64,000 bases of DNA, from contig NZ_PCPR01000001.1 in assembly GCF_002979775.1 (NCBI RefSeq), positions 310,001 to 374,000 of the forward strand, in the 5' to 3' direction. The translations under genes and the position numbers were made by a program. This document shows, piece after piece, positions 1-64,000 of this stretch. The stretch is from Arthrobacter sp. MYb23. Lineage in GTDB: Bacteria > Actinomycetota > Actinomycetes > Actinomycetales > Micrococcaceae. The notes below the pieces were generated by a model. The model was not told the origin of the DNA. It worked only from the letters and a program-made list of their open reading frames with translations, and did not search any database. Numbering within the stretch: the stretch's first letter is position 1; the number at the start of each line of letters is the position of its first letter.

Positions 1-331
1 ACGGCGTGAGGGCCTCGTCGAGCTTGATGACGTGCCCGCCGGTGGCATTCAGGCGCGAGCTCTCCGCAGAGACACCGAGTTTGGTTGCTGCCTGGTCAGC
101 CGCATTTTCGGCCTTCACTGCAGCCGCTTGGGCAGCGTTGTCCCGAAGACCAACAATGAATTGGTCCGTAGCCGTTTCGGGTGTCGACTGAAGGGCCTGC
201 GGGGTGCTCGGAATGAGGTCGGCAAGATCGGCGGCGGCCGCTGGCTGAACAGCCAGTCCCCCGCTGATAAGAAGTGTGGTTACTGCTATGCCGATGGAAC
301 TCAGCGGGCGCAGTCGGGAGTTTTTCACCAT
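1..331 (-). CDS. Secreted protein N-terminus, probably a subtilisin-family protease (partial)
   Basis: The ATG at 331 opens a reading frame of 110 codons that runs off the left edge. Residues 1-35 are a signal peptide: basic start (VKNSRLR), hydrophobic core and an Ala-rich cleavage region ending near AAA. After it, residues around 55-110 include the stretch QFIVGLRD and a conserved-looking GGHVIKLDE, which resembles the inhibitor I9 propeptide found in front of subtilase catalytic domains. The catalytic domain itself would lie outside the window, so the protease call is inference from the propeptide pattern only. It would be an exported enzyme processed outside the cell. No clear Shine-Dalgarno is seen. 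The 169 bp between this start and the stop of the next minus-strand gene show no feature I can name. Confidence 0.5.
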   Translation of the reverse strand, partial: MVKNSRLRPLSSIGIAVTTLLISGGLAVQPAAAADLADLIPSTPQALQSTPETATDQFIVGLRDNAAQAAAVKAENAADQAATKLGVSAESSRLNATGGHVIKLDEALTP

Positions 332-500
332 ATGCGGGCATCCTAGGGAAAGCGCGGGCAGCCTGATGACGGGCTGATCGCGGGCAACTGGAGACCACCA
401 GCTGACCCCCAGGAAATTGTAAGCTGACTCTCGGCTGTAAAAGCTACACGGTGCCGATTATGACAGCGACAGAAAGTCTGGGCCGACGAGCTCGGAGACT

Positions 501-713
501 CTAGACGCGCCCCTTGATGATGGCAGCAATCAGTTCTTTGCTGCAGCCAACAGCAGCGGCCAAGGCGCCATAGGACCACCGGACGGGATCCTCTTGGCGT
601 GCGCGTCGTATGAATGCATCCCGCTGCTGCCGATGCCTTTCCGCGAGCGCAAGGGCATCGGCAGCGCGTCGGTGATGCTCGCGTGCCTGTTGAATGCTTG
701 AGTCAGATGACAC
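501..713 (-). CDS. Small helix-turn-helix protein coupled to Ro60
   Basis: A 70-residue protein starting at GTG 713, which overlaps the last codons of the Ro60 gene by 11 nt, so translation is probably coupled. The N-terminal half is a charged, Arg/Ala/Gln-rich helix (about residues 5-45). The C-terminal part, WSYGALAAAVGCSKELIAAI, has the spacing of a helix-turn-helix, as in small DNA-binding proteins. I do not recognise a named family. Its position as second gene of the Ro60 transcription unit suggests a role linked to Ro60 or its RNAs, either as a regulator or an RNA-binding accessory. That is inference from context. No other start codon in frame gives a better fit. Confidence 0.55.
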   Translation of the reverse strand: MSSDSSIQQAREHHRRAADALALAERHRQQRDAFIRRARQEDPVRWSYGALAAAVGCSKELIAAIIKGRV

Positions 714-2331
714 GGGCCGAAAAGTCGCTCAGCAATGTGGGCAACGATGCATCGAATCCAGCAATGTCCAGCATGCCCGGATCGGAGGGGTCGGCCACGG
801 TGAAGTCTGTGGCCGTCAAGCCAACCACAGCTAGCCGGGCATCGATTCCGGACCAATCCCGGTACCTGCGCAAAGCTTCGTGTGGATGAATCCGGCCAGC
901 CCAGGTTTCGTTGTCGGTGTAGATGACAAACGTGTCCACCTTGACCTTGTTTGCTGCAGCCCACAGCATCGGCAACGCACAGTCCGTCCCGCCGAAAGGC
1001 AGCCCGGAGATGGTGTTCAGCACGTCATCAAGCCTCTGCCTTGAGGAAATGGGCAGCGGCGAGATCCCATCCAACGGCACGTTGCGCTGGAACAATCCCT
1101 TCCTGGCACTGCTCGAGTTGGACGTGAAGCCAAGGGTAGTGGTCTTCGGCTCCGTTGCGGCTGTCACCAGGGCCATCGCTGCCGAAACTTCCCGGGCTGT
1201 GATGGGCAACCCCGAGACTGGCATGGTCATTGAACCCGAGACGTCCAAGGCAAGCAACGTCCGCTTGTTTGCCGGCGTTACGGTAGCAAAGGACGCGTAG
1301 AAGGCAGCATCCAGGGCATCCACTACCTGTCCCGCCGGTTCCCACGAGGACTTTCCACGCGCAGAGGTACCAGAGGCGTAGGTGCGGGCAGCCACCAGGA
1401 CGTTGACGGGGTGCACCCGGGCCTTCTGCAACCTGGTGCTGTCCGTGAGCTGGCGAGTGACGGCGTCGAGCGTTTCAGACATGGGCGCGAGAAGGCCAAG
1501 GCGCGTCAGCCGCGGTAGCTGCCGCATCAGTGCCGTCTGCGGGATGCCGTTGTCCAGAAGCTTCGACCAAACAGCCGGTTCCCGGAGGGCAGCGTCGGGC
1601 AGCATCTCCCATGACAACTGATGGTAGTCATCCAGGAGTGCAACCCATTCCGTGGGCTTGGTGGCCACCTGCGCCTTCTCGAATCCTTCAACGATCAGTG
1701 GGCCATCAGTTCCACGGCCGCAGATCCAGTCGAAGAGCTGCTTCCGGTCAGCCTCTGTAGTTGAGGGGTGCGCAAGGCGTAGAAGATCCTTGTGCGTCCA
1801 GCCTCCGCGCTGCCTGTACTTCACAGCCTGGTAGGCCACCTCATCCACCGGCTTGGACAGGTACCAGTCAGCCACTGCCCGGCGCAGACCGCGGCCCCAA
1901 CCCCGGAACTGCTCAACATAGCCAGCGAAAAGGAACAGATGGGTTCCGGTGCGGGCCACCTTGGACAGTGCAGCCAAGGCAGCCTGCCGGCCGCCCGGAT
2001 CTCCCAGAGCCGTGGCAGCTGCCAGGCAGAACAGTGCCGGGTTGTTCCGTGGTGCTCGCCCGCCCGCGGAAATCGCGACGACTTCGTCCACAAGTTCGGC
2101 GGTCCTCTCACGAGCCCATCCGAGAACAACTTCGGCGTTTTCCACCGTCAGGGCGTGTTCGGATCCGTAGTAAGTGCCGCCGTCGGTGCCGAGCACCAGA
2201 AAGCGGCGCAGGCGTTCCAAAGGCGCCACAGTGAAGGCATGACCGCCAGCGTTGTTGGGAACCTGGCGGGAATCGGAGGGCTGCGACTGGGGCGTAGCCC
2301 GTAGGTTAATTGCGCTTAGTGCATCGGCCAC
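703..2331 (-). CDS. rsr: Ro60 / TROVE-domain RNA-binding protein (Rsr)
   Basis: Bacterial orthologue of the Ro60 autoantigen, a ring-shaped protein that binds Y RNAs and works in RNA surveillance and decay with exoribonucleases. From the GTG at 2331 it is 542 residues. The TROVE region covers about residues 1-330 and includes RQVPNNAGG and GWGRGLRRAVADWY. A von Willebrand A domain follows, with the metal-site motif DVSGSM at 363-368, a GGTD loop and YTDNETW. The start is chosen because GGGAGG lies 6 nt before GTG 2331 and because related proteins begin close to the ADALSAIN segment. The longer frame from ATG 2403 would add 24 residues encoded by the D-arm and 3' stem of the upstream Y-like RNA. 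The gene follows two such RNAs and is coupled to a small HTH gene downstream. Confidence 0.93.
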   Translation of the reverse strand: MADALSAINLRATPQSQPSDSRQVPNNAGGHAFTVAPLERLRRFLVLGTDGGTYYGSEHALTVENAEVVLGWARERTAELVDEVVAISAGGRAPRNNPALFCLAAATALGDPGGRQAALAALSKVARTGTHLFLFAGYVEQFRGWGRGLRRAVADWYLSKPVDEVAYQAVKYRQRGGWTHKDLLRLAHPSTTEADRKQLFDWICGRGTDGPLIVEGFEKAQVATKPTEWVALLDDYHQLSWEMLPDAALREPAVWSKLLDNGIPQTALMRQLPRLTRLGLLAPMSETLDAVTRQLTDSTRLQKARVHPVNVLVAARTYASGTSARGKSSWEPAGQVVDALDAAFYASFATVTPANKRTLLALDVSGSMTMPVSGLPITAREVSAAMALVTAATEPKTTTLGFTSNSSSARKGLFQRNVPLDGISPLPISSRQRLDDVLNTISGLPFGGTDCALPMLWAAANKVKVDTFVIYTDNETWAGRIHPHEALRRYRDWSGIDARLAVVGLTATDFTVADPSDPGMLDIAGFDASLPTLLSDFSARVI

Positions 2332-2348
2332 AGTGATCCTCCCATAGG

Positions 2349-2500
2349 TGAAAGTGGCGGCGGGCATGTTTGTGAGTCCCGGGATGCCCAACGCTCTATC
2401 CATCTGAGCTACCGGAGCGTACTCCGGGCGGGATTCGAACCCGCCACCTTTGGGTCCTTAACAGAGGTAACCGAATCTCTCCGGCCCGCCGCCACTTTCA
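2349..2500 (-). ncRNA. yrlA: YrlA-type Y RNA with permuted tRNA-like module (proximal copy)
   Basis: Read 5' to 3' on the minus strand. A perfect 17-bp terminal helix pairs 2500-2484 with 2365-2349. Just inside the 5' strand are GGGCCGG (2487-2481) and TCGGTTA (2474-2468). A T-arm follows at 2444-2428 (5-bp stem, loop TTCGAAT), then an acceptor-like hairpin of 6 bp closed by a TACG loop (2427-2412), then a D-arm at 2409-2393 (stem GCTC/GAGC, loop AGATGGATA with the GG pair). CAAACATG (2372-2365) leads into the 3' strand. T-arm, acceptor and D-arm are in tRNA-like form but in permuted order, as described for YrlA RNAs, whose outer stem binds Ro60. The RNA sits in the leader of the Ro60 gene; its 3' end lies 6 nt from the Ro60 Shine-Dalgarno. 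Exact ends are inferred from the helix. Confidence 0.85.
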
Positions 2501-2507
2501 GTTTCAT

Positions 2508-2624
2508 GTGAGTGGACATGTTTGATAACCGCCGGATCTCTTACTGCCACGATAAATCGAAGCAGCAAGGGCAGGGATCGAACCTGCTTTATACCAGTTA
2601 ACCGACAGTTCCCGGCCCACTCAC
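2508..2624 (-). ncRNA. Second Y-like RNA, diverged YrlA relative (distal copy)
   Basis: About 117 nt on the minus strand, ending 7 nt before the proximal RNA. Terminal helix: GTGAGTGG (2624-2617) with CCACTCAC (2515-2508), extendable by G-U and C-G. It shares with its neighbour GGGCCGG (2618-2612) and TCGGTTA (2605-2599) on the 5' side and CAAACATG (2524-2517) just before the 3' strand. The T-arm is at 2587-2571 (GCAGG/CCTGC, loop TTCGATC). A 7-bp acceptor-like stem pairs 2568-2562 with 2547-2541, with a longer loop than the first copy. The D-arm is poor: only a 3-bp GAT/ATC stem at 2538-2524 around a loop containing GG. The shared motifs argue that both bind Ro60; the weak D-arm suggests a different or lost effector-binding surface. 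It is probably transcribed together with the proximal copy. Confidence 0.72.
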
Positions 2625-2632
2625 TAATAGGA

Positions 2633-2648
2633 GTGTAATGCATTACAC
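2633..2648. promoter_or_regulatory. Perfect 16-bp palindrome upstream of the Y RNAs
   Basis: GTGTAATGCATTACAC is a perfect inverted repeat 9 nt before the inferred 5' end of the distal Y RNA. On the minus strand TACACT (right arm of the palindrome plus two bases) lies 7 nt before that 5' end and could be the -10 element, so a protein bound here would block transcription. A GC-rich inverted repeat at 2647-2664 (CACCCC/GGGGTG) lies next to it and may end the cupin transcript. No candidate regulator is obvious apart from the small HTH protein downstream of Ro60. Confidence 0.5.
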
Positions 2649-2684
2649 CCCCTAGGGAAAGGGGTGATGGGGCACTTATTGGTT

Positions 2685-3098
2685 TCAGCCCAGTTCGCGC
2701 AGCACGGCAGTCATGTCACCGCCCACGTCCCCCGTGTTGACGGTGCCTTTTGGCTCGAACAACAGCGCCTGGACTTCGTTGTCAGCTTTGGGGCAGTGTT
2801 CCATTCCTTTAGGGACCACGTAGATGTCATTCGGCCCGAGAACCACATCGCCGTCGCGGAGTTGAATGGTGAGATTCCCGCTGATGACCATAAACAATTC
2901 GTCGGTGTCAGGATGCGTGTGCCAGACAAATTCGCCCTGGATCTTCACCACTTTCACGTCGTAGTCGTTGATGCTTGTCAGCCTGTGCGGCTGCCAGTGT
3001 TCCGAGATCGAATCAAGAGCGGTGTTGATGTTGCGTACCAAATGAGTCATGGGTGATCGGTGCTTTCTGTTGAGGTCTTTGACAGATGATTCCGGCAT
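2685..3098 (-). CDS. Single-domain cupin protein
   Basis: Up to 137 residues from ATG 3098, or 121 from ATG 3050 (MTHLVRN). The cupin barrel is clear: motif 1 is EFVWHTHPDTDELFMVISG (metal ligands H, H, E) and motif 2 is VVPKGMEHCP (third His). Such small cupins bind a metal and act as sugar-type isomerases, dioxygenases or regulators; the substrate cannot be told from sequence. Neither start has a strong ribosome site. ATG 3098 lies 3 nt after the stop of the DUF2000 gene, which would suit translational coupling, while the conserved part begins near MTHLV. The two genes form a small minus-strand operon divergent from an AraC regulator. Confidence 0.8.
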   Translation of the reverse strand: MPESSVKDLNRKHRSPMTHLVRNINTALDSISEHWQPHRLTSINDYDVKVVKIQGEFVWHTHPDTDELFMVISGNLTIQLRDGDVVLGPNDIYVVPKGMEHCPKADNEVQALLFEPKGTVNTGDVGGDMTAVLRELG

Positions 3099-3101
3099 TT
3101 T

Positions 3102-3572
3102 TCACGGGTGCATTCTTGCGCCTTTGACGATCCTGTCAACCACGTTTTTAGGACCGCGGAGCGCAATTCCCACCAGGTCAAGGTCCTGGGCAGCCACTGC
3201 CGCTACCGCCGCACGGTTCGCTTCGTCGTGGCCGGTGGAGAACAATTCACGCGTGTACAGGGCGACGGGGATCTCGCGAGCAAGCGCCCGTTCCCGTGCT
3301 GCCGCCAAGAGTTCCTGCCCGGCCGTGAGAACCAGGACGGGCTGACGAAGCATGGGAAGGTAGTCATTCCCGTCTCGATCCCGGTAGGGCTCCCCCGTCA
3401 GGCCCGGGGCGCTGGTGGCGATGGCACTCATGAGGAACGCTGTCACGTTGAGCTCTTGCCACGGCAGAAGGTTGTCACTCAGGACCACCACCACTTTAGT
3501 GTCAAAACGAACGGTCGCGGAGGAAGGGGCATCAAGGGTTGTGGTCGCGTTTTCTTGCATAAACCCCAGCAT
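3102..3572 (-). CDS. DUF2000 family protein
   Basis: 156 residues from ATG 3572 (a second ATG at 3560 is nearly as good). The segment FDTKVVVVLSDNLLPWQELNVTAFLMSAIA and the later QPVLVLTAG and PVALYTRELFSTGHDEANRAAV match the DUF2000 pattern, a small alpha/beta protein of unknown activity. The longer frame to 3794 was rejected because its N-terminus is Arg/Pro-rich translation of the AraC gene's opposite strand. It sits head to head with the AraC-type regulator (38 bp between starts) and ahead of a cupin, so the AraC protein probably controls both. In other bacteria DUF2000 genes often lie beside AraC genes, which fits. Confidence 0.75.
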   Translation of the reverse strand: MLGFMQENATTTLDAPSSATVRFDTKVVVVLSDNLLPWQELNVTAFLMSAIATSAPGLTGEPYRDRDGNDYLPMLRQPVLVLTAGQELLAAARERALAREIPVALYTRELFSTGHDEANRAAVAAVAAQDLDLVGIALRGPKNVVDRIVKGARMHP

Positions 3573-3610
3573 GCCCGCAGGCAGGAACGCTGGTCTTGTA
3601 CATTTCTTGC

Positions 3611-4387
3611 ATGGGTAACTCAGTGCAGGCGTGGCATCCGGCCGTGCCTTATGTGCGCGAGGTGCTCCATGCAACGTTCGAGGATCACAGCTACCCGTCC
3701 CATACCCATGAGGACTGGACCGTGCTTCTGATCGACAAAGGGGCAGTGACTTACGACCTCGGACGCACCGAGCATCAGGCGGTTCCCGCCTCAATCACCC
3801 TGCTACCGCCGCATGTCCCGCACGACGGCAGATCCGCCGTCGGGGGTGAATCATTCCGTAAGCGGGTCCTGTACCTGAGCGAGGACTGGCTGCCTGCCAA
3901 GGCAACGGAGGCCGCAGTGGCGCAACCCCTGCTGCTGGATCCGCGAACGGTGGCAACCGTGAACGGTATCCACGCGGCACTTTCCTTGCCGGCGGACGCG
4001 ATGGAGGCCGAATGCGGCGTTCTGGCTCTCCGGGAATCCGTGCGTTCACACTTGGGAACGCCGTCGTCGCCGGCGCGGGATGCCCCCTTGGCACGCCAGC
4101 TGCGCGAGATGCTGGATGACCGCCTGTTCGAGTCCTTCACCATTGCCGAAGCGGCTAAATTACTGGGTGCGCACCCGAGCCATTTGGTGCGCGCATTTTC
4201 CAAGGCCTACGGCATTGCCCCTTACCGCTATGTCACAGGGCGGCGCGTTGACCGTGCCCGACGCCTGCTGCTGGATGGTCGCCCGGCGTCAGAAGCAGCT
4301 GTTGAGGCGGGCTTCCATGATCAGTCGCACCTCACCCGGCATTTCCGGCGCGTCCTCGGAACGACGCCGGGGGCTTTCACCGCCTGA
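3611..4387 (+). CDS. AraC-family transcriptional regulator
   Basis: 258 residues from ATG 3611. The N-terminal part (about 5-110) is a cupin-like sensing domain: HATFEDHSYPSHTHEDWTVLLIDKGAV and PHVPHDG. The C-terminal 100 residues carry the two AraC helix-turn-helix motifs: FTIAEAAKLLGAHPSHLVRAF and AAVEAGFHDQSHLTRHFRR, ending with the usual LGTTPGAF. It is a DNA-binding activator or repressor responding to a small ligand. The divergent DUF2000-cupin pair is the likely target, since the starts are only 38 bp apart. The longer ATG at 3596 would add five residues and lacks a ribosome site. Confidence 0.88.
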   Translation: MGNSVQAWHPAVPYVREVLHATFEDHSYPSHTHEDWTVLLIDKGAVTYDLGRTEHQAVPASITLLPPHVPHDGRSAVGGESFRKRVLYLSEDWLPAKATEAAVAQPLLLDPRTVATVNGIHAALSLPADAMEAECGVLALRESVRSHLGTPSSPARDAPLARQLREMLDDRLFESFTIAEAAKLLGAHPSHLVRAFSKAYGIAPYRYVTGRRVDRARRLLLDGRPASEAAVEAGFHDQSHLTRHFRRVLGTTPGAFTA

Positions 4388-4413
4388 CCCTTAGGCCGTC
4401 GCGGGTGTAGCGG

Positions 4414-4782
4414 TTAAGACCGGTCGTGAAGAGTCACGTGATAGCCGTCAGGATCGGCGAAGGTGAAGGTGCGTCCGAATGGACCGTCAATGGGCGCCGT
4501 GATGATTGTGTGTCCGTCGCCGACCAATGCGTCATGGATGGCTTGGACATCAGTGGCGTGCAGCCAGATCGCGGCGCCGATTCCCGGCTGATCAACGGAC
4601 GTCAGGTCCGTCCCGGGAGCGATGGTGCGGAGCGCGAAGGCGATCGGCTTCGTGTCGAACACGACGGCGTGGGGCGGCCCTGCTTGCGAGCGGACAAGGC
4701 CGAGGTACTGCTCGTAGAACGCTTGGGACGCGTCGAGGTCGCGCGCTTGGAGTGAGATGAAGTCGGGGCCGGTGACGGGCAT
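4414..4782 (-). CDS. VOC-fold (glyoxalase/bleomycin-resistance type) protein
   Basis: 122 residues, a complete single VOC module. It starts MPVTGPDFISLQARDLDASQAFYEQYLGL and ends with the typical GRTFTFADPDGYHVTLHD. Proteins of this fold work as dimers and bind a metal or a small toxic molecule; the role is often a lyase, dioxygenase or drug-binding protein. The start at 4782 is preceded by GGAGCAT. It is divergent from a MarR regulator, and two matching palindromes lie in the 62 bp between them, so it is very likely repressed by that protein and induced by its ligand. Confidence 0.85.
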   Translation of the reverse strand: MPVTGPDFISLQARDLDASQAFYEQYLGLVRSQAGPPHAVVFDTKPIAFALRTIAPGTDLTSVDQPGIGAAIWLHATDVQAIHDALVGDGHTIITAPIDGPFGRTFTFADPDGYHVTLHDRS

Positions 4783-4802
4783 GTGATGCTCCTTCGATTC
4801 TT

Positions 4803-4845
4803 TGTCAGTTATCTGACACGAACAATCTATGTCAGAATACTGACA
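4803..4845. promoter_or_regulatory. Twin MarR-type operators
   Basis: Two palindromes of the same design: TGTCAGTTATCTGACA (4803-4818) and TGTCAGAATACTGACA (4830-4845), 27 bp from start to start. Each has 6-bp arms around a 4-bp centre, as expected for a MarR dimer. The second site ends on the A of the marR start codon, leaving no room for a Shine-Dalgarno, so the regulator mRNA is probably leaderless or nearly so. The first site lies in the promoter region of the divergent VOC gene. Confidence 0.85.
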
Positions 4846-5336
4846 TGAGTCAACGCGGGATCGACCTCACCACGTCGTTGGGGTATCTGCTGAAAGAAGC
4901 ATCGAGTGCCCTCCGCGCTTCCATGGAATCAGCGCTGCGGCCCCTTGGAATGACCATCACCCACTACTCGTGCCTGGAACTCCTGGCGCAGCGCCCGGGC
5001 TTATCCAACTCCGAGCTGGCCCGGGGAGCTTTCGTTACCCGGCAATCCATGAACGTCCTGCTCCAAGCCCTGGCACGCGACGGCTATGTGAGCCGCCTGG
5101 AGGAGGCCCGCGTGGGGAAAGTCCTTCCCACGCAGCTGACTCCCCTTGGTCGAAGCAGCCTCGCCACAGCGAGCGCTGCCGTCCGCGCCGTCGAGAACAA
5201 GATGCTCGGCGGCATGACGCAGGAAGAACAGGCCACGGCTTTTAAGGCACTGCAAAGCATGATCGCGTCCTTGCGCGACCCCGAGGGCGATGCCGCGGGC
5301 GACGACACCCAGGACGTAACCAATGACAATCGCTAA
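4845..5336 (+). CDS. MarR-family transcriptional regulator
   Basis: 163 residues with a MarR winged helix: LGYLLKEASSALRASMESAL dimer helix, then HYSCLELLAQRPGLSNSELARGAFVTRQSMNVLLQALARDGYV as the DNA-binding part, and the wing around RVGKVLPTQLTPLG. It is a ligand-responsive repressor. The start ATG overlaps one of the two palindromic operators, so it should repress itself as well as the divergent VOC gene. No ribosome site is possible at this start, which points to leaderless translation. The last 14 nt overlap the start of the following lipoprotein gene. Confidence 0.92.
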   Translation: MSQRGIDLTTSLGYLLKEASSALRASMESALRPLGMTITHYSCLELLAQRPGLSNSELARGAFVTRQSMNVLLQALARDGYVSRLEEARVGKVLPTQLTPLGRSSLATASAAVRAVENKMLGGMTQEEQATAFKALQSMIASLRDPEGDAAGDDTQDVTNDNR

Positions 5337-5841
5337 AACCGTCCGGCTCGGCGTCGCCGCTGTAGCAATCGTGACGCTGCTGGGCGGCTGCATCACTGAG
5401 AACCAAACCACTCCCCCGGCGGCCTCATCAAGCACCGCCGCAACGCGATCAATGCAGGCAGCGGAGGAAGCAGTTGCCCGAATCCCGGGAGCGGAGTTTA
5501 GGGCGGCCCGCGCATGGGACGGCACCACCGCATACGTCATCGCGACCCTCTCCGCGACAGATGCATTCTCCGGTGACCCGGCAGCTCTCATTGACTACTC
5601 CTTGGCGCAACTCGCTTCCCAGAATGAGGTGGATCGTGGTCGCTTGGTGCGCTTCAGCTTCGAAGCGCCGGGCCAGAACGCAGACACCACCAAGGCACTC
5701 CTCGCATCTCTGAGCATCGACTCTGCACGGTACGCCGGCGGGTCCTCACTGGAACTTTCCAATCAGGACCTGGACGACCGCTACGGCACGTGGCCCGCAG
5801 CGGTACCCGAGCCCCCGGCGTCGCTCATTACAAAAGACTGA
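5323..5841 (+). CDS. Predicted lipoprotein, paralogue of the one at 6617
   Basis: 172 residues with a lipoprotein signal: hydrophobic VAAVAIVTLLGG followed by Cys 23 in the lipobox LGGC. The mature part resembles the protein at 6617-7141: both have a (W/Y)DGTT(A/P)Y segment, an AF(S/T)GD(P/E)AAL stretch, a central (N/R)ADTT(K/S)A motif, an (A/K)YAGS motif and a final RYG(T/E)WP. It is anchored on the outside of the membrane. Function is unknown; I recognise no named domain. Its start lies within the last codons of the MarR gene, so it may be co-transcribed with it. Confidence 0.8.
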   Translation: MTIAKTVRLGVAAVAIVTLLGGCITENQTTPPAASSSTAATRSMQAAEEAVARIPGAEFRAARAWDGTTAYVIATLSATDAFSGDPAALIDYSLAQLASQNEVDRGRLVRFSFEAPGQNADTTKALLASLSIDSARYAGGSSLELSNQDLDDRYGTWPAAVPEPPASLITKD

Positions 5842-5936
5842 ATCCCGGATGGATTGCTGTGCCCATCGCAGCCTCCCCTCTTCACGCATAGGGTTGAAGG
5901 TGCCCGGGAAGAGTTCGGGCTACTTTGGGGGATTTA

Positions 5937-6620
5937 ATGCGCAGGACAGATTTACGACGGCGGCACCACCGATTGCTTTCGGCTACAGCGGTGATGGTGC
6001 TCGCCGCTGTTACGGCGGGCGGGCTTGCCGGGTGCCGCGTTGTGAAGCGGCCAGCGCCGCCGTACCCGGCAGTGGAGTGGCAGGGCGCCGCGCCCAACGG
6101 AGCGCTTGAATCCGCCCCGTGGGTACAGGCCACGAGGAAGTTCCTTGAGGCAGAGGCTGTGGCCCGCAATATCAACGATTTCTCCATTCCGGAGCTGGTC
6201 CACACGGCCAGCAGGGACGCGCGAAGCCGTGCTGCGAGGCCGGCATTCGATGACGTCAAACAGGGACGGCGCCCGGACATTCTTCCCGGGCCAACACCGT
6301 TCTTGCCGGTAAGCGTGACGCCTGACTTTCGGGGCAACCCTGACCGGGCAGCTGTGAGGGGCTGCAAGGCAACGGGGTGGTCCTCGGAGGAGGGGGACGT
6401 GCCTGCCGAGTTGAAGGGCTACGGCGTGGAGTACCGGATGGAGCGGCTGCCCGATGGAACCATGCGGGTTGAAGCCACAGTCGGGCTCCCGGACTTGGAA
6501 TGCTCGGACGTCACCCTTCCCGTGGCATTGTTTGTGCCAGCGCCGGAACCGTCGGACGTTACTGACGTCAAAGACATAGTCATTGCCGAGCGTACCGACC
6601 TCGATCCCGTGGGCAAATGA
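5937..6620 (+). CDS. Predicted lipoprotein of unknown function
   Basis: 227 residues from ATG 5937, which has GGGGGA 4 nt upstream. The frame could begin 12 nt earlier at a TTG but that would place the ribosome site inside the gene. The signal peptide has a long Arg-rich head (RRTDLRRRHHR), a hydrophobic run and a lipobox LAGC. The mature domain contains scattered aromatic and Pro residues and no family I recognise. It lies between two paralogous lipoproteins; the next gene overlaps by ATGA, so the last two are surely co-translated. Confidence 0.78.
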   Translation: MRRTDLRRRHHRLLSATAVMVLAAVTAGGLAGCRVVKRPAPPYPAVEWQGAAPNGALESAPWVQATRKFLEAEAVARNINDFSIPELVHTASRDARSRAARPAFDDVKQGRRPDILPGPTPFLPVSVTPDFRGNPDRAAVRGCKATGWSSEEGDVPAELKGYGVEYRMERLPDGTMRVEATVGLPDLECSDVTLPVALFVPAPEPSDVTDVKDIVIAERTDLDPVGK

Positions 6621-7141
6621 TGGGGCGACGCCCGGGAGTGGGCATCACAGTCCTGTTGCTCTGCTCTGCGTTGCTCGCCGGATGCACAGTGCCCGCCGAC
6701 AATTCGAAGCCTCAACGCAGCACTTCCGCGGCCGAGGCTGACATCGCCAAAACACCTGGCGTTACGGCGCGTATAGGCAGGGCATACGACGGCACAACCC
6801 CGTATCTTTCCGTGAATGTGGAGGTCTCCGAGGCCTTCACTGGTGATGAGGCCGCCCTCCTGGACTCCGTCCTGGCGCAGGTGTGGTCCCAGGACGAGTA
6901 TGCACCGGAGAAATACGTCACGCTGCGAGTGAGCGGCGCGGGTCGCACAGCAGACACAACCTCGGCGGCCCTAGCCGGCCTCGGGCTCCGCTCCATGAAG
7001 TACGCCGGCTCGGCGGTAGGCCTGAGAGGGGCCGATCTCGTGGCCAGGTACGGCGAGTGGCCGGGGTCGGTGCCTGCGCCTTCGGCTGGGCCGACGGTGG
7101 GCCAGGAGTTGGTTCAGGGAACTCCGAGGGCCGGTAACTAA
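6617..7141 (+). CDS. Predicted lipoprotein, paralogue of the one at 5323
   Basis: 174 residues, start ATG overlapping the previous stop (ATGA). Signal peptide VGITVLLLCSALLAGC with a canonical lipobox. The mature part shares its motif order with the lipoprotein at 5323 (DGTTPY, AFTGDEAAL, RTADTT, KYAGS, RYGEWP), so the two arose by duplication with the unrelated lipoprotein now between them. It ends 4 nt inside the convergent gene on the other strand. Role unknown; such proteins could bind a ligand at the cell surface. Confidence 0.8.
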   Translation: MMGRRPGVGITVLLLCSALLAGCTVPADNSKPQRSTSAAEADIAKTPGVTARIGRAYDGTTPYLSVNVEVSEAFTGDEAALLDSVLAQVWSQDEYAPEKYVTLRVSGAGRTADTTSAALAGLGLRSMKYAGSAVGLRGADLVARYGEWPGSVPAPSAGPTVGQELVQGTPRAGN

Positions 7142-7797
7142 GCGGACCTCGCGGCCGAGATGTCCAGACGTGAGCGAAGGGTAGGAACGCCGGGACCTTG
7201 GAGGTCGTCAAGGTAGGGAGTACGTCCGGCCATCGCCATCACCAGGGCGACGGTGGTACCAGTAACCAGCGGTCCTGTACCTGCTGAGAAGGGCCCGTCA
7301 TTCGCCCTCAACCGCAGGTCGGCGGCGTGCGTGCGGCTGGCAACCGCAAAGTCGCGGCGCGCGTAGAACTCCGCCACGGGTGTTAAAGCATCAATGCTTG
7401 GAGTACTGGAAAGTCCCAAGGCCCGGCGAATGTCTTGGGCATGCACCACTACCTCACCCAGGTAAGCCGGAGTATCGGAGGATGGTGCGATGCTGCTGTG
7501 GACGACGGCGCGGAACCGGTCCAAGGTCTCAGCCGGGGTGCTACCGCGATGCTCCTCCAGTCTGCGCTGATTGTGCACATCAGAGCGGAAACGCGCACCG
7601 ATCATGCTGCGCAACCACCGCCACTGGTTTAGGCTCGCCGCGGCCGTGAGATGCGCGACTACTTGCTCCACATCCCACCGCCCACACAGGGTCTCGTGAC
7701 GCCACTGCTCCGCGCTAAGGCCCATCAAGTCCTCCAACAGCGCGGCGCGCTCAGCATGAACCAGAGTCCAAAGATGGCCGTCCGAAAATTTCCCCAT
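7138..7797 (-). CDS. Mycothiol-dependent maleylpyruvate-isomerase-type (DinB fold) enzyme
   Basis: 219 residues. The N-terminal four-helix bundle shows ERAALLEDLMGLSAEQW and CGRWDVEQVVAHLT, with a metal-binding His, and later GEVVVHAQDIRRALG with the second and third ligands (E and H). This is the MDMPI_N pattern of actinobacterial thiol-S-transferases that use mycothiol. The C-terminal half (LRLRANDGPFSAGTGPLVTGTTVALVMAMAGRT) is the smaller partner domain. The substrate is not known; maleylpyruvate is only the founding example. AGGAAG lies about 8 nt before the start. The 76 bp to the next minus-strand gene show nothing special. Confidence 0.82.
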   Translation of the reverse strand: MGKFSDGHLWTLVHAERAALLEDLMGLSAEQWRHETLCGRWDVEQVVAHLTAAASLNQWRWLRSMIGARFRSDVHNQRRLEEHRGSTPAETLDRFRAVVHSSIAPSSDTPAYLGEVVVHAQDIRRALGLSSTPSIDALTPVAEFYARRDFAVASRTHAADLRLRANDGPFSAGTGPLVTGTTVALVMAMAGRTPYLDDLQGPGVPTLRSRLDISAARSA

Positions 7798-7873
7798 AAC
7801 TTCTGCTTCCTTTGTATAAGTTTCGTGGTTCTAATTCGTGAGCGGCTCAGTGACAGTGAGTCGCAGTGGACTC

Positions 7874-8644
7874 TTATCCCTTGAGGCAGAAATACGACAT
7901 CCCAAGTACGCCTCGGTAGCCCTCTTCATATGCAGCGCGCAGTTCCTCATATTGCCGAAGGACCTGCGCTGCGGCGGGATGGCCGGCATCATGTGCTTCC
8001 AGCCAACGGGTAAACCTGGCGCGGTACCCGGCCTCGAAGACGTCCCACTCCTGAATGCTTGCCTGCTCTTGGTCCACCACCTCAAAACCAGCGGCGCGGA
8101 TCTGTTCGCGTAACGCATCTTCTGTTAGGAACTCGTCATCACGTCCAGACAGAGGGGCGGTGGCAGCCGGATGAGGTGTTGCTGACCAGATCGCCTCGCC
8201 GTAGACGAGTCGGCCGCCGGGAAGCACCAGATCTCGAAGGGCGCGCAAGGCCGCGGCGTAGTCGAGCGGCTGCGCGTCCTCTACCGGCGGCCCCCAGATC
8301 TGGCTCGCACCGATGCAGATGACAGCGTCTGCTGGGCGATCCTGGACTTCTAGCCCAGGAATCGAATCAAACGTCGCTCTGTCGAGCAGCCCTCGAGCCG
8401 ATGCTTGTTGCTTCGCTCGATCGATGGACGCGGAAGCACTGTCCACTCCGCGTCCCCGTGCCTGCGGGGCCGACGTCAAAACCCGAAGTAGTAGTTCACC
8501 CCATCCGCACCCCATATCCAGAACCTCAGCCGGCGCAGGCTCGGTCAGGAACGCCACAAGGTGTGCAGCGCGTTCCTCGGAGAGCGGCGTAAGCCAGGTC
8601 AAGGACTCATAGAGGGGAGGCAGTTCAAGCGTGCTGTCGGTCAC
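7874..8644 (-). CDS. SAM-dependent class I methyltransferase
   Basis: 256 residues from GTG 8644. Motif I is VLDMGCGWGELLLRVL, the SAM-binding glycine loop; the acidic end of strand 2 is RGVDSAS; motif IV is ADAVICIGASQIW; the later LVLPGGRLVYGEAIW fits the post-motif strand. The C-terminal helices are rich in Ala and Glu. Substrate is unknown; small-molecule methyltransferases of this type often act on metabolites. The ribosome site is weak. It stands alone, facing the same way as the mycothiol enzyme. Confidence 0.88.
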   Translation of the reverse strand: MTDSTLELPPLYESLTWLTPLSEERAAHLVAFLTEPAPAEVLDMGCGWGELLLRVLTSAPQARGRGVDSASASIDRAKQQASARGLLDRATFDSIPGLEVQDRPADAVICIGASQIWGPPVEDAQPLDYAAALRALRDLVLPGGRLVYGEAIWSATPHPAATAPLSGRDDEFLTEDALREQIRAAGFEVVDQEQASIQEWDVFEAGYRARFTRWLEAHDAGHPAAAQVLRQYEELRAAYEEGYRGVLGMSYFCLKG

Positions 8645-8726
8645 TCAACGATGTTCTCACGTCAGGGAAGCAGCACGGTTGCAGTTCCTCTACCGGGCGG
8701 GCCCCAGGTCTGCTGTGCCCCCGCAT

Positions 8727-9029
8727 TCAACTCAGTGAAAAATGGTCCGTTGCACTAATGAAGCGAATGACTGGCGCACCGGTCGAACCTTCGTCTCTCA
8801 GCACAACATCTCGACGAAGCGTTGCTCCGAGCTTTCGCATCACGTGGGCTATGCCGTCTACTGCTGCCTGATTGACGAGTTCCCGGAGGTCGACGTCGAA
8901 TATCACCGCGTCCGGACCCGGGAAGAAGTTGACACGTACTCCATCGACGGGCCAGACAGCAAAGCTCTCAAATTCGGCAAGACCGTGACTGTTGGGCGGC
9001 AAAGGTGAATGGCCATCACGTCCAATCAA
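8727..9029 (-). CDS. Hypothetical protein
   Basis: A 100-residue frame starting at TTG 9029. The composition is protein-like, with a run of beta-type sequence (FAVWPVDGVRVNFFPGPDAVIFDVDLREL) and a C-terminal VIRFISATDHF. I recognise no family. No good ribosome site is seen and a frame of 88 codons exists on the other strand, but the minus frame has better hydrophobic periodicity and codon choice. Could be a small stand-alone protein or the remains of a longer one. Confidence 0.45.
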   Translation of the reverse strand: MIGRDGHSPLPPNSHGLAEFESFAVWPVDGVRVNFFPGPDAVIFDVDLRELVNQAAVDGIAHVMRKLGATLRRDVVLRDEGSTGAPVIRFISATDHFSLS

Positions 9030-9188
9030 GATCCGATGTCATGGGCACAATCATCGCTCAGGTCGTGTGGGGGTCTTGGAATTGCTCTGTTGGCAGACTC
9101 GAAGTGACGTCCGTTTGCCGACCCTTCATTGGACACAACTTGAGTCCGACTGGTCTGGATTGGATCGTTGACCTCGTATGGTGGTGCC

Positions 9189-10019
9189 ATGACCGAGATG
9201 ATCGCTTGGAACCTGGCCTTTCGTTGTGGCAATGGCCTTGGCAATGCGCCAGGAGGAACTGCCGTTACTACCCTGCCAAGCCAGCCGCCCTCAGGGTGGA
9301 CAGGAAGCCATGGGCCGGGCGTTCGTTGGGAACACTGGCCAAGAAGCCTCAATACTGGTTTGCCCATGATGCATGTGCTGACTCTCTGGCTACCCGCAGA
9401 CTTCCAAAGGCGCGGGCCACAGTTTCCGGGGATTGCCATATTTGCTGGTGAGGGCCAATTCGCATTGGAAGACAAATCTCCCATCCCGAGCGCTGAAGCA
9501 ACCGATCCATTCCTACGTGACCTTGCAGCAACCGAGAACCATCCCGGCCTGCTTAGGCGCAGGGACGTGATCGATGGAGAATATGCGATCGTTTGGCTTT
9601 CGGATGATGAGTTGGCGGCAGGTCCGACGGCACCTCGTCCCGATCTTCGCGCCAAGGGCAAGTACGTGGATGAGTCGGAAGGTACAAATGCCTGGGACAA
9701 CGTCGAGCCGACCACCGACATTTGGCTGATTCCGCGCGCCGATCCAAATTCTGGCAAGGCTCCCGTTGAACTCTGGGGAGATCAGGTCGGCCCCGATGGG
9801 TACGTCAATCCCTCAACAGGGAACGGACTTGCCGACTGGGCAGAACCGCTATTCGCCTTGAGCCACCTGGGCGGAACGTCGTTCCCCATCCAAGCAATGC
9901 CTGACGGCCTTACACCTTGGTACCTCGAACTGGAAGAGATCTCGGGCCTTAACTTCGGCGGTGGCGGAAACGCTCAATTCGACTTGGAATCCGATACCTT
10001 CGACTGGGCCTGCGGATAG
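9189..10019 (+). CDS. Hypothetical protein, possible DUF1963/YwqG-like
   Basis: 276 residues from ATG 9189 (the frame extends 21 nt further up to a weaker start). It has an N-terminal region rich in Pro and Gly, a middle stretch VIDGEYAIVWLSDDELAAGPTAPRPDLRAKGKYVDE, and a C-terminus LNFGGGGNAQFDLESDTFDWACG. The last segment looks like the terminal strand of DUF1963 (YwqG-like) proteins, which end with a Gly-rich strand and Trp/Cys-Gly, but I am unsure. Predicted to be cytoplasmic. No clear operon partner; the 156 bp after it hold the promoter of the PadR pair. Confidence 0.6.
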   Translation: MTEMIAWNLAFRCGNGLGNAPGGTAVTTLPSQPPSGWTGSHGPGVRWEHWPRSLNTGLPMMHVLTLWLPADFQRRGPQFPGIAIFAGEGQFALEDKSPIPSAEATDPFLRDLAATENHPGLLRRRDVIDGEYAIVWLSDDELAAGPTAPRPDLRAKGKYVDESEGTNAWDNVEPTTDIWLIPRADPNSGKAPVELWGDQVGPDGYVNPSTGNGLADWAEPLFALSHLGGTSFPIQAMPDGLTPWYLELEEISGLNFGGGGNAQFDLESDTFDWACG

Positions 10020-10175
10020 CGCAATGGGGGAGAGCTGACGGCTAAGAGCGTTGCGCTAGGCCGGCTGCTGTTCAACGTCTTGGTCCGGATGCGCTGCCGT
10101 GGCGTTCCCTTCGGTTCACAACAAGGTTCAACTACATCGTATTGACTTCTAAATCTATATAGCTAGATTAGTGCC

Positions 10176-10508
10176 ATGGAGAACTTGAGGCGCGTCACGC
10201 CCGCCACGGCACTCGTCTTGGAGGTCCTACTGTCCGCGGAGAGCGTTTGGGGGCTGCAAATCGTCAAGGATACGGGCAAGAAGCCCGGTACGGTGTATCC
10301 GATTTTGGAACGCCTTGAGGCTGCTGGCTGGGTTCAAGGGGAATGGGAAACAGCGGAAGAGCGTAAGGGTCCTCGTCGGCGCTACTACCGCCTTCTTGCC
10401 GAAGCGCGTCCACTGGCTGGGGAGTTTGTTAGGACGCAAAGGTCACGAAACGCGTTAGATGCACAGCCGTCGCCGGGCTTTCATGAGGGTGCATGGGGTG
10501 CCGTATGA
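10176..10508 (+). CDS. PadR-family transcriptional regulator
   Basis: 110 residues with the PadR winged helix: TALVLEVLLSAESVWGLQIVKDTGKKPGTVYPILERLEAAGWVQGEWE, then the wing RKGPRRRYYRLL. The dimerisation helix that normally follows is short, which is common in the compact subgroup. It acts as a repressor. The stop overlaps the next start by ATGA. In actinobacteria such PadR genes commonly precede a membrane protein, which they regulate together with themselves. An AT-rich patch at about 10145-10175 is the likely promoter and operator. Confidence 0.9.
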   Translation: MENLRRVTPATALVLEVLLSAESVWGLQIVKDTGKKPGTVYPILERLEAAGWVQGEWETAEERKGPRRRYYRLLAEARPLAGEFVRTQRSRNALDAQPSPGFHEGAWGAV

Positions 10509-11176
10509 CGCTAAGTGAGGCAATTCTGGCTGTCTGTCTGGTGCTGACTCCTGCGAGGTTCCGGGCTGACCGCAAAGAGCAGTGGAGAGCTGATCTCCTT
10601 GACGGTCCAGGGATGGGAATTCCACCGTCCACGATCCTGCTTGGCGCGGCGTGTTCAGCAGCGGCGTCTAGGTCTTACGAGCTAAGAAGACGTGGCGGCA
10701 TCATGCTGTCACGTATCAACAAGGGGGAGAACATGAAGCTCGCAGTAGGTGCGCTGGGCGCAACCGCAGTGTTGGCAGCTGTTGTTGCTGGCGGCATTCA
10801 GGTAAACGCAGATAACCGGCCGTATGACGGTGCGCAATTGCAGGCTGCGATGGCGGACGTTGGGATAGCTGGTTACGAGGGCTGGTGGAACTCCACACAC
10901 ATTGACGGCACCCCGGCTGGTCCGCCGGAGATCGTCGCCGTGAACACGAACACCGGAACGATTGTGGATTATTTCAATCGGTCGAAGGCCGCAGCCGGTC
11001 AGCAGTTGTCAGCTGCAGATGCCACCTACGACGTCGTCCCGGATCCGACATGGCCCGCTAGCTCTGTGGTCATCATCGACACCGCAACCGGGAAAACCAT
11101 TGACACCTTTCCTGTGGACGAAAAGGGTCGGGTCATCTATACACACGATGACGGCACCACCGTCGTCGGATACTAG
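10505..11176 (+). CDS. Membrane-associated protein paired with PadR
   Basis: 223 residues from ATG 10505 (ATGA overlap with padR). The first 60 residues (LSEAILAVCLVLTPARFRADRKEQWRADL) resemble the cytoplasmic head of proteins that accompany PadR regulators, with an RADRKEQWRADL segment. A single membrane helix follows at about residues 77-100 (AVGALGATAVLAAVVAGGI), then an exported domain with two similar halves, each containing VVxxTxTGxxxDxF (VAVNTNTGTIVDYF and VVIIDTATGKTIDTF). An internal GGGGGAGAAC before ATG at 10733 means a shorter product starting there, with a signal-anchor, cannot be excluded. Function unknown. Confidence 0.72.
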   Translation: MTLSEAILAVCLVLTPARFRADRKEQWRADLLDGPGMGIPPSTILLGAACSAAASRSYELRRRGGIMLSRINKGENMKLAVGALGATAVLAAVVAGGIQVNADNRPYDGAQLQAAMADVGIAGYEGWWNSTHIDGTPAGPPEIVAVNTNTGTIVDYFNRSKAAAGQQLSAADATYDVVPDPTWPASSVVIIDTATGKTIDTFPVDEKGRVIYTHDDGTTVVGY

Positions 11177-11192
11177 GTGGGAGTAATCCTCG

Positions 11193-11576
11193 GTGTCCGA
11201 CTGCCGTACGGCCCCCTGGCTGACTGTGCTGCGCCAGGCAAAGAGGGTACGCCCAGCGTCGCCTGACCGTTTTGGTTTTATTGCGCGTCGCCTACCAGGG
11301 GGTGGAGAACAAAGGCAGCCATTCACGCTGACTGAAGCCGACCTGTCATCTATCAACGACGACATTGATGTCTTTTTGGCCGAGGCGGGCATCCCGCCGA
11401 GACCCCGCGGATTCGATTGGTTCATCCGACGCCCCTCCGATTGCGAGCTGGACGACGACAAGTTCTGGGGTTTCATTTGGGCAGCCACGCCCGAGGGACT
11501 TCCTGAGAATGGGCTGCGTCCGTCGACGATGGCAGGTCCGGCGAAAGAGGCCATGGCTAGCTTTTACCGCGATTGA
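11193..11576 (+). CDS. Hypothetical protein
   Basis: 127 residues from GTG 11193, with GGGAG about 9 nt upstream and only 16 nt after the previous gene. It is soluble and acidic towards the C-terminus; GFDWFIRRPSDCELDDDKFWGFIWAATPEGLPENG is the most structured-looking part. No family is recognised. It is probably the third gene of the PadR transcription unit. Confidence 0.55.
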   Translation: MSDCRTAPWLTVLRQAKRVRPASPDRFGFIARRLPGGGEQRQPFTLTEADLSSINDDIDVFLAEAGIPPRPRGFDWFIRRPSDCELDDDKFWGFIWAATPEGLPENGLRPSTMAGPAKEAMASFYRD

Positions 11577-11651
11577 ACGCGCACCTTCAGCCTGCGCGAA
11601 GAACAACGGGCCTGGAGGAAAGCGAGGTACGAGCCTTTGTAGTCTAAAGGC

Positions 11652-12137
11652 CTAACGGCACACGGCCGGAACTTCATCAAACGAGCGAATTTCGGCGCCA
11701 CCTCTGCCGCCGGGTTGATATTCGCACCACTCCTCGGCGATGGATTGCGCAGTTACCCAAAGAATAGGGGCGGATGCTGCCACAACGAGGACAATGGTCA
11801 GGCCTGCCCATACCCAGGTTCTTCGGGCGGTGACGCTTCGCCGCATCATCACGAATGACACTAAGCCAGCTATAAAGGTTGCCAGGACTGCGCTGACTTG
11901 CAGTGCCTGGTTCGACGTAGCTCCGCTCCCGGTGAGTACGGAAATGATGGTGGCGCCAGCGATAAGAGCGGATAAAATAGTGGGCAGAACTGCCAATGAG
12001 CAGAAGATCGTAGCCAGGACCACGGCTATAAGTGGTCGATCAGGTCTTACCCTGGCAAATTCGGTGTCCAATATTCCCCCAAGTGTTCGTTGCCCGACGC
12101 TACCAGACCACCGCCCACACGGCTCTGCATTAGGCAC
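11652..12137 (-). CDS. Small integral membrane protein
   Basis: 161 residues with three or four predicted membrane helices: LIAVVLATIFCSLAVLPTILSALIAGATI, ALQVSAVLATFIAGLVSFVMM and WVWAGLTIVLVVAASAPILWV. A short polar N-terminus and a C-terminal tail with two Cys residues (EEWCEYQPGGRGG...EVPAVCR) flank them; the tail would lie outside if four helices are present. No named family. It is transcribed away from the PadR group and 40 nt after the next minus-strand gene's stop, so the two may form a pair. Confidence 0.6.
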   Translation of the reverse strand: MPNAEPCGRWSGSVGQRTLGGILDTEFARVRPDRPLIAVVLATIFCSLAVLPTILSALIAGATIISVLTGSGATSNQALQVSAVLATFIAGLVSFVMMRRSVTARRTWVWAGLTIVLVVAASAPILWVTAQSIAEEWCEYQPGGRGGAEIRSFDEVPAVCR

Positions 12138-12177
12138 CTCACTACTCCCGTATGCGGTGACTAACGAGCGTCTCCGC

Positions 12178-12480
12178 TTAGCTCACCAGCTTGTGGCCGG
12201 TAGCCCGAAGAACGTCCCCTAACCACACGAGAGCATAAGAAATGGCTTGTTCGGGATCTGCCGCGACGCTTCTGATGTTGTCCAGGGATTCAGTGAGCTG
12301 CCCAATGGTGAGTTCGGTCGGCTGGTCATAGACGTCGTAGATCGCATCAGGTGGGATTGACCAAAAATAGTCCACATCTACTTTTATGGTCGAGCCATGG
12401 CGTTCCTCGACGTGCCGCATCAGGACGTCGAACACCTCGCGCAATTCCTGGGTTGTGAAACTCGTTGAATGGTCGGTCAT
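12178..12480 (-). CDS. Hypothetical protein
   Basis: 100 residues from ATG 12480, where GAGGA lies 5 nt upstream; the longer frame to 12552 lacks a ribosome site. The protein is mostly helical: FTTQELREVFDVLMRHVEERHG, then DVDYFWSIPPDAIYDVYDQPTELTIGQLTESLDNI and a C-terminal helix with DPEQAISYALVWLGDVLRATG. Acidic and soluble. It has the look of a small immunity or antitoxin-like helical protein, but I cannot name a family. Confidence 0.6.
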   Translation of the reverse strand: MTDHSTSFTTQELREVFDVLMRHVEERHGSTIKVDVDYFWSIPPDAIYDVYDQPTELTIGQLTESLDNIRSVAADPEQAISYALVWLGDVLRATGHKLVS

Positions 12481-12664
12481 TGAAATCCTCTGCTCATCAA
12501 CGAATGTTCGGCGCGCCCTCGGAGCCGCTATGCCGCACACGTATGTCACCAATCATCCCGGACCATCATGTGGACACATCGCTTCCAACACGATCCTCAT
12601 CCGCGGCAGGCGTTTGCTATGCATTTATGGGAACTGCGTTGTCCACTCCCCCTAAGGTGGTGTC

Positions 12665-13081
12665 ATGTCAGAGATATATTTTTTCTCCGCCGAAGCGGAC
12701 AGAGTTGATCGCGACCGCATACACCAGTGGCTCAGTGAGCAGTCCTACTGGGCGCAAGGCCGGGGTCGTAAGCAGCAAGATGCAGCTATCGATGCCTCAA
12801 GGAACTACGGGGTCTATGTCCGCGGGACTGGAGAACAACTGGCCTATGCTCGCGTGGTGACTGACGGCGTGACGTTTGCCTGGCTTTGCGATGTGTTTGT
12901 GGCTCTCGAAGCCCGCGGTCAAGGCATCGGGAAAATGCTCGCGGCCGGTGTGATGGCGGACCTGGATTCCCTCGATTTGAAGAGGATTCTGCTCTCAACT
13001 TCAGATGCCCACGGACTTTACGCCCAGTTTGGCTTCACCGAATTGACCGAGCCATCGAAAATGATGGCGCGCATGCGCTGA
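12665..13081 (+). CDS. GNAT-family N-acetyltransferase
   Basis: 138 residues with a full GNAT core. The acetyl-CoA loop is FVALEARGQGIGKMLAAGVM (R/Q-x-x-G-x-G/A type), preceded by the strand AYARVVTDGVTFAWLCDV and followed by the C-terminal LYAQFGFTEL. The enzyme moves an acetyl group from acetyl-CoA to an amine on a small molecule or protein; the target is unknown. AAGGTGG lies 5 nt before the start. The 220 bp that follow contain no gene, only a possible promoter for the MerR gene (TTGACT near 13267). Confidence 0.9.
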   Translation: MSEIYFFSAEADRVDRDRIHQWLSEQSYWAQGRGRKQQDAAIDASRNYGVYVRGTGEQLAYARVVTDGVTFAWLCDVFVALEARGQGIGKMLAAGVMADLDSLDLKRILLSTSDAHGLYAQFGFTELTEPSKMMARMR

Positions 13082-13301
13082 CCTGACCCCATATATGGCA
13101 CCCCCGGGGCAGCGAAATCGTCGCAGTTGCCGCTGAAAGTCAACCCCCAAAGCAAATCCATGAGCTGCCGGCCTCCTTCGCGGCCTCTGACGTCTCGCTC
13201 GACAATGAGCGGTGTCGAATCCGAAGGATGAGAATCGGCAGGGCCGCAGCGGTTCAGGCAATACTTGACTCTGACACTGTGGAAGGCGGGAGAACTGAGA
13301 C

Positions 13302-14111
13302 ATGTTAACCATCGGAGCTTTCGCGCAGATCGGGCAGGTGACCCATCGGATGCTGCGGCATTGGGACACTGCAGGTCTGCTCGTGCCAGCCCACGTTGAC
13401 GAGTTCAGTGGCTACCGATCCTATGATCCATCTCAACTAGAGCGCCTGCATCGTATTGTTGCGCTGCGCCAGCTGGGCTTCGGCCTTGAAGATATTTCGT
13501 CGATTCTTGACCAGGGCGTCGAGGCCGGTCGCATCGCAGCTCTGTTGCGGATTCGCCGCGCAGAGGTTGAGCAGGAACACCGAATCGCTGCTGGACGGCT
13601 CGCAGACGTGCAACGCAGGCTCCATCTCATCGAGAAAGAAAACCACATGTCCCAGATCGAGATCATCGAGAAGCCCCTGCCATCTATGCGCCTCGCAGCC
13701 CGCCGCATGGTCGTAGCAGACCAACCTGAGGTCGCGGGCGCAGTGGGTCCCGCCTTTGACGCTGTTTCCCGGATCATCGGTGATGAGCACGGAACTCTGG
13801 ATACTCCAGTCGCACTGTACGAGACGGTTGAAGACGGCCTGCAAATCATCGCTGGCTATGCCTACACCGGCCCGCCCCGCGACGGCTTCGAAATCATCGA
13901 GCTGCCAGCTGTCGAAAATGCCGCTTGCGGCGTCCACCTCGGTTCCATGGAGCACATTGCGGAAAGTTGGCAAGCACTCCACGCAGAGATCTTCGCTCGA
14001 CGGCTCCTCCATTCAGGGCCCTGCCGGGAACTTTACGTCCGAGCAATTTCAGAGGACCAATCCGACTGGGTGACCGAGCTGCAGCAGCCCGTCAATCGTC
14101 CGAGTTTGTGA
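13302..14111 (+). CDS. MerR-family regulator with effector-binding domain
   Basis: 269 residues. The N-terminal MerR winged helix is LTIGAFAQIGQVTHRMLRHWDTAGLLVPAHVDEFSGYRSYDPSQLERLHRIVALRQLGF, followed by the long dimer helix (about 75-115) and a C-terminal GyrI/BmrR-like ligand domain with ALYETVEDGLQIIAGYAY and a closing GPCRELYVRAISEDQSDWVTELQQPV. Proteins of this layout bind hydrophobic drugs and switch on efflux or detoxifying genes by bending a promoter with a long spacer. No target gene lies next to it; downstream is only a decayed gene. Confidence 0.9.
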   Translation: MLTIGAFAQIGQVTHRMLRHWDTAGLLVPAHVDEFSGYRSYDPSQLERLHRIVALRQLGFGLEDISSILDQGVEAGRIAALLRIRRAEVEQEHRIAAGRLADVQRRLHLIEKENHMSQIEIIEKPLPSMRLAARRMVVADQPEVAGAVGPAFDAVSRIIGDEHGTLDTPVALYETVEDGLQIIAGYAYTGPPRDGFEIIELPAVENAACGVHLGSMEHIAESWQALHAEIFARRLLHSGPCRELYVRAISEDQSDWVTELQQPVNRPSL

Positions 14112-14420
14112 TGCCATCCGGACATCCGAGCGGGCAGCGTGCCGGGGAAGTCTCAGTCATCATCGCCGGCAGAAACGGCTACGACGCCGCACAAGCCTAA
14201 CGCGACGAGCGGGACGAGATGACGTCCGCGGCGTCGGCGGAGCATGGTCGGGAACCGAGATCATCCTTACTCACCGACCCCAAGAGATAGCCGCCGATCC
14301 TTCGATCGTCGCGATGAACTGCGGAATACCTCGAGCACTACCTCATCGATGAGCTACAGGTCTTCGTCGCGCCTGTGTTCCTCGGTGATGGCACCCGGAT
14401 CATCCTCACCCCGTTTGGGT
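14112..14420 (+). pseudogene. Relic of a dihydrofolate-reductase-fold gene
   Basis: This 335-bp gap after the MerR gene holds scraps that read as one decayed gene. Near 14151-14195 a frame gives VIIAGRNGYDAA, like the GRxTYD motif of RibD/DHFR-like proteins. At about 14318-14410 another frame gives YLIDELQVFVAPVFLGDG, the well-known C-terminal motif of that family. The parts are in different frames with stops between them and no start, so no intact product is possible. Confidence 0.5.
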
Positions 14421-14446
14421 GTCCAAAAGTCTGGGAATCAGGACCG

Positions 14447-14722
14447 CTACTCGTCACCCCAGGATGCCAGTGCATCGATCGCCTCGCGCAGGGCGAGCCC
14501 TCTATCGGTCAGTGCGTAGGCCCGGGTGTTGTGCCGGAGGGGCAGTCGGGACAGCACGCCTGCGGCCTCGAGCTCACGCAGTCGGGTCGCCAGCATGTTG
14601 GTCGGCACTCCGAGGTCGCGCTGCAGATCGCCGTAGCGCTGTGGCCCTTCGAGCAGCCGCTCCACGATGAGCAGGGCCCACCGTGGCCCGACGACGTCTA
14701 GGGCCGCGGCGAGGTCGCTCAC
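14447..14722 (-). CDS. HxlR-family transcriptional regulator
   Basis: 91 residues from GTG 14722, which overlaps the stop of the upstream VOC gene (GTGA). An ATG at 14752 is possible but would overlap by 34 nt. The HxlR winged helix is intact: ALDVVGPRWALLIVERLLEGPQRYGDLQRDLGVPTNMLATRLRELEAAGVLSRLPL and the wing AYALTDRG. It is a one-domain ligand- or redox-sensing regulator without a Cys in the usual sensing place. It forms an operon with the VOC gene and probably acts on the palindrome in front of that gene. Confidence 0.88.
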   Translation of the reverse strand: MSDLAAALDVVGPRWALLIVERLLEGPQRYGDLQRDLGVPTNMLATRLRELEAAGVLSRLPLRHNTRAYALTDRGLALREAIDALASWGDE

Positions 14723-15132
14723 GCGGTCGGATCGGCGTCCGGCTTCATCCAAAAAGGCGAGTAGTGGTAGCCATCGGGGTCGTCGAACTGGCGCTGGTAC
14801 ATGAAGGGGTAGTCGTCGGTGTCACCGATCCGCCCGCCGGCGGCGCCTGCGCGTTCGATGAGTTCGTCCACCGCTTCGCGGCTGCCGAGGTCGAACGAGA
14901 CCGTGACCTTCGAGGGGGTATCGGGTCCGCCGACCAGCTCCTCGGCGCCGCCGACGCTCGCGTACATCTCACGGCTGCCGAGCATGACGTACTGCTCGGG
15001 GGCGATCGCGAAGCATGACACGTTGTGATCGGACATCTCGGTGTTGAGGGTCCAGCCAAGGGCGGTGTAGAAGGCTGTGGCGCGTTCGACGTTCTCAACC
15101 GGACATGTGATAAATAGGCTCATGCGGCCCAT
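14719..15132 (-). CDS. VOC-fold (glyoxalase-like) protein
   Basis: 137 residues from ATG 15132; ATG 15123 is an alternative. Begins MSLFITCPVENVERATAFYTALGW and ends RQFDDPDGYHYSPFWM, the two halves of a PhnB/glyoxalase-like VOC module. Middle part SKVTVSFDLGSREAVDELIERAGAAGG is also typical. Function is unknown. First gene of a two-gene operon with an HxlR regulator. The start codon directly abuts a palindrome, so as in the MarR pair at 4845 there is no room for a ribosome site if ATG 15132 is used. Confidence 0.85.
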   Translation of the reverse strand: MGRMSLFITCPVENVERATAFYTALGWTLNTEMSDHNVSCFAIAPEQYVMLGSREMYASVGGAEELVGGPDTPSKVTVSFDLGSREAVDELIERAGAAGGRIGDTDDYPFMYQRQFDDPDGYHYSPFWMKPDADPTA

Positions 15133-15149
15133 ACTTGCAAAATGCAAGT
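15133..15149. promoter_or_regulatory. Palindrome abutting the VOC start, likely HxlR operator
   Basis: ACTTGCAAAATGCAAGT is a perfect 7-3-7 inverted repeat ending one base before the start codon at 15132. HxlR dimers bind sites of this size. Its position means that bound protein would cover the transcription start and the start of translation. It implies auto-regulation of the VOC-hxlR operon. Confidence 0.7.
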
Positions 15150-15357
15150 GCCGCGTCAAGACCTGGCCGGGCTTCATCACTTTGGGGTTTTTAGGAGCCA
15201 ATCCGAGGTGCGGTCGAGTACTAGAACCATCACAGCGGCCAGGCAGCAGCCTCAGGGGCGTGTTCCAAGTCCAGGAAAGATCACGTTCAGATGCAGTCTA
15301 GTGAGCCCCGCGTGCGGGCCACCCGGAGTGGGAGGCCCGCCCATGGTCCTATACACC

Positions 15358-15574
15358 TAGGGAAGTGATAGAGCGTTCCACCCAAGCCCGAGGGAAGTGA
15401 TAGAGCGTCCGACCCAAGCCCGAGGGAAGTGATAGAGCGTCCGACCCAAGCCCTAGGGAAGTGATAGAGGGACCCGCTCAAGCCCTAGGGAAGTGATAGA
15501 GGGACCCGCTCAAGCCCTAGGGAAGTGATAGAGGGACCCGCTCAAGCCCTTGGGATGTGAGAGAGCGTGCGGGG
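15358..15574. repeat. Tandem array of 32-bp units
   Basis: Six full 32-bp units (starts at 15358, 15390, 15422, 15454, 15486, 15518) followed by a degenerate seventh at about 15550. Each contains GGGAAGTGATAGAG and ends in AAGCCC. Two sub-types occur: units 1-3 have GCGTCCGACCC (or a close variant) in the second half, units 4-6 have GGACCCGCTC and are identical to each other, so the array grew by recent copying of neighbours. It lies downstream of the minus-strand E2 gene and continues almost to its stop at 15575. There are no unique spacers. The rest of the gap from 15150 to 15357 holds a GCGGGCC/GGCCCGC hairpin near 15314-15340 and nothing else. Confidence 0.9.
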
Positions 15575-17089
15575 TTACATGTCCGCGAGCGCGCCGCCTG
15601 GGTTTTCGATTGCGTCGGCGACGTACCGAAGGAAGCCGGCCGCCGTTTCGCCGTCGCACACGCGGTGGTCGAAGGCGAGGGTCAGTTCGGTGACTTTGCG
15701 GACGGCCAGCTCACCGTTGACCACCCAGGGCTTGTCAATGATGCGGCCCACGCCCAGCATGGCAACCTCGGGGTAGTTGATAATCGCGGCGGAGCCGTCC
15801 ACACCGAACACGCCGTAGTTGTTCAGCGTGAAAGTGCCGGAGCCCAGTTCCGTGGGGGTCGCCTTTCCTTCACGCGCGACGGCGGTGAGTCGGCGGATCT
15901 CTGCGTCCAGTTCGCGGGCACTCCGCTGGTGCGCATTCCGTACGGACGGGACCACGAGTCCGCGGTCGGTCTGGGCTGCGAAGCCGAGGTTGATGCCGTC
16001 GAAACCGACGATCTCCTGTGAGCCGTCCGAGGCGGTTTCAAAGCGCGTGTTCAGGGCCGGGTACTTTTTTAACCCAGCCGTGACAAAACGAGCGATGAAA
16101 GCCAGCAGACCAGGCGTATCGTGCGGTGCGCGCTTCTTGAGTTCGGCCCGCATTTCCAACAGCGCCGTCGCATCCACGTCCACCCATACCGTGGCTTCGG
16201 GGATCTCCGAGCGGCTGCGGGTCATGTTGGCGGCCACAGCCTTGCGGACCCCGCGAACAGGCGTCCGCGCAGACACAGACAAACCAGTACGGCTGTCAAC
16301 GGCACCCGCATCAGCGGAAGCGGCTACGGGTGCGGCCACCGGAGCGGCAGCAGGCACACGAGAATCAGCAGGAGCAGCAACAGGGGCAGTAATCGCGGCC
16401 TCCACATCGCGCCGCATGATGAGCCCGCTGGAGCCCGAACCCTCAATCGCTTCGAGGGAAACCCCATGGTCACGCGCCATCTTGCGGACAAGCGGCGAGA
16501 TGACAGCACTGAGCTTGCCAGGGATACGCGTCCCCGCCACAGAAGGTTCCATCACCGGCTCAGCAACAGAAGTATCAGAGGCAGAAGCGGCAGGAGCAGC
16601 AACTGCAGAATCAACGACAGAAACACTCGCCTTCCGCGGTCGGGTCCGTCCACCGGTGACTCCCCCGGGCGTACCGTACCCAATGAGCACGTTGCCCGAG
16701 CCTGCCTTTTCCTCGGTCCGGTACGTCTCGGCAGCAGCTTCTACATCGGACGATACGTCGAGGCCCGAGGACACTGGCGAAGGGTCCACAGAACCAGCCG
16801 GAACAGGAGCAGGAGCGGCAGCGGGCGAACCAGCAGAAGAACCCGCGCGAGCGATCGAGATCAGCGGCTTGCCGACGTCGAGCGTTTGACCGGCCTCACC
16901 GTGCAGCTCGGCAACGGTGCCGGCGTAAGGCGAGGGCACCTCAACCATGGACTTGGCGGTCTCAACCTCGGCGATGGGCTGGTCAACCACAATCTCGTCA
17001 CCCACGGCAACGAGCCAGTTCACCAGTTCGGCCTCGGTGAGGCCCTCCCCAAGATCGGGCAGTTTGAAGACCTGCATATCTGAGCTCAT
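15575..17089 (-). CDS. bkdC: Dihydrolipoamide acyltransferase (E2) of 2-oxoacid dehydrogenase
   Basis: 504 residues from ATG 17089. The N-terminal lipoyl domain (about 1-80) has the lysine in VETAKSMVEVPSPYAG. An Ala/Pro-rich linker with many Ala-Pro runs follows, then the E1/E3-binding domain (VISPLVRKMARDHGVSLEAIEGSGSSGLIMRRDV), a second flexible linker, and the catalytic domain ending AFDHRVCDGETAAGFLRYV with the active-site His and Asp. It forms the core of the complex and passes the acyl group from lipoate to CoA. Third gene of an E1alpha-E1beta-E2 operon with 2 nt between E1beta and E2. The branched-chain assignment is inferred from the gene order and the Lrp regulator; a pyruvate-type complex is the alternative. 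Confidence 0.9.
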   Translation of the reverse strand: MSSDMQVFKLPDLGEGLTEAELVNWLVAVGDEIVVDQPIAEVETAKSMVEVPSPYAGTVAELHGEAGQTLDVGKPLISIARAGSSAGSPAAAPAPVPAGSVDPSPVSSGLDVSSDVEAAAETYRTEEKAGSGNVLIGYGTPGGVTGGRTRPRKASVSVVDSAVAAPAASASDTSVAEPVMEPSVAGTRIPGKLSAVISPLVRKMARDHGVSLEAIEGSGSSGLIMRRDVEAAITAPVAAPADSRVPAAAPVAAPVAASADAGAVDSRTGLSVSARTPVRGVRKAVAANMTRSRSEIPEATVWVDVDATALLEMRAELKKRAPHDTPGLLAFIARFVTAGLKKYPALNTRFETASDGSQEIVGFDGINLGFAAQTDRGLVVPSVRNAHQRSARELDAEIRRLTAVAREGKATPTELGSGTFTLNNYGVFGVDGSAAIINYPEVAMLGVGRIIDKPWVVNGELAVRKVTELTLAFDHRVCDGETAAGFLRYVADAIENPGGALADM

Positions 17090-17091
17090 GG

Positions 17092-18189
17092 TCAGTCCTC
17101 CCATTGAAGGTCGTCGACGGCGTCGAGGATACGGTCGACGCTTGGCAGGTAGTAGTGCTCCAGCTTGGGAGACGGGAAGGGGACATCGAAGCCGGTCACG
17201 CGGAGTATCGGTGCGGCGAGGTAGTGGAACGCGCGTTCCTGGACGCGGGCCACGATCTCGGAGGATACGGAGGCGAATCCGTGGGCTTCGGCGATCACGA
17301 CGGCGCGTCCCGTCTTGCGTACGGACGCGCAGACGGTTTCGTCGTCGAAGGGGACGAGGGTTCGGACGTCGATGACTTCCAGGGAGCGGCCTTCTTCGGC
17401 GGCGGCTGCTGCAGCGGCGAGCGCGGTGGGAACGGACGGGCCGTAGGCGATGAGCGTCGCGTCTGTGCCGGGACGGGCAACAGCTGCGCGGCCCTCGGTG
17501 GAGGTGCCGGCGTCGTGCTCTACTCGGAGGGCACCCAGGTCCACTTGGTCCTTGGACCAGTAGAGCTTCTTGGGTTCCATGAACATGACGGGGTCATCGG
17601 AGCCGATTGCTTCGCGGAGCATGCGGTAGCCGTCGGCCACGGTGGCCGGGGTGTAGACCTTCAGGCCGGCGGTGTGGGCGTAGTAGGACTCGGAGGAGTC
17701 GCAGTGGTGCTCCACTCCCCCGATTCCGCCGGCGTAGGGAACGCGGATGACCATGGGCATTTTGAGTTTGCCCTTGGTGCGGTTGTGCATTTTGGCTACG
17801 TGGCTGACGATCTGTTCGAAGGCCGGGTAGGCGAAGGCGTCGAACTGCATTTCGATCACGGGGCGCATGCCGTTGATGGCCATACCCACGGCCATGCCGA
17901 CGATGCCGGATTCGGCCAGGGGGGTGTCGAAGCAGCGTTGTTCGCCGAATTCGGCCATGAGGCCGTCGGTGATGCGGAAGACGCCGCCCAGCATTCCCAC
18001 GTCTTCGCCGAAGACCAGGACGGACGGGTCGGCGCGCATGGCGTCGGCCATGGCGGTGTTGAGCGCCTTGGCCATGGTGAGGCTTTGCGGGCCGGTGGCT
18101 TCGGCAGTGGCCGCGGCGGAAGCGGCGGCGCTGGCGGTGGCCGCACTGACGTTACCGTTGGCGCTGGTGCCTGCAGTGGTGACGGTCAT
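17092..18189 (-). CDS. bkdB: 2-oxoacid dehydrogenase E1 component, beta subunit
   Basis: 365 residues. After an Ala-rich N-terminus the beta-subunit pattern is complete: LTMAKALNTAMADAMRADPSVLVFGEDVGMLGGVFRIT, DTPLAESGIVGMAVGMAINGMRPVIEMQFDAFAYPAFEQIVSHVAKM, and MVIRVPYAGGIGGVEHHCDSSE, plus the C-terminal transketolase domain with VIDVRTLVPFDDETVCASVRKTGRAVVIAEA. With the alpha subunit it makes the thiamine-diphosphate decarboxylase. The start overlaps the E1 alpha stop by ATGA. A long open frame on the other strand (17104-18498) is a GC-skew shadow. Confidence 0.93.
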   Translation of the reverse strand: MTVTTAGTSANGNVSAATASAAASAAATAEATGPQSLTMAKALNTAMADAMRADPSVLVFGEDVGMLGGVFRITDGLMAEFGEQRCFDTPLAESGIVGMAVGMAINGMRPVIEMQFDAFAYPAFEQIVSHVAKMHNRTKGKLKMPMVIRVPYAGGIGGVEHHCDSSESYYAHTAGLKVYTPATVADGYRMLREAIGSDDPVMFMEPKKLYWSKDQVDLGALRVEHDAGTSTEGRAAVARPGTDATLIAYGPSVPTALAAAAAAAEEGRSLEVIDVRTLVPFDDETVCASVRKTGRAVVIAEAHGFASVSSEIVARVQERAFHYLAAPILRVTGFDVPFPSPKLEHYYLPSVDRILDAVDDLQWED

Positions 18190-19409
18190 TTTGCGCTCTC
18201 CGTTCCGGAGTTGTCGGTGTCGCCGCTTGAAGCGCGAGCGAGTTCGCTGGCCAGCAGCTCGGACTGTTCTTTCAGCTGCGGCGTTTGCTTGGCGAAGACG
18301 TACTTGAAGAGGTCCAGCGGCTGGACGGGGACGTCCTCGCCCAGGCCTTCACGGAGCTGGGTAGCCACGGCTTCAGCATGCGAGGCGATGCGCTCCGAAG
18401 CGGCGGCGTCCAGCAGCCCCTTGTCAGTGAGATACGACTTCATGCGTGCCAGCGGATCCTTGGCCTGCCATTCGGCAACTTCGCTGTCCGGGCGGTAGCG
18501 GGTGGCGTCGTCGGCGTTGGTGTGCGCCTGCATGCGGTAGGTGTGGGCTTCGATCAGCAGCGGACCGGATCCATCGCGGGCCAGCTTCACGGCCCGGTCC
18601 ATCACGGCGAGCAGCGCCACGAGGTCGTTGCCGTCAACGCGCTCACCGGCCATGCCGTAGCCAACAGCCTTGTGGGCCAGCGACGGTGCCACGGACTGGT
18701 GGCTGAGCGGTACGGAGATGGCGTACTTGTTGTTCTGCACGAAGAAGATGACGGGCAGGTGGAAGACGGCGGCGAAGTTCAATGCCTCGTGGAAGTCGCC
18801 TTCGCTGGTGGCGCCGTCGCCACACATGGCCATTACTACGGTGTTTTCACCGCGCAGCTTGGCAGCGTGGGCAACGCCCACAGCGTGCAGCAGCTGGGTG
18901 GTGAGCGGGGTGCACTGAATGCCGACGTTGTGCTCTGTGGGGTCGTACCCGCCGTGCCAGTCGCCGCGGAAGATGGTCATCACCTCAACGGGGTCCACCC
19001 CGCGGGTCATGACGGCGACGGCGTCACGGTAGGTGGGGAACAGCCAGTCGCCTTCGCTCAGGCACATGGCAGCTGCAACCTGGCAGGCCTCCTGGCCGTG
19101 GCTTGAGGGGTAGACGGCCATGCGGCCCTGCCGGACCAGCGCAGAGTTCTGATCGTTGACGCGACGTCCGACGACGAGCTGCTCGTACGCGGCCATCAGT
19201 TCAGAGTCGCCGGGTGTGGGGTATTCGTGGCCGGGTTCGGTGCCTTGCTCGTCATGGGAGCGGAGGGTGCCGTCCGGGTTCACCATTTGGATCTGGTGCC
19301 GGGCGGGAAGCATGTAGTCCTCAACGCTGATGCCGAATTTCGTCCGAACGTCAGCAGCCTGGTCCTCTACAGCCGTTTCCGGCGCAGAGTGATCTGCGTG
19401 GATCGTCAT
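18186..19409 (-). CDS. bkdA: 2-oxoacid dehydrogenase E1 component, alpha subunit
   Basis: 407 residues. The thiamine-diphosphate motif runs from GDGATSEGDFHEALNFAAVF to VQNNKYAIS; the substrate-channel part RQGRMAVYPSSHGQEACQVAAAMCL and the HTYRMQAHTNADDATRYR loop with regulatory-type position are present. It decarboxylates a 2-oxoacid and hands the acyl group to lipoate. Length and the HTNADDATRYR sequence fit the branched-chain or broad E1 of actinobacteria. First gene of the operon, divergent from an Lrp-type regulator 172 bp away, which is the expected control for branched-chain keto acid breakdown. Confidence 0.93.
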   Translation of the reverse strand: MTIHADHSAPETAVEDQAADVRTKFGISVEDYMLPARHQIQMVNPDGTLRSHDEQGTEPGHEYPTPGDSELMAAYEQLVVGRRVNDQNSALVRQGRMAVYPSSHGQEACQVAAAMCLSEGDWLFPTYRDAVAVMTRGVDPVEVMTIFRGDWHGGYDPTEHNVGIQCTPLTTQLLHAVGVAHAAKLRGENTVVMAMCGDGATSEGDFHEALNFAAVFHLPVIFFVQNNKYAISVPLSHQSVAPSLAHKAVGYGMAGERVDGNDLVALLAVMDRAVKLARDGSGPLLIEAHTYRMQAHTNADDATRYRPDSEVAEWQAKDPLARMKSYLTDKGLLDAAASERIASHAEAVATQLREGLGEDVPVQPLDLFKYVFAKQTPQLKEQSELLASELARASSGDTDNSGTESAK

Positions 19410-19525
19410 TGGTCCGTCCTTCTCTAGCCACTATGTGCTTCCAGTATGTTCCCCGGGTCTGTTTCGTATCCAGCTTTCGGCAAAATCATGGAAGCCATTG
19501 CCTAAACTGGGTATCCTGAAAGACA

Positions 19526-19535
19526 AATTGCAATT
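19526..19535. promoter_or_regulatory. Likely Lrp-type binding site between bkdA and its regulator
   Basis: AATTGCAATT is a short perfect palindrome in an AT-rich patch (19520-19540) within an otherwise GC-rich divergent promoter region. Lrp/AsnC dimers prefer such sites. It lies 46 nt before the regulator start and about 115 nt before bkdA. Confidence 0.45.
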
Positions 19536-19580
19536 GTGAGCTGGGTTACGTGCCTGTGCTGTAGACGAATTGGAGAGCCA

Positions 19581-20045
19581 GTGAGCGAGGCCGAGGCGGA
19601 GCAGACCGCCGTACCGCTGGACGGTGTGGACCGGGACATCATCCGCGAGCTGACCACTGATGGGCGCATGTCCATTACGCAGGTGGCGGAGAACGTCCAC
19701 ATCAGCCGCGCCCATGCCTACTCCCGGATCGCCCGACTCACGGGTGAGGGCGTGCTGACCAAGTTCACGGCTCTGGTGGATCCCATCAAGGCGGGGCTGC
19801 GGTCCTCGGCGTACGTGACGTTGAAGGTTCAGCAGCACTCGTGGCGTGAGTTGAAGGAACAGCTGCGGGCCATCCCGGAGATCCACCACATTGCCTTGGT
19901 GGGCGGCGACTTCGACGTGATCCTCCTGGTTCGCGCCACAGACAACATCCACCTCCGCCGCGTGATCTTCGATCAACTGCAATCCATGGACGGCATCCTG
20001 GACACGCAAACCTTCCTGGTGTTCGAGGACGTAGATACCCGGTGA
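19581..20045 (+). CDS. Lrp/AsnC-family regulator
   Basis: 154 residues from GTG 19581, with GGAG 7 nt upstream. DNA-binding part: LDGVDRDIIRELTTDGRMSITQVAENVHISRAHAYSRIARLTGEGVLTKFTALVDP. The C-terminal RAM domain follows: AYVTLKVQQHSWRELKEQLRAIPEIHHIALVGGDFDVILLVRATD, where amino acids usually bind. Divergent from the E1alpha-E1beta-E2 operon, so it most likely controls branched-chain keto acid oxidation (a BkdR-type role). The last codons overlap the next gene by GTGA. Confidence 0.9.
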   Translation: MSEAEAEQTAVPLDGVDRDIIRELTTDGRMSITQVAENVHISRAHAYSRIARLTGEGVLTKFTALVDPIKAGLRSSAYVTLKVQQHSWRELKEQLRAIPEIHHIALVGGDFDVILLVRATDNIHLRRVIFDQLQSMDGILDTQTFLVFEDVDTR

Positions 20046-20590
20046 CGTTCCAACGAAAGCTCGCCTGGACGCTGGTGGCCAGCGTCCTGGCGGGTGTGTT
20101 GTGGCTGATTGCTGCCTTCCAGCTCTTTCACAACCCGCCTCACGCCAATCCCCAGCGGACCGACGCCATTGTGGTCCTGGGCGGCATGAGCAGTGAGCGC
20201 CTCCCGATGGGCCTCGCCTTGCGGGAGCAGTTGGGCATCAAGGACCTGGTGGTTATCACCACGGGGCTGCCCGCCAACGCCGGTTCGGACGAGTTTTGTG
20301 AAGCGCACGACGGCGACCCTCACCTTGATTGCTTCCGCCCGGATCCGCTGAACACCAGAGGCGAGGCGTTGCGGTTGCGGGATCTTGCCGCGGAACGAAG
20401 TTGGACCTCGGTGACCGTGGTGACGTCCGACTATCACCTCCAGCGGGCCGGCACCCTCATGAAGCAGTGCATCGCAGCTGACGTGCACATGGTGGGCACC
20501 AAACCGGAGCTCTCCCCCGCTGGCTGGCTTTGGCGGTTCGTGGTGGAAACCGGCGGCCTGTTTGATGTGTGGTTGCGGCCCGAATGCTAA
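20042..20590 (+). CDS. YdcF/SanA-like DUF218 protein
   Basis: 182 residues from GTG 20042. A signal-anchor helix (LAWTLVASVLAGVLWLIAAF) is followed by an exported DUF218 domain: DAIVVLGGMSSERLPMGLALREQLG, VVITTG, RTRGEALRLRDLA-type segment (NTRGEALRLRDLAAERSW) and TVVTSDYHLQRAGTLMKQC. Members act at the cell envelope and are linked to polyprenyl-carrier recycling, vancomycin sensitivity or membrane integrity, but no reaction is proven for this type. It overlaps the Lrp gene by 4 nt and precedes wecB; it may belong with the envelope genes that follow. Confidence 0.82.
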   Translation: MTFQRKLAWTLVASVLAGVLWLIAAFQLFHNPPHANPQRTDAIVVLGGMSSERLPMGLALREQLGIKDLVVITTGLPANAGSDEFCEAHDGDPHLDCFRPDPLNTRGEALRLRDLAAERSWTSVTVVTSDYHLQRAGTLMKQCIAADVHMVGTKPELSPAGWLWRFVVETGGLFDVWLRPEC

Positions 20591-20677
20591 GTGTTCTGCG
20601 CACTTTTGTTGGCTTTTGAACGGCTAGGATTGCTCTAGTTTCGAGTGCCTTTTAGGGCCGGTCATTTGGGGGAAAAC

Positions 20678-21832
20678 GTGCACACCATCATGCCTATTTT
20701 TGGGACCCGCCCGGAAGCCATCAAAATGGCCCCCATTGTGCGGGCGTTGATGGAGTCGGACCTCTTCGAGTGCGTGGTTACTGTCACCGGGCAGCACCGG
20801 GAAATGCTGGACCAGGTCAACGAGCTGTTCGGCATTACTCCGGACCACGATCTCAACATTCTCCAGCCCGGGCAGTCCCTCACGGACATCATGACCCGCA
20901 CCATGAGCGGGCTGGACAAGTTGTTCGCTGGTTCCAAGCCGGATGCGGTGATCGTCCAGGGCGACACCACTACTTCCACTGCCGGCGCTATCGCCGCTTT
21001 CTATCACGGCATTCCCGTGATCCACGTTGAAGCCGGCCTCCGCAGCGGCAACCTGCTCTCACCGTTCCCGGAAGAGGCTAACCGCAAGATCACCAGCCAG
21101 ATCGCGTCCCTGCACTTGGCGCCGACCAGCACAAGCCGGGCGAACCTGCTGGCCGAGGGGGTGGCCGTCGAGAACATCGTGGTGACCGGCAACTCGGTGA
21201 TCGATGCGTTGCTGACCACTGTGGATAAGCAGGTCCCGTTCTCCGATCCCCAGCTTGAATCCCTCGCTGCCAGTGGTCGCCGCATTCTTCTGGTGACCAC
21301 GCACCGCCGCGAGAACCAGGGCGACGCCATGCGCGGAGTCGGACGGGCCCTCGCCCGCATCGCCGACGCCGAGCCGGACCTGGTCATTGTCCTTCCAGCC
21401 CACAAGAACCCCGTGGTCCGCGAAGCTGTCCTTCCTTCTTTGGAGGGCAAGCCGAACGTTATCGTCACTGAGCCACTGGCCTATGGCGAGTTCACCCGCA
21501 TGCTCTCCCTGGCCCACATCGTCCTCACCGACTCCGGTGGAGTCCAAGAAGAAGCACCCAGCTTGGGCAAACCCGTGCTGGTAATGCGCGACAACACCGA
21601 ACGTCCCGAAGCCGTGGAAGCCGGCACCGTTGCGTTGATCGGCACGGACGAGGAGCGGATCGTGGCCGAGGTGAGCAGGCTGCTTCACGATGCTGAGCAC
21701 TTCGAGGCCATGGCGAATGCCGTGAACCCCTACGGAGATGGGTTGGCGTCGGAGCGCACCATCGCCGCTATCGCCGAGCTGCTGGGTGTGGGGCGCCGGG
21801 CGGAGGAGTTCGGGATGGAGACCGTTGGGTAG
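20678..21832 (+). CDS. wecB: UDP-N-acetylglucosamine 2-epimerase (non-hydrolysing)
   Basis: 384 residues from GTG 20678, with GGGGGA 5 nt upstream. The family signatures are all there: IFGTRPEAIKMAPIV, TGQHREMLDQ, VIVQGDTTTSTAGA, HVEAGLRSGN, FPEEANRKITSQIA, TTHRRENQG, and LTDSGGVQEEAPSLGKPVLVMRDNTERPE. It interconverts UDP-GlcNAc and UDP-ManNAc, supplying ManNAc for cell-wall teichoic-acid-like or exopolysaccharide linkage units. It opens the polysaccharide region, though about 1.4 kb from rmlB with rmlA in the other direction. Confidence 0.95.
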   Translation: MHTIMPIFGTRPEAIKMAPIVRALMESDLFECVVTVTGQHREMLDQVNELFGITPDHDLNILQPGQSLTDIMTRTMSGLDKLFAGSKPDAVIVQGDTTTSTAGAIAAFYHGIPVIHVEAGLRSGNLLSPFPEEANRKITSQIASLHLAPTSTSRANLLAEGVAVENIVVTGNSVIDALLTTVDKQVPFSDPQLESLAASGRRILLVTTHRRENQGDAMRGVGRALARIADAEPDLVIVLPAHKNPVVREAVLPSLEGKPNVIVTEPLAYGEFTRMLSLAHIVLTDSGGVQEEAPSLGKPVLVMRDNTERPEAVEAGTVALIGTDEERIVAEVSRLLHDAEHFEAMANAVNPYGDGLASERTIAAIAELLGVGRRAEEFGMETVG

Positions 21833-21918
21833 CGGCACAGCACGCGGATGAATGCGTGGATCCGGGGCGATTCTCCAGCGCGGCCACAACCCTGGGCATG
21901 CCGACTCAACTGTGTGGA

Positions 21919-22110
21919 TCAGTAGATGTGGTGGTTGCGCTTTCCCGAGGGAAAAATTGCACGTAATGCTTCGTCAAAGGCAATCACGGGGAGCAATACC
22001 AATGCTGTCGTGATTGATAGCGTTAGCCAGCCGGCGTCTTGGAGTGACTCAACAGCCCTGCGACCCGCTTGCTCCGGAGGCTCGCCGCCGGTATCTAAAA
22101 GGGTGATCAT
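21919..22110 (-). CDS. Possible small single-span membrane protein
   Basis: 63 codons, ATG 22110. Residues 28-50 (WLTLSITTALVLLPVIAFDEAL) would form one membrane helix, with a polar head and a basic tail (FPSGKRNHHIY). AAGGA directly abuts the start, too close for good initiation. It is the only gene-like item in the 472-bp gap between wecB and rmlA. No family recognised. Confidence 0.3.
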   Translation of the reverse strand: MITLLDTGGEPPEQAGRRAVESLQDAGWLTLSITTALVLLPVIAFDEALRAIFPSGKRNHHIY

Positions 22111-22140
22111 TCCTTGAGACTAGAGAAGTCTAGGCACCGA

Positions 22141-22170
22141 GCACACGAGTAGTTAGTACTTGTGTTTTTT
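22141..22170. repeat. Dispersed repeat, GAGTAGT type (copy 1)
   Basis: CACGAGTAGT then TAGTACTTGT, followed by a T-run, in the wecB-rmlA gap. A second copy with the same CACGAGTAGT core and a TACTCGT partner is at 58952-58981. The core is a small inverted repeat (AGTA/TACT). The flanking 130 bp up to rmlA hold nothing else recognisable. Confidence 0.4.
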
Positions 22171-22304
22171 TGACCCACTACTTGGTCTCAGCTACGAAGT
22201 ACTCGGCAATTCAGCATGGAACGGGCCCTCCCGAAGCATTCAACTCAAAGAACCCGGGCTTCGCACGACTTTGAAAAGCAGACTAGGGGGCGCGAAAAGG
22301 CCAC

Positions 22305-24255
<1,951 letters not shown>

Positions 24256-24256
24256 T

Positions 24257-25663
24257 ATGTCGATCGAGTTCTCGAAGCCGTTGAGCGCAACAGAAACATC
24301 TATTCCCGGAGTGGTGCTCTTTGACCTGCCCGTCCACGGTGACAACCGTGGATGGTTCAAAGAGAATTGGCAGCGCGAAAAGATGCTGGCGCTTACCCTC
24401 CCGGACTTCAAGCCTGTCCAGAACAACGTTTCTTTCAACGAAAAAGCCGGAACAACCCGCGGAATCCATGCGGAGCCGTGGGACAAGTTCATCTCGGTTG
24501 CCACAGGCAGGATCTTCGGCGCTTGGGTCGACCTCAGGCAGGGACCCACGTTTGGAAACGTATTTACCGCCACTTTGGATGCAAGCCAAGCTATCTTCAT
24601 ACCCCGAGGTGTCGGCAACGCTTTCCAGACTCTCGAAGACAACACCGCCTACACCTACTTGGTAAATGATCACTGGAGTGCAGATGCCCAAGGGCAATAT
24701 ACATTCCTGAACCTGGCAGACGAGACCGCCGCTATTCAGTGGCCTATCCCTCTCTCCCAGGCCGAGCTCTCCGACAAAGACAAAGCTCACCCGCGTCTCT
24801 CACAGGTCAGTCCAATGCCACCACGCATGACCTTGGTCTTGGGCGCCAACGGACAACTCGGGAAAGCACTTCGCGAAGCGTACAAAGATGACCCGTTTGT
24901 GGAGTTTGCCGGCCGGGAAGAGTTTGACCTCACCGCGGACGAAGCATTCGATTCACGAAATTGGAAGAACTACGACACCGTCATCAACGCAGCCGCATAC
25001 ACGGCAGTCGATACAGCGGAATCCCCTGACGGCCGCAAGGCAGCCTGGCAGACGAACGTTTCCGGCGTGGCACGGCTGGCTCGCCTCGCCGTTAAACACG
25101 ACCTAACGCTGGTGCATGTCTCGTCCGACTACGTCTTCGACGGGACAGCAGAGTTGCATACGGAGGACGAAGAGTTTTCTCCGCTCGGGGTCTATGGGCA
25201 GACAAAGGCTGCGGGTGATGCCATTGTCAGCGTCGTTCCCAAGCACTACATCGTTCGCGCAAGCTGGGTGATCGGCGAAGGCAACAACTTCGTTCGGACC
25301 ATGGCCAAACTCGCAGCCGCAGGAGTCAAACCTGCCGTAGTGAATGACCAGACCGGACGACTCACCTTCGCAGTGGACATTGCTGAATCCATTCGGCATC
25401 TGCTCGACTCGGGAGCTGAATACGGTACGTATAACCTGAGTAGCGAAGGCAGTACACAGTCTTGGGCAGAGATCGCCGCCGACGTCTTTGAGATCGCCGG
25501 AGCATCACGTGAAGACGTGAGCGGTGTAAGCACAGCGGAGTATTTCAGGGACAAGGATGCTGCACCCCGCCCACTCCAGAGCACCTTGGATCTCAGAAAG
25601 ATTACTGCTGCCGGATTCATTCCGCCCCATGCCGCAGACCGCCTCACGGCGTCTCTGCAGTAA
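24257..25663 (+). CDS. rmlCD: Bifunctional dTDP-4-dehydrorhamnose 3,5-epimerase/reductase
   Basis: 468 residues in one unbroken frame from ATG 24257. Residues about 1-185 form an RmlC-type cupin: VVLFDLPVHGDNRGWFKENW, NNVSFNEKAGTTRGIHAEPWDKFISV with the catalytic His, and FIPRGVGNAFQTLEDNTAYTYLVND. Residues about 190-468 are RmlD: MTLVLGANGQLGKALREAY (NADP site), VINAAAYTAVDTAES, VHVSSDYVFDG, GVYGQTKAAGD with the active Tyr and Lys. The two enzymes finish dTDP-L-rhamnose. In most bacteria they are separate genes; fusion is known from actinobacteria related to Arthrobacter. The TRGIHAEPWDK sequence differs from the usual RGLHFQ of stand-alone RmlC. Confidence 0.95.
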   Translation: MSIEFSKPLSATETSIPGVVLFDLPVHGDNRGWFKENWQREKMLALTLPDFKPVQNNVSFNEKAGTTRGIHAEPWDKFISVATGRIFGAWVDLRQGPTFGNVFTATLDASQAIFIPRGVGNAFQTLEDNTAYTYLVNDHWSADAQGQYTFLNLADETAAIQWPIPLSQAELSDKDKAHPRLSQVSPMPPRMTLVLGANGQLGKALREAYKDDPFVEFAGREEFDLTADEAFDSRNWKNYDTVINAAAYTAVDTAESPDGRKAAWQTNVSGVARLARLAVKHDLTLVHVSSDYVFDGTAELHTEDEEFSPLGVYGQTKAAGDAIVSVVPKHYIVRASWVIGEGNNFVRTMAKLAAAGVKPAVVNDQTGRLTFAVDIAESIRHLLDSGAEYGTYNLSSEGSTQSWAEIAADVFEIAGASREDVSGVSTAEYFRDKDAAPRPLQSTLDLRKITAAGFIPPHAADRLTASLQ

Positions 25664-25906
25664 ACGTCGTGACGCCCTGGGCAGGCTTAGTGACGACTTT
25701 TACCAGATCTTAACTTGCTCGTAACATCACTTTCTGTGGGCTGGCTTCTGGTCTTATACCCTGATTTTTGAATGACGAAATGCGTCACCCTGACAAGTAA
25801 AGACCCAACGCATGAGACGGGTACAATTGCCCTGAGGCGCAGTCCCACTGACTCATGCGGACGCTGCTCGAGCGCCTTCAGCTTAACAACACAGGGGGAT
25901 TCCGGT

Positions 25907-27406
25907 TTGGACCTACGCGATTACCTGCGCATTCTGCGCCGTAATTGGATACTGATCACGGCGATCACAGTTGGCGGTGTCCTTGCAGGAGGCCTAACCT
26001 CCGTCCTCGTGAAGCAGAGCTACACGGCTGAGACGCAATTGTTCGTAGCTATCCAGAGTTCCGGCTCTGTCCAGGAACTGCAGCAAGGCAATACATTCAC
26101 CCAGGCACGGGTGCAATCGTATGTGAAGACTGTTGACACCCCTGTGGTGCTTCAACCTGTAATTGATAGCCTCGGTCTTCCTATTGCAGCTGAGGATCTG
26201 GCCCCGAAGGTCACGGCAAGCACAGATGCCAACACAGTGCTCATCAACATAGCCGTGACCGATGACTCACCGGCTCAGTCTGCGGCTATTGCTCAAGCTG
26301 TGGCTGACAGCCTCATCAAGGCCGTCGATTCACTGGAAAAGCCCAAGACCGGCGGCTCATCTCCTGTAAGCCTCTCAGTCATCAAACCGGCCAAAGCACC
26401 CGCCAGCCCCTCAGCGCCGAACACAAAGCTCAATCTACTGCTGGGCCTGATTGTGGGACTTGCTGTAGGCGTCTCCGCCGCTGTCCTACGCACTACCCTG
26501 GACAGCCGCATTAGAGGCGAAGAAGACCTCCGGCGAGTTACGGATGCCCCTCTGCTGGGTGCCATCACCTTTGACCCTGATGCGAGCGACAAACCGCTGC
26601 TGACACAGACTCCAGCACAAAGCCCGCGAGCGGAATCGTTTAGGCAGCTCCGTACGAATCTTCAGTTTGCAAACGTCTCAGGCCAGGCCAGGACGGTACT
26701 CATGACGTCCTCGCTGCCCGGTGAAGGTAAGAGCACAACCGCAACAAACTTGGCGCTTGCCCTCGCGCAAGCTGGCCAAACGGTTTGTCTTATTGACGCC
26801 GACCTCCGGCGGCCCATGGTGAACGAGTACCTCGGGCTGGACCGAGGAGCGGGACTCACTACGGCGCTAGTCGGTGTTGCAGATGTTGATGACTTGTTGC
26901 AGCCGTGGGGCGAGGATAATCTCTACGTCCTGACCTCGGGCCAAATTCCCCCAAACCCCAGCGAGCTCTTGGCTTCCGGTGAAATGAAGCACCTTATTTC
27001 GCGGCTGGAACAGGTCTTCGACTCAGTGATTATTGATGCCCCTCCCCTGCTTCCGGTGACGGATGCCGCGGTCCTATCACAGCATGTCGGCGGTGTGGTG
27101 GTCGTAGTTGGTTCACAGAAGCTCCGGCACCACGACTTGGAAAAGTCGATGTCTTCACTGAAGCTGGTAGGCGCCTCCGTTCTTGGAATTGTCTTGAATA
27201 GGCTGCCCTCCAAGGGCCCAGATGCCTATGCCTACAGTTACTACAGCCACGACGAAAAAGCTCAACTTATGGAGTCCGACGTACGGCCTCGTTCCGGGTC
27301 TCGCGCAAAGGTTCGTTCGAGTACCGTTGCCTCTTCTGCGACTTCTAGTGAGCATATTGATTCCGACAGCACCCGCCCCGCCAGTGTTTTCCCTTTGAAG
27401 AGCTAA
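25907..27406 (+). CDS. Tyrosine-protein kinase/polysaccharide chain-length regulator (Wzz-BY-kinase fusion)
   Basis: 499 residues from TTG 25907, with GGGGGA 5 nt upstream. Residues 1-60 and 165-200 form the two membrane helices of a Wzz domain (LRDYLRILRRNWILITAITVGGVLAGGL and LLLGLIVGLAVGVSAAVLRTTLDSRI). The kinase domain has Walker A SLPGEGKSTTATNLALALAQAG, Walker A' CLIDADLRRP and Walker B VIIDAPPLLPVTDA. The tail carries a tyrosine cluster (AYAYSYYSHDE), the usual autophosphorylation target. It controls chain length and export of the polysaccharide made by the following genes. The 243 bp before it hold the likely operon promoter: TATACC at about 25755 in an AT-richer patch. The first 45 codons of the longer frame look like leader. 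Confidence 0.9.
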   Translation: MDLRDYLRILRRNWILITAITVGGVLAGGLTSVLVKQSYTAETQLFVAIQSSGSVQELQQGNTFTQARVQSYVKTVDTPVVLQPVIDSLGLPIAAEDLAPKVTASTDANTVLINIAVTDDSPAQSAAIAQAVADSLIKAVDSLEKPKTGGSSPVSLSVIKPAKAPASPSAPNTKLNLLLGLIVGLAVGVSAAVLRTTLDSRIRGEEDLRRVTDAPLLGAITFDPDASDKPLLTQTPAQSPRAESFRQLRTNLQFANVSGQARTVLMTSSLPGEGKSTTATNLALALAQAGQTVCLIDADLRRPMVNEYLGLDRGAGLTTALVGVADVDDLLQPWGEDNLYVLTSGQIPPNPSELLASGEMKHLISRLEQVFDSVIIDAPPLLPVTDAAVLSQHVGGVVVVVGSQKLRHHDLEKSMSSLKLVGASVLGIVLNRLPSKGPDAYAYSYYSHDEKAQLMESDVRPRSGSRAKVRSSTVASSATSSEHIDSDSTRPASVFPLKS

Positions 27407-27534
27407 CCGACGTTACGTAGCATCGACCCGCTTCTGCTTCCCGGTCTCAAATCAAGAACCAGGGGTGCGGTCAATGCCGCCTGCCGAAGTTGTCACCATT
27501 GGTGTCAACTCCCTTGATCCCTTTGGAGACGTAA

Positions 27535-28650
27535 ATGCCAGCCGACGAAAAGGCAAGCGACCAGGCTTTCGATTTCGTGGTCATTGGCCATGCCATCGAC
27601 TCGAACGCCCTCGGCAGGGCGATCTCCATGGCGATGGTGGCCGAAGCTATTGGTCCTACTCGCCTGTTCGCTTTCGGTGACAACCCAATGTGGAAGGGCG
27701 CTAGCCAATTTCAGATTGCTGCCGAAAGGCTGGGCAAACACTGGAAGAATGACTTGGCCACGCTCAGCAAGAGGTCCAACCGTCGTACGGTCTTCTGGTT
27801 GGCAAAGGGTATCTCGCCCCTTGACCGTCTTGCCACCTACATCAGTCACGCTATACCTGATGCGCTCATAATTCTGGACCTAGATGATGACGATGCTGGG
27901 TTAGCGGACGCGTTCATCAAGCAGAGCCTCACTAACAGGCTCAAATTGAATCCTCTTCGCCGAGGAAGTGCTCGAAGGATACGGCAAGCCCAAGCCCGCA
28001 TCGCCCGTGTTGCCCACGGCTTTACGTTTTCAAGTAATTCCTTAGCGAGTGTGTATCCGAAATCGTTCCAGCCCCAGGCACGGGTTCCCCATGTTCGTGA
28101 GGATATTGGAAGCATCCCGAGAGTACCCGCTTCAACCCCGAAAGTGACATTCGGTTCATTGGGAACGCTTCGTCCTCACAAGGGCAGCGGGCTCCTCTTG
28201 GAGCTAATGAGGCAGAACAGAGACCTGACCCTGGTGACGTTCGCCAACTGTGGACTTGGAAAGCCGGAGGCCACGGACGAAAACTGGATCGAACTTCCGC
28301 CAAACATGCCTTTGCACGAGGCGTACTCTCAGGTCGACGTGTCGTTGATCCCGATAACCGATGATGGACCGGGAGCTCAGTTCCAGCTCCCCGCCAAGCT
28401 GGTTGATTCCATGAGGTCGGGCGTTCCGGTGTTGGCATCACCCACGCCGGCTATCGATGAGATTGCTTCGGAAGCGTACACCCCCCTCCAGACTTCGCTC
28501 AGTCCGTTGGCTGTTGCTGAACAAATCAGAAGCTTGGCGAAAGGGCGTTCTGGTCAGTTGGCCAGGCAACGCTTCGAAGCGTTACTTACGCCGACAGCGG
28601 CTGCAGGCCAGTTGTCGGTCCTGCTGTCGTCGCTCGATTCGAAGCAGTGA
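27535..28650 (+). CDS. Glycosyltransferase, GT4-like
   Basis: 371 residues. The N-terminal half has a loose Rossmann pattern (FDFVVIGHAIDSNALGRAISMAMVAEAIG, LFAFGDNPMW, DALIILDLDDDDAG). The C-terminal half is better: VTFGSLGTLRPHKGSGLLLELMRQ, then LPPNMPLHEAYSQVDVSLIPITDDGPGAQFQLPAKLVDSMRSGVPVLASPTPAIDEI, the nucleotide-sugar binding end of GT-B enzymes. The usual Glu pair is not obvious. It should add a sugar to the lipid-linked repeat unit at the cytoplasmic face. It lies between the kinase and the flippase; the donor and linkage cannot be told. Confidence 0.75.
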   Translation: MPADEKASDQAFDFVVIGHAIDSNALGRAISMAMVAEAIGPTRLFAFGDNPMWKGASQFQIAAERLGKHWKNDLATLSKRSNRRTVFWLAKGISPLDRLATYISHAIPDALIILDLDDDDAGLADAFIKQSLTNRLKLNPLRRGSARRIRQAQARIARVAHGFTFSSNSLASVYPKSFQPQARVPHVREDIGSIPRVPASTPKVTFGSLGTLRPHKGSGLLLELMRQNRDLTLVTFANCGLGKPEATDENWIELPPNMPLHEAYSQVDVSLIPITDDGPGAQFQLPAKLVDSMRSGVPVLASPTPAIDEIASEAYTPLQTSLSPLAVAEQIRSLAKGRSGQLARQRFEALLTPTAAAGQLSVLLSSLDSKQ

Positions 28651-28657
28651 CAAGATC

Positions 28658-29848
28658 ATGAAGCGGTTAAAGCGCGCCGCGCGGGCTCTCTTCCATCAGT
28701 CCTTGTTGGCACAGGGACTGACCGCCGTAACTGCCTTGGTGACAGTCTCCCTCTTGGCACAAGGGATGCCAACGACCGATTACGCACACTACGCAGTTGT
28801 TACTGCGCTTTGGGCGATAGGTAATGCTGTTGTTGGAACAGGGACGGGGACTCGCATTGCCAAGATGTCCGCCGATGGGCACAGGAGGATCCGATTCCAG
28901 CAGTCCGAACTCTGGGTGGCCGTTGCTGCTGCTGCCGGAGTAGGGCTCTACGTTGGTGCAGTACGCGAGTACAACATCGATGCCCTGATTACCGGCCTGT
29001 GCATGCTGAGCTTCGTATTCGCTGAATCTAGTACATCCTTCGAACTCGGCGCCGGCCGCTTCAACCGCTACCTCATCATCCTTGCGACAAGAGCACTAAC
29101 CCCTCTGCTGTTTCTCGGAACACTGTTCGTTCTTGACTCCGTTACTTTCACCACTGCGATATGCAGTACTTTCGCCGCGAATCTGATCTCTCTATCGCTG
29201 TGGCCAGGTCGTTGGAGTGCCGCCCTAGAACGGGCCAAGGGCATTTCTAGCCACTCTGTGGGTGCCATGAACATGGCTTTGTGGATTATTGCCAGCGCTG
29301 ACCGGCTGATCTTGGAGGGCATTGTCCAACCGTTGGAGCTCGCTACGTACGCGATGGCCTACGGTCTTGTAGATCGCGTCTTCCGGTCGCTATCCAACGC
29401 TTACATCGCTCGAAATCTCCGCCGGTCCTTTCAAGGAACGTCTTCAAAATCAGGTGCTCTGTACATAGGCGGCATGGCACTCATAGCTGTTCTGCTGGTT
29501 CCAGGAGTTCACTGGGGAACCAACATTCTCTCAGGTGGCCGATACGTGGCGGGCTATGACGTTGCTATCGGCGTCGTGGCCGCAGGACTCTTCATGGTCT
29601 GGAGTGCCCCACGTTATGTGGCACTGATGGCTTCAGGATCATACCGCTCGAGCATGGGAATGCTTGGGCTGCTGGCCGGTTTGAATATTGGCGGCAACTT
29701 CATTGTCGGTCCCTATTTTGGGATTGTCGGCGCCGCATTCGTGTCTGCGGCTACATACTTGCTCTGGCTCATTTGGCTCTTGGGCCGTTCGATGCATCAA
29801 AAGAGCACTGTTCTCATGATCGGACGACATGTTCGAGTCGCAGCGTAA
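28658..29848 (+). CDS. Polysaccharide flippase-like membrane protein (Wzx type)
   Basis: 396 residues from ATG 28658, 7 nt after the previous stop. About 11-12 hydrophobic helices spread across the protein, with the layout of the MATE/PST flippase group: FHQSLLAQGLTAVTALVTVSLLAQGMPTTDYAHYAVVTALWAIG at the start, YAMAYGLVDRVFRSL in the middle, and GLLAGLNIGGNFIVGPYFGIVGAAFVSAATYLLWLIWLLG at the end. It would move the lipid-linked repeat unit across the membrane. The 67 codons upstream in this frame overlap the glycosyltransferase and are not used. It overlaps the next gene by 20 nt. Confidence 0.82.
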   Translation: MKRLKRAARALFHQSLLAQGLTAVTALVTVSLLAQGMPTTDYAHYAVVTALWAIGNAVVGTGTGTRIAKMSADGHRRIRFQQSELWVAVAAAAGVGLYVGAVREYNIDALITGLCMLSFVFAESSTSFELGAGRFNRYLIILATRALTPLLFLGTLFVLDSVTFTTAICSTFAANLISLSLWPGRWSAALERAKGISSHSVGAMNMALWIIASADRLILEGIVQPLELATYAMAYGLVDRVFRSLSNAYIARNLRRSFQGTSSKSGALYIGGMALIAVLLVPGVHWGTNILSGGRYVAGYDVAIGVVAAGLFMVWSAPRYVALMASGSYRSSMGMLGLLAGLNIGGNFIVGPYFGIVGAAFVSAATYLLWLIWLLGRSMHQKSTVLMIGRHVRVAA

Positions 29849-30998
29849 ACCATCACAGCCCAACCAGAGGATGTCATCCTTGCAGAACTCAACCCCTTCA
29901 GTCCTGGCCTTCCCCATGCACGGTCAACAGAAACTGCTAAGTGAGGGTTATCGAACACGCGATGGCCACATGATCGAGTGGCTTGGAAAGCTCAACTCAT
30001 CGACTGGCCCCGTTGCCGTGCTCTCACGTCCAGAACCGCAGCTGCTGCGGCCGCTCACTCGCAAGATCCTGCGAATGCCTCCCGCGGCTAACACTGTTGC
30101 CTTTGATTCGTATTCTTGGGCAATTCCCAAGTTCAAGGACAGGCGCGCGTGGTGGTTGCAGTCGAAGAATGATTACACCCTGCCAAACGCTGGTGTAAAT
30201 ACTCCTGCGGTCGTCTGGAATCCACTGGTCGCCCTGTCAAACATCTGGAATGAGCTTCAAAGTGGGAAGCGAAAGATATCCGTCGACCTCTTGGACGACT
30301 GGTCAATTCACTATGCCTTCGAAACCATTTGGCCGGAGCTCGAAGTAGCGTATAGGCGTATCTTCGATCGAGCTGACTCTGTTACGGCGAATGCTGAGGG
30401 CACCCTGGCACTGGCCCACCGATTCGGGCGACACGATGCCACGTTGTTGACGAACGGCTGCGACCCAGACCGCTTTGACCCGGCATCCACCGCATCGGGA
30501 CCCATCACCGTCGGTTACGTCGGGAAGATTGGGAAACGGGTCAACCTCGAACTGGTTCGCGAGGCAGCTGAAAAGTTGCCGGAAGTCACTTTCGTGTTTG
30601 CAGGGCCAATCTTGGACAGTGAATACAAGCCCGTCATGGAAAACCTTCCAAACCTCCAACTGTTGGGCGACGTCCATTACAAGGACGTACCTGCCCTCCT
30701 CCAGTCCTTCGATATTGGTTGGGTCCCACACAACGTGGGCGAGTTCGAAGTTGGCGGAGACGTTCTCAAGACTTACGAGTACAGAGCCGCTGGCCTACCT
30801 GTTTTGTCGACTCCCGTTGCGGGCGCTGGACAACGGGATTTGGGATCCGTATACGTTCGCCCAGCCGAAGAGCACGTCGCCTGGATTGAGACAAAGGTCG
30901 GGTCCCAGAAGAGGATTCCGCGCGAGCCGGGGAACATCCCGGAGGTCCACACCTGGCGGCATAAGACCGAATTCGTCCTCAGTGAGCTCACCCGTTGA
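29829..30998 (+). CDS. Glycosyltransferase, GT4 family
   Basis: 389 residues from ATG 29829, or 375 from ATG 29871. N-terminal acceptor domain with ISVDLLDDWSIHYAFETIWPELEVAYRRIFDRADSVTANAEGTLAL and LLTNGCDPDRFDP. The donor domain has VGYVGKIGKRVNLELVREAAEKLPEVTFVFAGP, LLGDVHYKDVPALLQSFDIGWVPH and GGDVLKTYEYRAAGLPVLSTPVAG with the E-x7-E-like end typical of retaining GT4 enzymes. Likely a sugar transferase for the exopolysaccharide repeat unit. Similar to enzymes that act in teichuronic-acid or capsule clusters; donor unknown. Confidence 0.85.
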   Translation: MFESQRKPSQPNQRMSSLQNSTPSVLAFPMHGQQKLLSEGYRTRDGHMIEWLGKLNSSTGPVAVLSRPEPQLLRPLTRKILRMPPAANTVAFDSYSWAIPKFKDRRAWWLQSKNDYTLPNAGVNTPAVVWNPLVALSNIWNELQSGKRKISVDLLDDWSIHYAFETIWPELEVAYRRIFDRADSVTANAEGTLALAHRFGRHDATLLTNGCDPDRFDPASTASGPITVGYVGKIGKRVNLELVREAAEKLPEVTFVFAGPILDSEYKPVMENLPNLQLLGDVHYKDVPALLQSFDIGWVPHNVGEFEVGGDVLKTYEYRAAGLPVLSTPVAGAGQRDLGSVYVRPAEEHVAWIETKVGSQKRIPREPGNIPEVHTWRHKTEFVLSELTR

Positions 30999-31049
30999 CG
31001 CGTCATCAAATCAGCCGGAACTGAACAACATCCAAGAACGGAATCACCC

Positions 31050-32198
31050 ATGAAACGATCTGTAGCCATCATTGGAACCAGGGGTTACCCCAGCTACTAC
31101 GGCGGATTTGAGACCGCTGTCCGACGGCTCGCACCTTATCTCGCCGAGAGAGGCTGGGACGTAACTGTCTACGGTCGGAAGAATGCGACCAAGGTTAACG
31201 ACACCACGAGGGATCCTCGAGTTAAGTCAGTGGTCATGCCGGGCGTCGAATCTAAGTCACTAAGCACTCTCTCGTACGGACTGACTTCTTCCCTGCATGC
31301 TCTCGTCAAGAAACCTGATGTGGCACTGGTGATGAATACCGCAAACGGTTACTTCCTACCCATGCTCAAGATGAGAGGCATCCCGACCCTCGTTAATGTT
31401 GACGGCATTGAGTGGGAACGCGCCAAGTGGGGGCGTCTCGCAAAAGAGGCCTTCCATTTGGGGGCCGTCATGACCGCCAGGTTTGGCACGCGCATGGTCT
31501 ATGACGCGGATGCTATCGGCGACTACTGGCGCAAAGAATTCAAGGTGGATGGAGAGTTCATCCCTTACGGCGGTGATGTGCCGGAGGAATTGCCGCTGGA
31601 GGAGCCCTTTACTCACCGAGGATACATTCTCGCCGTGGCCAGATTTGTACCAGAGAACACTATTCCAGAATTCATGGACGCAGCTGAAACTCTCGCAGAG
31701 TCTTGGCCCGTGGTACTCGTTGGCTCGTCAGGCTATGGCGGTGAGCTCGACGAACGTGCTGCGGATCTCAGTGCCAAGTCGGCAAACTTTCACTGGCTCG
31801 GCCACGTTAGCAACGATCGAAAACTGCATTCCCTTTGGCAACATGCCGGAGCCTACTTCCACGGGCACAGTGTTGGCGGCACAAACCCTGCGCTAGTCCA
31901 AGCAATGGCATGCGGCTCACCTGTTGTAGCACGGGACACCGTCTACAACAGAGAGGTTCTGGGCAGCGGGGCAGAATTCGTCGAGGCGACTCCCGCATCA
32001 ATCGCTGCCGGACTCTCTGCAGTGATGAATGACTCCAAGATACAACAGGAACTCTCGGAATCAGCACAAAAGCGAGCTATTTCCGACTACTCGTGGGAAG
32101 GCGTGTGCGCATCTTACGAGGCCGCTCTTACCCGATTGGTTGAGGGCGCTGACAGTCCAGCAAAGTTCAACTTGCGGCGTTTCCAGCGTGCAAAGTGA
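31050..32198 (+). CDS. Rhamnosyltransferase-type glycosyltransferase (DUF1972/GT4)
   Basis: 382 residues. The start MKRSVAIIGTRGYPSYYGGFETAVRRLAPYLAERGWDVTVYGRK is the hallmark of the DUF1972 group, to which WchF-like beta-1,4-rhamnosyltransferases belong. Further motifs: PTLVNVDGIEWERAKW, GEFIPYGGDVPEE, and the donor part YILAVARFVPENTIPEFMDAAE, WLGHVSNDRKLHSLWQHAGAYFHGHSVGGTNPALVQAMACGSPVVARD with the E/Q region of the sugar-nucleotide site. Given the complete rml set in this window, dTDP-rhamnose is the likely donor. The 182 bp after it hold the leader of the priming transferase. Confidence 0.87.
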   Translation: MKRSVAIIGTRGYPSYYGGFETAVRRLAPYLAERGWDVTVYGRKNATKVNDTTRDPRVKSVVMPGVESKSLSTLSYGLTSSLHALVKKPDVALVMNTANGYFLPMLKMRGIPTLVNVDGIEWERAKWGRLAKEAFHLGAVMTARFGTRMVYDADAIGDYWRKEFKVDGEFIPYGGDVPEELPLEEPFTHRGYILAVARFVPENTIPEFMDAAETLAESWPVVLVGSSGYGGELDERAADLSAKSANFHWLGHVSNDRKLHSLWQHAGAYFHGHSVGGTNPALVQAMACGSPVVARDTVYNREVLGSGAEFVEATPASIAAGLSAVMNDSKIQQELSESAQKRAISDYSWEGVCASYEAALTRLVEGADSPAKFNLRRFQRAK

Positions 32199-32380
32199 CG
32201 TGGTCCTTTCTCGAGGAACTGACGCGCCTTGTCACAATTCTAAACTGGCGGCGTTAGATTGCCCCAAGGGCATGACCAGCCATCGACGGGTGCCGAAATA
32301 TTACGGCACCCCGAACCGCGCCTGTATCCTAGCAACGGGGGTCTCCCCGACCAAGATTATCTATGTCATGGGGTTTGTAA

Positions 32381-33817
32381 TTGGACACGGATTCTGATTG
32401 GCGACAGCGCACGTCCCGCATCCTTCGTGTTGTTGACGGCTTTGTCATTATCTGGGCCGTAGCCGGTGCTTACGTCATAAGATTCGGGCTTGAACCTAGT
32501 TTTGTGGTTTCGGGTCAGGAACTTAACTACGCCTGGCTCTCGGCCGTCCTGGCCGCCGCTTGGTGGTGCATGCTTGGCGCATGGAGCAGCCGCCAAAGCC
32601 GCATCCTGGGCGCAGGCCCGGACGAGTACAAGCGCGTGGCAGCTGCTTCGCTTTGGCTCTTTGGTTTGATAGCCATCTTCTCGTACGTGTTTCGGATTGA
32701 AACAGCGAGAGGCTATGTGGGCATCGCACTGCCCGTCGGACTTGCAGGACTCCTGTTAGCGCGCTGGCTGCTTCGACAGCACCTGAGCGTCGCTCGGCAA
32801 AAGGGCCGGAGCATGTCGCGTCTGCTATTGCTCGGAGGGCCGAGCGCTGTCGCCCATTTGGCGTCGTCTCTGCACAGTGCCAAGCATGCTGGATACCTTC
32901 CTATCGCTGCGTATACTCCGGGAAGCCTCTCCCAGCAAACGCTGGGAGAGGCTTCGAGCCTTCCAATCTTGGGTAATGGCACCGACACTGCGTCGGTGTT
33001 GGCAGCCATCGACGAATGCAAGGCTGATGCAGTGGCCGTCTCTGCCGGTGTGCAGCTAAATCCCCAAACGATCCGACAACTCGGTTGGGAGCTCGCTTCA
33101 CGAAATGTCGGTTTGATCATGGCGCCGGCCCTTACGGATATTGCTGGTCCAAGAATTCATACTCAGCAAGTTGCTGGACTCCCGCTAATCCACGTGACAA
33201 CGCCGACTCTAGAGGGCGGGCAACGTGTGGCGAAGCGACTCTTCGACATAGTCGTATCTGGACTGTTGATCCTCGTTGCTTCCCCGCTCATGGCGCTAAT
33301 TGCGCTCCTCGTCCGCTTGGACAGCAAAGGCCCAATACTCTTCAGGCAATCCCGTGTGGGTATCGAAGGCAGTCCGTTCCAGATGCTCAAGTTCCGTTCC
33401 ATGGTTGTTGATGCGGAGGCACGCCTTGCCGAACTCGAGCATCGCAACGAAGGCAAGGGACTTCTTTTCAAGCTGAAGGATGATCCCCGAATTACTAGGA
33501 TCGGCGGGTTCCTCCGTAAGTACAGCCTCGACGAGTTGCCACAACTCTTCAATATCTTGGGAGGCTCAATGAGCCTTGTCGGCCCGCGGCCACCACTCCC
33601 GCGAGAAGTTGAGGCTTATGAACAAGATGTTCGCCGCCGGTTGCTGGTTAAACCAGGTCTAACCGGACTCTGGCAAGTAAGCGGCCGTTCCAACCTCTCT
33701 TGGCAGGACTCAGTTCGTCTCGACCTTTATTACGTTGAAAACTGGTCCCTGGCTGGGGACCTTGTCATCATCCTTCGAACCGCTCGCGCCGTGTTCCACA
33801 GCACCGGCGCGTACTAG
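32381..33817 (+). CDS. Priming sugar-phosphate transferase (polyprenyl glycosylphosphotransferase)
   Basis: 478 residues from TTG 32381, with GGGG 7 nt upstream. The first half has four membrane helices (VVDGFVIIWAVAGAYVIRFGL, LNYAWLSAVLAAAWWCMLGAW, SLWLFGLIAIFSYVF, VGIALPVGLAGLLLARWLL) and a CoA-binding-like Rossmann part (RLLLLGGPSAVAHLASSL). The C-terminal catalytic domain has KRLFDIVVSGLLILVASPLMALIALLVRLDSKGPILFRQSRVG, MLKFRSMVVDAE, RKYSLDELPQLFNILGGSMSLVGPRPPLPREV and LLVKPGLTGLWQVSGRSNLSWQDSVRLDLYYVENWS. It transfers the first sugar-1-phosphate, glucose or galactose, onto undecaprenyl phosphate. Confidence 0.94.
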   Translation: MDTDSDWRQRTSRILRVVDGFVIIWAVAGAYVIRFGLEPSFVVSGQELNYAWLSAVLAAAWWCMLGAWSSRQSRILGAGPDEYKRVAAASLWLFGLIAIFSYVFRIETARGYVGIALPVGLAGLLLARWLLRQHLSVARQKGRSMSRLLLLGGPSAVAHLASSLHSAKHAGYLPIAAYTPGSLSQQTLGEASSLPILGNGTDTASVLAAIDECKADAVAVSAGVQLNPQTIRQLGWELASRNVGLIMAPALTDIAGPRIHTQQVAGLPLIHVTTPTLEGGQRVAKRLFDIVVSGLLILVASPLMALIALLVRLDSKGPILFRQSRVGIEGSPFQMLKFRSMVVDAEARLAELEHRNEGKGLLFKLKDDPRITRIGGFLRKYSLDELPQLFNILGGSMSLVGPRPPLPREVEAYEQDVRRRLLVKPGLTGLWQVSGRSNLSWQDSVRLDLYYVENWSLAGDLVIILRTARAVFHSTGAY

Positions 33818-33861
33818 GCCCCACCTCCCACGCAGATTGCTGCGAAAGGAATCGACTCACA

Positions 33862-35175
33862 ATGCGTATTTCAGTAATTGGCTGCGGCTACCTTGGTGCA
33901 GTTCATGCCGCATGCATGGCAAAATTGGGCCACCACGTCGTCGGCATCGATGTGGATGAGCGCAAAATCGCTGAGCTCTCCGCGGCAACTGCCCCTTTTT
34001 ATGAGCCTGGACTTGAAGACCTTCTTAAGGAGGTCCAAGAAACAGGCCGTCTCTCCTTTACGTCAGACATGGCATCAGCTGCTGGGAGCGACGTTCACTT
34101 CATCTGCGTCGGCACACCCCAAAAGAAGGGGGAAAACGCCGCTGACATGAGCTTCGTGGACGCCGCTCTTAGGTCTCTTCTGCCGCATCTTTCCGCAGGG
34201 GACGTAGTTGTTGGGAAATCAACTGTTCCAGTTGGTACAGCCTCTCGTCTCGCTGGAGTGATCACTGAAGTTCAACCAGATGCGCACCTCGTTTGGAACC
34301 CTGAGTTCCTGCGTGAAGGCCATGCGGTATCCGACACGCTCAATCCAGATCGCTTTGTTTACGGTGTCGCCGATGGTTCTGAGGATCACCCGGCGGTCGC
34401 CATCCTGGATGAGGTTTACGACGCGCCCCTGTCTGCGGGGACTCCCCGGCTGGTTTCCGACCTCGCGACTGCAGAGCTCGTAAAAACAGCCGCCAATTCA
34501 TTCCTTGCAACAAAAATCTCGTTCATCAACGCCATGGCGGAGCTTTGCGAAGCCGCAGGAGCAGATGTCACTCAGCTGGCCGACGCTATCGGCATGGATG
34601 ACCGAATTGGACGCAAGTTCCTCCACGCCGGTATCGGATTCGGAGGAGGTTGCCTTCCTAAAGATATTCGTGCTTTCATGGCTCGCGCTGGAGAATTAGG
34701 CGCTGACCAGGCACTGACGTTCCTCCGCGAGGTTGATGCCATTAATATGCGTCGACGGACTCGAGTCGTTGAGCTGACTCGGGAGTTGTGTGGCGGCAGC
34801 TTGCTCGGAAAGAGAATTACCGTGTTGGGCGCTGCGTTCAAACCCGAAAGCGACGACGTCCGCGACTCGCCGGCCCTGAGCATCGCTGCACAGCTGCAGT
34901 TGCAAGGGGCAGTGGTGACGGTCAGCGACCCTAAGGCACTGGCTAACGCTGCCCGCCGATTCCCCGAACTACAGTATGTGGAAGACGCAGAGACAGCAGT
35001 CATGAACGCCGATGCTCTCCTTCTACTCACAGAGTGGCAGCAATACCGCGATATGGATCCGCATACGGTCAAACAGTATGTGGCGGAGCCTCGTATTCTC
35101 GACGGGAGAAATGTTCTTGATCCAGCGAAGTGGCGGGCCGCTGGTTGGCACTACCGTGGTCTTGGTCGGCCGTAG
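33862..35175 (+). CDS. ugd: UDP-glucose 6-dehydrogenase
   Basis: 437 residues. NAD fingerprint ISVIGCGYLGAVHAACMAKLGHHVVGIDVDERKI; FICVGTPQKKGENAADMSFVDAAL; KSTVPVGTA; WNPEFLREGHAV; ELVKTAANSFLATKISFINAMAELCE; and FGGGCLPKDIRAFM containing the catalytic Cys. It oxidises UDP-glucose to UDP-glucuronate in two steps. The exopolysaccharide therefore probably contains glucuronic acid or a derivative. The gene after it starts 3 nt downstream. UDP-glucose must come from a GalU encoded elsewhere, since the galU in this window is decayed. Confidence 0.96.
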   Translation: MRISVIGCGYLGAVHAACMAKLGHHVVGIDVDERKIAELSAATAPFYEPGLEDLLKEVQETGRLSFTSDMASAAGSDVHFICVGTPQKKGENAADMSFVDAALRSLLPHLSAGDVVVGKSTVPVGTASRLAGVITEVQPDAHLVWNPEFLREGHAVSDTLNPDRFVYGVADGSEDHPAVAILDEVYDAPLSAGTPRLVSDLATAELVKTAANSFLATKISFINAMAELCEAAGADVTQLADAIGMDDRIGRKFLHAGIGFGGGCLPKDIRAFMARAGELGADQALTFLREVDAINMRRRTRVVELTRELCGGSLLGKRITVLGAAFKPESDDVRDSPALSIAAQLQLQGAVVTVSDPKALANAARRFPELQYVEDAETAVMNADALLLLTEWQQYRDMDPHTVKQYVAEPRILDGRNVLDPAKWRAAGWHYRGLGRP

Positions 35176-35178
35176 TCG

Positions 35179-37056
35179 ATGAGTACCGAGGGAAATCAAG
35201 AACAGCAGCACGGACACGATGCGGCCAAATCGGACGCTCGCCGTCAGGGAAGATTGAAGGCCCAACGTCGACGCCGTTTTGTTGTTGCCGGGGTCGTGGT
35301 CTCAGCCATAGTCGTATTGCTCCTTGGCGCAACAGCATGGTTGGGCTCTAAAGCGCTATCGGTGAAGAGCGAACTGCAAGCCGCCACCGAAATCGTCCCT
35401 CAACTGAAAGCCGCACTTGCTTCCAATGACGCGGCCGGAGCCGAGGCTGCGGTTCAATCAATGGTCAAGCACACCGAAACTGCTAGAACCGCAGCGTCAG
35501 ACCCTGTCTGGAGGTTTGCATCAGTTCTCCCTTTTCTGGGACCAAACTTTGAAGCAGTTAGCGAGGTGGCCACCACCGCTGATGACGTGGCACAGTTGGG
35601 CGCGGTGCCGTTGGTCACGGCCTTTCAGTCCTTAGATTGGAAGGCTTTAACCCCAACTTCCTCTGGCATGGATCTCGCACCACTCAAAGCCGCCGCACCT
35701 AAAGTTCAGGCCGCGGCACGCACAATCCGCGAGTCCGCAGATCGACTCAACAGTATCGATGCTGACACATTGCTACCTCAGGTATCAGAACCATTGGTGG
35801 ACGCACGCAGCCAACTGTCATCCCTGCAGGGCGACCTGAATTCCGCATCGGACGTGGCCGCCCTCGCGCCTGACATGCTCGGGGCTGAAGGTCCACGCAG
35901 ATATCTACTACTCATGCAGAACAACGCAGAATCCCGTGCAACCGGAGGGATCCCTGGGGCCCTGGCGGTTCTGAAAGTCGACAAGGGCGCACTGGAATTG
36001 GAGTCGCAAACAAGCGCTACAGCTCTGGGATCCTTTGTTCCGCCCGTGGCCGTTGAGGATGAACAGCGGGCGATTTACACGGCTAGGCTGGGGAAGTTTA
36101 TGCAGGACGTTAACCTGACCCCCGACTTCGCAACGTCGGCCAGCACAGCTCGTGCGATGTGGGAAAAGAGCACGGGAGAACAACTAGACGGAGTCTTGTC
36201 ACTTGACCCCGTAGCGCTGAGCTTTATCCTCGAGGCCACAGGCCCGGTCGAGGTCACAGACCCGCTAGTTAGGCAGATTGGTCGAGATCTGCCACAACAA
36301 CTGACGGGAAGAAACGTTGTTCAGACGCTATTGTCGGATGCCTACGCCAAGATCGAAGAACCAAAAGATCAGGATGTCTACTTCGCAGGTGCAGCCAATG
36401 AGGTTTTCACTGCTCTATCCTCCGGAAAAACGGACGCTAAGAAACTCCTCGCAGCCGTTACGAAGGGAGTCGAGGAACGTCGCATACTTCTCTGGTCCAA
36501 CTCCGCTGAAGAACAGTCCAAAATCAGCCGTTACACACTCAGTGGAACAATCGCAGGTAACTCGGTCTCACCAGCCCAGTTTGGCGTCTATTTCAACGAT
36601 GGCACCGGAGCAAAAATGGACTACTGGATGAAGCGAACGGTGCAAGTGGTGAAGGACTGTACACGGGACGGATATCGAGAAGTAACGGTGAAGGTTACTA
36701 GTACAAATACCGCCCCTGCCGACGCTGCGACCTCCTTGCCACAATATGTGACTGGAGCAGGAGCCTTCGGTGTCCCAGCGGGTACAGTCCAAACCAATAT
36801 CGTTGCCTATGGTCCCGTGCTGTCGAATATTGACACAGTTGTCAAAGACGGTCAGAAGATCCCGTTCGCAGCACAGCGCCACAGCCAGCGGGCCGTAGGC
36901 ACCTCCACAGTCAGAGTGGCTCCAGGCGAAAGTACAGCCTTGGAGTTTAATTTCGGGCACATCGTCCAGCACGCGGAACCTAATTTGGTTGTAACACCGA
37001 CAACGCAGCCTTTCAAAGATGTGATCCAGGCCACAGATGCGTCCCGTTGTGAATAG
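35179..37056 (+). CDS. DUF4012 exported membrane-anchored protein
   Basis: 625 residues. A basic cytoplasmic head (about 1-35, KSDARRQGRLKAQRRRRF) precedes one membrane helix (VVAGVVVSAIVVLLLGATAWLGSKAL), and the rest is extracytoplasmic. The DUF4012 region has RRYLLLMQNNAESRATGGIPGALAVLKVDKG and LTPDFATSASTARAMWEKSTGEQLDGVLSLDPVALSFILEATGPVEV. Such proteins occur in actinobacterial and firmicute polysaccharide clusters and resemble LytR-CpsA-Psr-linked enzymes in context, but no activity is established. Fixed position right after ugd suggests a role in polysaccharide assembly or attachment. The 177 bp after it carry a possible promoter. Confidence 0.85.
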   Translation: MSTEGNQEQQHGHDAAKSDARRQGRLKAQRRRRFVVAGVVVSAIVVLLLGATAWLGSKALSVKSELQAATEIVPQLKAALASNDAAGAEAAVQSMVKHTETARTAASDPVWRFASVLPFLGPNFEAVSEVATTADDVAQLGAVPLVTAFQSLDWKALTPTSSGMDLAPLKAAAPKVQAAARTIRESADRLNSIDADTLLPQVSEPLVDARSQLSSLQGDLNSASDVAALAPDMLGAEGPRRYLLLMQNNAESRATGGIPGALAVLKVDKGALELESQTSATALGSFVPPVAVEDEQRAIYTARLGKFMQDVNLTPDFATSASTARAMWEKSTGEQLDGVLSLDPVALSFILEATGPVEVTDPLVRQIGRDLPQQLTGRNVVQTLLSDAYAKIEEPKDQDVYFAGAANEVFTALSSGKTDAKKLLAAVTKGVEERRILLWSNSAEEQSKISRYTLSGTIAGNSVSPAQFGVYFNDGTGAKMDYWMKRTVQVVKDCTRDGYREVTVKVTSTNTAPADAATSLPQYVTGAGAFGVPAGTVQTNIVAYGPVLSNIDTVVKDGQKIPFAAQRHSQRAVGTSTVRVAPGESTALEFNFGHIVQHAEPNLVVTPTTQPFKDVIQATDASRCE

Positions 37057-37233
37057 GGAAAGACGCCCACGTTAATCCTTTGTAACGGGTATGGATTTTC
37101 TTTGCAGCCACCTTGCATTGAATGGTAAGTTCTAGGTGGGCAGCATAATGGGATTTCACTTACGGTCTCGTAGGGTCTCGGGAATCTCCAACACCACCAC
37201 GTCGCACCACCAAAGGTCTCAGGGGGGACACAC

Positions 37234-37854
37234 ATGAGGAAATCTCTCGCAGCGCTTACGCTCGCAGGTTCCATCGCACTTCTCGGCGCAGTTCCGGCCG
37301 TAGCAAACAACGCCAATTACCCGGCACCCAATACCTCGGTCGCTGTTTCCGACGCCTCCGTGGCGCCTGGCGAAGCATTTGTCTTCAGTGGCACGGGCTT
37401 TACCCCGGGCGAAGGCATCACGATCACCGTAACGCCGACAGGAAGCCCTGCCGCTAGCGGCAGCAATGTTTCGGCCGGAAGCCTCTCAGTTTCCGCTCGC
37501 ATCCCGTTGGCTCCTTCCACCCTGTCGGCCGCGGCCGATGGAAACGGTGCGTTCTCGGCTCCCATCGTTATCAACGAACCCGGCGCCTACGCAGTCACCG
37601 CAACTGGTAACTCGTCCGGCGTCACCGTCGGCCCTGTAACGGTAGTCGTTGGCGGCGCTGCACTTTCCAACACTGGCGGTAACGCCGGCACGGGAACTGG
37701 ACTGGCGAACACCGGCGGAGTTCCGCTGGCCAACACCGGCGCAGACTCTAGCCTCATCCTGTGGTCCCTCGTGGGCGCAGGGGCGTTGGCAGCTGGAACG
37801 GCATCCGTCGTCGTAGCTCGCCGTCGCGCAAAGGGCTCTGAGGTTTCCGCCTAA
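37234..37854 (+). CDS. Sortase-anchored surface protein with three LxNTG motifs
   Basis: 206 residues with GGGGGA 6 nt before ATG. Signal peptide 1-25 (SLAALTLAGSIALLGAVPAVA). The body is an Ig-like or adhesin-like beta domain with DASVAPGEAFVFSGTGFTPGEGITITV. The C-terminus is a sortase signal: LANTG at 165-169, a hydrophobic helix at 174-196 and a basic tail RRRAKG. Two more such motifs precede it, LSNTG at 144-148 and LANTG at 157-161. LAxTG is the motif used by class E sortases of actinobacteria. It would be joined to the cell wall. Being inside the exopolysaccharide cluster suggests it could tether the polymer or work as its wall partner. A strong terminator follows. Confidence 0.88.
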   Translation: MRKSLAALTLAGSIALLGAVPAVANNANYPAPNTSVAVSDASVAPGEAFVFSGTGFTPGEGITITVTPTGSPAASGSNVSAGSLSVSARIPLAPSTLSAAADGNGAFSAPIVINEPGAYAVTATGNSSGVTVGPVTVVVGGAALSNTGGNAGTGTGLANTGGVPLANTGADSSLILWSLVGAGALAAGTASVVVARRRAKGSEVSA

Positions 37855-37872
37855 TTCAGGACAACCACTCGG

Positions 37873-37915
37873 GGGTGGGTTGCTGGCCATTTTTTCGCCA
37901 GCAACCCACCCTTTT
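37873..37915 (+). terminator. Rho-independent terminator after the surface-protein gene
   Basis: A 15-bp perfect stem (37873-37887 with 37897-37911, GGGTGGGTTGCTGGC and its complement) with a 9-nt loop, followed by TTTT. It begins 18 nt after the stop codon. It closes the transcription unit that started with the kinase gene or with the surface-protein gene itself. Confidence 0.92.
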
Positions 37916-37963
37916 GGTTTGCCATCTTCCCGATTCCTGTTCACTGTGGTACTCGTATGAATT

Positions 37964-38125
37964 ATGGGGCGACATTGGAGAAGGCGAACGTGGCGTACAG
38001 CCCTGAACGTTCCGGCCCTGCGACCACTACGAGTAACGCAGGAGTTTCCAAAGTATGTGTTGTTAGGACTATTAGTTGTAGCAACCATTGGGGTCACTGC
38101 CTGGGCTATCGCCCGCACATACTGA
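37964..38125 (+). CDS. 53-residue single-span membrane protein
   Basis: ATG 37964 to TGA 38123-38125. The N-terminal 28 residues are strongly basic (GRHWRRRTWRTALNV, RPLRVTQEF), followed by one membrane helix, YVLLGLLVVATIGVTAWAIA, and a short RTY tail. The clear charge-then-helix layout with inside-positive bias supports a real product; the start lacks an obvious ribosome site, so the true start may differ. It lies just after the terminator of the surface-protein gene and before the decayed galU. No family recognised; small size means it is easily missed. It may join with the polysaccharide machinery, like the 39-residue protein at 39043. Confidence 0.5.
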   Translation: MGRHWRRRTWRTALNVPALRPLRVTQEFPKYVLLGLLVVATIGVTAWAIARTY

Positions 38126-38541
38126 GGCAGACATCAGAAAACCCACTGCGTTGAGAATTGCGCTGATGGGTTGATTGGTGACGATAGGCTTCTGGCTCGG
38201 CCCCAGTGCGCAAGCCAATGCAAGGCACGCTTCCGTCTGTGGTGCGCTACCTACACAGGCATGGAATGCCTGAGTGACTCGGATACAGTTTCCTGGAGGC
38301 CTCTGCCAACGTACTTAGATTCATTTCACTCGCATTCTTCGTTTCGGTCGCTTTCCCCCAAGGGCTTGGGAGTTGGCCGCGTCGGTGCGCTCACTCAGCA
38401 CCATGGAGCCCAGTCAGTTTCTCTTCATTTCAGCGCGTTTTTCAGCTTGCAGCATGTAGTCACTAATCCCGTGGGTGCTGTCATTGGGATCGCATCGGCA
38501 CGCCTAGCAACTCAGAGCAAAGTCGCCGCACCTGCGAAGGC

Positions 38542-38880
38542 TTAGGTCACCTGACAGACGAGACAGGTCCCTGAACCTATGCCTTCAACAGCGGCTAACA
38601 TCTGCAACGCATCAGTCAACTGAATTTCATTCCAAGTCCTGGTGCAGTGTTTCCAAGGACCTCGAAGACCGCCAGTAAAGGTATAACGACCGATGACCGC
38701 TAAATTTGAAGCGGCACCCTCGAGGCTATGTTTTTCAACCAAACTGCGGACGCCCGCAAGGTCCTGGCCTGCGATTTCCGAAATGTCCCCACCCCGTAGG
38801 CGCTTTCTGGAAGGGTTCCACCTCGACGAGAGCACCCACCGAACCCTTCCGCAGGAACTAGTCAGGGCATTAAAGTTTCA
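38542..38880 (-). pseudogene. galU: Decayed UTP-glucose-1-phosphate uridylyltransferase (galU)
   Basis: Reading the minus strand from 38880 to 38542 gives, in shifting frames, a succession of GalU segments: GSVGALVEVEPFQ, then AGQDLAGVRSLVEKHSLEGA, ASNLAVIGRYTFTGG, VFEVLGNTAPGLG and NEIQLTDALQMLA. The normal protein has the same order (SVIALMEV, VEKP, SNLAVIGRY, TPPG-GNEIQLTDALQ). At least two compensating frameshifts lie between SNLAVIGRY and NEIQLTDAL, and both ends of the gene are missing, so it cannot make an enzyme. The remainder of the gap from 38126 to 38541 holds no feature I could support. Confidence 0.82.
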
Positions 38881-38926
38881 CACGAAACATTCAGGAATGT
38901 TGGAAAGTAGCCTTATGATGATGCGG

Positions 38927-38969
38927 GTGGCACGCCCCATCCACTGTTGCCCAAACAGGGGCGTGCCAC
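38927..38969 (+). other. Stable hairpin upstream of the small membrane protein
   Basis: GTGGCACGCCCC (38927-38938) pairs perfectly with GGGGCGTGCCAC (38958-38969) across a 19-nt loop: a 12-bp stem. No T-run follows. It sits 74 nt before the start at 39043, so it could be a leader structure of that transcript or a terminator without U-tract for the decayed region. Confidence 0.55.
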
Positions 38970-39042
38970 TGCCCCAACAATCGTGCACGGACCGATCATT
39001 TTCACGCGCCCAGAATCGTGCCGTTCATTGAAAGGACCGCGT

Positions 39043-39162
39043 ATGCCTTACGTCGACATCAACCCCCACAAGACGAAGTCAAGGTGGCCAGCCTACGCCG
39101 GGCTGGCAGTTTTGCTCATCGTCACAATCGCGACCGTCGCTCTCGTTCTGACCAATCACTAG
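39043..39162 (+). CDS. 39-residue single-span membrane protein
   Basis: ATG 39043 with AAAGGA 6 nt upstream, ending at TAG 39160-39162. Short basic head (NPHKTKSRW) and one helix, AYAGLAVLLIVTIATVALVL, ending TNH. Ideal ribosome site and topology make it likely real although it is far below usual length limits. It lies in the leader of the ligase/polymerase gene at 39394 and could be a small partner of that membrane enzyme. No family recognised. Confidence 0.68.
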   Translation: MPYVDINPHKTKSRWPAYAGLAVLLIVTIATVALVLTNH

Positions 39163-39393
39163 CTTCCAGAACTCACTGCGCGCCTGCTACAGCCATCCGC
39201 CCCGCAACGGCCGTTATTCGTGCTGGACGGTTACCCGAGGGCCTGTCCTTGCCGCCTAGCACCCAAAGCTCACGGGAGTCTCTCTACGCCGCAAAACTGA
39301 GGGTTGCTTATGAAGCCACGCATAACCGGTCTTATGTTGCCCTTGTGAGTGGGCCTTAGAATCAAGACTGGACATCCGACACATGGGGGAAAC

Positions 39394-40776
39394 TTGCCCG
39401 GACTCAAACCTGCCATCGACAGGACAACTCCGCTTTGGTACGTTGGCGCGTTCCTGATTGCCGCTGTGGTCACAGCCACGCTGGCTGTGCAGCCTCTGGT
39501 CGGTGTTGCTCTGGTAGGTGTCGGCGTATTCCTGTGGTCGTTTTTCTGGAAGGTTGAGCGCTTTTTCGCCGCTCACTTCGGCCTCGCACTGGTGGCGCTC
39601 ATGGCTGTACCGATCCTTCGACTCACCCAAGCGGATAATGTCCTCCGCGTTGGCATCGCCGCTGTCCTCGTCGCCACAGCCGTTGCGGTGGCTCTTCGGG
39701 TAAGGGTTGCGCCGCCGGGCGCGCTGGTGGGCCTGACGATTGTGTTCTTCATCCTCGGCTTCATTGCCACCTCGGCGGTCCCCGATGACAACGAGTGGTT
39801 GTTCTACGGGCTGGAACTCCTGGTAGCTGGCACGGCGGTCGTCTTCGCGGCGGCCGCAGCAAAGCTCAAAGCCTGGCCTATCGTGTCGAAGCTACTTATC
39901 CTTGCGACGGCGGCGGAGGCCGCGCTTGCTGTGTTCGAGGTGTTGCAGCTCAGCGCTCCGTTGTGGCGGGGTGGGCGCATTCTCACTGATGGCACTTCCA
40001 CATGGATGCGTAACGAGCTCGTGTCTGGCATTCCCCGTGCTCAGGGAACTTTTGGTCACCCGTTGCCGCTTGCGTTCATGCTGGTTCTTGGGGCGTTGAC
40101 GCTTCTCCGCACAAAGGCATTCCATCCTGCTATCCGATTCGCTCTCTTCGTTCTGATGGGCGTCGGCGTGTTCGTTTCAGGCAGCCGCAACGCAATCATT
40201 CTGTTTGTCTTGCTGTCGGTGCTGACGGTAGCGCTTCCTAGGCTGCTCAACCGACTGACCATACTTTTCCTGCTTGGTCTGGGTGGGCTCGCTATCGCAG
40301 CACCTTTCCTGCTGGAACAGTTCGAACAGATCGTCACCACAGGTTCGGTCTTCCACCGCGTGGGAGCGCTTGAATCCGTTGGCCGACTCTTCGACTACCG
40401 GGGAACGTTCGCGGTGCTCTTCGGCGACGGCAGCGCAGCTACACCCCGGCTCTACTCCGAGGGTCTCCTGCAAAGTGACGGACTAGCCGCCGTAGATAAC
40501 CAATACGTGCTCACATTCGCCCAGAATGGGTTGCTCGGCTTGGCCCTTTTGGTCATCATGATGATCGTGGCTTTCCGGCGTGCATCAACCACGCTACGAA
40601 TACTGCTGCTTGCCGTTGCCATCACAGGCATGATCTTCGACCTGTTCACCTGGCCTGTAGTTGGGTTCACTGTCTGGTTCCTGATCGGTGCCGCTTTCGC
40701 AAGGATGCCAGAAACTGGCCCCCAAGAACCCGAACCAGTAGCACCTGACAAGGAACTGGCTACCCTTACCTCATGA
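39394..40776 (+). CDS. O-antigen ligase/polymerase-like membrane protein (Wzy/WaaL type)
   Basis: 460 residues from TTG 39394, with GGGGGA 3 nt upstream. About 11-12 membrane helices, with the large extracytoplasmic loop expected before the last helices: RAQGTFGHPLPLAFMLVLGAL, VFVSGSRNAIILFVLLSVL and a loop with FHRVGALESVGRLFDYRGTFAVLFGDGSAATPRLYSEGLL, then VDNQYVLTFAQNGLLGLALLVIMMIV. The GHP and SGSRNA segments match the O-antigen ligase domain pattern. It would polymerise or attach the exopolysaccharide repeat units after flipping. Last gene of the polysaccharide region on this strand. Confidence 0.87.
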   Translation: MPGLKPAIDRTTPLWYVGAFLIAAVVTATLAVQPLVGVALVGVGVFLWSFFWKVERFFAAHFGLALVALMAVPILRLTQADNVLRVGIAAVLVATAVAVALRVRVAPPGALVGLTIVFFILGFIATSAVPDDNEWLFYGLELLVAGTAVVFAAAAAKLKAWPIVSKLLILATAAEAALAVFEVLQLSAPLWRGGRILTDGTSTWMRNELVSGIPRAQGTFGHPLPLAFMLVLGALTLLRTKAFHPAIRFALFVLMGVGVFVSGSRNAIILFVLLSVLTVALPRLLNRLTILFLLGLGGLAIAAPFLLEQFEQIVTTGSVFHRVGALESVGRLFDYRGTFAVLFGDGSAATPRLYSEGLLQSDGLAAVDNQYVLTFAQNGLLGLALLVIMMIVAFRRASTTLRILLLAVAITGMIFDLFTWPVVGFTVWFLIGAAFARMPETGPQEPEPVAPDKELATLTS

Positions 40777-40923
40777 CTAGTGGGGACTTCTCACACGCTG
40801 AAACACCACGCGCAAGCTCCGCAAAGGACAATGCGCAGAATGCAGCACGCCCCTACGGGATGATGCCGTGGACCCGTTCTGCTCCGACGCTTGCGTCGAA
40901 GAGATGAAGTGCCCTGGCACCCA

Positions 40924-41391
40924 CTAGGAGCCGAGGCAGCGGGCGTAGAACGCCAAGAGGTCAGCAGGCTGGAAGTGGCTGATGTCATCGTGGTTTCCAG
41001 TGCAGATCACCACTGAAGCTTCGGGAGCCGTACATGTTGGCGAGGTTCGTCACTGGGTGGATCAGCGCCGCGCCGGCGACGCCTGGGAGCACTCGCTGAG
41101 CCAAGGCCGTGTTAGTAGCGAGCCCACCCTATGGACTGGCAGAGCATTAGCTATCGTTCCGATAGCGAACCGGTCACGTGCGTACTTGTAGACCCTCACG
41201 ATGCCATCAACGGCGCTTTGGCTGCCCCAGTTGTTGCCGTGCATTCGGGACAACGCGATGGCGTACCCAGCACCCAGAAGCGCGGAGTAGAGGCTGACCA
41301 TTCCCGCGTCACCACGAACAGCAGCGGCGGCAATGGCGTTGTCGAGCGTAGGACACGCGATTCAAAGGCGGCGTCCAAACGTTCCGCAAAG
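40924..41391 (-). pseudogene. Relic of an unrecognised gene
   Basis: The 615-bp gap between the ligase-like gene and the alpha/beta hydrolase contains protein-like segments on the minus strand in two frames: AVRGDAGMVSLYSALLGA and AIALSRMHGNNWGSQSAVDG with IVRVYKYARDRFAIG, then LATNTALAQRVLPGVAGAA, and finally, after a shift, VVICTGNHDDISHFQPADL with LAFYARCLGS and a stop at 40924. The change of frame and a missing start show decay. The family is not clear to me; the C-terminal GNHDDISHF resembles a hydrolase end. The plus-strand frame over the same span is a shadow. Confidence 0.5.
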
Positions 41392-42213
41392 TTACGGGCC
41401 CTTAGGCCGCTCTCCGAGGAAGCTCGTCACATCCTCTGCCACTCGCTCCGGACACTCCCAGAGCACCAGGTGACCGGTGTCCTCGTAGATCTTCAATCGT
41501 CCGCCTTTGATGCGGCCAGCCAGAGTTTCTTGATGTTGCCGCGGAACGAGGTGGTCGTGGGCACCCCAGAGCATAAGTGTGGGGACGGAGACATCGCCGG
41601 TTTCCGTCGGAGGAACGGCCTCGTAAAAACCCCGCAGGGACGCCCTCCAGATTAAGGCTGGCATAGCGAGCCCGTCCTGGACTCGGTCTTCGATGTAGGA
41701 GGTCGGCACGGCGTGCAGCAGTCGGTACCACGCCAAAGACTCGCGCATCCAGCCTTCTGAGATTGGGTCGCTGAGTGCCTCGACCTCGTTCGCAAATGGT
41801 GGCTTGCCATGCAGGCTTAGGGGTGCGCCTACCAACGTCAGAGATGCAACAAGATCCGGATGAGTGACAGCGAGGTGCTGTGCAACGTAACCACCGCTGG
41901 ATGAGCCCAGGACATGTGCGTGTTTGACGCCTAGGGCATCCAGCAGAGCAACGACGTCCCCGGTAACGTCGGAAAGTGCGTAACCGCTGTCGGGTTTGTC
42001 CGCATCACCATGCCCTCGCAGATCAGGCGCCACAATGACGAACGTCGGAAGCGAGGCAATGAGGCGATCGAAACTCCGCCAGGATTCACCCCACGCATGC
42101 AATAGCAGCAGTGGCGCGTCGCCGTCGTCGGCTGTTTGCTCAAGGTTCCCTTGCACGAAACAAGGCACGCTGATCCCGGTGCTCAAAGAGACGGTCCTGA
42201 CCTCGGCCTCCAT
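41392..42213 (-). CDS. Alpha/beta hydrolase
   Basis: 273 residues from ATG 42213. Core signatures: PLLLLHAWGESWRSFDRLIASLP, VIVAPDLRGHGDADKPDSGYALSD, the nucleophile elbow VLGSSSGGYVAQHLA with catalytic Ser, PTLMLWGAHDHLVPR with the acid and EDTGHLVLWECPERV with the His. Likely a small-molecule esterase or lactonase; the substrate is unknown. Frame beyond 42213 runs over low-complexity Pro/Arg sequence and is not used. It follows a second, membrane-anchored hydrolase, 44 bp away in the same direction. Confidence 0.88.
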   Translation of the reverse strand: MEAEVRTVSLSTGISVPCFVQGNLEQTADDGDAPLLLLHAWGESWRSFDRLIASLPTFVIVAPDLRGHGDADKPDSGYALSDVTGDVVALLDALGVKHAHVLGSSSGGYVAQHLAVTHPDLVASLTLVGAPLSLHGKPPFANEVEALSDPISEGWMRESLAWYRLLHAVPTSYIEDRVQDGLAMPALIWRASLRGFYEAVPPTETGDVSVPTLMLWGAHDHLVPRQHQETLAGRIKGGRLKIYEDTGHLVLWECPERVAEDVTSFLGERPKGP

Positions 42214-42257
42214 GGCCCCAGCGTACGCTCGCCCCGCCTCTGACAGGAAGATAAGAC

Positions 42258-43196
42258 CTACCCCCGCTCCGCCTCCCACTCCCTGACCCCATCCGCGATC
42301 TCCCCCGCGTGCGTGTGGTGGAGGTAGTGCTCGCCCGGGAGGGGAACCACGGTGCCGTTGGTGACGCTCGCGGCCTGGCGGTGGTGCAGCTCGAGCCATT
42401 CCGGGACCTGCTTGTTCTCCGCCACCACGATCAACAGCAGCGGCAGATCCTTCGGGAAGCCCGTACCCAGAGCATTCTCGAAGTTGCTCTTGATGTGGCC
42501 CATCTCGTTGAGGTACGTGGTTGAGAGGGAGTTCCGGTTGCTGAGCATCTGCATCTGCTCACGGGCGTGGTCGGTGTAGTTGACGGAGGTGTCGTTGGCG
42601 TAAGCGATGGCGGTCATCAGCCGGAGCAGGCCGAGGTTCTTCGCCGCGGACATCAGGCCCGTCGGGAACTGGGTGTCCATGCCGGGTTGTCCGGGGACAC
42701 TGGTATCGATGCCCACGAACGCCGTCACTTCCTCCGGGTAACGCCTGGCGTAGTCGATCCCGTAGAGGCCGGCGATGGAGTGGCCCATCAGCGTGTAGCG
42801 GTCAACGTCCAGAGCCTCGAGTGCACCATGAACCTCCTGCACAATGTTCTCCGTGGTCCGCTCCTTGTCCGTGCCATCGCTGAGTCCGTAACCGAAGGGC
42901 TCCACCACAATCACCCGATGATCCGCAGCAAGGTCCTTGACCAATGGCCCGAAATCCAACACAGGCGACGCCGTTCCAAACCCTGGCAGAAGCACCACGT
43001 TCTCCGGCCCTGCCCCGGTGATCAGGACGTTCATCTGGCCACCGTCCACCGCGACCCTCTGCCCGTAGGACTCGATCCGGTGGCTCTCCCCCTCGCTCGC
43101 CACCACATTCACCACAGTGGTGGTGGCCAAACCGACCGCCAGCACGGCACCAACTGCGGTGACGCTGACCAGCAACTTCCTAACAGACCTCTTCAA
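42258..43196 (-). CDS. Membrane-anchored alpha/beta hydrolase
   Basis: 312 residues. An N-terminal signal-anchor (VRKLLVSVTAVGAVLAVGLATTTVVNVV) puts the hydrolase domain outside. Elbow motif LMGHSIAGLYGIDYA, preceded by NVVLLPGFGTASPVLDF and RVIVVEPFGYGLSDGTDK; the C-terminal His is in LPGEHYLHHTHAG. Possible lipase or esterase of the envelope. Upstream it has 200 bp with one copy of a dispersed repeat. Both hydrolases may be one operon. Confidence 0.87.
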   Translation of the reverse strand: MKRSVRKLLVSVTAVGAVLAVGLATTTVVNVVASEGESHRIESYGQRVAVDGGQMNVLITGAGPENVVLLPGFGTASPVLDFGPLVKDLAADHRVIVVEPFGYGLSDGTDKERTTENIVQEVHGALEALDVDRYTLMGHSIAGLYGIDYARRYPEEVTAFVGIDTSVPGQPGMDTQFPTGLMSAAKNLGLLRLMTAIAYANDTSVNYTDHAREQMQMLSNRNSLSTTYLNEMGHIKSNFENALGTGFPKDLPLLLIVVAENKQVPEWLELHHRQAASVTNGTVVPLPGEHYLHHTHAGEIADGVREWEAERG

Positions 43197-43260
43197 CCGT
43201 GCCTCTCCCAGGGCACACCATGTACCCTTAGGATCCAGCCTCGCTTGTGTGGGGCCGCGG

Positions 43261-43310
43261 GCGCGTCACCCCCAGGTGTTCACTTGGGTAGTCCTTTGGC
43301 GGTACACGCG
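43261..43310. repeat. Dispersed intergenic repeat, GCGCGTCACC type (copy 1)
   Basis: This 50-bp stretch matches 55091-55140 at about 41 of 50 positions, beginning with GCGCGTCACC, CAGGTGT and CACTTG. Further related sequence occurs at 49187-49231, which overlaps the other copy in its right half. It lies between a hydrolase gene and the deacetylase gene. Confidence 0.7.
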
Positions 43311-43396
43311 GTAGTCCAACAGGGCGACGACGACGGCGCCGTCTTGCCGCCGTCGTCGCGCCTTAATGATTGATCCGCTGATGTTCACGAACTCCG

Positions 43397-44287
43397 TTAC
43401 AGGGTTGCCATAGCCTCGTGTGTTGAGGTCTGGCGGTGCCAGTCCAGTATTTGCCCGCCTGTCATGAAGACTGATCGTTCATCGGCGCGGATGTGGGTGA
43501 GTGCCTGGTCCAAGTACTTCAGCCGATGAGGTGCCGCCATGATGTAAGGGTGCACAACCAGTGCCATGACCCTTGCGGAGTCTTCGGCGTCCTCGGCCAG
43601 TTGGTCGAACTGATCCTTGGCCCGTTGGAGATACTCGCGGGCGGGATGGTGTTGGATGAGCATCATTGCCACGTCGTTGCATTCCTGTGTGTAGGGGATG
43701 CTTGTGATGGGCGTGGTTCTGGTCCTGAGTTCCACCGGCTGATCGTCCAAGACCCAATCGCAGACGTACTCGTATCCTTCTTCCACAAGGATGTCGGGGG
43801 TTTCCCAAGTCTCCGTCAGGCCGGGACCAAGCCAACCGCGCGGTGCATGGCCTGTTGCTTTGCGGATGGCCTCGGTGGTGAGCCGAATGTCTTCTCTCTC
43901 ATCAGGCACTTTTTGCATGTTCTTTTGCCCGAAGCCGTGTCCGATGAACTCCCAATTGCGCTCAATAGCAGCGTTCGAGATCGCAGGGTAAGTTGCTACC
44001 GCTTTGCCATTGATAGCAAGCGCTACCGGGATGCCATGTTTGTCGAGTGTTTTGAGGAGGCGCCAGAATCCCGTCCTGTTCCCGTATTCGTGCCAGCACC
44101 AGTTGGGGACATCGGGTGTTGGTATCCCGCCCGCAGGGGGCGTGAGGACGGTGCGGGGCATGGCTTCGTCGTCATTCCATTCTTCGATATTGACGATGAC
44201 CCAAACCGCTACCTTCTTCCCGTCAGGGAGTACTCGATGTGGGCGGTCGACGATTGCGCTGTAGTCAAGGCGTTCGCTTGGTTTCAT
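43397..44287 (-). CDS. Polysaccharide-deacetylase-family (PuuE-like) enzyme
   Basis: 296 residues. It has the NodB-type fold in the arrangement of the allantoinase/PuuE subgroup: VAVWVIVNIEEWNDDE, PNWCWHEYGNRTGFWRLLKTLDKHGIPVALAINGKAVATYPAISNAAIERNWEFIGHGFGQKN, with metal-binding residues in IEEW and GHG, then PRGWLGPGLTETWETPDILVEEGYEYVCDWVLDDQPV. These enzymes hydrolyse C-N bonds in small molecules rather than sugars. It starts with ATGA overlap after the FAH gene. The last gene of a five-gene operon (TauE, amidohydrolase, MFS, FAH, this). Confidence 0.88.
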   Translation of the reverse strand: MKPSERLDYSAIVDRPHRVLPDGKKVAVWVIVNIEEWNDDEAMPRTVLTPPAGGIPTPDVPNWCWHEYGNRTGFWRLLKTLDKHGIPVALAINGKAVATYPAISNAAIERNWEFIGHGFGQKNMQKVPDEREDIRLTTEAIRKATGHAPRGWLGPGLTETWETPDILVEEGYEYVCDWVLDDQPVELRTRTTPITSIPYTQECNDVAMMLIQHHPAREYLQRAKDQFDQLAEDAEDSARVMALVVHPYIMAAPHRLKYLDQALTHIRADERSVFMTGGQILDWHRQTSTHEAMATL

Positions 44288-44982
44288 GATTCCTCCTGGT
44301 CGGTGATGGTGACGCTAAGGGTCGGAAGTCCTGTTACTTCAACACTGATCTGATCGCCGGGGTTCACCGCTGAGACCCCGGCCGGGGTGCCTGTAAAGAT
44401 CAGGTCGCCAGGTTCGAGCGTGTAGAGCTGGCTAAGACGCGAGAGTATTTCGGGAACGGACCAGATCATCAGATGGAGACTTGTACGCTGCCGCTCGTCG
44501 CCGTTGACGTGGAGTACCAGGGTTGCGTTCTCGAGGTTCTGAACGGAATGCTTGGGAAGAATCGGGCCGCACGGGGCCGATCTGTCGAATGATTTACCGG
44601 GCTCCCACGGACGGGACTGAGAAACGGAGGCCTTCTGTAGATCGCGGCGAGTCAGGTCAATTCCTGCCGCATAGCCATAAATGGCTTCCATCGAGTCCGC
44701 AGCATCGACGTTGCGCAACGACTTCCCGACAGCAATGACCAGCTCGCCTTCAAACTGGAAATCTTCTGTTGCCCGTGGGTAAGGAATGGTTGAGCCGTCC
44801 ACTTCGATTGCGTCCGTTGGCTTCTGAAAGAAGAACGGGTCGTCGCGTTCGTCGCCCTCTTTCATTTCCCGGATGTGATCTACGTAGTTCCTTCCGACGC
44901 AGTAGATCCGGCGCACAGGGAAGCCGGAGTCCGTGCCTGCGACTGGGACCAGTACGGGGGCTTCTGTCCAAAGTGCTTGCAT
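44284..44982 (-). CDS. Fumarylacetoacetate hydrolase family enzyme
   Basis: 232 residues. Motifs RIYCVGRNYVDHIREM, PFFFQKPTDAI, QFEGELVIAVG with the metal-ligand E-x-E, AAGIDLTRRDLQ, RPWEPGKSFDRSAPCGPI and GDLIFTGTPAGVSAVNPGD are all typical. Members hydrolyse C-C bonds or are acylpyruvase, decarboxylase or hydratase enzymes. It probably acts on a ring-cleavage or acyl pyruvate intermediate. 5 nt after the MFS transporter stop and overlapping the deacetylase start. Confidence 0.93.
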   Translation of the reverse strand: MQALWTEAPVLVPVAGTDSGFPVRRIYCVGRNYVDHIREMKEGDERDDPFFFQKPTDAIEVDGSTIPYPRATEDFQFEGELVIAVGKSLRNVDAADSMEAIYGYAAGIDLTRRDLQKASVSQSRPWEPGKSFDRSAPCGPILPKHSVQNLENATLVLHVNGDERQRTSLHLMIWSVPEILSRLSQLYTLEPGDLIFTGTPAGVSAVNPGDQISVEVTGLPTLSVTITDQEES

Positions 44983-44987
44983 GTCTC

Positions 44988-46292
44988 TTACTCCTGAGTT
45001 TTGGGTTGTGGGGTGGTAGTGCGATCAAGCGGGGCAAGTTTGCTGAACTCCTGGTTACGCAAGGCGAGAGCAAGAACTGCGGAGGCAATGGATAGGCCGC
45101 TGATTTGAATCAGCCCAGCGGTGCTCCACCCGACTCCCCCGACGATCAGGCTGAAGACGAGGCCTGCGAAGCCAGCCGCACTGTAAATACAGGTTGTGAA
45201 GAGGCCGGATGCCCGTGAAGAGTGCGTCTCATTCATGCTCTTGACGAGGGAAGCCACCAGGCCTACGTACAGTCCTGAACTGGCCACCAGCCCGAAAAGA
45301 AATGACCATGTCGCTTGCCACGCGAGCGTTGCAGGACCTGTAAACAGGGCGATGCCACACACGGCTTGAGCGATGCTCAGTGCCGTAATCGCAATCTTTG
45401 GGGTCAGCCGGTCAACCAGCCAACCGCCCAAAGGCGAGGCAAATGCGGCTAGCCCTGACAGGCCCATCGCCAGTCCGGCGTCGGCTTGGCTCAGTCCAAG
45501 ATGTTCGATCAAAAAGCTCGCGTACATTCCTATGTAGCCAAAGTCGATGAGGCCAAACATCACAGTAATGACTGCAAGGATGAGCGGATTTCGGCTCAAG
45601 AAGCTTGTGGCGCCCCCAACATAGTGAACTACTTCCCGGGCCGACTTTTGTTCGGTGAAGGAAGAGCGCACGAACACGACGACGAGTACTGCCGCCACCA
45701 GACCTATGATCCCGAAGGCAATCATGGGGGCACGCCACGAATCGTAGGCTTGGTGAAGCGCTACCCCGAGGTTGGGCCCAATCAGAGCGCCGGTGGCGAA
45801 AGCGACATTGACTGAACCGATGGCGATGCCTCGGTGGCGTGGAAAAGCGTGTGTGGCCACCGTGAGAATCGCGACGAGTTGAAGGGCTTCTCCAACCCCA
45901 CTGAGCACTCGCCATGCCAGCATGTCCCAGAAACCGAAACTGACAACTGTGAGAATTGTTGCCATCGAAAAGAGGACAGTGCCTGCCACGAGGACATACT
46001 TTCGGTTCACCTTTCTCAGCGCGATACCGGCCGGGATACCTGTGAGCCCCATGCCCAGGGCGAAGAGGGTCGATTGCAATCCCGCTTCCGGAAGACCGAA
46101 GTTGTACTCGGCCCTGACTTCGCTCAAGAGGACTGGAAAGACCATCCGGTCCATGGCATTGACCGAATACGCGAGCAGAATAAGGACGAACATGAGCAAA
46201 GCCGCTTTGGAACCCGAGGCTCCCTTGACCGGCTTAGCTGCGTCTGGTGGCCGTTGGGTGGGTAGTGGTTGCGAGTGATTCTGGCTGATCAT
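44988..46292 (-). CDS. MFS transporter
   Basis: 434 residues from ATG 46292. Twelve helices, with the MFS layout MFVLILLAYSVNAMDRMVFPVLLSEVRAEYNFGLPEAGLQSTLFALGMGLTGIPAGIALRKVNRKYVLVAG. The loop 2-3 motif is replaced by ALRKVNRKY, and the central loop is short. The SVNAMDRMV start is typical for transporters of organic anions or aromatic acids. In this operon it probably imports the substrate handled by the amidohydrolase, FAH and deacetylase-type enzymes. 29 nt after the amidohydrolase stop. Confidence 0.9.
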   Translation of the reverse strand: MISQNHSQPLPTQRPPDAAKPVKGASGSKAALLMFVLILLAYSVNAMDRMVFPVLLSEVRAEYNFGLPEAGLQSTLFALGMGLTGIPAGIALRKVNRKYVLVAGTVLFSMATILTVVSFGFWDMLAWRVLSGVGEALQLVAILTVATHAFPRHRGIAIGSVNVAFATGALIGPNLGVALHQAYDSWRAPMIAFGIIGLVAAVLVVVFVRSSFTEQKSAREVVHYVGGATSFLSRNPLILAVITVMFGLIDFGYIGMYASFLIEHLGLSQADAGLAMGLSGLAAFASPLGGWLVDRLTPKIAITALSIAQAVCGIALFTGPATLAWQATWSFLFGLVASSGLYVGLVASLVKSMNETHSSRASGLFTTCIYSAAGFAGLVFSLIVGGVGWSTAGLIQISGLSIASAVLALALRNQEFSKLAPLDRTTTPQPKTQE

Positions 46293-46321
46293 CGTTGATT
46301 GCCTTCCTAGGTGAGTACGGT

Positions 46322-47650
46322 TTAGTCGTCCCAAGTTCCTGCGTTGCGGGCCCTCCGGACCAGGTCGTCGCGTCGCTCCCCTGCGCTCTGAATCGCCTGG
46401 CGGGCGGATGGTTGCACGAGCTTGCCATCACGGAGCAGGATTCGGCCGTCGCCAATGACCGTCTGGATCGCAGCGGACGTGCCGTGGTAAATAAGGCTTT
46501 CCACTGGGTCACCGCTCGGGAGCATTGATGTGTGGGACATGTCCATCAACACAAGGTCAGCTCGCTTCCCGGGGCGGAGAGATCCGGTGATGTTCTCGAT
46601 TCCGAGATCGCGGGCTGCACGTATGGTGGCCATCTCGAGGGCGATCCGTGGGGTGAGTGTGGCACGTCCAGTGCGGGCGTGTTCCACGGACACCAAGGCG
46701 CGAAGAGTGGCGAGGATGTCCGCATTTGCGGGCATCGCGAGCGTATCTATCGAAAGAGACGTCAGGGCCCCGGCCTCGAGGAACTCTGTGACTACCGGGA
46801 AACCCATGGTCCGCATCTCGGATAAAGGACTGACCGAAATGCTTGTGCCGCTTCGTGCAACCGCGGCGATGTCCTCCGCTGAAGCGTGGACAGCGTGCAC
46901 GATCTGCACATCCGGCCCGAGCAAGCCCTCGCGGTCAAGCCTGGTCAATCCGCACGACTTACATCCGGGTTCCCGCATGCACCGGTCGCAGTGCATGGTG
47001 ATGGGCATTTCGCGTTCCCGCGCTGACCGCCACTCGAACTCTGAAAGTTCGGTGGAGGTGCGGTACGGGCCACGCAACGCGACGCCGAAGTGGATTCGAT
47101 CGTCCAGCCGTTCCGCCGTCCACCGGGTCCTCGCCTCGTCCAGCCCGGCGAAATCCATGGGCTCATCAGCAGCGGAAGAATCCCGGGGTCCGTAAGAGAA
47201 CCTCCCACGTAGTCCTGAGTCGAGCTGGGCTTGGATGTTTGCGTCCACGTCCTCGGCGCCGCGAACGTTGTGGTCCCAGTTATGCACGGTGGTAATGCCA
47301 TTCTGGACAGCCTCAGCGAGGGCGAACCGTGCCGACCAGTAGAAATCCTCGGTACCCAGGTGCGGGGCCAGTCCGCGTTTGACGGAGAAGTAGTCACGCC
47401 CCGGAGCATCGCCAACGGTGCCACGCAGCAAGGAATTCCAGAGGTGCCAGTGCGTATCAACGAACCCTGGCAGCACGAGGTTACCGGAGGCATCAATGAC
47501 CTCCATAAGGTCCGGGACTGGCAGGCGGGGTCCTATCGCTTCGATGGAACCATTGCGGATCAGGACGTCTGCCACGCCCTCAGGGACATGTGAATCGAGG
47601 GACAGAACGTAAGCGTTCTGCAGGAGCAAGTTAGTGCGTTGAGGAAGCAT
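46322..47650 (-). CDS. Amidohydrolase-superfamily deaminase/chlorohydrolase-like enzyme with Cys cluster
   Basis: 442 residues from ATG 47650. Of the ATZ/TRZ type: N-terminal LLLQNAYVLSLD, metal motif H67-W-H69 in GFVDTHWHLWNSLLRG, HNWDHN, then His 220 and ASAEDIAAVARSGTSISVSPLSEM. The acid comes in SIDTLAMPANADI. Unusual: right after His 220 lie Cys 221, 224, 230 and 233 (HCDRCMREPGCKSCG), where relatives have no Cys pairs. They might hold a zinc or redox site. The C-terminal IRAARDLGIENITGSLRPGKRADLVLMD is standard. It removes a C-N or C-Cl bond from a heterocycle or guanidine compound. Overlaps TauE by 20 nt. Confidence 0.9.
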   Translation of the reverse strand: MLPQRTNLLLQNAYVLSLDSHVPEGVADVLIRNGSIEAIGPRLPVPDLMEVIDASGNLVLPGFVDTHWHLWNSLLRGTVGDAPGRDYFSVKRGLAPHLGTEDFYWSARFALAEAVQNGITTVHNWDHNVRGAEDVDANIQAQLDSGLRGRFSYGPRDSSAADEPMDFAGLDEARTRWTAERLDDRIHFGVALRGPYRTSTELSEFEWRSAREREMPITMHCDRCMREPGCKSCGLTRLDREGLLGPDVQIVHAVHASAEDIAAVARSGTSISVSPLSEMRTMGFPVVTEFLEAGALTSLSIDTLAMPANADILATLRALVSVEHARTGRATLTPRIALEMATIRAARDLGIENITGSLRPGKRADLVLMDMSHTSMLPSGDPVESLIYHGTSAAIQTVIGDGRILLRDGKLVQPSARQAIQSAGERRDDLVRRARNAGTWDD

Positions 47651-48428
47651 GATCCACCCAAAGAACGACGAATATGACAAGGCCAAAAATGACAACACAC
47701 CGCCGCAGGAGTTCGGTTGGAAGACGCCGGCCAAGCACAGCGCCCAGCCATCCACCGAACAATCCCGCTACGGCAATCACGAGCGCCGCAGGCCATGCGA
47801 CGGTTGCGAAGATACTGAAGAACACCAGCGATACCCCGCTTGCAACAGCGGACAGCACGCTCTTGAGGGCATTGAGCCTGGGAAGCCCATCATCGAGTGC
47901 TACCCCGAGGACCCCGAGCATCATGATCCCAAGACCTGCGTTGAAATAGCCCCCATAGGCGGCAACACCCAATTGGCCAAGTCCCGGCCAACGGAGGCGT
48001 TCCCGAAGCGGCACAGCTGGTTCACCACCGGAGGTTCTTCCAGAACTGGCAGAGGAGATCTTGGCTATCCATGGTTGGGCAGCCAACAACAGCGTTGACC
48101 CGAGTACCAACCAAGGAACCACCGCTACAAAGGTGGATTCAGGACCAAGCAGCAGAAGGGCAGATCCCAAGATCGCTCCAGCGACAGTAACTGCCCCCAA
48201 CACCAGGACGCGTCGTAGCTGACCGGATAGCTCCCGGCGGTAACCCCAAGCGCCGCCCACATAACCCGGAAGTGCGGCGACCGTGTTAATAACGTTGGCG
48301 GAAACCGGCGGGTAACCGAGGGCCAGCAGAGCCGGAAAGGTGACCAGGGACCCACCGCCGGCAACTGCGTTGATCGCCCCAGCGGCGGCCCCAGCCAGCG
48401 CCAAAAGTAATACCGATGTAGCTTCCAT
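47631..48428 (-). CDS. TauE/SafE-family anion exporter
   Basis: 265 residues from ATG 48428, with GGAGG 8 nt upstream. Eight hydrophobic helices and the family repeat: LALAGAAAGAINAVAGGGSLVTFPALLALGYPPVSANVINTVAALPGYVGGAWGYRREL in the first half and YGGYFNAGLGIMMLGVLGVALDDGLPRLNALKSVLSAVASGVSLVFF in the second. Moves sulfite, sulfonates or organic anions. First gene of the five-gene operon and divergent from a GntR regulator. Its presence hints that the substrate contains sulfur or that an acid product is exported. Confidence 0.9.
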   Translation of the reverse strand: MEATSVLLLALAGAAAGAINAVAGGGSLVTFPALLALGYPPVSANVINTVAALPGYVGGAWGYRRELSGQLRRVLVLGAVTVAGAILGSALLLLGPESTFVAVVPWLVLGSTLLLAAQPWIAKISSASSGRTSGGEPAVPLRERLRWPGLGQLGVAAYGGYFNAGLGIMMLGVLGVALDDGLPRLNALKSVLSAVASGVSLVFFSIFATVAWPAALVIAVAGLFGGWLGAVLGRRLPTELLRRCVVIFGLVIFVVLWVDHASSTH

Positions 48429-48439
48429 TTCTTTCACCT

Positions 48440-48500
48440 CCATGCTCAATGTACGCACTGTATGCAATGAATGCAATAGTGGATTTGCATGCGTTGTATG
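48440..48500. promoter_or_regulatory. GntR operator region with repeated TGCA half-sites
   Basis: The 80 bp between the divergent TauE and GntR starts contain TGTATGCAATGAATGCAAT (48467-48477 region) and TTGCATGCGTTGTATGC (48485-48501). TATGC occurs twice and TGCA several times, the spacing expected for a FadR/GntR dimer. It probably represses both directions. Confidence 0.5.
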
Positions 48501-48508
48501 CTGAAGTC

Positions 48509-49168
48509 ATGACCGGAGACACTGGAGCTACAGGATCAACACGTTCGGCCTACGACGTCATTTGGTCCCGATTCCTTGATGGCACCTACATCGCGGGAAA
48601 TAGGCTGCCGGAGGCTGCGCTTGCGGAGGAACTGGGAATCAGTCGCACCCCCGTTCGAGAAGCACTCAGCCGCATGCTGGCAGAAGGCCTGGTCACACCA
48701 GCAGCCCGCGGCGTCGTGGTTTCCGGCCTGGATCACGAGGCCATGCGCCGGTTGTTTGACCTACGACGAAACCTCGAAGGATTCGCCGCCGAACTCACCG
48801 CCACCCGAGCTCGGGACGGTCTCATCGCCCCCGCCTGGTTCACCAGCCTCCGAGATGCGGCCCGTCAGTTTGCTGAAGCGGTGGAGAGCGGTGACGCCCG
48901 AGCCTCCAGCAGGCTCAACATGCACTTCCACAATCTGATTGTGGAAGGAAGTGGCAATGAATTCCTGGCCGAGGCGCACCGAAGGGCCATAGCGCGGCTT
49001 GCCGTATCAACAGCCATGAACCTGGAGCATGTTGACTGGGCCAACGAAGCAGCCAGGCAGCACGAGGACATTGCCGGCGCGATCGAAGCCGGGGACGTCG
49101 CCTCAGCCCGAAGCCTCTCCGAAGCGCACATCCGCGACGCGCAACGCGTCTTCGACGAACCCGGATAG
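48509..49168 (+). CDS. GntR-family (FadR subgroup) regulator
   Basis: 219 residues from ATG 48509. N-terminal winged helix: AYDVIWSRFLDGTYIAGNRLPEAALAEELGISRTPVREALSRMLAEGLV. C-terminal FCD ligand domain: LFDLRRNLEGFAAELTATRARDG, RLNMHFHNLIVEGSGNEFLAEAHRRAIARL, and ARQHEDIAGAIEAGDVASARSLSEAHI with metal-binding His and Asp. It senses an acid or a breakdown product and most likely controls the divergent five-gene operon. The 176 bp after it contain a dispersed-repeat copy. Confidence 0.9.
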   Translation: MTGDTGATGSTRSAYDVIWSRFLDGTYIAGNRLPEAALAEELGISRTPVREALSRMLAEGLVTPAARGVVVSGLDHEAMRRLFDLRRNLEGFAAELTATRARDGLIAPAWFTSLRDAARQFAEAVESGDARASSRLNMHFHNLIVEGSGNEFLAEAHRRAIARLAVSTAMNLEHVDWANEAARQHEDIAGAIEAGDVASARSLSEAHIRDAQRVFDEPG

Positions 49169-49186
49169 TCAGCAAGCGTTCGGCTA

Positions 49187-49231
49187 GGTACTACTTTCGC
49201 GGTGCACACAGATCGTCCCCGGGATGAAACT
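49187..49231. repeat. Dispersed intergenic repeat (copy 2)
   Basis: A 45-bp stretch GGTACTACTTTCGCGGT... ending GATGAAACT that matches 55117-55161 at all but about four positions. It lies just after the GntR gene, in the 176-bp gap before the LuxR-type gene. In the third copy, the closing ATGAAACT is the start of a lipoprotein signal peptide; here the same ATG opens no plausible gene. Confidence 0.75.
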
Positions 49232-49344
49232 CACAAAGGTATGCAGCCGGCACGTCGCTGATGGGCACCCGCCACTGCGACTAGTGCCGTCCGAGACCTT
49301 TGCCGAGCAGCTCAGGCTCTCCTGCCATGGCCGCGTCGATCACC

Positions 49345-50343
49345 TCACTGGTGGGAGCTGTGTGGGTCGAGTCTCCGAAGGCCGGCGCTAACGGCTACGG
49401 CAGCCACCCCGGCTCGGGACTCCTGGGCCATTTTCACAAGGATGTTCTCCACGTGAGTTGTGACGGTACGGATGGAAATGCCAAGTTCTGATGCGATCTG
49501 CTGGTTAGAGCGTCCCCACGCAATACGATCGGTGACCTCGGCTTCACGTACTGTCAGTCCGAAGGGAAGCTCCAATGGAGTCTCAACGATCAAGGCGACG
49601 TCACCCTTGCCGGATGCCATCCCGGCGGTGCGGGTGATCTCCAGAGCTACGCTCCCCTTCTCGGAGGCCCACAGCCCGGACACGGTGTCCGCCGGCCCCG
49701 CTAGGAAGCGGGCGATGAAATCCTTGAAGCGGGGGTCAAATACGACGACGCTCATTTCCCTGGAACTTACGGGTCTTGGCAAATCGTCTCCATTGTAGAG
49801 CGCTGCTCTACAATCTTCGCGAAGTCGCAGGATCGGGTAGCCGGAGGATTGCCTTCGGCACAGCTCTGCGACGATCGGAGACAACGCGCCAATGAGGTCG
49901 CGGGCATCGTCGTCGAAGTTGTGGACGTGAGAGGCCGACAGGTGAAGCATTCCCGCGTATTGACCGTCGTCGGATATAAGGCACGCGCTCATTCCATCCG
50001 CGAAACCAGCGGGCGCCAGCGCGTTTTGGAAGAGCTGAGTGTCCCTGTAGTTGTACTTCAGGTCATCGATGCGTAGCGGTTGGTGAAGTTTGAGCAGCTT
50101 TCGATGGGCTTTGGTTGAAGCGTAGGGGTCACCCAATGCGGTCAGCGTCTCTGGTTGATAGCCAGCGTTAGCCAACACGTCGTGTCTGGACAGTGCGCGG
50201 TTCCAGAAGATCAGGGCTGCGGCGTCGTGCTTGGTTCCATCGGCCAAAACGCGCAGGATCTCGTCGGCACCGTCGCGCTGGTATTGGGCTGCGCCGGCAG
50301 CAAAAGCTGCCTTGAGCAGAATTTGGGACTTTCCGCTGACCAT
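49345..50343 (-). CDS. LuxR-type regulator with GAF-like sensor
   Basis: 332 residues from ATG 50343 with GGAGG 5 nt upstream. A GAF-type N-terminal part runs to about residue 160 (FADGMSACLISDDGQYAGMLHLSASHVHNFDDDARDLIGALSPIVAELCRR). The C-terminal 65 residues are LuxR-like: LTVREAEVTDRIAWGRSNQQIASELGISIRTVTTHVENILVKMAQESRAGVAAVA. It probably activates or represses the divergent permease-dimethylformamidase-like unit, 310 bp away. Other targets are possible. Confidence 0.88.
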   Translation of the reverse strand: MVSGKSQILLKAAFAAGAAQYQRDGADEILRVLADGTKHDAAALIFWNRALSRHDVLANAGYQPETLTALGDPYASTKAHRKLLKLHQPLRIDDLKYNYRDTQLFQNALAPAGFADGMSACLISDDGQYAGMLHLSASHVHNFDDDARDLIGALSPIVAELCRRQSSGYPILRLREDCRAALYNGDDLPRPVSSREMSVVVFDPRFKDFIARFLAGPADTVSGLWASEKGSVALEITRTAGMASGKGDVALIVETPLELPFGLTVREAEVTDRIAWGRSNQQIASELGISIRTVTTHVENILVKMAQESRAGVAAVAVSAGLRRLDPHSSHQ

Positions 50344-50359
50344 GAAGGCCTCCAAGACG

Positions 50360-50376
50360 GGAGGATCCGGTCCTCC
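50360..50376. promoter_or_regulatory. Inverted repeat near the LuxR-type gene
   Basis: GGAGGA TCCGG TCCTCC, a 6-5-6 perfect inverted repeat 17 bp before the start of the LuxR-type gene. It could be an operator or a leader hairpin. The rest of the gap to the permease (50377-50653) shows only a -10-like TAGGAT near 50622 and AGAGG before the permease start. Confidence 0.45.
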
Positions 50377-50653
50377 GAGTACTCGCTAATTATACGACCG
50401 TCTCCTTCACTGCTGACCTGTGCGGAATCTACGGAGACCAAGGCAGCCTGGCTTCGTCCACCGCGTACGTACAAATACCGATATTGCCGGGACCTCTGTA
50501 TTCCTAGGCTTGAGGGTACGGAGTGATGAGCGTCACCTGAATCGTGAAAGAGCACAAAGCGCCCCGTCCGATCGCTCGCCCCAATGATCCAACTACAGAA
50601 TCCACTAAGCCGAATTCACGGCTAGGATTTCTTTCGAGAGGCACCCACAGCCC

Positions 50654-52060
50654 ATGAAAACTGACAGTCACGCCACCCCGGCCAGTGACGCCGGCATCAA
50701 CGACGTCGAACAGCAAAAACTAGGGGCTCTTGGCTACAAGCAAGAGCTCAATCGCACCATGACCCTGACGGACGTCGTTGTCTATGGGCTCATCTTCATG
50801 GTGCCGCTGGCACCCGTGGCCGTTTTCGGTACCATCTTTAACTTCTCCCACGGCATGGCCGCCTTGGTCTACCTGGTGGCCGGTATTGCCATGTTTTTCA
50901 GCGCGGTCAGCTACAAGGAGATGGCTAAGGAATACCCCGTGGCCGGGTCCGTGTACTCCTATGTCCGCTTGGGTACCAGCAAATTCGTTGGCTTCCTTTC
51001 CGGATGGGCCATCCTCCTCGACTACCTCCTCCTGCCGGCGCTGCTGTGCATCCTCGCAGCTTCCGCCATGGGAGCACTCATGCCTGAAGTTCCAGGCTGG
51101 GTGTGGGTCATTGGCTTTATCGCCGTGGTGGCCTTCATCAACCTCCGCGGAATCGTGGTCACGGCACGGATGAACATGATCTTCTTGATCATTCAAGGAG
51201 CAGCGCTCGTCGTGTTCGTCGGCGGAGCCCTGATAGCGATCACCCAAGGACGGGCTCAGTTCAGCCTTGCCCCCTTCTATCAGCCCGAGTTCTTCTCGTG
51301 GGAGCTCGTGTTCACCGCTATCCCTGTCGCCGCGCTTAGCTATATCGGCTTTGATGCGATTTCCACGCTCAATGAAGAAGCCAAAGGTGGGGGAAAAGCG
51401 GTTTCGAAGGCCACCATGATTGTGCTCTGGCTTGTCATCGCAATGTTTGTGGCACAGGTCTACTTCGCCGCTCTGTTTGTTCCGAGTAACGAACCCTTCG
51501 CCGACGGTGACGCCGTAAACAATGCCTTCTACCACATCAGCGAAATCGTGGTGGCGCCGTGGTTCAAGATCGTCTTTACACTGATCACAGCCTTGATAGC
51601 GCTCTTCGCCAACGTGCTGGTTTCCCACGCCACAACCTCGAAGATGCTCTTCGCTATGGCCCGCGACGGGCAGCTGCCCCGACGTCTGGCAGTCGTGAGC
51701 CAGAAACACCAGGTTCCTGCCACAGCCATGATTGTGGTGACCATCCTTACCGCCGTCATTGGTGTGCTGGCTGTAGGCCAGATCGAACTCATCGTCACGA
51801 TGGTCACCTTCGGCGCACTTACCGCGTACATCCTGCTGCATATCAGCGTGATCATTCACTTTGGAATCAGGCAGTCCAGCAAGAAGTACTTCATCCACTG
51901 GATCTCGCCCATCCTTGGCATCGCCGTACTCGGCTATGCCCTCTACAGCACCAACGTCTTGGCCAAAGTCATTGGCATCTCTTGGCTACTCATAGGAACG
52001 ATCGTCGCGCTCATCCTGAAGCGCACCGGCCGCACCCTCGAAACTGAAGACGGCCTCTAG
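50654..52060 (+). CDS. APC-family amino acid/amine permease
   Basis: 468 residues with about twelve helices. Family sequence: LTDVVVYGLIFMVPLAPVAVFGTIFNFSHGMAALVYLVAGIAMFFSAVSYKEMAKEYPVAGSVYSYVRLGTSKFVGFLSGWAILLDYLLLPALL and ALSYIGFDAISTLNEEAKGGGKAVSKATMIVLWL, where the EEAK stretch follows helix 6. Relatives transport amines or amino acids by proton or sodium coupling. It directly precedes the two dimethylformamidase-like subunits (194 bp) and is the likely importer for their substrate. Confidence 0.92.
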   Translation: MKTDSHATPASDAGINDVEQQKLGALGYKQELNRTMTLTDVVVYGLIFMVPLAPVAVFGTIFNFSHGMAALVYLVAGIAMFFSAVSYKEMAKEYPVAGSVYSYVRLGTSKFVGFLSGWAILLDYLLLPALLCILAASAMGALMPEVPGWVWVIGFIAVVAFINLRGIVVTARMNMIFLIIQGAALVVFVGGALIAITQGRAQFSLAPFYQPEFFSWELVFTAIPVAALSYIGFDAISTLNEEAKGGGKAVSKATMIVLWLVIAMFVAQVYFAALFVPSNEPFADGDAVNNAFYHISEIVVAPWFKIVFTLITALIALFANVLVSHATTSKMLFAMARDGQLPRRLAVVSQKHQVPATAMIVVTILTAVIGVLAVGQIELIVTMVTFGALTAYILLHISVIIHFGIRQSSKKYFIHWISPILGIAVLGYALYSTNVLAKVIGISWLLIGTIVALILKRTGRTLETEDGL

Positions 52061-52253
52061 ACCGCCACACGCGGCTTGCCGTTCAACGACGAAGCGAACG
52101 CACCGGACCTCCCGTCTTTGCGGTGTGCGAAGCCTTCGTGGCCTTTATCTGAAAACCCAGCAATCCAATCTCAGAATGAAAGCGAGAACCCCTTGAAACC
52201 GCGGACCAGTCCACCAAATGGCCAAGCAAATTGTTGCCGGAGGGAGCGAACTG

Positions 52254-52601
52254 ATGCGTACCAGCGCTGACCGCTCATCCGAACTTATGAGCATTTTTGA
52301 ACAGCGGTTCTCCGCCCGGCTTCGCCGCGACTTCACCGATGAAGTAGCAGTGGCGTACGACCGTTCCCCGCTGGGACCTCACGACGACAAGACCGCCCGT
52401 GTTGTGCGGGCCCTGGGCAACGCCTCAGTCACCGGCAAAGAGATCATCCTGAACCTTGGGCCAAATGGTCCGTGGGGGATCGGCAGGATCACTGTGGGAG
52501 CACCCGGAAACCTGGTTCTCCTGCCTTCAACCTTTTACACCTACGAAAACGCGTTGCGCGAAGTGTTCGCGTTGCGTCGCAAGAACTTTTTGGAGAGCTG
52601 A
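52254..52601 (+). CDS. N,N-dimethylformamidase-like small subunit
   Basis: 115 residues from ATG 52254, with GGAGGG about 9 nt upstream; ATG 52218 is an alternative. The protein is charged and helical: LMSIFEQRFSARLRRDFTDEVAVAYDRSPLGPHDDKTARVVRALGN, ending FYTYENALREVFALRRKNFLES. The closing A-x-x-x-VFxLRR segment and the size (about 115-130) resemble the small subunit (DmfA1) of dimethylformamidases, which sits against the large subunit. The large-subunit gene starts 3 nt after its stop, which supports the pairing. Call rests on pattern and context. Confidence 0.62.
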   Translation: MRTSADRSSELMSIFEQRFSARLRRDFTDEVAVAYDRSPLGPHDDKTARVVRALGNASVTGKEIILNLGPNGPWGIGRITVGAPGNLVLLPSTFYTYENALREVFALRRKNFLES

Positions 52602-52604
52602 ACC

Positions 52605-54959
52605 ATGACTGCCGAAGCCACAACCGAGATCCGCGTCGAACCGAAAATCTTCGGATACACCGACCGTTTCGCCGCCCGCCCGGGTGAAAGCATCTCCTTC
52701 CACGTCAGCTGCGAGGGACCCACCGCGTACCAAGCCTCACTTGTCCGCCTACGGCACGGCTTCACAGGGGAAGCCGGGCCGGGCTTCCTGGAAACGCAGG
52801 TTGCATCCGAATTCGATGGTCAAAAACAAGGCACCCAATACGCGTGCCAGCCTGGATCCTATATTGAGGTGGCAGACCCGTCCTCGCTGATGACAACCCC
52901 GGACGGATTGGTCATCAAAGCCAAGGTGTACCCCACGTTGCCCCTGAGCTCCCGCTCCGGAAACTACGGCGCCTACCACGTTACTCAGAACTCATTCGGA
53001 GGAGGCAGCGACCGGCAGGTCATCCTGGGCAACTGGGATGAAGCATCTTCCAGCGGCTACGCACTTGTCCTGGACGCCGGCCGGCCCACTTTCCTCTGGA
53101 GCGAACAGGGCACCGTGAAGTCAGTGGCTCTTGAGAGCCCCTTGGAAGGGCACCACTGGTACAGCCTCCGGGTCGAGGTGGACACCACAGCTGGACAGAT
53201 CCATCTGACCCAAGCACCGTTGTCCAACATCATGAACCGGTACACCGACCACGCACTGCCCTTGGAAGCAGAAGACAAGGTCGCACACGCCATCCCTGCA
53301 GGCACCGACCCCAAGGCCCCGTTCCGAATCGGCGCCGGAGCGCGTCGAGACGGCGGACGATGGCTTGCAGCCAACGGCTTCAACGGCAAGATTGGCGACG
53401 TCTCCATCCAACGACGCACACCCTCCCGAACCGAGGCCATTGCTGACTGGCACTTTGGACGCAGCAGCCGTGACGACGGACTGCTCCTGTGGGATGTCAT
53501 CGACGAATCACCAAACCAGCTCCACGGAACGTGCCACAATGCGCCAACCCGGGCCGTCGCAGGACACTCCTTCACGGGATTGGTGGACGACTTCCGGATT
53601 GCCCCCGATGAATACGACGCAATCCACTTCCACGACGACGACATCACCGACGCTGGCTGGCCCGCAGCATTCACACTCGACGTGCCCCACAACCTGCCCA
53701 GCGGCGTATACGCAGCCAAACTCACTGCCGAAGGCGCGGAAGAGTACCTTCCCTTCTTCGTCCGGGCAGGGGAAAAGAAGAACGACGTCGCCGTGCTGTT
53801 CTCCACAGCTACCTACCTGGCCTATGCCAACGACCGCATTGCCTTCGAAGCCGACGGAGCCGAGATCATTGTGAGCCGGACGCCCATCCTGGACCGAGAA
53901 GACCTCACCCTCCAGGATCACCCCGAATTCGGCCGCTCCTGCTATGAAATCCACAACGACGGCACAGGCGTTGTCTTCGGCAGCGTCCGCAAACCCATCC
54001 TTACCCTCCAGCCCAAACATCGGGCCTGGTTCCAGGCTGAAGGCGTGTGGGGGCTGCCCGCAGACCTGTGCATCGTTCACTGGCTCGAAACCGAGAACTG
54101 CGACTACGACGCCATCACTGATGAAGACCTCGACCGCGAAGGCTACAGCCTCCTGAGCGACTACAGGGTAGTCATCACCGGCAGCCACCCCGAGTACGTC
54201 ACACGCAACGAGCTCACTGCCTTGGAGGAGTTCACCTCCAACGGCGGAAGGCTGATGTACCTGGGCGGCAACGGGTTCTACGCCACCGTCTCCTTCGACC
54301 CGGAACAGCCACACTTGATGGAACTCCGACGCTCCGACGGCGGCACGCGCCCCCACCAGTCCCCGTACGGAGACAAACGCCACGCCACCTCCGGGGAACT
54401 CGCCGGTATCTGGAGGAACAAGGGCCTGCCACCACAGAAGCTCGCCGGCGTCGGATTCGCCGCGCAAGGCTTTGACCGCTGCACCTACTACGAAAGGCTT
54501 GAAGACAGCCACAACCCTGCCGCTGAATTCATCTTCGAAGGAATCGGTGAAGACGAGCGTATCGGCGAATTCGGGATCATGGGAGGCGGCGCCGCCGGCG
54601 CGGAAGTAGATTGCTATCAACCCGGCCTCGGCTCGCCCCCCGGAACCCTGGTCCTTGCAACGTCAGGCCCACTATCGGACGCTTACCTCCTAGCCGCAGA
54701 GGAAGTGTACGAATCCATTCCCGGCATCGGCGCAACCGAACAACCAGGCGTCCGATCTGACATCGTCTACTGCCCCCTGGAAGGGGGCGGCGGGTTCTTC
54801 TCAGTCGGCTCAATCGCCTACACAGCCGCGCTCTCCCACAACAACTACGACAACAACATCGCCAAAATGACCGGGAACGTGCTGAGGCGATTCCGTCAGG
54901 CCCAGCCACTGGAAGCAGAGCTCAACGAAACAGAGACACTCCAGGTGACCGGTAGCTGA
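52605..54959 (+). CDS. N,N-dimethylformamidase-like large subunit
   Basis: 784 residues, close to the length known for DmfA2. An N-terminal domain (about 1-90) precedes a concanavalin/LamG-like domain (about 95-330: SYIEVADPSSLM, KAKVYPTLPLSS, GLLLWDVIDESPNQLHGTCHNAPTRAVAGHSFTG). The C-terminal half has VAVLFSTATYLAYANDRIAFE, a Rossmann-like RVVITGSHPEYVTRNELTALEEFTSNGGRLMYLGGNGFYATVSFD, MELRRSDGGTRPHQSPYGDKRH and a GIMGGGAAGAEVD end, fitting the DmfA2 C-terminal domain. The enzyme holds iron through Tyr and Glu; candidate residues lie in HPEYVT and GNGFYA. It would hydrolyse the amide bond of a formamide-type compound. Stop of the small subunit lies 3 nt before. Confidence 0.75.
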   Translation: MTAEATTEIRVEPKIFGYTDRFAARPGESISFHVSCEGPTAYQASLVRLRHGFTGEAGPGFLETQVASEFDGQKQGTQYACQPGSYIEVADPSSLMTTPDGLVIKAKVYPTLPLSSRSGNYGAYHVTQNSFGGGSDRQVILGNWDEASSSGYALVLDAGRPTFLWSEQGTVKSVALESPLEGHHWYSLRVEVDTTAGQIHLTQAPLSNIMNRYTDHALPLEAEDKVAHAIPAGTDPKAPFRIGAGARRDGGRWLAANGFNGKIGDVSIQRRTPSRTEAIADWHFGRSSRDDGLLLWDVIDESPNQLHGTCHNAPTRAVAGHSFTGLVDDFRIAPDEYDAIHFHDDDITDAGWPAAFTLDVPHNLPSGVYAAKLTAEGAEEYLPFFVRAGEKKNDVAVLFSTATYLAYANDRIAFEADGAEIIVSRTPILDREDLTLQDHPEFGRSCYEIHNDGTGVVFGSVRKPILTLQPKHRAWFQAEGVWGLPADLCIVHWLETENCDYDAITDEDLDREGYSLLSDYRVVITGSHPEYVTRNELTALEEFTSNGGRLMYLGGNGFYATVSFDPEQPHLMELRRSDGGTRPHQSPYGDKRHATSGELAGIWRNKGLPPQKLAGVGFAAQGFDRCTYYERLEDSHNPAAEFIFEGIGEDERIGEFGIMGGGAAGAEVDCYQPGLGSPPGTLVLATSGPLSDAYLLAAEEVYESIPGIGATEQPGVRSDIVYCPLEGGGGFFSVGSIAYTAALSHNNYDNNIAKMTGNVLRRFRQAQPLEAELNETETLQVTGS

Positions 54960-55090
54960 CGCGCCAACGGCCTGTTATCTCAACTCGCCGGACGGGCCAG
55001 AGTCAGGACGGAGGCCGGGACACATTCTTCGAGTGCGTCCCGCCCTCCGACGCAGTGTTCATCAAGGAGTCCATCCATAACGTCATGCCT

Positions 55091-55161
55091 GCGCGTCACC
55101 CTCAGGTGTGCACTTGAGTACTACTTTCGCGGTACGCACAGATCGTCCTCGCGATGAAACT
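55091..55161. repeat. Dispersed intergenic repeat (copy 3, longest)
   Basis: This copy combines the left part shared with 43261-43310 (GCGCGTCACC to GGTAC) and the right part shared with 49187-49231 (GTACTACTTTCGCGG to GATGAAACT). So the full element is at least 71 bp and the other two copies are truncated. It lies after the dimethylformamidase-like genes and ends on the ATG of a short lipoprotein frame. Confidence 0.72.
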
Positions 55162-55249
55162 TCCCGGCGCCCACGGACTCTTGCTCGTCGTCGCGCTCCT
55201 GCCCGCTGCAATGATGCCTTCCGGATGCAGCGAAGAAGTAGTCATATAG
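55154..55249 (+). CDS. 31-residue lipoprotein-like peptide
   Basis: ATG 55154 to TAG 55247. It encodes a complete lipoprotein signal: MKLPGAHGLLLVVALLPAAM and then MPSGC with lipobox Cys 25 and just six residues after it (SEEVVI). Either a tiny lipopeptide or a lipoprotein gene truncated early. The first codons are inside the dispersed repeat, so the signal may have been put together by the repeat. No ribosome site is clear. Remaining bases up to 55356 hold no feature. Confidence 0.4.
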   Translation: MKLPGAHGLLLVVALLPAAMMPSGCSEEVVI

Positions 55250-55356
55250 AACGCCCTTGACGGATTTTCCCCACGAGATGGACGGCCAGGAGCCACGGAG
55301 TCCACTTCCCGTTGGCAGTCCCGTATGTTGTTTCCAAAAGACCAGAGGAGTTCGCG

Positions 55357-55824
55357 GTGTTCCGACGAATCGAAGACAGGCGCCTACCGATTGCGGTTGG
55401 AGGGCTTGTCATGACCACCGTGCTGTCCGGTTGCATCTTCACCCCGCTTCCCGAACCAACGGTTGCCGGGCTGGTCGGGGTGTGGGTCAACGGGCAGACC
55501 CGCCTCTTTTTACGGGACGATCAGACTTTCACCTTAGATAAGGCGCCCTTGTATACCGACCCCGGTGAAGATCAGGACTGGCGGTTATCGCCCTGGGAGA
55601 CCTACGACTGGGAGGGACGCTGGAAGATCGACCTCACTGGTTACGAGCTCGATTTGTCTGGGACGACGGGACGGAACTTGTCTCTCTATTTTGGCGAGGT
55701 GGACTCAAAACGGGCACTTTACTTCGCTATCGACGCCGCCTCAGATCCCCGATGCTTTCAGCTAGTGAAGGGAAGGTCCAAAAGCGTGCCCCAGGGTCCA
55801 GACCAGTGCATGCTGCGGGCGTGA
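55357..55824 (+). CDS. Predicted lipoprotein
   Basis: 155 residues from GTG 55357, with GAGGAG 6 nt upstream. Signal FRRIEDRRLPIAVGGLVMTTVLSGC with lipobox LSGC. The mature part begins FTPLPEPTVAGLVGVWVNGQTRLFLRDDQTFTLDKAPLYTD and has WRLSPWETYDWEGRWKIDLTGYELDLSG, a beta-barrel-like, lipocalin or META-like shape with a GxW near its start. A C-terminal Cys pair (DPRCFQLV and DQCMLRA) may form a disulfide. The function is unknown; attached outside the membrane. A longer frame from 55312 lacks the signal at its N-terminus. Confidence 0.8.
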   Translation: MFRRIEDRRLPIAVGGLVMTTVLSGCIFTPLPEPTVAGLVGVWVNGQTRLFLRDDQTFTLDKAPLYTDPGEDQDWRLSPWETYDWEGRWKIDLTGYELDLSGTTGRNLSLYFGEVDSKRALYFAIDAASDPRCFQLVKGRSKSVPQGPDQCMLRA

Positions 55825-55944
55825 CGGCAGGGTCAGTACCAACTGAATGCCACAGGATATCTTTCAGGTGTCCGTGTCCCCTTTCGGGTCAACGAAACCA
55901 TCCGGCCGACGAAACCGTCTCGCTGCACTGCGCCGCAGGAGTCA

Positions 55945-56175
55945 CTACCTTGACCACAGGAAGATACCTAGGAAGACCAGCCCGGCGAAGACCGGAATGG
56001 CGGCTGTCACCTTCGACCAGAGCAGTTGATGCTTATAGGTCTTGAACTGACTGCCCTCGGGCAGCCACGCCCAACCACTAACGCCGGTACGTGCCATGAC
56101 GTTGCGCATCAGGTACAGCATGAGGCCGTTGAGGATGAGGAAGGCTCCGACGAATGCCAAGAAAGGATCTCCCAT
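55945..56175 (-). CDS. Small two-span membrane protein
   Basis: 76 residues, start ATG 56175 directly after the stop of the previous gene (TAGATG) and with GGAGC upstream. Helices FLAFVGAFLILNGLMLYLM and VTAAIPVFAGLVFLGIFLW, joined by a loop with WAWLPEGSQFKTYKHQLLW. No family recognised. Last gene of a five-gene minus-strand operon that starts at 57242. No terminator was found in the 120 bp after it. Confidence 0.7.
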   Translation of the reverse strand: MGDPFLAFVGAFLILNGLMLYLMRNVMARTGVSGWAWLPEGSQFKTYKHQLLWSKVTAAIPVFAGLVFLGIFLWSR

Positions 56176-56442
56176 CTAAGCTCCTGCCCACGGTGGCCGG
56201 AAAATGAGTGTCAGCACCACAATCAGCAGGCCGCTAATGATCAAGACCGAGCAGAAGAACACTCCGAGCATCCCGAAGCCCCGTACTCGCTCCTCATCTG
56301 CTTCAGGGTGCAGTTCGGAGTTGGAGTGATCCACTTTCCGGCCAAGCATTTCTAACGAGGCCCCATACTGCATGCGAGCGATCCACTTCCTGAAGAGCAG
56401 CCACACCAGGCCGACCCCGATGAAGATGAGCCCGAGCGTCAT
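56176..56442 (-). CDS. Small two-span membrane protein
   Basis: 88 residues. Helices LGLIFIGVGLVWLLFRKWI and FGMLGVFFCSVLIISGLLIVVLTLIF, with a hydrophilic loop between them (MLGRKVDHSNSELHPEADEERVR) that would be cytoplasmic if both ends face outside. Start is 23 nt after the DNA-binding gene stop with GAGG nearby. No family recognised. It is directly joined to the next gene by TAGATG. Confidence 0.7.
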   Translation of the reverse strand: MTLGLIFIGVGLVWLLFRKWIARMQYGASLEMLGRKVDHSNSELHPEADEERVRGFGMLGVFFCSVLIISGLLIVVLTLIFRPPWAGA

Positions 56443-56465
56443 GCTTCCCTCAAGTCCTCCGGTAC

Positions 56466-56696
56466 TTACTCAGCCAGCTCGCCGGCGGCGATGCGTTCGG
56501 CAGTCTGCCTGTAGGCCTCAGCTATGTAGTCTTCGACGTCGGTAACAGCGATACGCCATACGTTCCGGCCCCCGACCTGGATGCCCCGCAGCTCACCGGA
56601 CTTGAGCGACGCCCTGATCTGGCTCACGGACACGTTAAGTTCCTCAGCCACCTGCTCAACGGTCAGGAAGCGAGGTCGTTTGATGTCCTCAGGCAC
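56466..56696 (-). CDS. BldC/excisionase-like helix-turn-helix protein
   Basis: 76 residues from GTG 56696, which overlaps the end of the upstream membrane gene by 8 nt. The winged-helix core is RFLTVEQVAEELNVSVSQIRASLKSGELRGIQVGGRNVWRIAVTDVEDYIAEAY, matching MerR-like single-domain proteins of the BldC/Xis type. It binds DNA and, in relatives, controls development or promoter architecture. Lying inside an operon of tiny membrane proteins is unusual and suggests self-regulation of that operon. The frame up to 56732 adds a Trp/Cys-rich stretch that is just the other gene. Confidence 0.85.
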   Translation of the reverse strand: MPEDIKRPRFLTVEQVAEELNVSVSQIRASLKSGELRGIQVGGRNVWRIAVTDVEDYIAEAYRQTAERIAAGELAE

Positions 56697-57156
56697 GCTT
56701 AGCCAGCAAAAGCTTGATCGTCTGGACCACAATCCCCACGATAAGGATCAACATGAACAGACCAGGGATCCGGCCGCTGGTGGTTGCGTAGTCGAACATG
56801 TTGACGGCAGTGAATGTCAGCGCCAACCCTGAAAGCACAAGCGCGGCAATGAGCGGAAGCTTGGATGTGCTGCGTCGGGCAACAATGTTCCAGATTCCGA
56901 CGCCAGCCAGGGCTAGGAAGTAGAGAATATTGAGAGCAATGTAGCCGACCTGCTCTGATCGTTCAGCATCGGTGAGAGCTTCCAGCTCCGACCCATACAT
57001 CGAGTAGAGCCAGACGAAACCCGCTGCCGTGACCACTGAAAATACTACGAGCCCGACGCCGATGGACGTTCGCGCCTTGCGGGCCTTCCGAGGGTCGTAT
57101 TCCACGGAGACCGTGGATGTCGGCAGGTCGCCTGGGCGAGGTACTTGAAGGCTCAT
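56689..57156 (-). CDS. Four-span membrane protein
   Basis: 155 residues. A polar head with VEYDPRKARKARTSIG, then four helices: VGLVVFSVVTAAGFVWLYSMYG, YIALNILYFLALAGVGIWNIV, LPLIAALVLSGLALTFTAVNMF and GRIPGLFMLILIVGIVVQTIKLLL. An acidic loop (SELEALTDAERSEQVG) separates the first two. No family recognised. Its start overlaps the preceding 29-residue frame by ATGA. Part of the same operon. Confidence 0.75.
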   Translation of the reverse strand: MSLQVPRPGDLPTSTVSVEYDPRKARKARTSIGVGLVVFSVVTAAGFVWLYSMYGSELEALTDAERSEQVGYIALNILYFLALAGVGIWNIVARRSTSKLPLIAALVLSGLALTFTAVNMFDYATTSGRIPGLFMLILIVGIVVQTIKLLLAKRA

Positions 57157-57242
57157 AAGGGCTCCAGTTCAGAGTGCAGAAGGAACTCTTTTGTGCCCCC
57201 ATCGAGAATAATGTAGCAGTGCGCGCCGTCACATCCAGCCAT
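57153..57242 (-). CDS. 29-residue peptide coupled to the membrane operon
   Basis: ATG 57242 with AGGAG 6 nt upstream, stop TGA overlapping the next ATG (ATGA). Sequence begins MAGCDGAHCYIILDGGTKEF and ends in LHSELEPL. Two Cys residues close together. A perfect ribosome site and stop-start overlap make it likely translated, either as a functional small protein or as a leader that controls the following gene. No family recognised. Confidence 0.6.
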   Translation of the reverse strand: MAGCDGAHCYIILDGGTKEFLLHSELEPL

Positions 57243-57342
57243 GTCATACTCCTGATTTCTACCTCCGCGGGGCGCTGGCGTCTGTGCGAAGTCAGTTGTG
57301 GGACGCTTTACGGGCAGAACCCGCCGGGAGAGGAACCCAAGA

Positions 57343-58788
57343 ATGCCACCGCGCCAAAGCCCTGCCCAGAAGTTGGCCGCCAAGCTCCTGCTTGGCGGCG
57401 AATGGGCGCCCGTGACTAACAAGATCGGGTTCGTGAAGAAGCCTCTGGACGAGGCCGCCGTCGAGTGGCGGAAGTGGGTCCAACGAAGCAACCATCAGGC
57501 GCGTGGCGGCATTGGCGTCACCGAGCATCAGGGCACTTTGACCGAGCTGCTGAGTATGCTTTTGCCCTTAGGTTATGGGACGCGGTGGCTGCTTCTGGAA
57601 ACGGCAAACCCGGAATGGACCGCTGTTATGGAGAACACGACTGGTGGCGTGACTTTTAATTACTCCCTCTATCACCATCTCTGGGAAGTCAGGCAAATTC
57701 CCACTATTGAAGTGGAAGACGAACCCAAGAACATGAAGCGGATGCCCGGCGAGTTGGCCAGGGGCCGTTGGGGCGGACGAAACCTCTCAATTATTGACGA
57801 GTCCGGTCCCCGGAGATCGCTTAGCCTCTACCACTCCGAACCGTGGAAATTCAGCCACGGTGGAGAACCGTACGACTTCGAAGACGTCGAGCAGTACTCT
57901 GCGCCGCGTGCCCTTGATTGCTTTCCCCACGAGACCTTGGTCCACATCTGCCGCAACTTGGGACTGGATCCGTTCGAGGAGGACTTCTACGTCCCCAACG
58001 GTCGGGCATTCATCGTGGAGTTACTTTTCGAAGGAAAGAGCTCGGACGAGAAGAAGTACACTCTGGCCGAGGCAAGGGCGGGCCACGACGACATCAGTGT
58101 TCCCGCCGTTGACGACCCCGTCATTGGCAATGCCCTCTACCCGTCGGGTTCAGCTAACCCAAGTCCAGACGAGGTCTTCCCGGTGACAGGATTTGAGCCC
58201 TACACTAGGCCGACCCCGTGGGACCAGGCCGTGAAGGACTTCGAAGAGTGCCTGAAACGCTATAGCAGCTACCCAGTCCGGGCGTCATTCAGCGACGGCC
58301 TGGAAGATCTCGGTATTCTCGCCCTGCCGTCACTAGCATCTGGTGGGACCGGCAGCACCGACATCAGTGTGATGGCTTCGGCCACGTTGCTGGAATCGCC
58401 CTCGGCTATCCGCGAATACACGGCAGCCTTCATGATCCTGCAATGGAGGCAGGCAGATGATTCGTCCGCGTATGAGTCGTACTATCCCAACCCGAAGCAG
58501 ATGGCGGTCATCAGGAGGATCTACAAAGAGCAGGGCCTCTACCCCTTCGATGCGGGTTCCAACGAGGTCTATTTCAACCTCGCCGTGGACAAAATGATCC
58601 GAACCGTCACCAGTCTCCGGCTGGCGAAGGAACTCGTCGACTGGGAGGATTCCCGCCCGGCACCGAGCAGTGAGGAAGCAGCCGCTAGGAGAAACCGATC
58701 CTGCGCGTGGGATATCCGGATGCACATTCAGCAGCGCGAAGACGAGATCTGGAACTCTGAGTTGGACGATCGCGTCCAGACGCCCTAG
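57343..58788 (+). CDS. Hypothetical protein of 481 residues
   Basis: From ATG 57343, with GAGAGG about 9 nt upstream. No recognised domain. It is soluble, with many aromatic residues and a Pro-rich middle. Segments that look structured: LTELLSMLLPLGYGTRWLLLETANPEWTAVMENTTGGVTFN, ALDCFPHETLVHICRNLGLDPFEEDFYVPNGRAFIVELLFEG and EYTAAFMILQWRQADDSSAYESYYPNPKQMAVIRRIYKEQGLYPFDAG. Its codon use is as in its neighbours. It is the only plus-strand gene between the small-membrane-protein operon and trkH, with its promoter facing theirs. A hairpin follows it. Confidence 0.75.
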   Translation: MPPRQSPAQKLAAKLLLGGEWAPVTNKIGFVKKPLDEAAVEWRKWVQRSNHQARGGIGVTEHQGTLTELLSMLLPLGYGTRWLLLETANPEWTAVMENTTGGVTFNYSLYHHLWEVRQIPTIEVEDEPKNMKRMPGELARGRWGGRNLSIIDESGPRRSLSLYHSEPWKFSHGGEPYDFEDVEQYSAPRALDCFPHETLVHICRNLGLDPFEEDFYVPNGRAFIVELLFEGKSSDEKKYTLAEARAGHDDISVPAVDDPVIGNALYPSGSANPSPDEVFPVTGFEPYTRPTPWDQAVKDFEECLKRYSSYPVRASFSDGLEDLGILALPSLASGGTGSTDISVMASATLLESPSAIREYTAAFMILQWRQADDSSAYESYYPNPKQMAVIRRIYKEQGLYPFDAGSNEVYFNLAVDKMIRTVTSLRLAKELVDWEDSRPAPSSEEAAARRNRSCAWDIRMHIQQREDEIWNSELDDRVQTP

Positions 58789-58818
58789 CGGCCACGGAAG
58801 TCCTGCTTGTTACGGCGA

Positions 58819-58857
58819 GGGGCCGGACACCTGTATTTGGGTACCGTGTCCGGCCCC
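58819..58857 (+). terminator. Strong GC hairpin after the hypothetical gene
   Basis: GGGGCCGGACAC (58819-58830) pairs perfectly with GTGTCCGGCCCC (58846-58857) across a 15-nt loop, 31 nt after the stop. No T-run follows. Such tailless hairpins often end transcripts in actinobacteria. The rest of the gap to 59087 contains one dispersed-repeat copy. Confidence 0.7.
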
Positions 58858-58950
58858 GGCCCGCGGTTCGTACAACCGCCAACTATTGGGGGTTTATTGG
58901 AGGTAGTTCGTGAGCCGCTGTGATTAGTAAAGACCCTTGGACGCTGCCTG

Positions 58951-58985
58951 GGCACGAGTAGTCGGTACTCGTCTTCTTGTGCCAT
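58951..58985. repeat. Dispersed repeat, GAGTAGT type (copy 2)
   Basis: CACGAGTAGT followed by CGGTACTCGT, close to the sequence at 22144-22170. The core GAGTA/TACTC forms a small hairpin. It lies between the hypothetical gene and trkH. Confidence 0.4.
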
Positions 58986-59087
58986 CCGAGAGCCGGCTAC
59001 TTGCCGCGAGAGCCCATTTTCCTTGAAATCCAGCGGCTGAAACTCAATGCGGATCGATACAACCCCCGGGCAGTTCGGCTGAAATTA

Positions 59088-60512
59088 TCAGCCGATGATG
59101 GGCCGCTCTTCGGGTAATTGGAACAACCTTGGACGGGATGCCAGAGCGATGGCTGAGGCAACGGTGACGGTACCGATGCGCCCCGCGAACATCAGGGCCA
59201 TCAGAACCCACTCGGCGGTGGGAGGCAGGTTGTACGTAATGCCCGTACTTAGGCCTACGGTTCCGAACGCGGAGATGGTTTCGAAAAGCACCTTATCCAA
59301 GCTGTAGTCGGTGGACATGAGGAGCAAAAACGTCCCGAGGATGACCGCTCCCACACCCAGCAGGGCGACAGTGAGGGCCTGGCGTTGGGTGGAAGAACTG
59401 ATGGACCGGTGGGCGATGGTGACTTGCTCGCGGCCACGGACTTCGTTCCAGATCGCAAAGCCCAAAACCAGGAAGGTGGTGATTTTTATGCCGCCGGCCG
59501 TTCCCGCGCTGCCACCGCCAATGAACATCAGAATGTTGGTGACCATCAGGGTCTCGGGGGTGGCTGCCCCGTAGTCGATGCTGTTGAATCCAGCCGTCCG
59601 GGGGAAGACTCCACCAGCCAGAGACCCCAGGATCTTCCCGCCAAGACTTAGCGGCCCCAGTGTCTCCTGGCGGTTCCATTCGAAGGCAGCGAATAGGGCA
59701 ATGCCCACTACCAGCAGCAGCAAGGAACCATAGACGGTCAAGCGGAGGTGAATGGTCCAGTTCTTGACGTTGAAAGGGTTCCTGATCAATTGGATGATCA
59801 CCGGGAAACCGAGTCCCCCGGCAATGATGGCCGCGCAGATGGGCACAATAATCCACGGGTCTTCGGCAAAGCCGATGAGGTTGTCGCTGTAAAGGGCAAA
59901 ACCTGCGTTATTGAAAGCTGACACAGCATGGAATACGCCGTGCCATACAGCGGTACCAAGATCATCGTCATACGCAATCCAGAAGCGAGCCGTCAGGATG
60001 AGCGCCGTGACGGCCTCAAAGACAGCCATGATCTTCATAACCCGAAACAGCACGGACTTAACATCCCCGAAATTCAACGTGTGGGTTTCGGACTGCGCCA
60101 CGAGCTGGCCGCGGAGACCGATGGTCTTGCGTACGAACAAGGCCAGCAGGCTTGCCAGGGACATGATCCCGAAACCGCCTACCTGGATGAGCGCCAAGAT
60201 CACCACGTGCCCGAACGGGGTCCAGAAAGTGGCTGTGTCTACTGTGATCAGGCCAGTGACGCAGACAGAGGAGACGGCGGTAAAGAAGGCCGTGGTGACG
60301 ATGTCATCCACGGTCCCTGTCCGGGAGACGGGCAGCATCAAAATCCCGGCGCCCACGATGATGACGGCCAAGAATGCCAGCGGGACCGACCGGACCGGAT
60401 GCAACAAGGACAACTTGAGCCGCTCTCCCTCGCGGCCAAGAGCCTGCAGCATTGGGTTGCTGCGAATGACGGGTCGTCCAGCGGTGGGCAGTCTTTCGGG
60501 GGCGCGCGTCAT
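59088..60512 (-). CDS. trkH: TrkH/KtrB-family potassium uptake protein
   Basis: 474 residues from ATG 60512. The four pore-loop repeats are visible: SSVCVTGLI, SAFNNAGFALY, RTAGFNSID and FGTVGLSTGI, each with the filter Gly that selects K+. Eight or so membrane helices around them begin PLAFLAVIIVGAGILMLPVS. It forms the membrane channel part and needs a cytoplasmic TrkA/KtrA gating ring, not encoded in this window. It is divergent from the kdp operon; three copies of an operator lie in the 267 bp between, the first reading in its direction. It thus may share control with kdp. Confidence 0.93.
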   Translation of the reverse strand: MTRAPERLPTAGRPVIRSNPMLQALGREGERLKLSLLHPVRSVPLAFLAVIIVGAGILMLPVSRTGTVDDIVTTAFFTAVSSVCVTGLITVDTATFWTPFGHVVILALIQVGGFGIMSLASLLALFVRKTIGLRGQLVAQSETHTLNFGDVKSVLFRVMKIMAVFEAVTALILTARFWIAYDDDLGTAVWHGVFHAVSAFNNAGFALYSDNLIGFAEDPWIIVPICAAIIAGGLGFPVIIQLIRNPFNVKNWTIHLRLTVYGSLLLLVVGIALFAAFEWNRQETLGPLSLGGKILGSLAGGVFPRTAGFNSIDYGAATPETLMVTNILMFIGGGSAGTAGGIKITTFLVLGFAIWNEVRGREQVTIAHRSISSSTQRQALTVALLGVGAVILGTFLLLMSTDYSLDKVLFETISAFGTVGLSTGITYNLPPTAEWVLMALMFAGRIGTVTVASAIALASRPRLFQLPEERPIIG

Positions 60513-60627
60513 TGGGCATGCTCCCAAGGATGTTTGAACACTGGATCCCTTTCCGGGCGGACCGTCAGCATCACAACCCGTGCCGAAATTAGCACTGAAA
60601 CCGAACCAAGCGACCAGAAGAGTAAAG

Positions 60628-60705
60628 ATCTTGACGAATCCTTAACGCCGACCCGTTAAGAGCGCGTCAAGATTTGCAGCGTCCGCATTAAGGATTCGTA
60701 AGGAA
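60628..60705. promoter_or_regulatory. Three copies of an 18-bp operator between trkH and kdp
   Basis: TTAAGGATTCGTCAAGAT on the minus strand (60645-60628), TTAAGAGCGCGTCAAGAT on the plus strand (60656-60673) and TTAAGGATTCGTAAGGAA on the plus strand (60688-60705). Each is a direct repeat of a TAAGRA-like half with a 10-bp step, the layout bound by OmpR/KdpE-type response regulators. The plus-strand copies start 32 bp apart, about three helix turns. The first copy faces trkH and the others face kdp. KdpE as the binder is inference; no kdpDE genes are inside the window. Confidence 0.75.
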
Positions 60706-60718
60706 CGCCTTTTCGCCA

Positions 60719-60755
60719 CTTTTGCAGGAGTTGACTGACATCAGCCCTGCAAAAG
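60719..60755 (+). other. Leader hairpin before the kdp operon
   Basis: CTTTTGCAGG (60719-60728) pairs with CCTGCAAAAG (60746-60755), extendable by GCC/GGC after one mismatch. It ends 25 nt before the first small gene, so it probably lies in the 5' leader of the kdp mRNA. No T-run follows; a role in mRNA stability or translation is possible. It does not look like a c-di-AMP riboswitch. Confidence 0.5.
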
Positions 60756-60779
60756 GGGCTCTGATGAAAGGACGTTCCA

Positions 60780-60893
60780 GTGGCCGACGTGGCTGTTGTG
60801 GTGATTCTTGTGGTGAGCATGGGAATCGTGATGTGGGTGGCCCACCTTTTGGGCAAGATGGTTGACGGCGATGGCCCGGTGAGCGGGCAATGA
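60780..60893 (+). CDS. 37-residue membrane protein ahead of kdpF
   Basis: GTG 60780 with AAAGGA 7 nt upstream, TGA at 60891-60893. One membrane helix, ADVAVVVILVVSMGIVMWVA, followed by an amphipathic tail (HLLGKMVDGDGPVSGQ). The stop overlaps the kdpF start by ATGA. It resembles KdpF only in size and is a separate product. Clear ribosome site and coupling indicate that it is made together with the Kdp pump and may be an extra small subunit. Confidence 0.68.
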   Translation: MADVAVVVILVVSMGIVMWVAHLLGKMVDGDGPVSGQ

Positions 60894-60988
60894 ACGTGGA
60901 TGCCACCATGTGGGTGAGCCTGTTCATCCTTGGTTTGGCCGTTGCCGGGTACCTGCTTGCAGTGTTGCTCAACCCGGAAAAGTGGTGA
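60890..60988 (+). CDS. kdpF: Potassium-transporting ATPase small subunit KdpF
   Basis: 32 residues. One helix (MWVSLFILGLAVAGYLLAVLL) ending in NPEKW, the standard KdpF C-terminus. It stabilises the KdpABC complex. It overlaps the preceding 37-residue gene by 4 nt and kdpA starts 7 nt after it. Missed by length filters. Confidence 0.88.
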   Translation: MNVDATMWVSLFILGLAVAGYLLAVLLNPEKW

Positions 60989-60994
60989 CGGCGG

Positions 60995-62662
60995 GTGGTC
61001 TTCAGTACTGCATCCTTCATCACCCAGATAGCCGTGTTGGTGCTCGTCCTGGCACTGCTGCACAAGCCTTTGGGTTTGTATATGGCGCGGGTCTTCTCAA
61101 GCACCAAACACGCCAAAGCTGAACGGGCCATCTACCGCCTGGCCGGGGTGGATTCCGGGACTGAACAGAGCTGGTCTGTGTATCTGCGCAGCGTTCTGCT
61201 CTTCTCGCTGATATCCATCCTGGTGATCTTCGCTCTTCAGCGCCTGCAGGCCGTGTTGCCGGGCAGCAATTCCCTGCCCGGCGTGGACCCGTGGGTTGCC
61301 ATGAACACAGCCATCTCCTTTGTCACCAATACCAACTGGCAAACGTACGTACCCGAGGCCACTGTGGGCATGTTCGTCCAGATGTGCCTGCTGGCCGTAC
61401 AGAATTTCCTGTCTGCCGCCGTCGGAATCGTGGTGGTGGTTGCCCTGATCAGGGGCATTGCGCGGACCACAACGGATCGCTTGGGCAACTTCTGGGTGGA
61501 CCTCGCCCGTGCTTCGTTCCGTATCCTGTTGCCCATCGCCACGGTGGCGGCTATCGCCCTGGTGATTGGCGGCGTCGTGCAGAACTTCTGGTCCACAGAG
61601 GTGGCCAACACCGCCACCGGCGCCAGCCAGCTGATTCCGGGTGGTCCCGTCGCTTCCCAGGAAGCAATTAAAGTTCTGGGTACTAATGGTGGCGGATACT
61701 TCAATGCCAACTCTGCCCACCCCTTTGAGAACCCGAGCGTCTTCACCAGTTTGTTCCAGGTGTTCCTCATCCTCCTGATCCCCTCAGCCCTGCCCTACAT
61801 GTACGGGCGGATGGTGGGTGACCAACGCCAGGGCTACACCGTGGCCGGTGTGATGGGAGCACTGTGGCTGACGTCCACTGTGCTGATGGCCTGGGCGGTA
61901 TCTTCCGCGCAGGGAACCGCAACCGCAGCAGCCGGTGGCTTGGGAGAAGGTTTCGAACAGCGGCTGGGGCCCGCAGCGAGCTCCATCTTCGCCGCGTCCA
62001 CTACGCTCACGTCCACCGGTGCCGTCAACGTTGCCCACGATTCCCTGCCTCCCTTGGCTGGTGGCGTCGCGATGCTGAACATGATGCTCGGCGAAGTTGC
62101 TCCGGGCGGAACCGGATCCGGACTCTACGGAATGCTGGTCCTGGCCATCATTGCGGTGTTCATTGCCGGGCTGATGGTGGGGCGAACCCCGGAATTCCTG
62201 GGAAAGAAGATCGGCCCACGCGAAATGAAGATCGCGGCGCTCTACATCCTGGTGACCCCGACCTTGGTGCTGGTGCTCGCCGGAATCTCCTCCCTCCTCC
62301 CCGAGGTGATGGCAAATGCTCCGGCATCCGGGCCGCATCAATTCAGCGAACTGCTCTACGCGTTCACCTCCGGTGCCAACAACAACGGCTCAGCTTTCGG
62401 TGGCATCACCAGCTCCGGCCCCTACCTGTCCACGATGCTTGGGCTGGCCATGCTGTTGGGCCGGTTCCTGCCCATCGCGTTGGTCCTTGCACTGGCTGGC
62501 TCGCTGGCGCGGCAAAGGAAGATCCCGGCCTCATCCGGAACGGTTCCAACACATGGCCCGCTGTTCGGCTCCTTGCTGCTGGGCGTAACCGTGATCCTGA
62601 CCGCTTTGAGTTACTTTCCGGCCCTGGCATTGGGCCCCCTCGCAGAAGGACTTATCAAATGA
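60995..62662 (+). CDS. kdpA: Potassium-transporting ATPase subunit A
   Basis: 555 residues from GTG 60995. The K+-binding subunit has four pore repeats: VTNTNWQTYVPE, LGTNGGGYFNANSAHPFENPS, TSTGAVNV and NNNGSAFGG. Around ten helices. Motifs match KdpA fully, including GRTPEFLGKKIGPREMK. It carries K+ across the membrane driven by KdpB. The stop overlaps kdpB by ATGA. Ribosome site is weak, consistent with coupling to kdpF. Confidence 0.97.
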   Translation: MVFSTASFITQIAVLVLVLALLHKPLGLYMARVFSSTKHAKAERAIYRLAGVDSGTEQSWSVYLRSVLLFSLISILVIFALQRLQAVLPGSNSLPGVDPWVAMNTAISFVTNTNWQTYVPEATVGMFVQMCLLAVQNFLSAAVGIVVVVALIRGIARTTTDRLGNFWVDLARASFRILLPIATVAAIALVIGGVVQNFWSTEVANTATGASQLIPGGPVASQEAIKVLGTNGGGYFNANSAHPFENPSVFTSLFQVFLILLIPSALPYMYGRMVGDQRQGYTVAGVMGALWLTSTVLMAWAVSSAQGTATAAAGGLGEGFEQRLGPAASSIFAASTTLTSTGAVNVAHDSLPPLAGGVAMLNMMLGEVAPGGTGSGLYGMLVLAIIAVFIAGLMVGRTPEFLGKKIGPREMKIAALYILVTPTLVLVLAGISSLLPEVMANAPASGPHQFSELLYAFTSGANNNGSAFGGITSSGPYLSTMLGLAMLLGRFLPIALVLALAGSLARQRKIPASSGTVPTHGPLFGSLLLGVTVILTALSYFPALALGPLAEGLIK

Positions 62663-64000
62663 CCAGCTCCAGCACGGTTCCGGCCGCGGAGACCCCATCA
62701 CCCGTCAACACCAGCGGCACTCCGGCCCCTGGTCAGCCCGGCCACCACCACGCCAAGGCGCCGGCGAAACTCAACGCGTCAACCCTTCTGGCAGCGCTTC
62801 CTCTAGCTTTCAGGAAACTGGATCCACGGCAGATGATCCACTCCCCCGTGATGTTTGTGGTGCTGGTGGGGGCAGCGGCCTGCACTGTGATCTGTTTCCT
62901 GAAACCTGACGTTTTTGGCATCGCGGTGACCGTATGGCTTTGGCTCACGGTCCTGTTCGGCACCCTCGCCGAGGCCATCGCCGAAGGGCGCGGGAAGGCA
63001 CAGGCGGACAGCCTCCGCGCCAGCCGACAGGGCGTGATGGCCCGGCTCCGCTTGGAAGATGGAACCATCAAAGAAGTTGCCGGCACAGATCTGAAGCTAA
63101 ATGACGTGGTCATCTGTGAGGCCGGGGATGTGATCCCTTCCGACGGAGAAATCATTGAGGGCCTGGCCAGCGTGGACGAGTCCACCATCACCGGCGAATC
63201 TGCGCCCGTCATCAGGGAATCCGGCGGAGACCGATCCTCCGTCACCGGCGGCACCAAGGTCCTCTCTGACAGGATCGTAGTGCGCATTACCGCTGAGCCA
63301 GGAGCCACGTTCATCGACAGGATGATCAAGCTGGTTGAGGGCGCTGTCCGGCAAAAGACCCCCAACGAGATCGCCCTGCACGTCCTCCTCGTCTCGCTGA
63401 GCATCGTGTTCCTGGTGGTCACCATGGCCTTGGCACCCTTCGCATCCCTTGCGGACGCTACCCCGTCTCCGATCGTCCTGGTGGCGCTGCTGGTCTGCCT
63501 GATTCCCACCACCATCGGGGCCTTGGTCCCGGCCATCGGCATAGCTGGCATGGATCGACTGGTGCAGCACAACGTCCTGGCCACGTCCGGACGGGCGGTA
63601 GAAACAGCCGGCGACATCACCACACTGTTGTTGGACAAGACCGGCACCATCACCTACGGCAACCGCCGGGCCGTCAACTTTTTCCCGGCCAACGATGTTG
63701 AAATGACGGAACTCATCACCGCCGCGAGGCTCTCCAGCCTCGCGGACGAAACCCCGGAGGGCCGCTCAATTGTGGAACTCGCCAGCGCCAAAGGTACGGA
63801 CGGCCCCGATTTGGCGGCTCTTCGCAGCAGCTACTCCGACATCACCATTGTGGAGTTCACGGCCAGCACACGCATGAGCGGACTGGATCTGAACGGGCGC
63901 CTCATCCGCAAAGGGGCAGCGTCCGCCGTCGGGAATTTCGTCACCGACGCCGGAGGTCGCCTTCCAGCGGAAGTCCAGCGACGCGTTCAGGAGATTTCTG
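62659..64000 (+). CDS. kdpB: Potassium-transporting ATPase ATP-binding subunit B (partial)
   Basis: Start ATG 62659; 447 codons before the window ends. An N-terminal extension of about 45 residues rich in Ser, Pro and His precedes the first helices (MFVVLVGAAACTVICFL and VTVWLWLTVLFGTLAEAIAEGRGKAQADSLR). The actuator domain has VDESTITGESAPV; the phosphorylation site is Asp 326 in LLLDKTGTITYGNR. P-type ATPase that drives the pump. kdpC and probably kdpD/kdpE would follow beyond the window. Confidence 0.97.
   Translation, partial: MTSSSTVPAAETPSPVNTSGTPAPGQPGHHHAKAPAKLNASTLLAALPLAFRKLDPRQMIHSPVMFVVLVGAAACTVICFLKPDVFGIAVTVWLWLTVLFGTLAEAIAEGRGKAQADSLRASRQGVMARLRLEDGTIKEVAGTDLKLNDVVICEAGDVIPSDGEIIEGLASVDESTITGESAPVIRESGGDRSSVTGGTKVLSDRIVVRITAEPGATFIDRMIKLVEGAVRQKTPNEIALHVLLVSLSIVFLVVTMALAPFASLADATPSPIVLVALLVCLIPTTIGALVPAIGIAGMDRLVQHNVLATSGRAVETAGDITTLLLDKTGTITYGNRRAVNFFPANDVEMTELITAARLSSLADETPEGRSIVELASAKGTDGPDLAALRSSYSDITIVEFTASTRMSGLDLNGRLIRKGAASAVGNFVTDAGGRLPAEVQRRVQEIS

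Follow-up and report, generated by a model that had tools for sequence, protein, structure and literature searches.

A putative Y RNA-Ro60 operon in Arthrobacter: the start of rsr behind two predicted Y RNAs, and an operator-like palindrome that keeps company with a small HTH gene

The window analysed here is a 64-kb stretch of DNA from Arthrobacter sp. MYb23. Near one of its ends, on the minus strand, an orthologue of the Ro60 gene (rsr) is preceded by two predicted Y RNAs and followed by a short gene for a putative helix-turn-helix (HTH) protein. In the order of transcription the features are as follows:

2634..2647, no strand assigned: operator-like palindrome TGTAATGCATTACA, of the form TGTA-N6-TACA, 7 nt before the distal Y RNA
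2506..2626, minus strand: predicted distal Y RNA, with terminal helix, T-arm and a degenerate tRNA-like part (45.1 bits, E 2.1e-7 with covariance model R1, see below)
2349..2500, minus strand: predicted proximal Y RNA, with a 17-bp helix (core R1 match 2495-2354, 111.2 bits, E 1.1e-20)
2401..2403, minus strand: first codon of the longest ORF, an ATG that falls in the proximal Y RNA's D-loop; not accepted as a start
2365..2367, minus strand: second in-frame ATG, within the motif CAAACATG beside the terminal helix; not accepted as a start
2338..2343, minus strand: Shine-Dalgarno sequence GGGAGG, 6 nt before GTG 2331, kept in the two same-genus loci L165 and L166
703..2331, minus strand: rsr (Ro60 orthologue), GTG start, 542 aa, with TROVE and vWA_Ro60 domains; the starts of its homologues agree
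501..713, minus strand: small HTH gene, start GTG 713, 70 aa, sharing 11 nt with the 3' end of rsr; putative regulator of the operon

The longest ORF at rsr runs from ATG 2403 to 703 and would encode 566 aa, with ATG 2367 and GTG 2331 in the same frame. Its product is over the Pfam cut-offs for TROVE (146.8 bits, cut-off 23, E 1.4e-42) and vWA_Ro60 (205.6 bits, cut-off 27.7, E 6.2e-61). The alignment to the NCBIfam model NF041674 (RNA-bind_Rsr equivalog) is full-length at 516.6 bits, under the curated cut-off of 900, and the protein is classed as a TROVE protein, not as an NF041674 equivalog.

The two elements before rsr are almost certainly Y RNAs, to judge from their predicted folds and from comparison with other loci. 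The terminal helix of the proximal element is made of 17 contiguous perfect pairs (2500-2484 with 2365-2349, placed by counting) and encloses a T-arm, an acceptor-like arm and a D-arm. No Rfam family matches the Y RNA region at its gathering score. YrlA, RF02553, comes up with a sub-threshold 47.5 bits at 2452-2389 (gathering score 69), and a separate covariance model, R1, was therefore built from 28 Y units chosen out of 46 qualifying ones, all from other loci and none from the window. With this model the elements are classed as actinobacterial Y RNA and not as RF02553. Only two R1 matches at E up to 1 are found in the 64-kb window, at 2495-2354 and 2626-2506, both on the minus strand.

The R1 alignment has a consensus of 29 pairs, with 97.7% of the cells paired and double changes in 17 of the pairs, which none of 500 shuffles equalled; its helices hold 137 cells with double changes, against a shuffle mean of 42 and at most 30 in slid versions. 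The rule by which units were picked demanded the terminal helix, TTCGA and the D-arm motif, which accounts for some of the conservation seen in them. The acceptor-like helix, which was not part of the rule, shows double changes in six out of six pairs, and the D-arm stem is invariant and carries no covariation information. Thus the broad features of bacterial Y RNAs are found here: terminal helix, T-, acceptor- and D-arm, covariation (except in the D-arm) and an adjoining rsr.

A regular expression combined with a helix rule (at least 7 pairs) recovered units in 69 of 147 listed loci and none in 205,800 nt of rsr coding sequence. When R1 was run over 55 loci (391,870 bases; 53 of the 55 loci L004-L058, plus L165 and L166), it gave 136 matches at E 0.01. 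All 132 matches in the 53 named actinobacterial loci sit before rsr, and every one of these 53 listed loci has one to four units; unit counts cover loci with at least 250 nt upstream, that is, without L008 and L027 among L004-L058. Y RNA-like R1 matches elsewhere in the genus and order were set aside as weak, and in two that were inspected no Ro60 was recognised in ORFs of at least 150 aa. One such match recurs at 31 bits over model positions 13-103 (G000:C7:38122-38259, alike in many genomes) and is perhaps a tRNA-type sequence.

Upstream of the distal Y RNA lies a 16-nt perfect palindrome, GTGTAATGCATTACAC. The pattern TGTARYGCRYTACA occurs in one place only in the 5.19 Mb genome, namely at this candidate operator, and the palindrome is kept in both same-genus rsr loci (L165 and L166). 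In 17 of the 53 listed loci a TGTA-N5-7-TACA sequence, with N6 every time, is found in the 80 nt that precede the first Y unit, the expectation being 0.0023 per such stretch. Elsewhere in the same 53 listed loci the TGTA-N5-7-TACA pattern is found 11 times in 378,378 nt, and nine of these 11 sites are again in the Y RNA leader. TTGAC precedes the palindrome by 7 or 16 nt in 9 of 28 cases, the window's own being without such a TTGAC; in our reading, this spacing would place the operator over the promoter hexamers or next to them, a position typical of repressor sites.

Relatives of the small HTH gene occupy the same place behind rsr in many listed loci, and their presence follows that of the palindrome. 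Among loci with at least 300 nt upstream and 400 nt downstream, the 52 listed actinobacterial ones have both operator and HTH gene in 24 cases, the operator only in one, the HTH gene only in none and neither in 27, so this type of control is not universal. The corresponding numbers are 9, 1, 3 and 53 for 66 listed viral loci, and 1, 0, 0 and 23 for 24 other listed genome loci. The sole actinobacterial operator-only locus is L004, yet an HTH gene is found there at 4631, the rsr match ending at 4638. This locus, from a metagenome assembly, is the nearest relative beyond the genus set (78%), and its rsr frame is cut at 222 aa. In the operator-only viral locus L087 the HTH gene is 917 nt away; the three HTH-only viral loci have the gene within 700 nt and no operator, and a fourth viral locus, L102, has the gene at 739 nt.

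Operator and HTH gene also change together in the course of Ro60 evolution. On a tree of 74 Ro60 proteins (without viral loci L105-L163 other than L130, L131 and L161, all of L059-L083, and L004) the operator and HTH traits change many times (10 and 12, respectively), and the tree offers 8 independent pairs with a difference in the operator, of which on average 7.6 differ in the HTH gene in the same direction and none in the opposite one (median p 0.008). Gordonia phage Cashline and Mycobacterium phage Farewell, which were not in the seed under those records, resemble the window in having a small gene that matches the HTH model behind Ro and TGTA-N6-TACA upstream of it. Within the genus, the whole HTH gene is confined to the three rsr genomes among 204, and two others retain a piece of 34-36 residues. 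Operator and HTH gene thus appear to be co-inherited, as expected of an autoregulating HTH operon. The residue that follows GCS in the protein tracks base 5 of the palindrome (G with R in 16 of 20, A with P or K in 9 of 10, C with P in 4 of 7), which is suggestive but confounded by descent.

The HTH protein probably acts at the TGTA-N6-TACA site. In an AlphaFold2 model (mean pLDDT 95.9) the 70-aa chain forms a long helix at 3-41, followed by the two HTH helices at 48-55 and 59-67. The commonest Pfam match of the family is MRP-L20, a mitochondrial ribosomal protein, to which 25 of the 30 members examined show a match at E 0.01, the best of them at 3.3e-8; the protein of L031 is over the cut-off (34.3 vs 30.4), and that of the window is under it (23.6). 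HTH_31 is matched in 8 of the 30 members, HTH_23 in 5 and HTH_11 in some, all weakly, and the window protein has below-cut-off matches to both MRP-L20 and HTH_31. No NCBIfam or PHROG match was found for the small protein, and no PDB fold match at E 0.001; its weak fold matches are led by mitoribosome chains (the best at E 0.75) and by Lrp/AsnC-type regulators. The MRP-L20 matches lower our confidence in an HTH protein working at the operator, and they are, together with the mitoribosome chains, what speaks for a protein that binds RNA or the ribosome, the palindrome being left to another factor. We consider this unlikely, because the near-perfect co-occurrence of the gene with a DNA palindrome across hosts and phages, to which the weak HTH matches may be added, favours DNA binding.

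The locus can be read as one operon, to which we assign a probability of about 0.78: an operator and promoter at 2647-2634, the distal and proximal Y RNAs, rsr from GTG 2331, and the HTH gene. As far as sequence and comparison go, the start, the two Y RNA folds, their adjacency to rsr and the fact that operator and HTH gene go together across loci are established; it is quite likely that a single transcript from an operator-controlled promoter carries the Y RNAs and rsr. The Y RNAs would be trimmed from this shared transcript, the HTH protein would bind TGTA-N6-TACA, most likely as a repressor, and Y RNAs and Ro60 would be made together on demand. No terminator-like or sigma-70-like site was found in 2200-2800 of the window. 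Co-transcription thus stays plausible, and so does the idea that the rsr mRNA is affected when the Y RNAs are processed; the lack of a sigma-70-like site, on the other hand, also counts against the operon reading. If the operator-HTH pair works in this way, it would offer a handle on what turns Ro60 particles on in these bacteria and phages.

Division of the locus into separate transcription units, with an rsr promoter inside or after the Y RNA, seems improbable. It would suit L011, where the palindrome is between the Y unit and rsr, 43 nt before the start, and altogether nine listed loci, L011 included, in which the palindrome is inside the leader and not before the first unit. The window itself speaks against it: its single palindrome comes before both Y RNAs, and nothing resembling a promoter was found between them and rsr.

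A Y RNA beside the ribosome site appears to be a general layout in actinobacteria: the last unit ends 22-55 nt before the rsr start in 41 of the 53 listed actinobacterial loci and 62-303 nt before it in the other 12. The same layout offers a simple way to find Y RNAs in Actinomycetota. In the window the terminal helix ends 5 nt before GGGAGG, or 6 nt when its final T-A pair is left out, in line with the earlier note, which had put the distance at 6 nt and raised the idea that Ro60, by binding this helix, may act on its own translation or on processing of the RNA. Sitting on the helix in its own message, Ro60 would keep the ribosome off or change how the RNA is cleaved. According to passages of two papers, the lower stem of bacterial Y RNAs is the Ro60 site (PMC4726728, PMC8394870), and binding of this stem by Ro60 orthologues (PMC4726728) would, with the widespread adjacency, fit such feedback. 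Against it, the gap between helix end and Shine-Dalgarno sequence ranges from 6 to 44 nt over 45 listed loci (6 in the window by the same rule), with no fixed distance evident, and 12 of the 53 loci have 62-303 nt between last unit and start. Feedback by Ro60 on its own translation is therefore doubtful, and the transcriptional loop through the HTH protein has much better comparative support.

One may still combine the two, as a tentative generalization: many Ro60 loci of actinobacteria and actinophages would be self-contained operons made of a tandem Y RNA leader, Ro60 and a small HTH repressor that binds TGTA-N6-TACA at the Y RNA promoter and may come off in response to RNA or DNA damage; the complex of Ro60 and the last Y RNA would add a second, local control on Ro60 translation.

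A second candidate for translational control was a predicted hairpin at 2273-2343 on the minus strand, common to the three genus genomes, in which GGGAGG is paired with CCCTCC of codons 18-19. The unpaired probability of the window's Shine-Dalgarno sequence is 0.002 (RNAfold), a value as low in only 2 of 98 genes of the same genome, rsr included, and the pairing is predicted in L165 and L166 too. Striking as it is in the window, the hairpin was rejected as a conserved device after background tests, and we hold its control of rsr translation to be very improbable. The fold energy is ordinary against shuffles (z -0.74); mean unpaired probability over 47 rsr loci is 0.48, compared to 0.45 in synonymous shuffles, so there is no trend, which likewise lends no support to translational feedback by Ro60; and 4 of the 47 loci, the window and L165 among them, reach the 5% tail. 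A scarcity of synonymous differences at the 5' end was also dropped as a signal, since no change at all is seen there in 8 of 61, 9 of 50 and 7 of 60 genes in the three genome pairs; 4 of 47 genes have none in all three pairs.

The start of rsr itself is at GTG 2331 with near certainty, and ATGs 2403 and 2367 are best understood as bases of the proximal Y RNA and not as start codons. The earlier note had proposed as much, and each of its grounds held up. ATG 2403, which opens the longest ORF, is inside the D-loop (D-arm AGCTC...GAGC) of an element that an independent covariance model supports; ATG 2367 is inside CAAACATG at the terminal helix, whose 3' strand begins with the G of this codon. 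When all in-frame starts were listed, no Shine-Dalgarno-like match was found before either ATG, while GTG 2331 has GGGAGG 6 nt upstream and coincides with the place where related Ro60 proteins begin in tblastn, 2nvo and NF041674 alignments.

The alignment of Ro60 N-termini that the note had suggested as a check agrees: homologues begin at GTG 2331, not in the extension. Tblastn with the GTG form of the protein reached at least 80 genome contigs and at least 80 viral contigs; among the matches listed, 64 of the 80 in genomes and 35 of the 80 in viruses begin at residue 1-3. Of the 156 listed loci with an assigned start, 131 have it no more than one residue away from GTG 2331; the start codon is ATG in 139 of the 156, GTG in 15 and TTG in 2, with a Shine-Dalgarno match in 146 and none in 10. 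The assignment took the best Shine-Dalgarno match within -15 to +6 residues and is biased towards codons that bear one; L140, L141, L149 and L162, where the match begins after residue 30, and L073, with no start found, are not in this count. The alignment with D. radiodurans Rsr (2nvo) starts at residue 7 of that protein and residue 28 of the 566-aa form, which leaves it no more than six residues to set against the 24 of the extension. In the NF041674 alignment, residues 1-539 of the rsr product span model positions 1-528, residue 1 on position 1.

The best test comes from the same-genus relatives. L165 (genome G326) and L166 (G298), with rsr matches at 94% and 92%, share the GTG and GGGAGG with the window. 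Both ATGs are retained in L165; both are lost in L166, where 2403 reads ATT and 2367 reads ACG, and the sole in-frame start codon remaining upstream is a TTG at -60. Conservation of the extension as protein, which the earlier note had named as evidence against its view, is absent: between the window and L166 it has mostly amino-acid changes (5.5 nonsynonymous and 2.5 synonymous differences in 24 codons, none in the first 24 codons from GTG), with pN 0.103 and pS 0.134, compared to 0.040 and 0.392 for the whole gene. L165 and L166 differ in it by 6.5 nonsynonymous and 3.5 synonymous changes. The window and L165 differ by 2 and 3, a pair that alone would not decide, the extension there being not evidently unconstrained. 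Across 46 listed loci the 3' motif of the Y unit is in all three frames relative to rsr (15, 18 and 13), and 20 of 41 listed loci have an in-frame stop within the adjacent unit or between it and rsr.

That a longer protein is made from ATG 2403, as main form or isoform, is extremely improbable: the frame is open and L165 shares the ATG, but the codon is ATT in L166, no ribosome site precedes it, 2nvo has no counterpart, changes against L166 are not restrained at the protein level, and the added residues are a readout of a tRNA-like D-arm and helix. Calling genes by the longest frame would here produce a false Ro60 N-terminus out of a Y RNA, and hide the RNA.

Known systems resemble the window in part. 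According to the portions of the literature covered, DrY, Salmonella YrlA and M. smegmatis Yrl (RF02553) likewise have a terminal helix, T-, acceptor-like and D-arms and an adjoining rsr. The window falls short of the RF02553 gathering score, and the last of the units in the listed actinobacterial loci usually abuts the rsr ribosome site. Passages of two papers describe a Salmonella rsr-yrlBA-rtcBA operon controlled by RtcR, an activator with a divergent CARF domain (PMC7790460, PMC8394870), and within these passages control of an rsr operon is described for Salmonella RtcR only. Ro60 and Y RNAs are thus in one regulated operon there (PMC7790460), as we infer for the window; in Salmonella, however, the Y RNAs come after rsr and RtcR is the regulator, whereas in the window they come before rsr and a small HTH gene stands behind it. 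In Listeria phage CKA15, as described in part of another paper (PMC12282133), an Rsr-like gene precedes the gene for a predicted transcriptional regulator; Y RNAs were only suspected there by the authors. Neither the operator and HTH gene nor translational feedback by Ro60 is mentioned in the titles and abstract openings of the literature searched.

The presence of rsr in the genus of the window is patchy. It is found in 3 of 206 genomes (the window's own, G326 and G298), a fourth match being a weak fragment. Movement of the cassette between sites in the three genomes was considered and dropped, as G326 aligns with the window on both flanks; in G298 the rsr-side flank aligns with the window, and the other side does so again only from window position 15573 on. 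Two more loci, L290 and L291 (in G355 and G396; roughly 3.1 kb each), have no R1 match and no Ro60 match below E 0.2, and contain pieces of the HTH protein, 34-35 residues long at about 91% identity, which may be relics of a lost operon.
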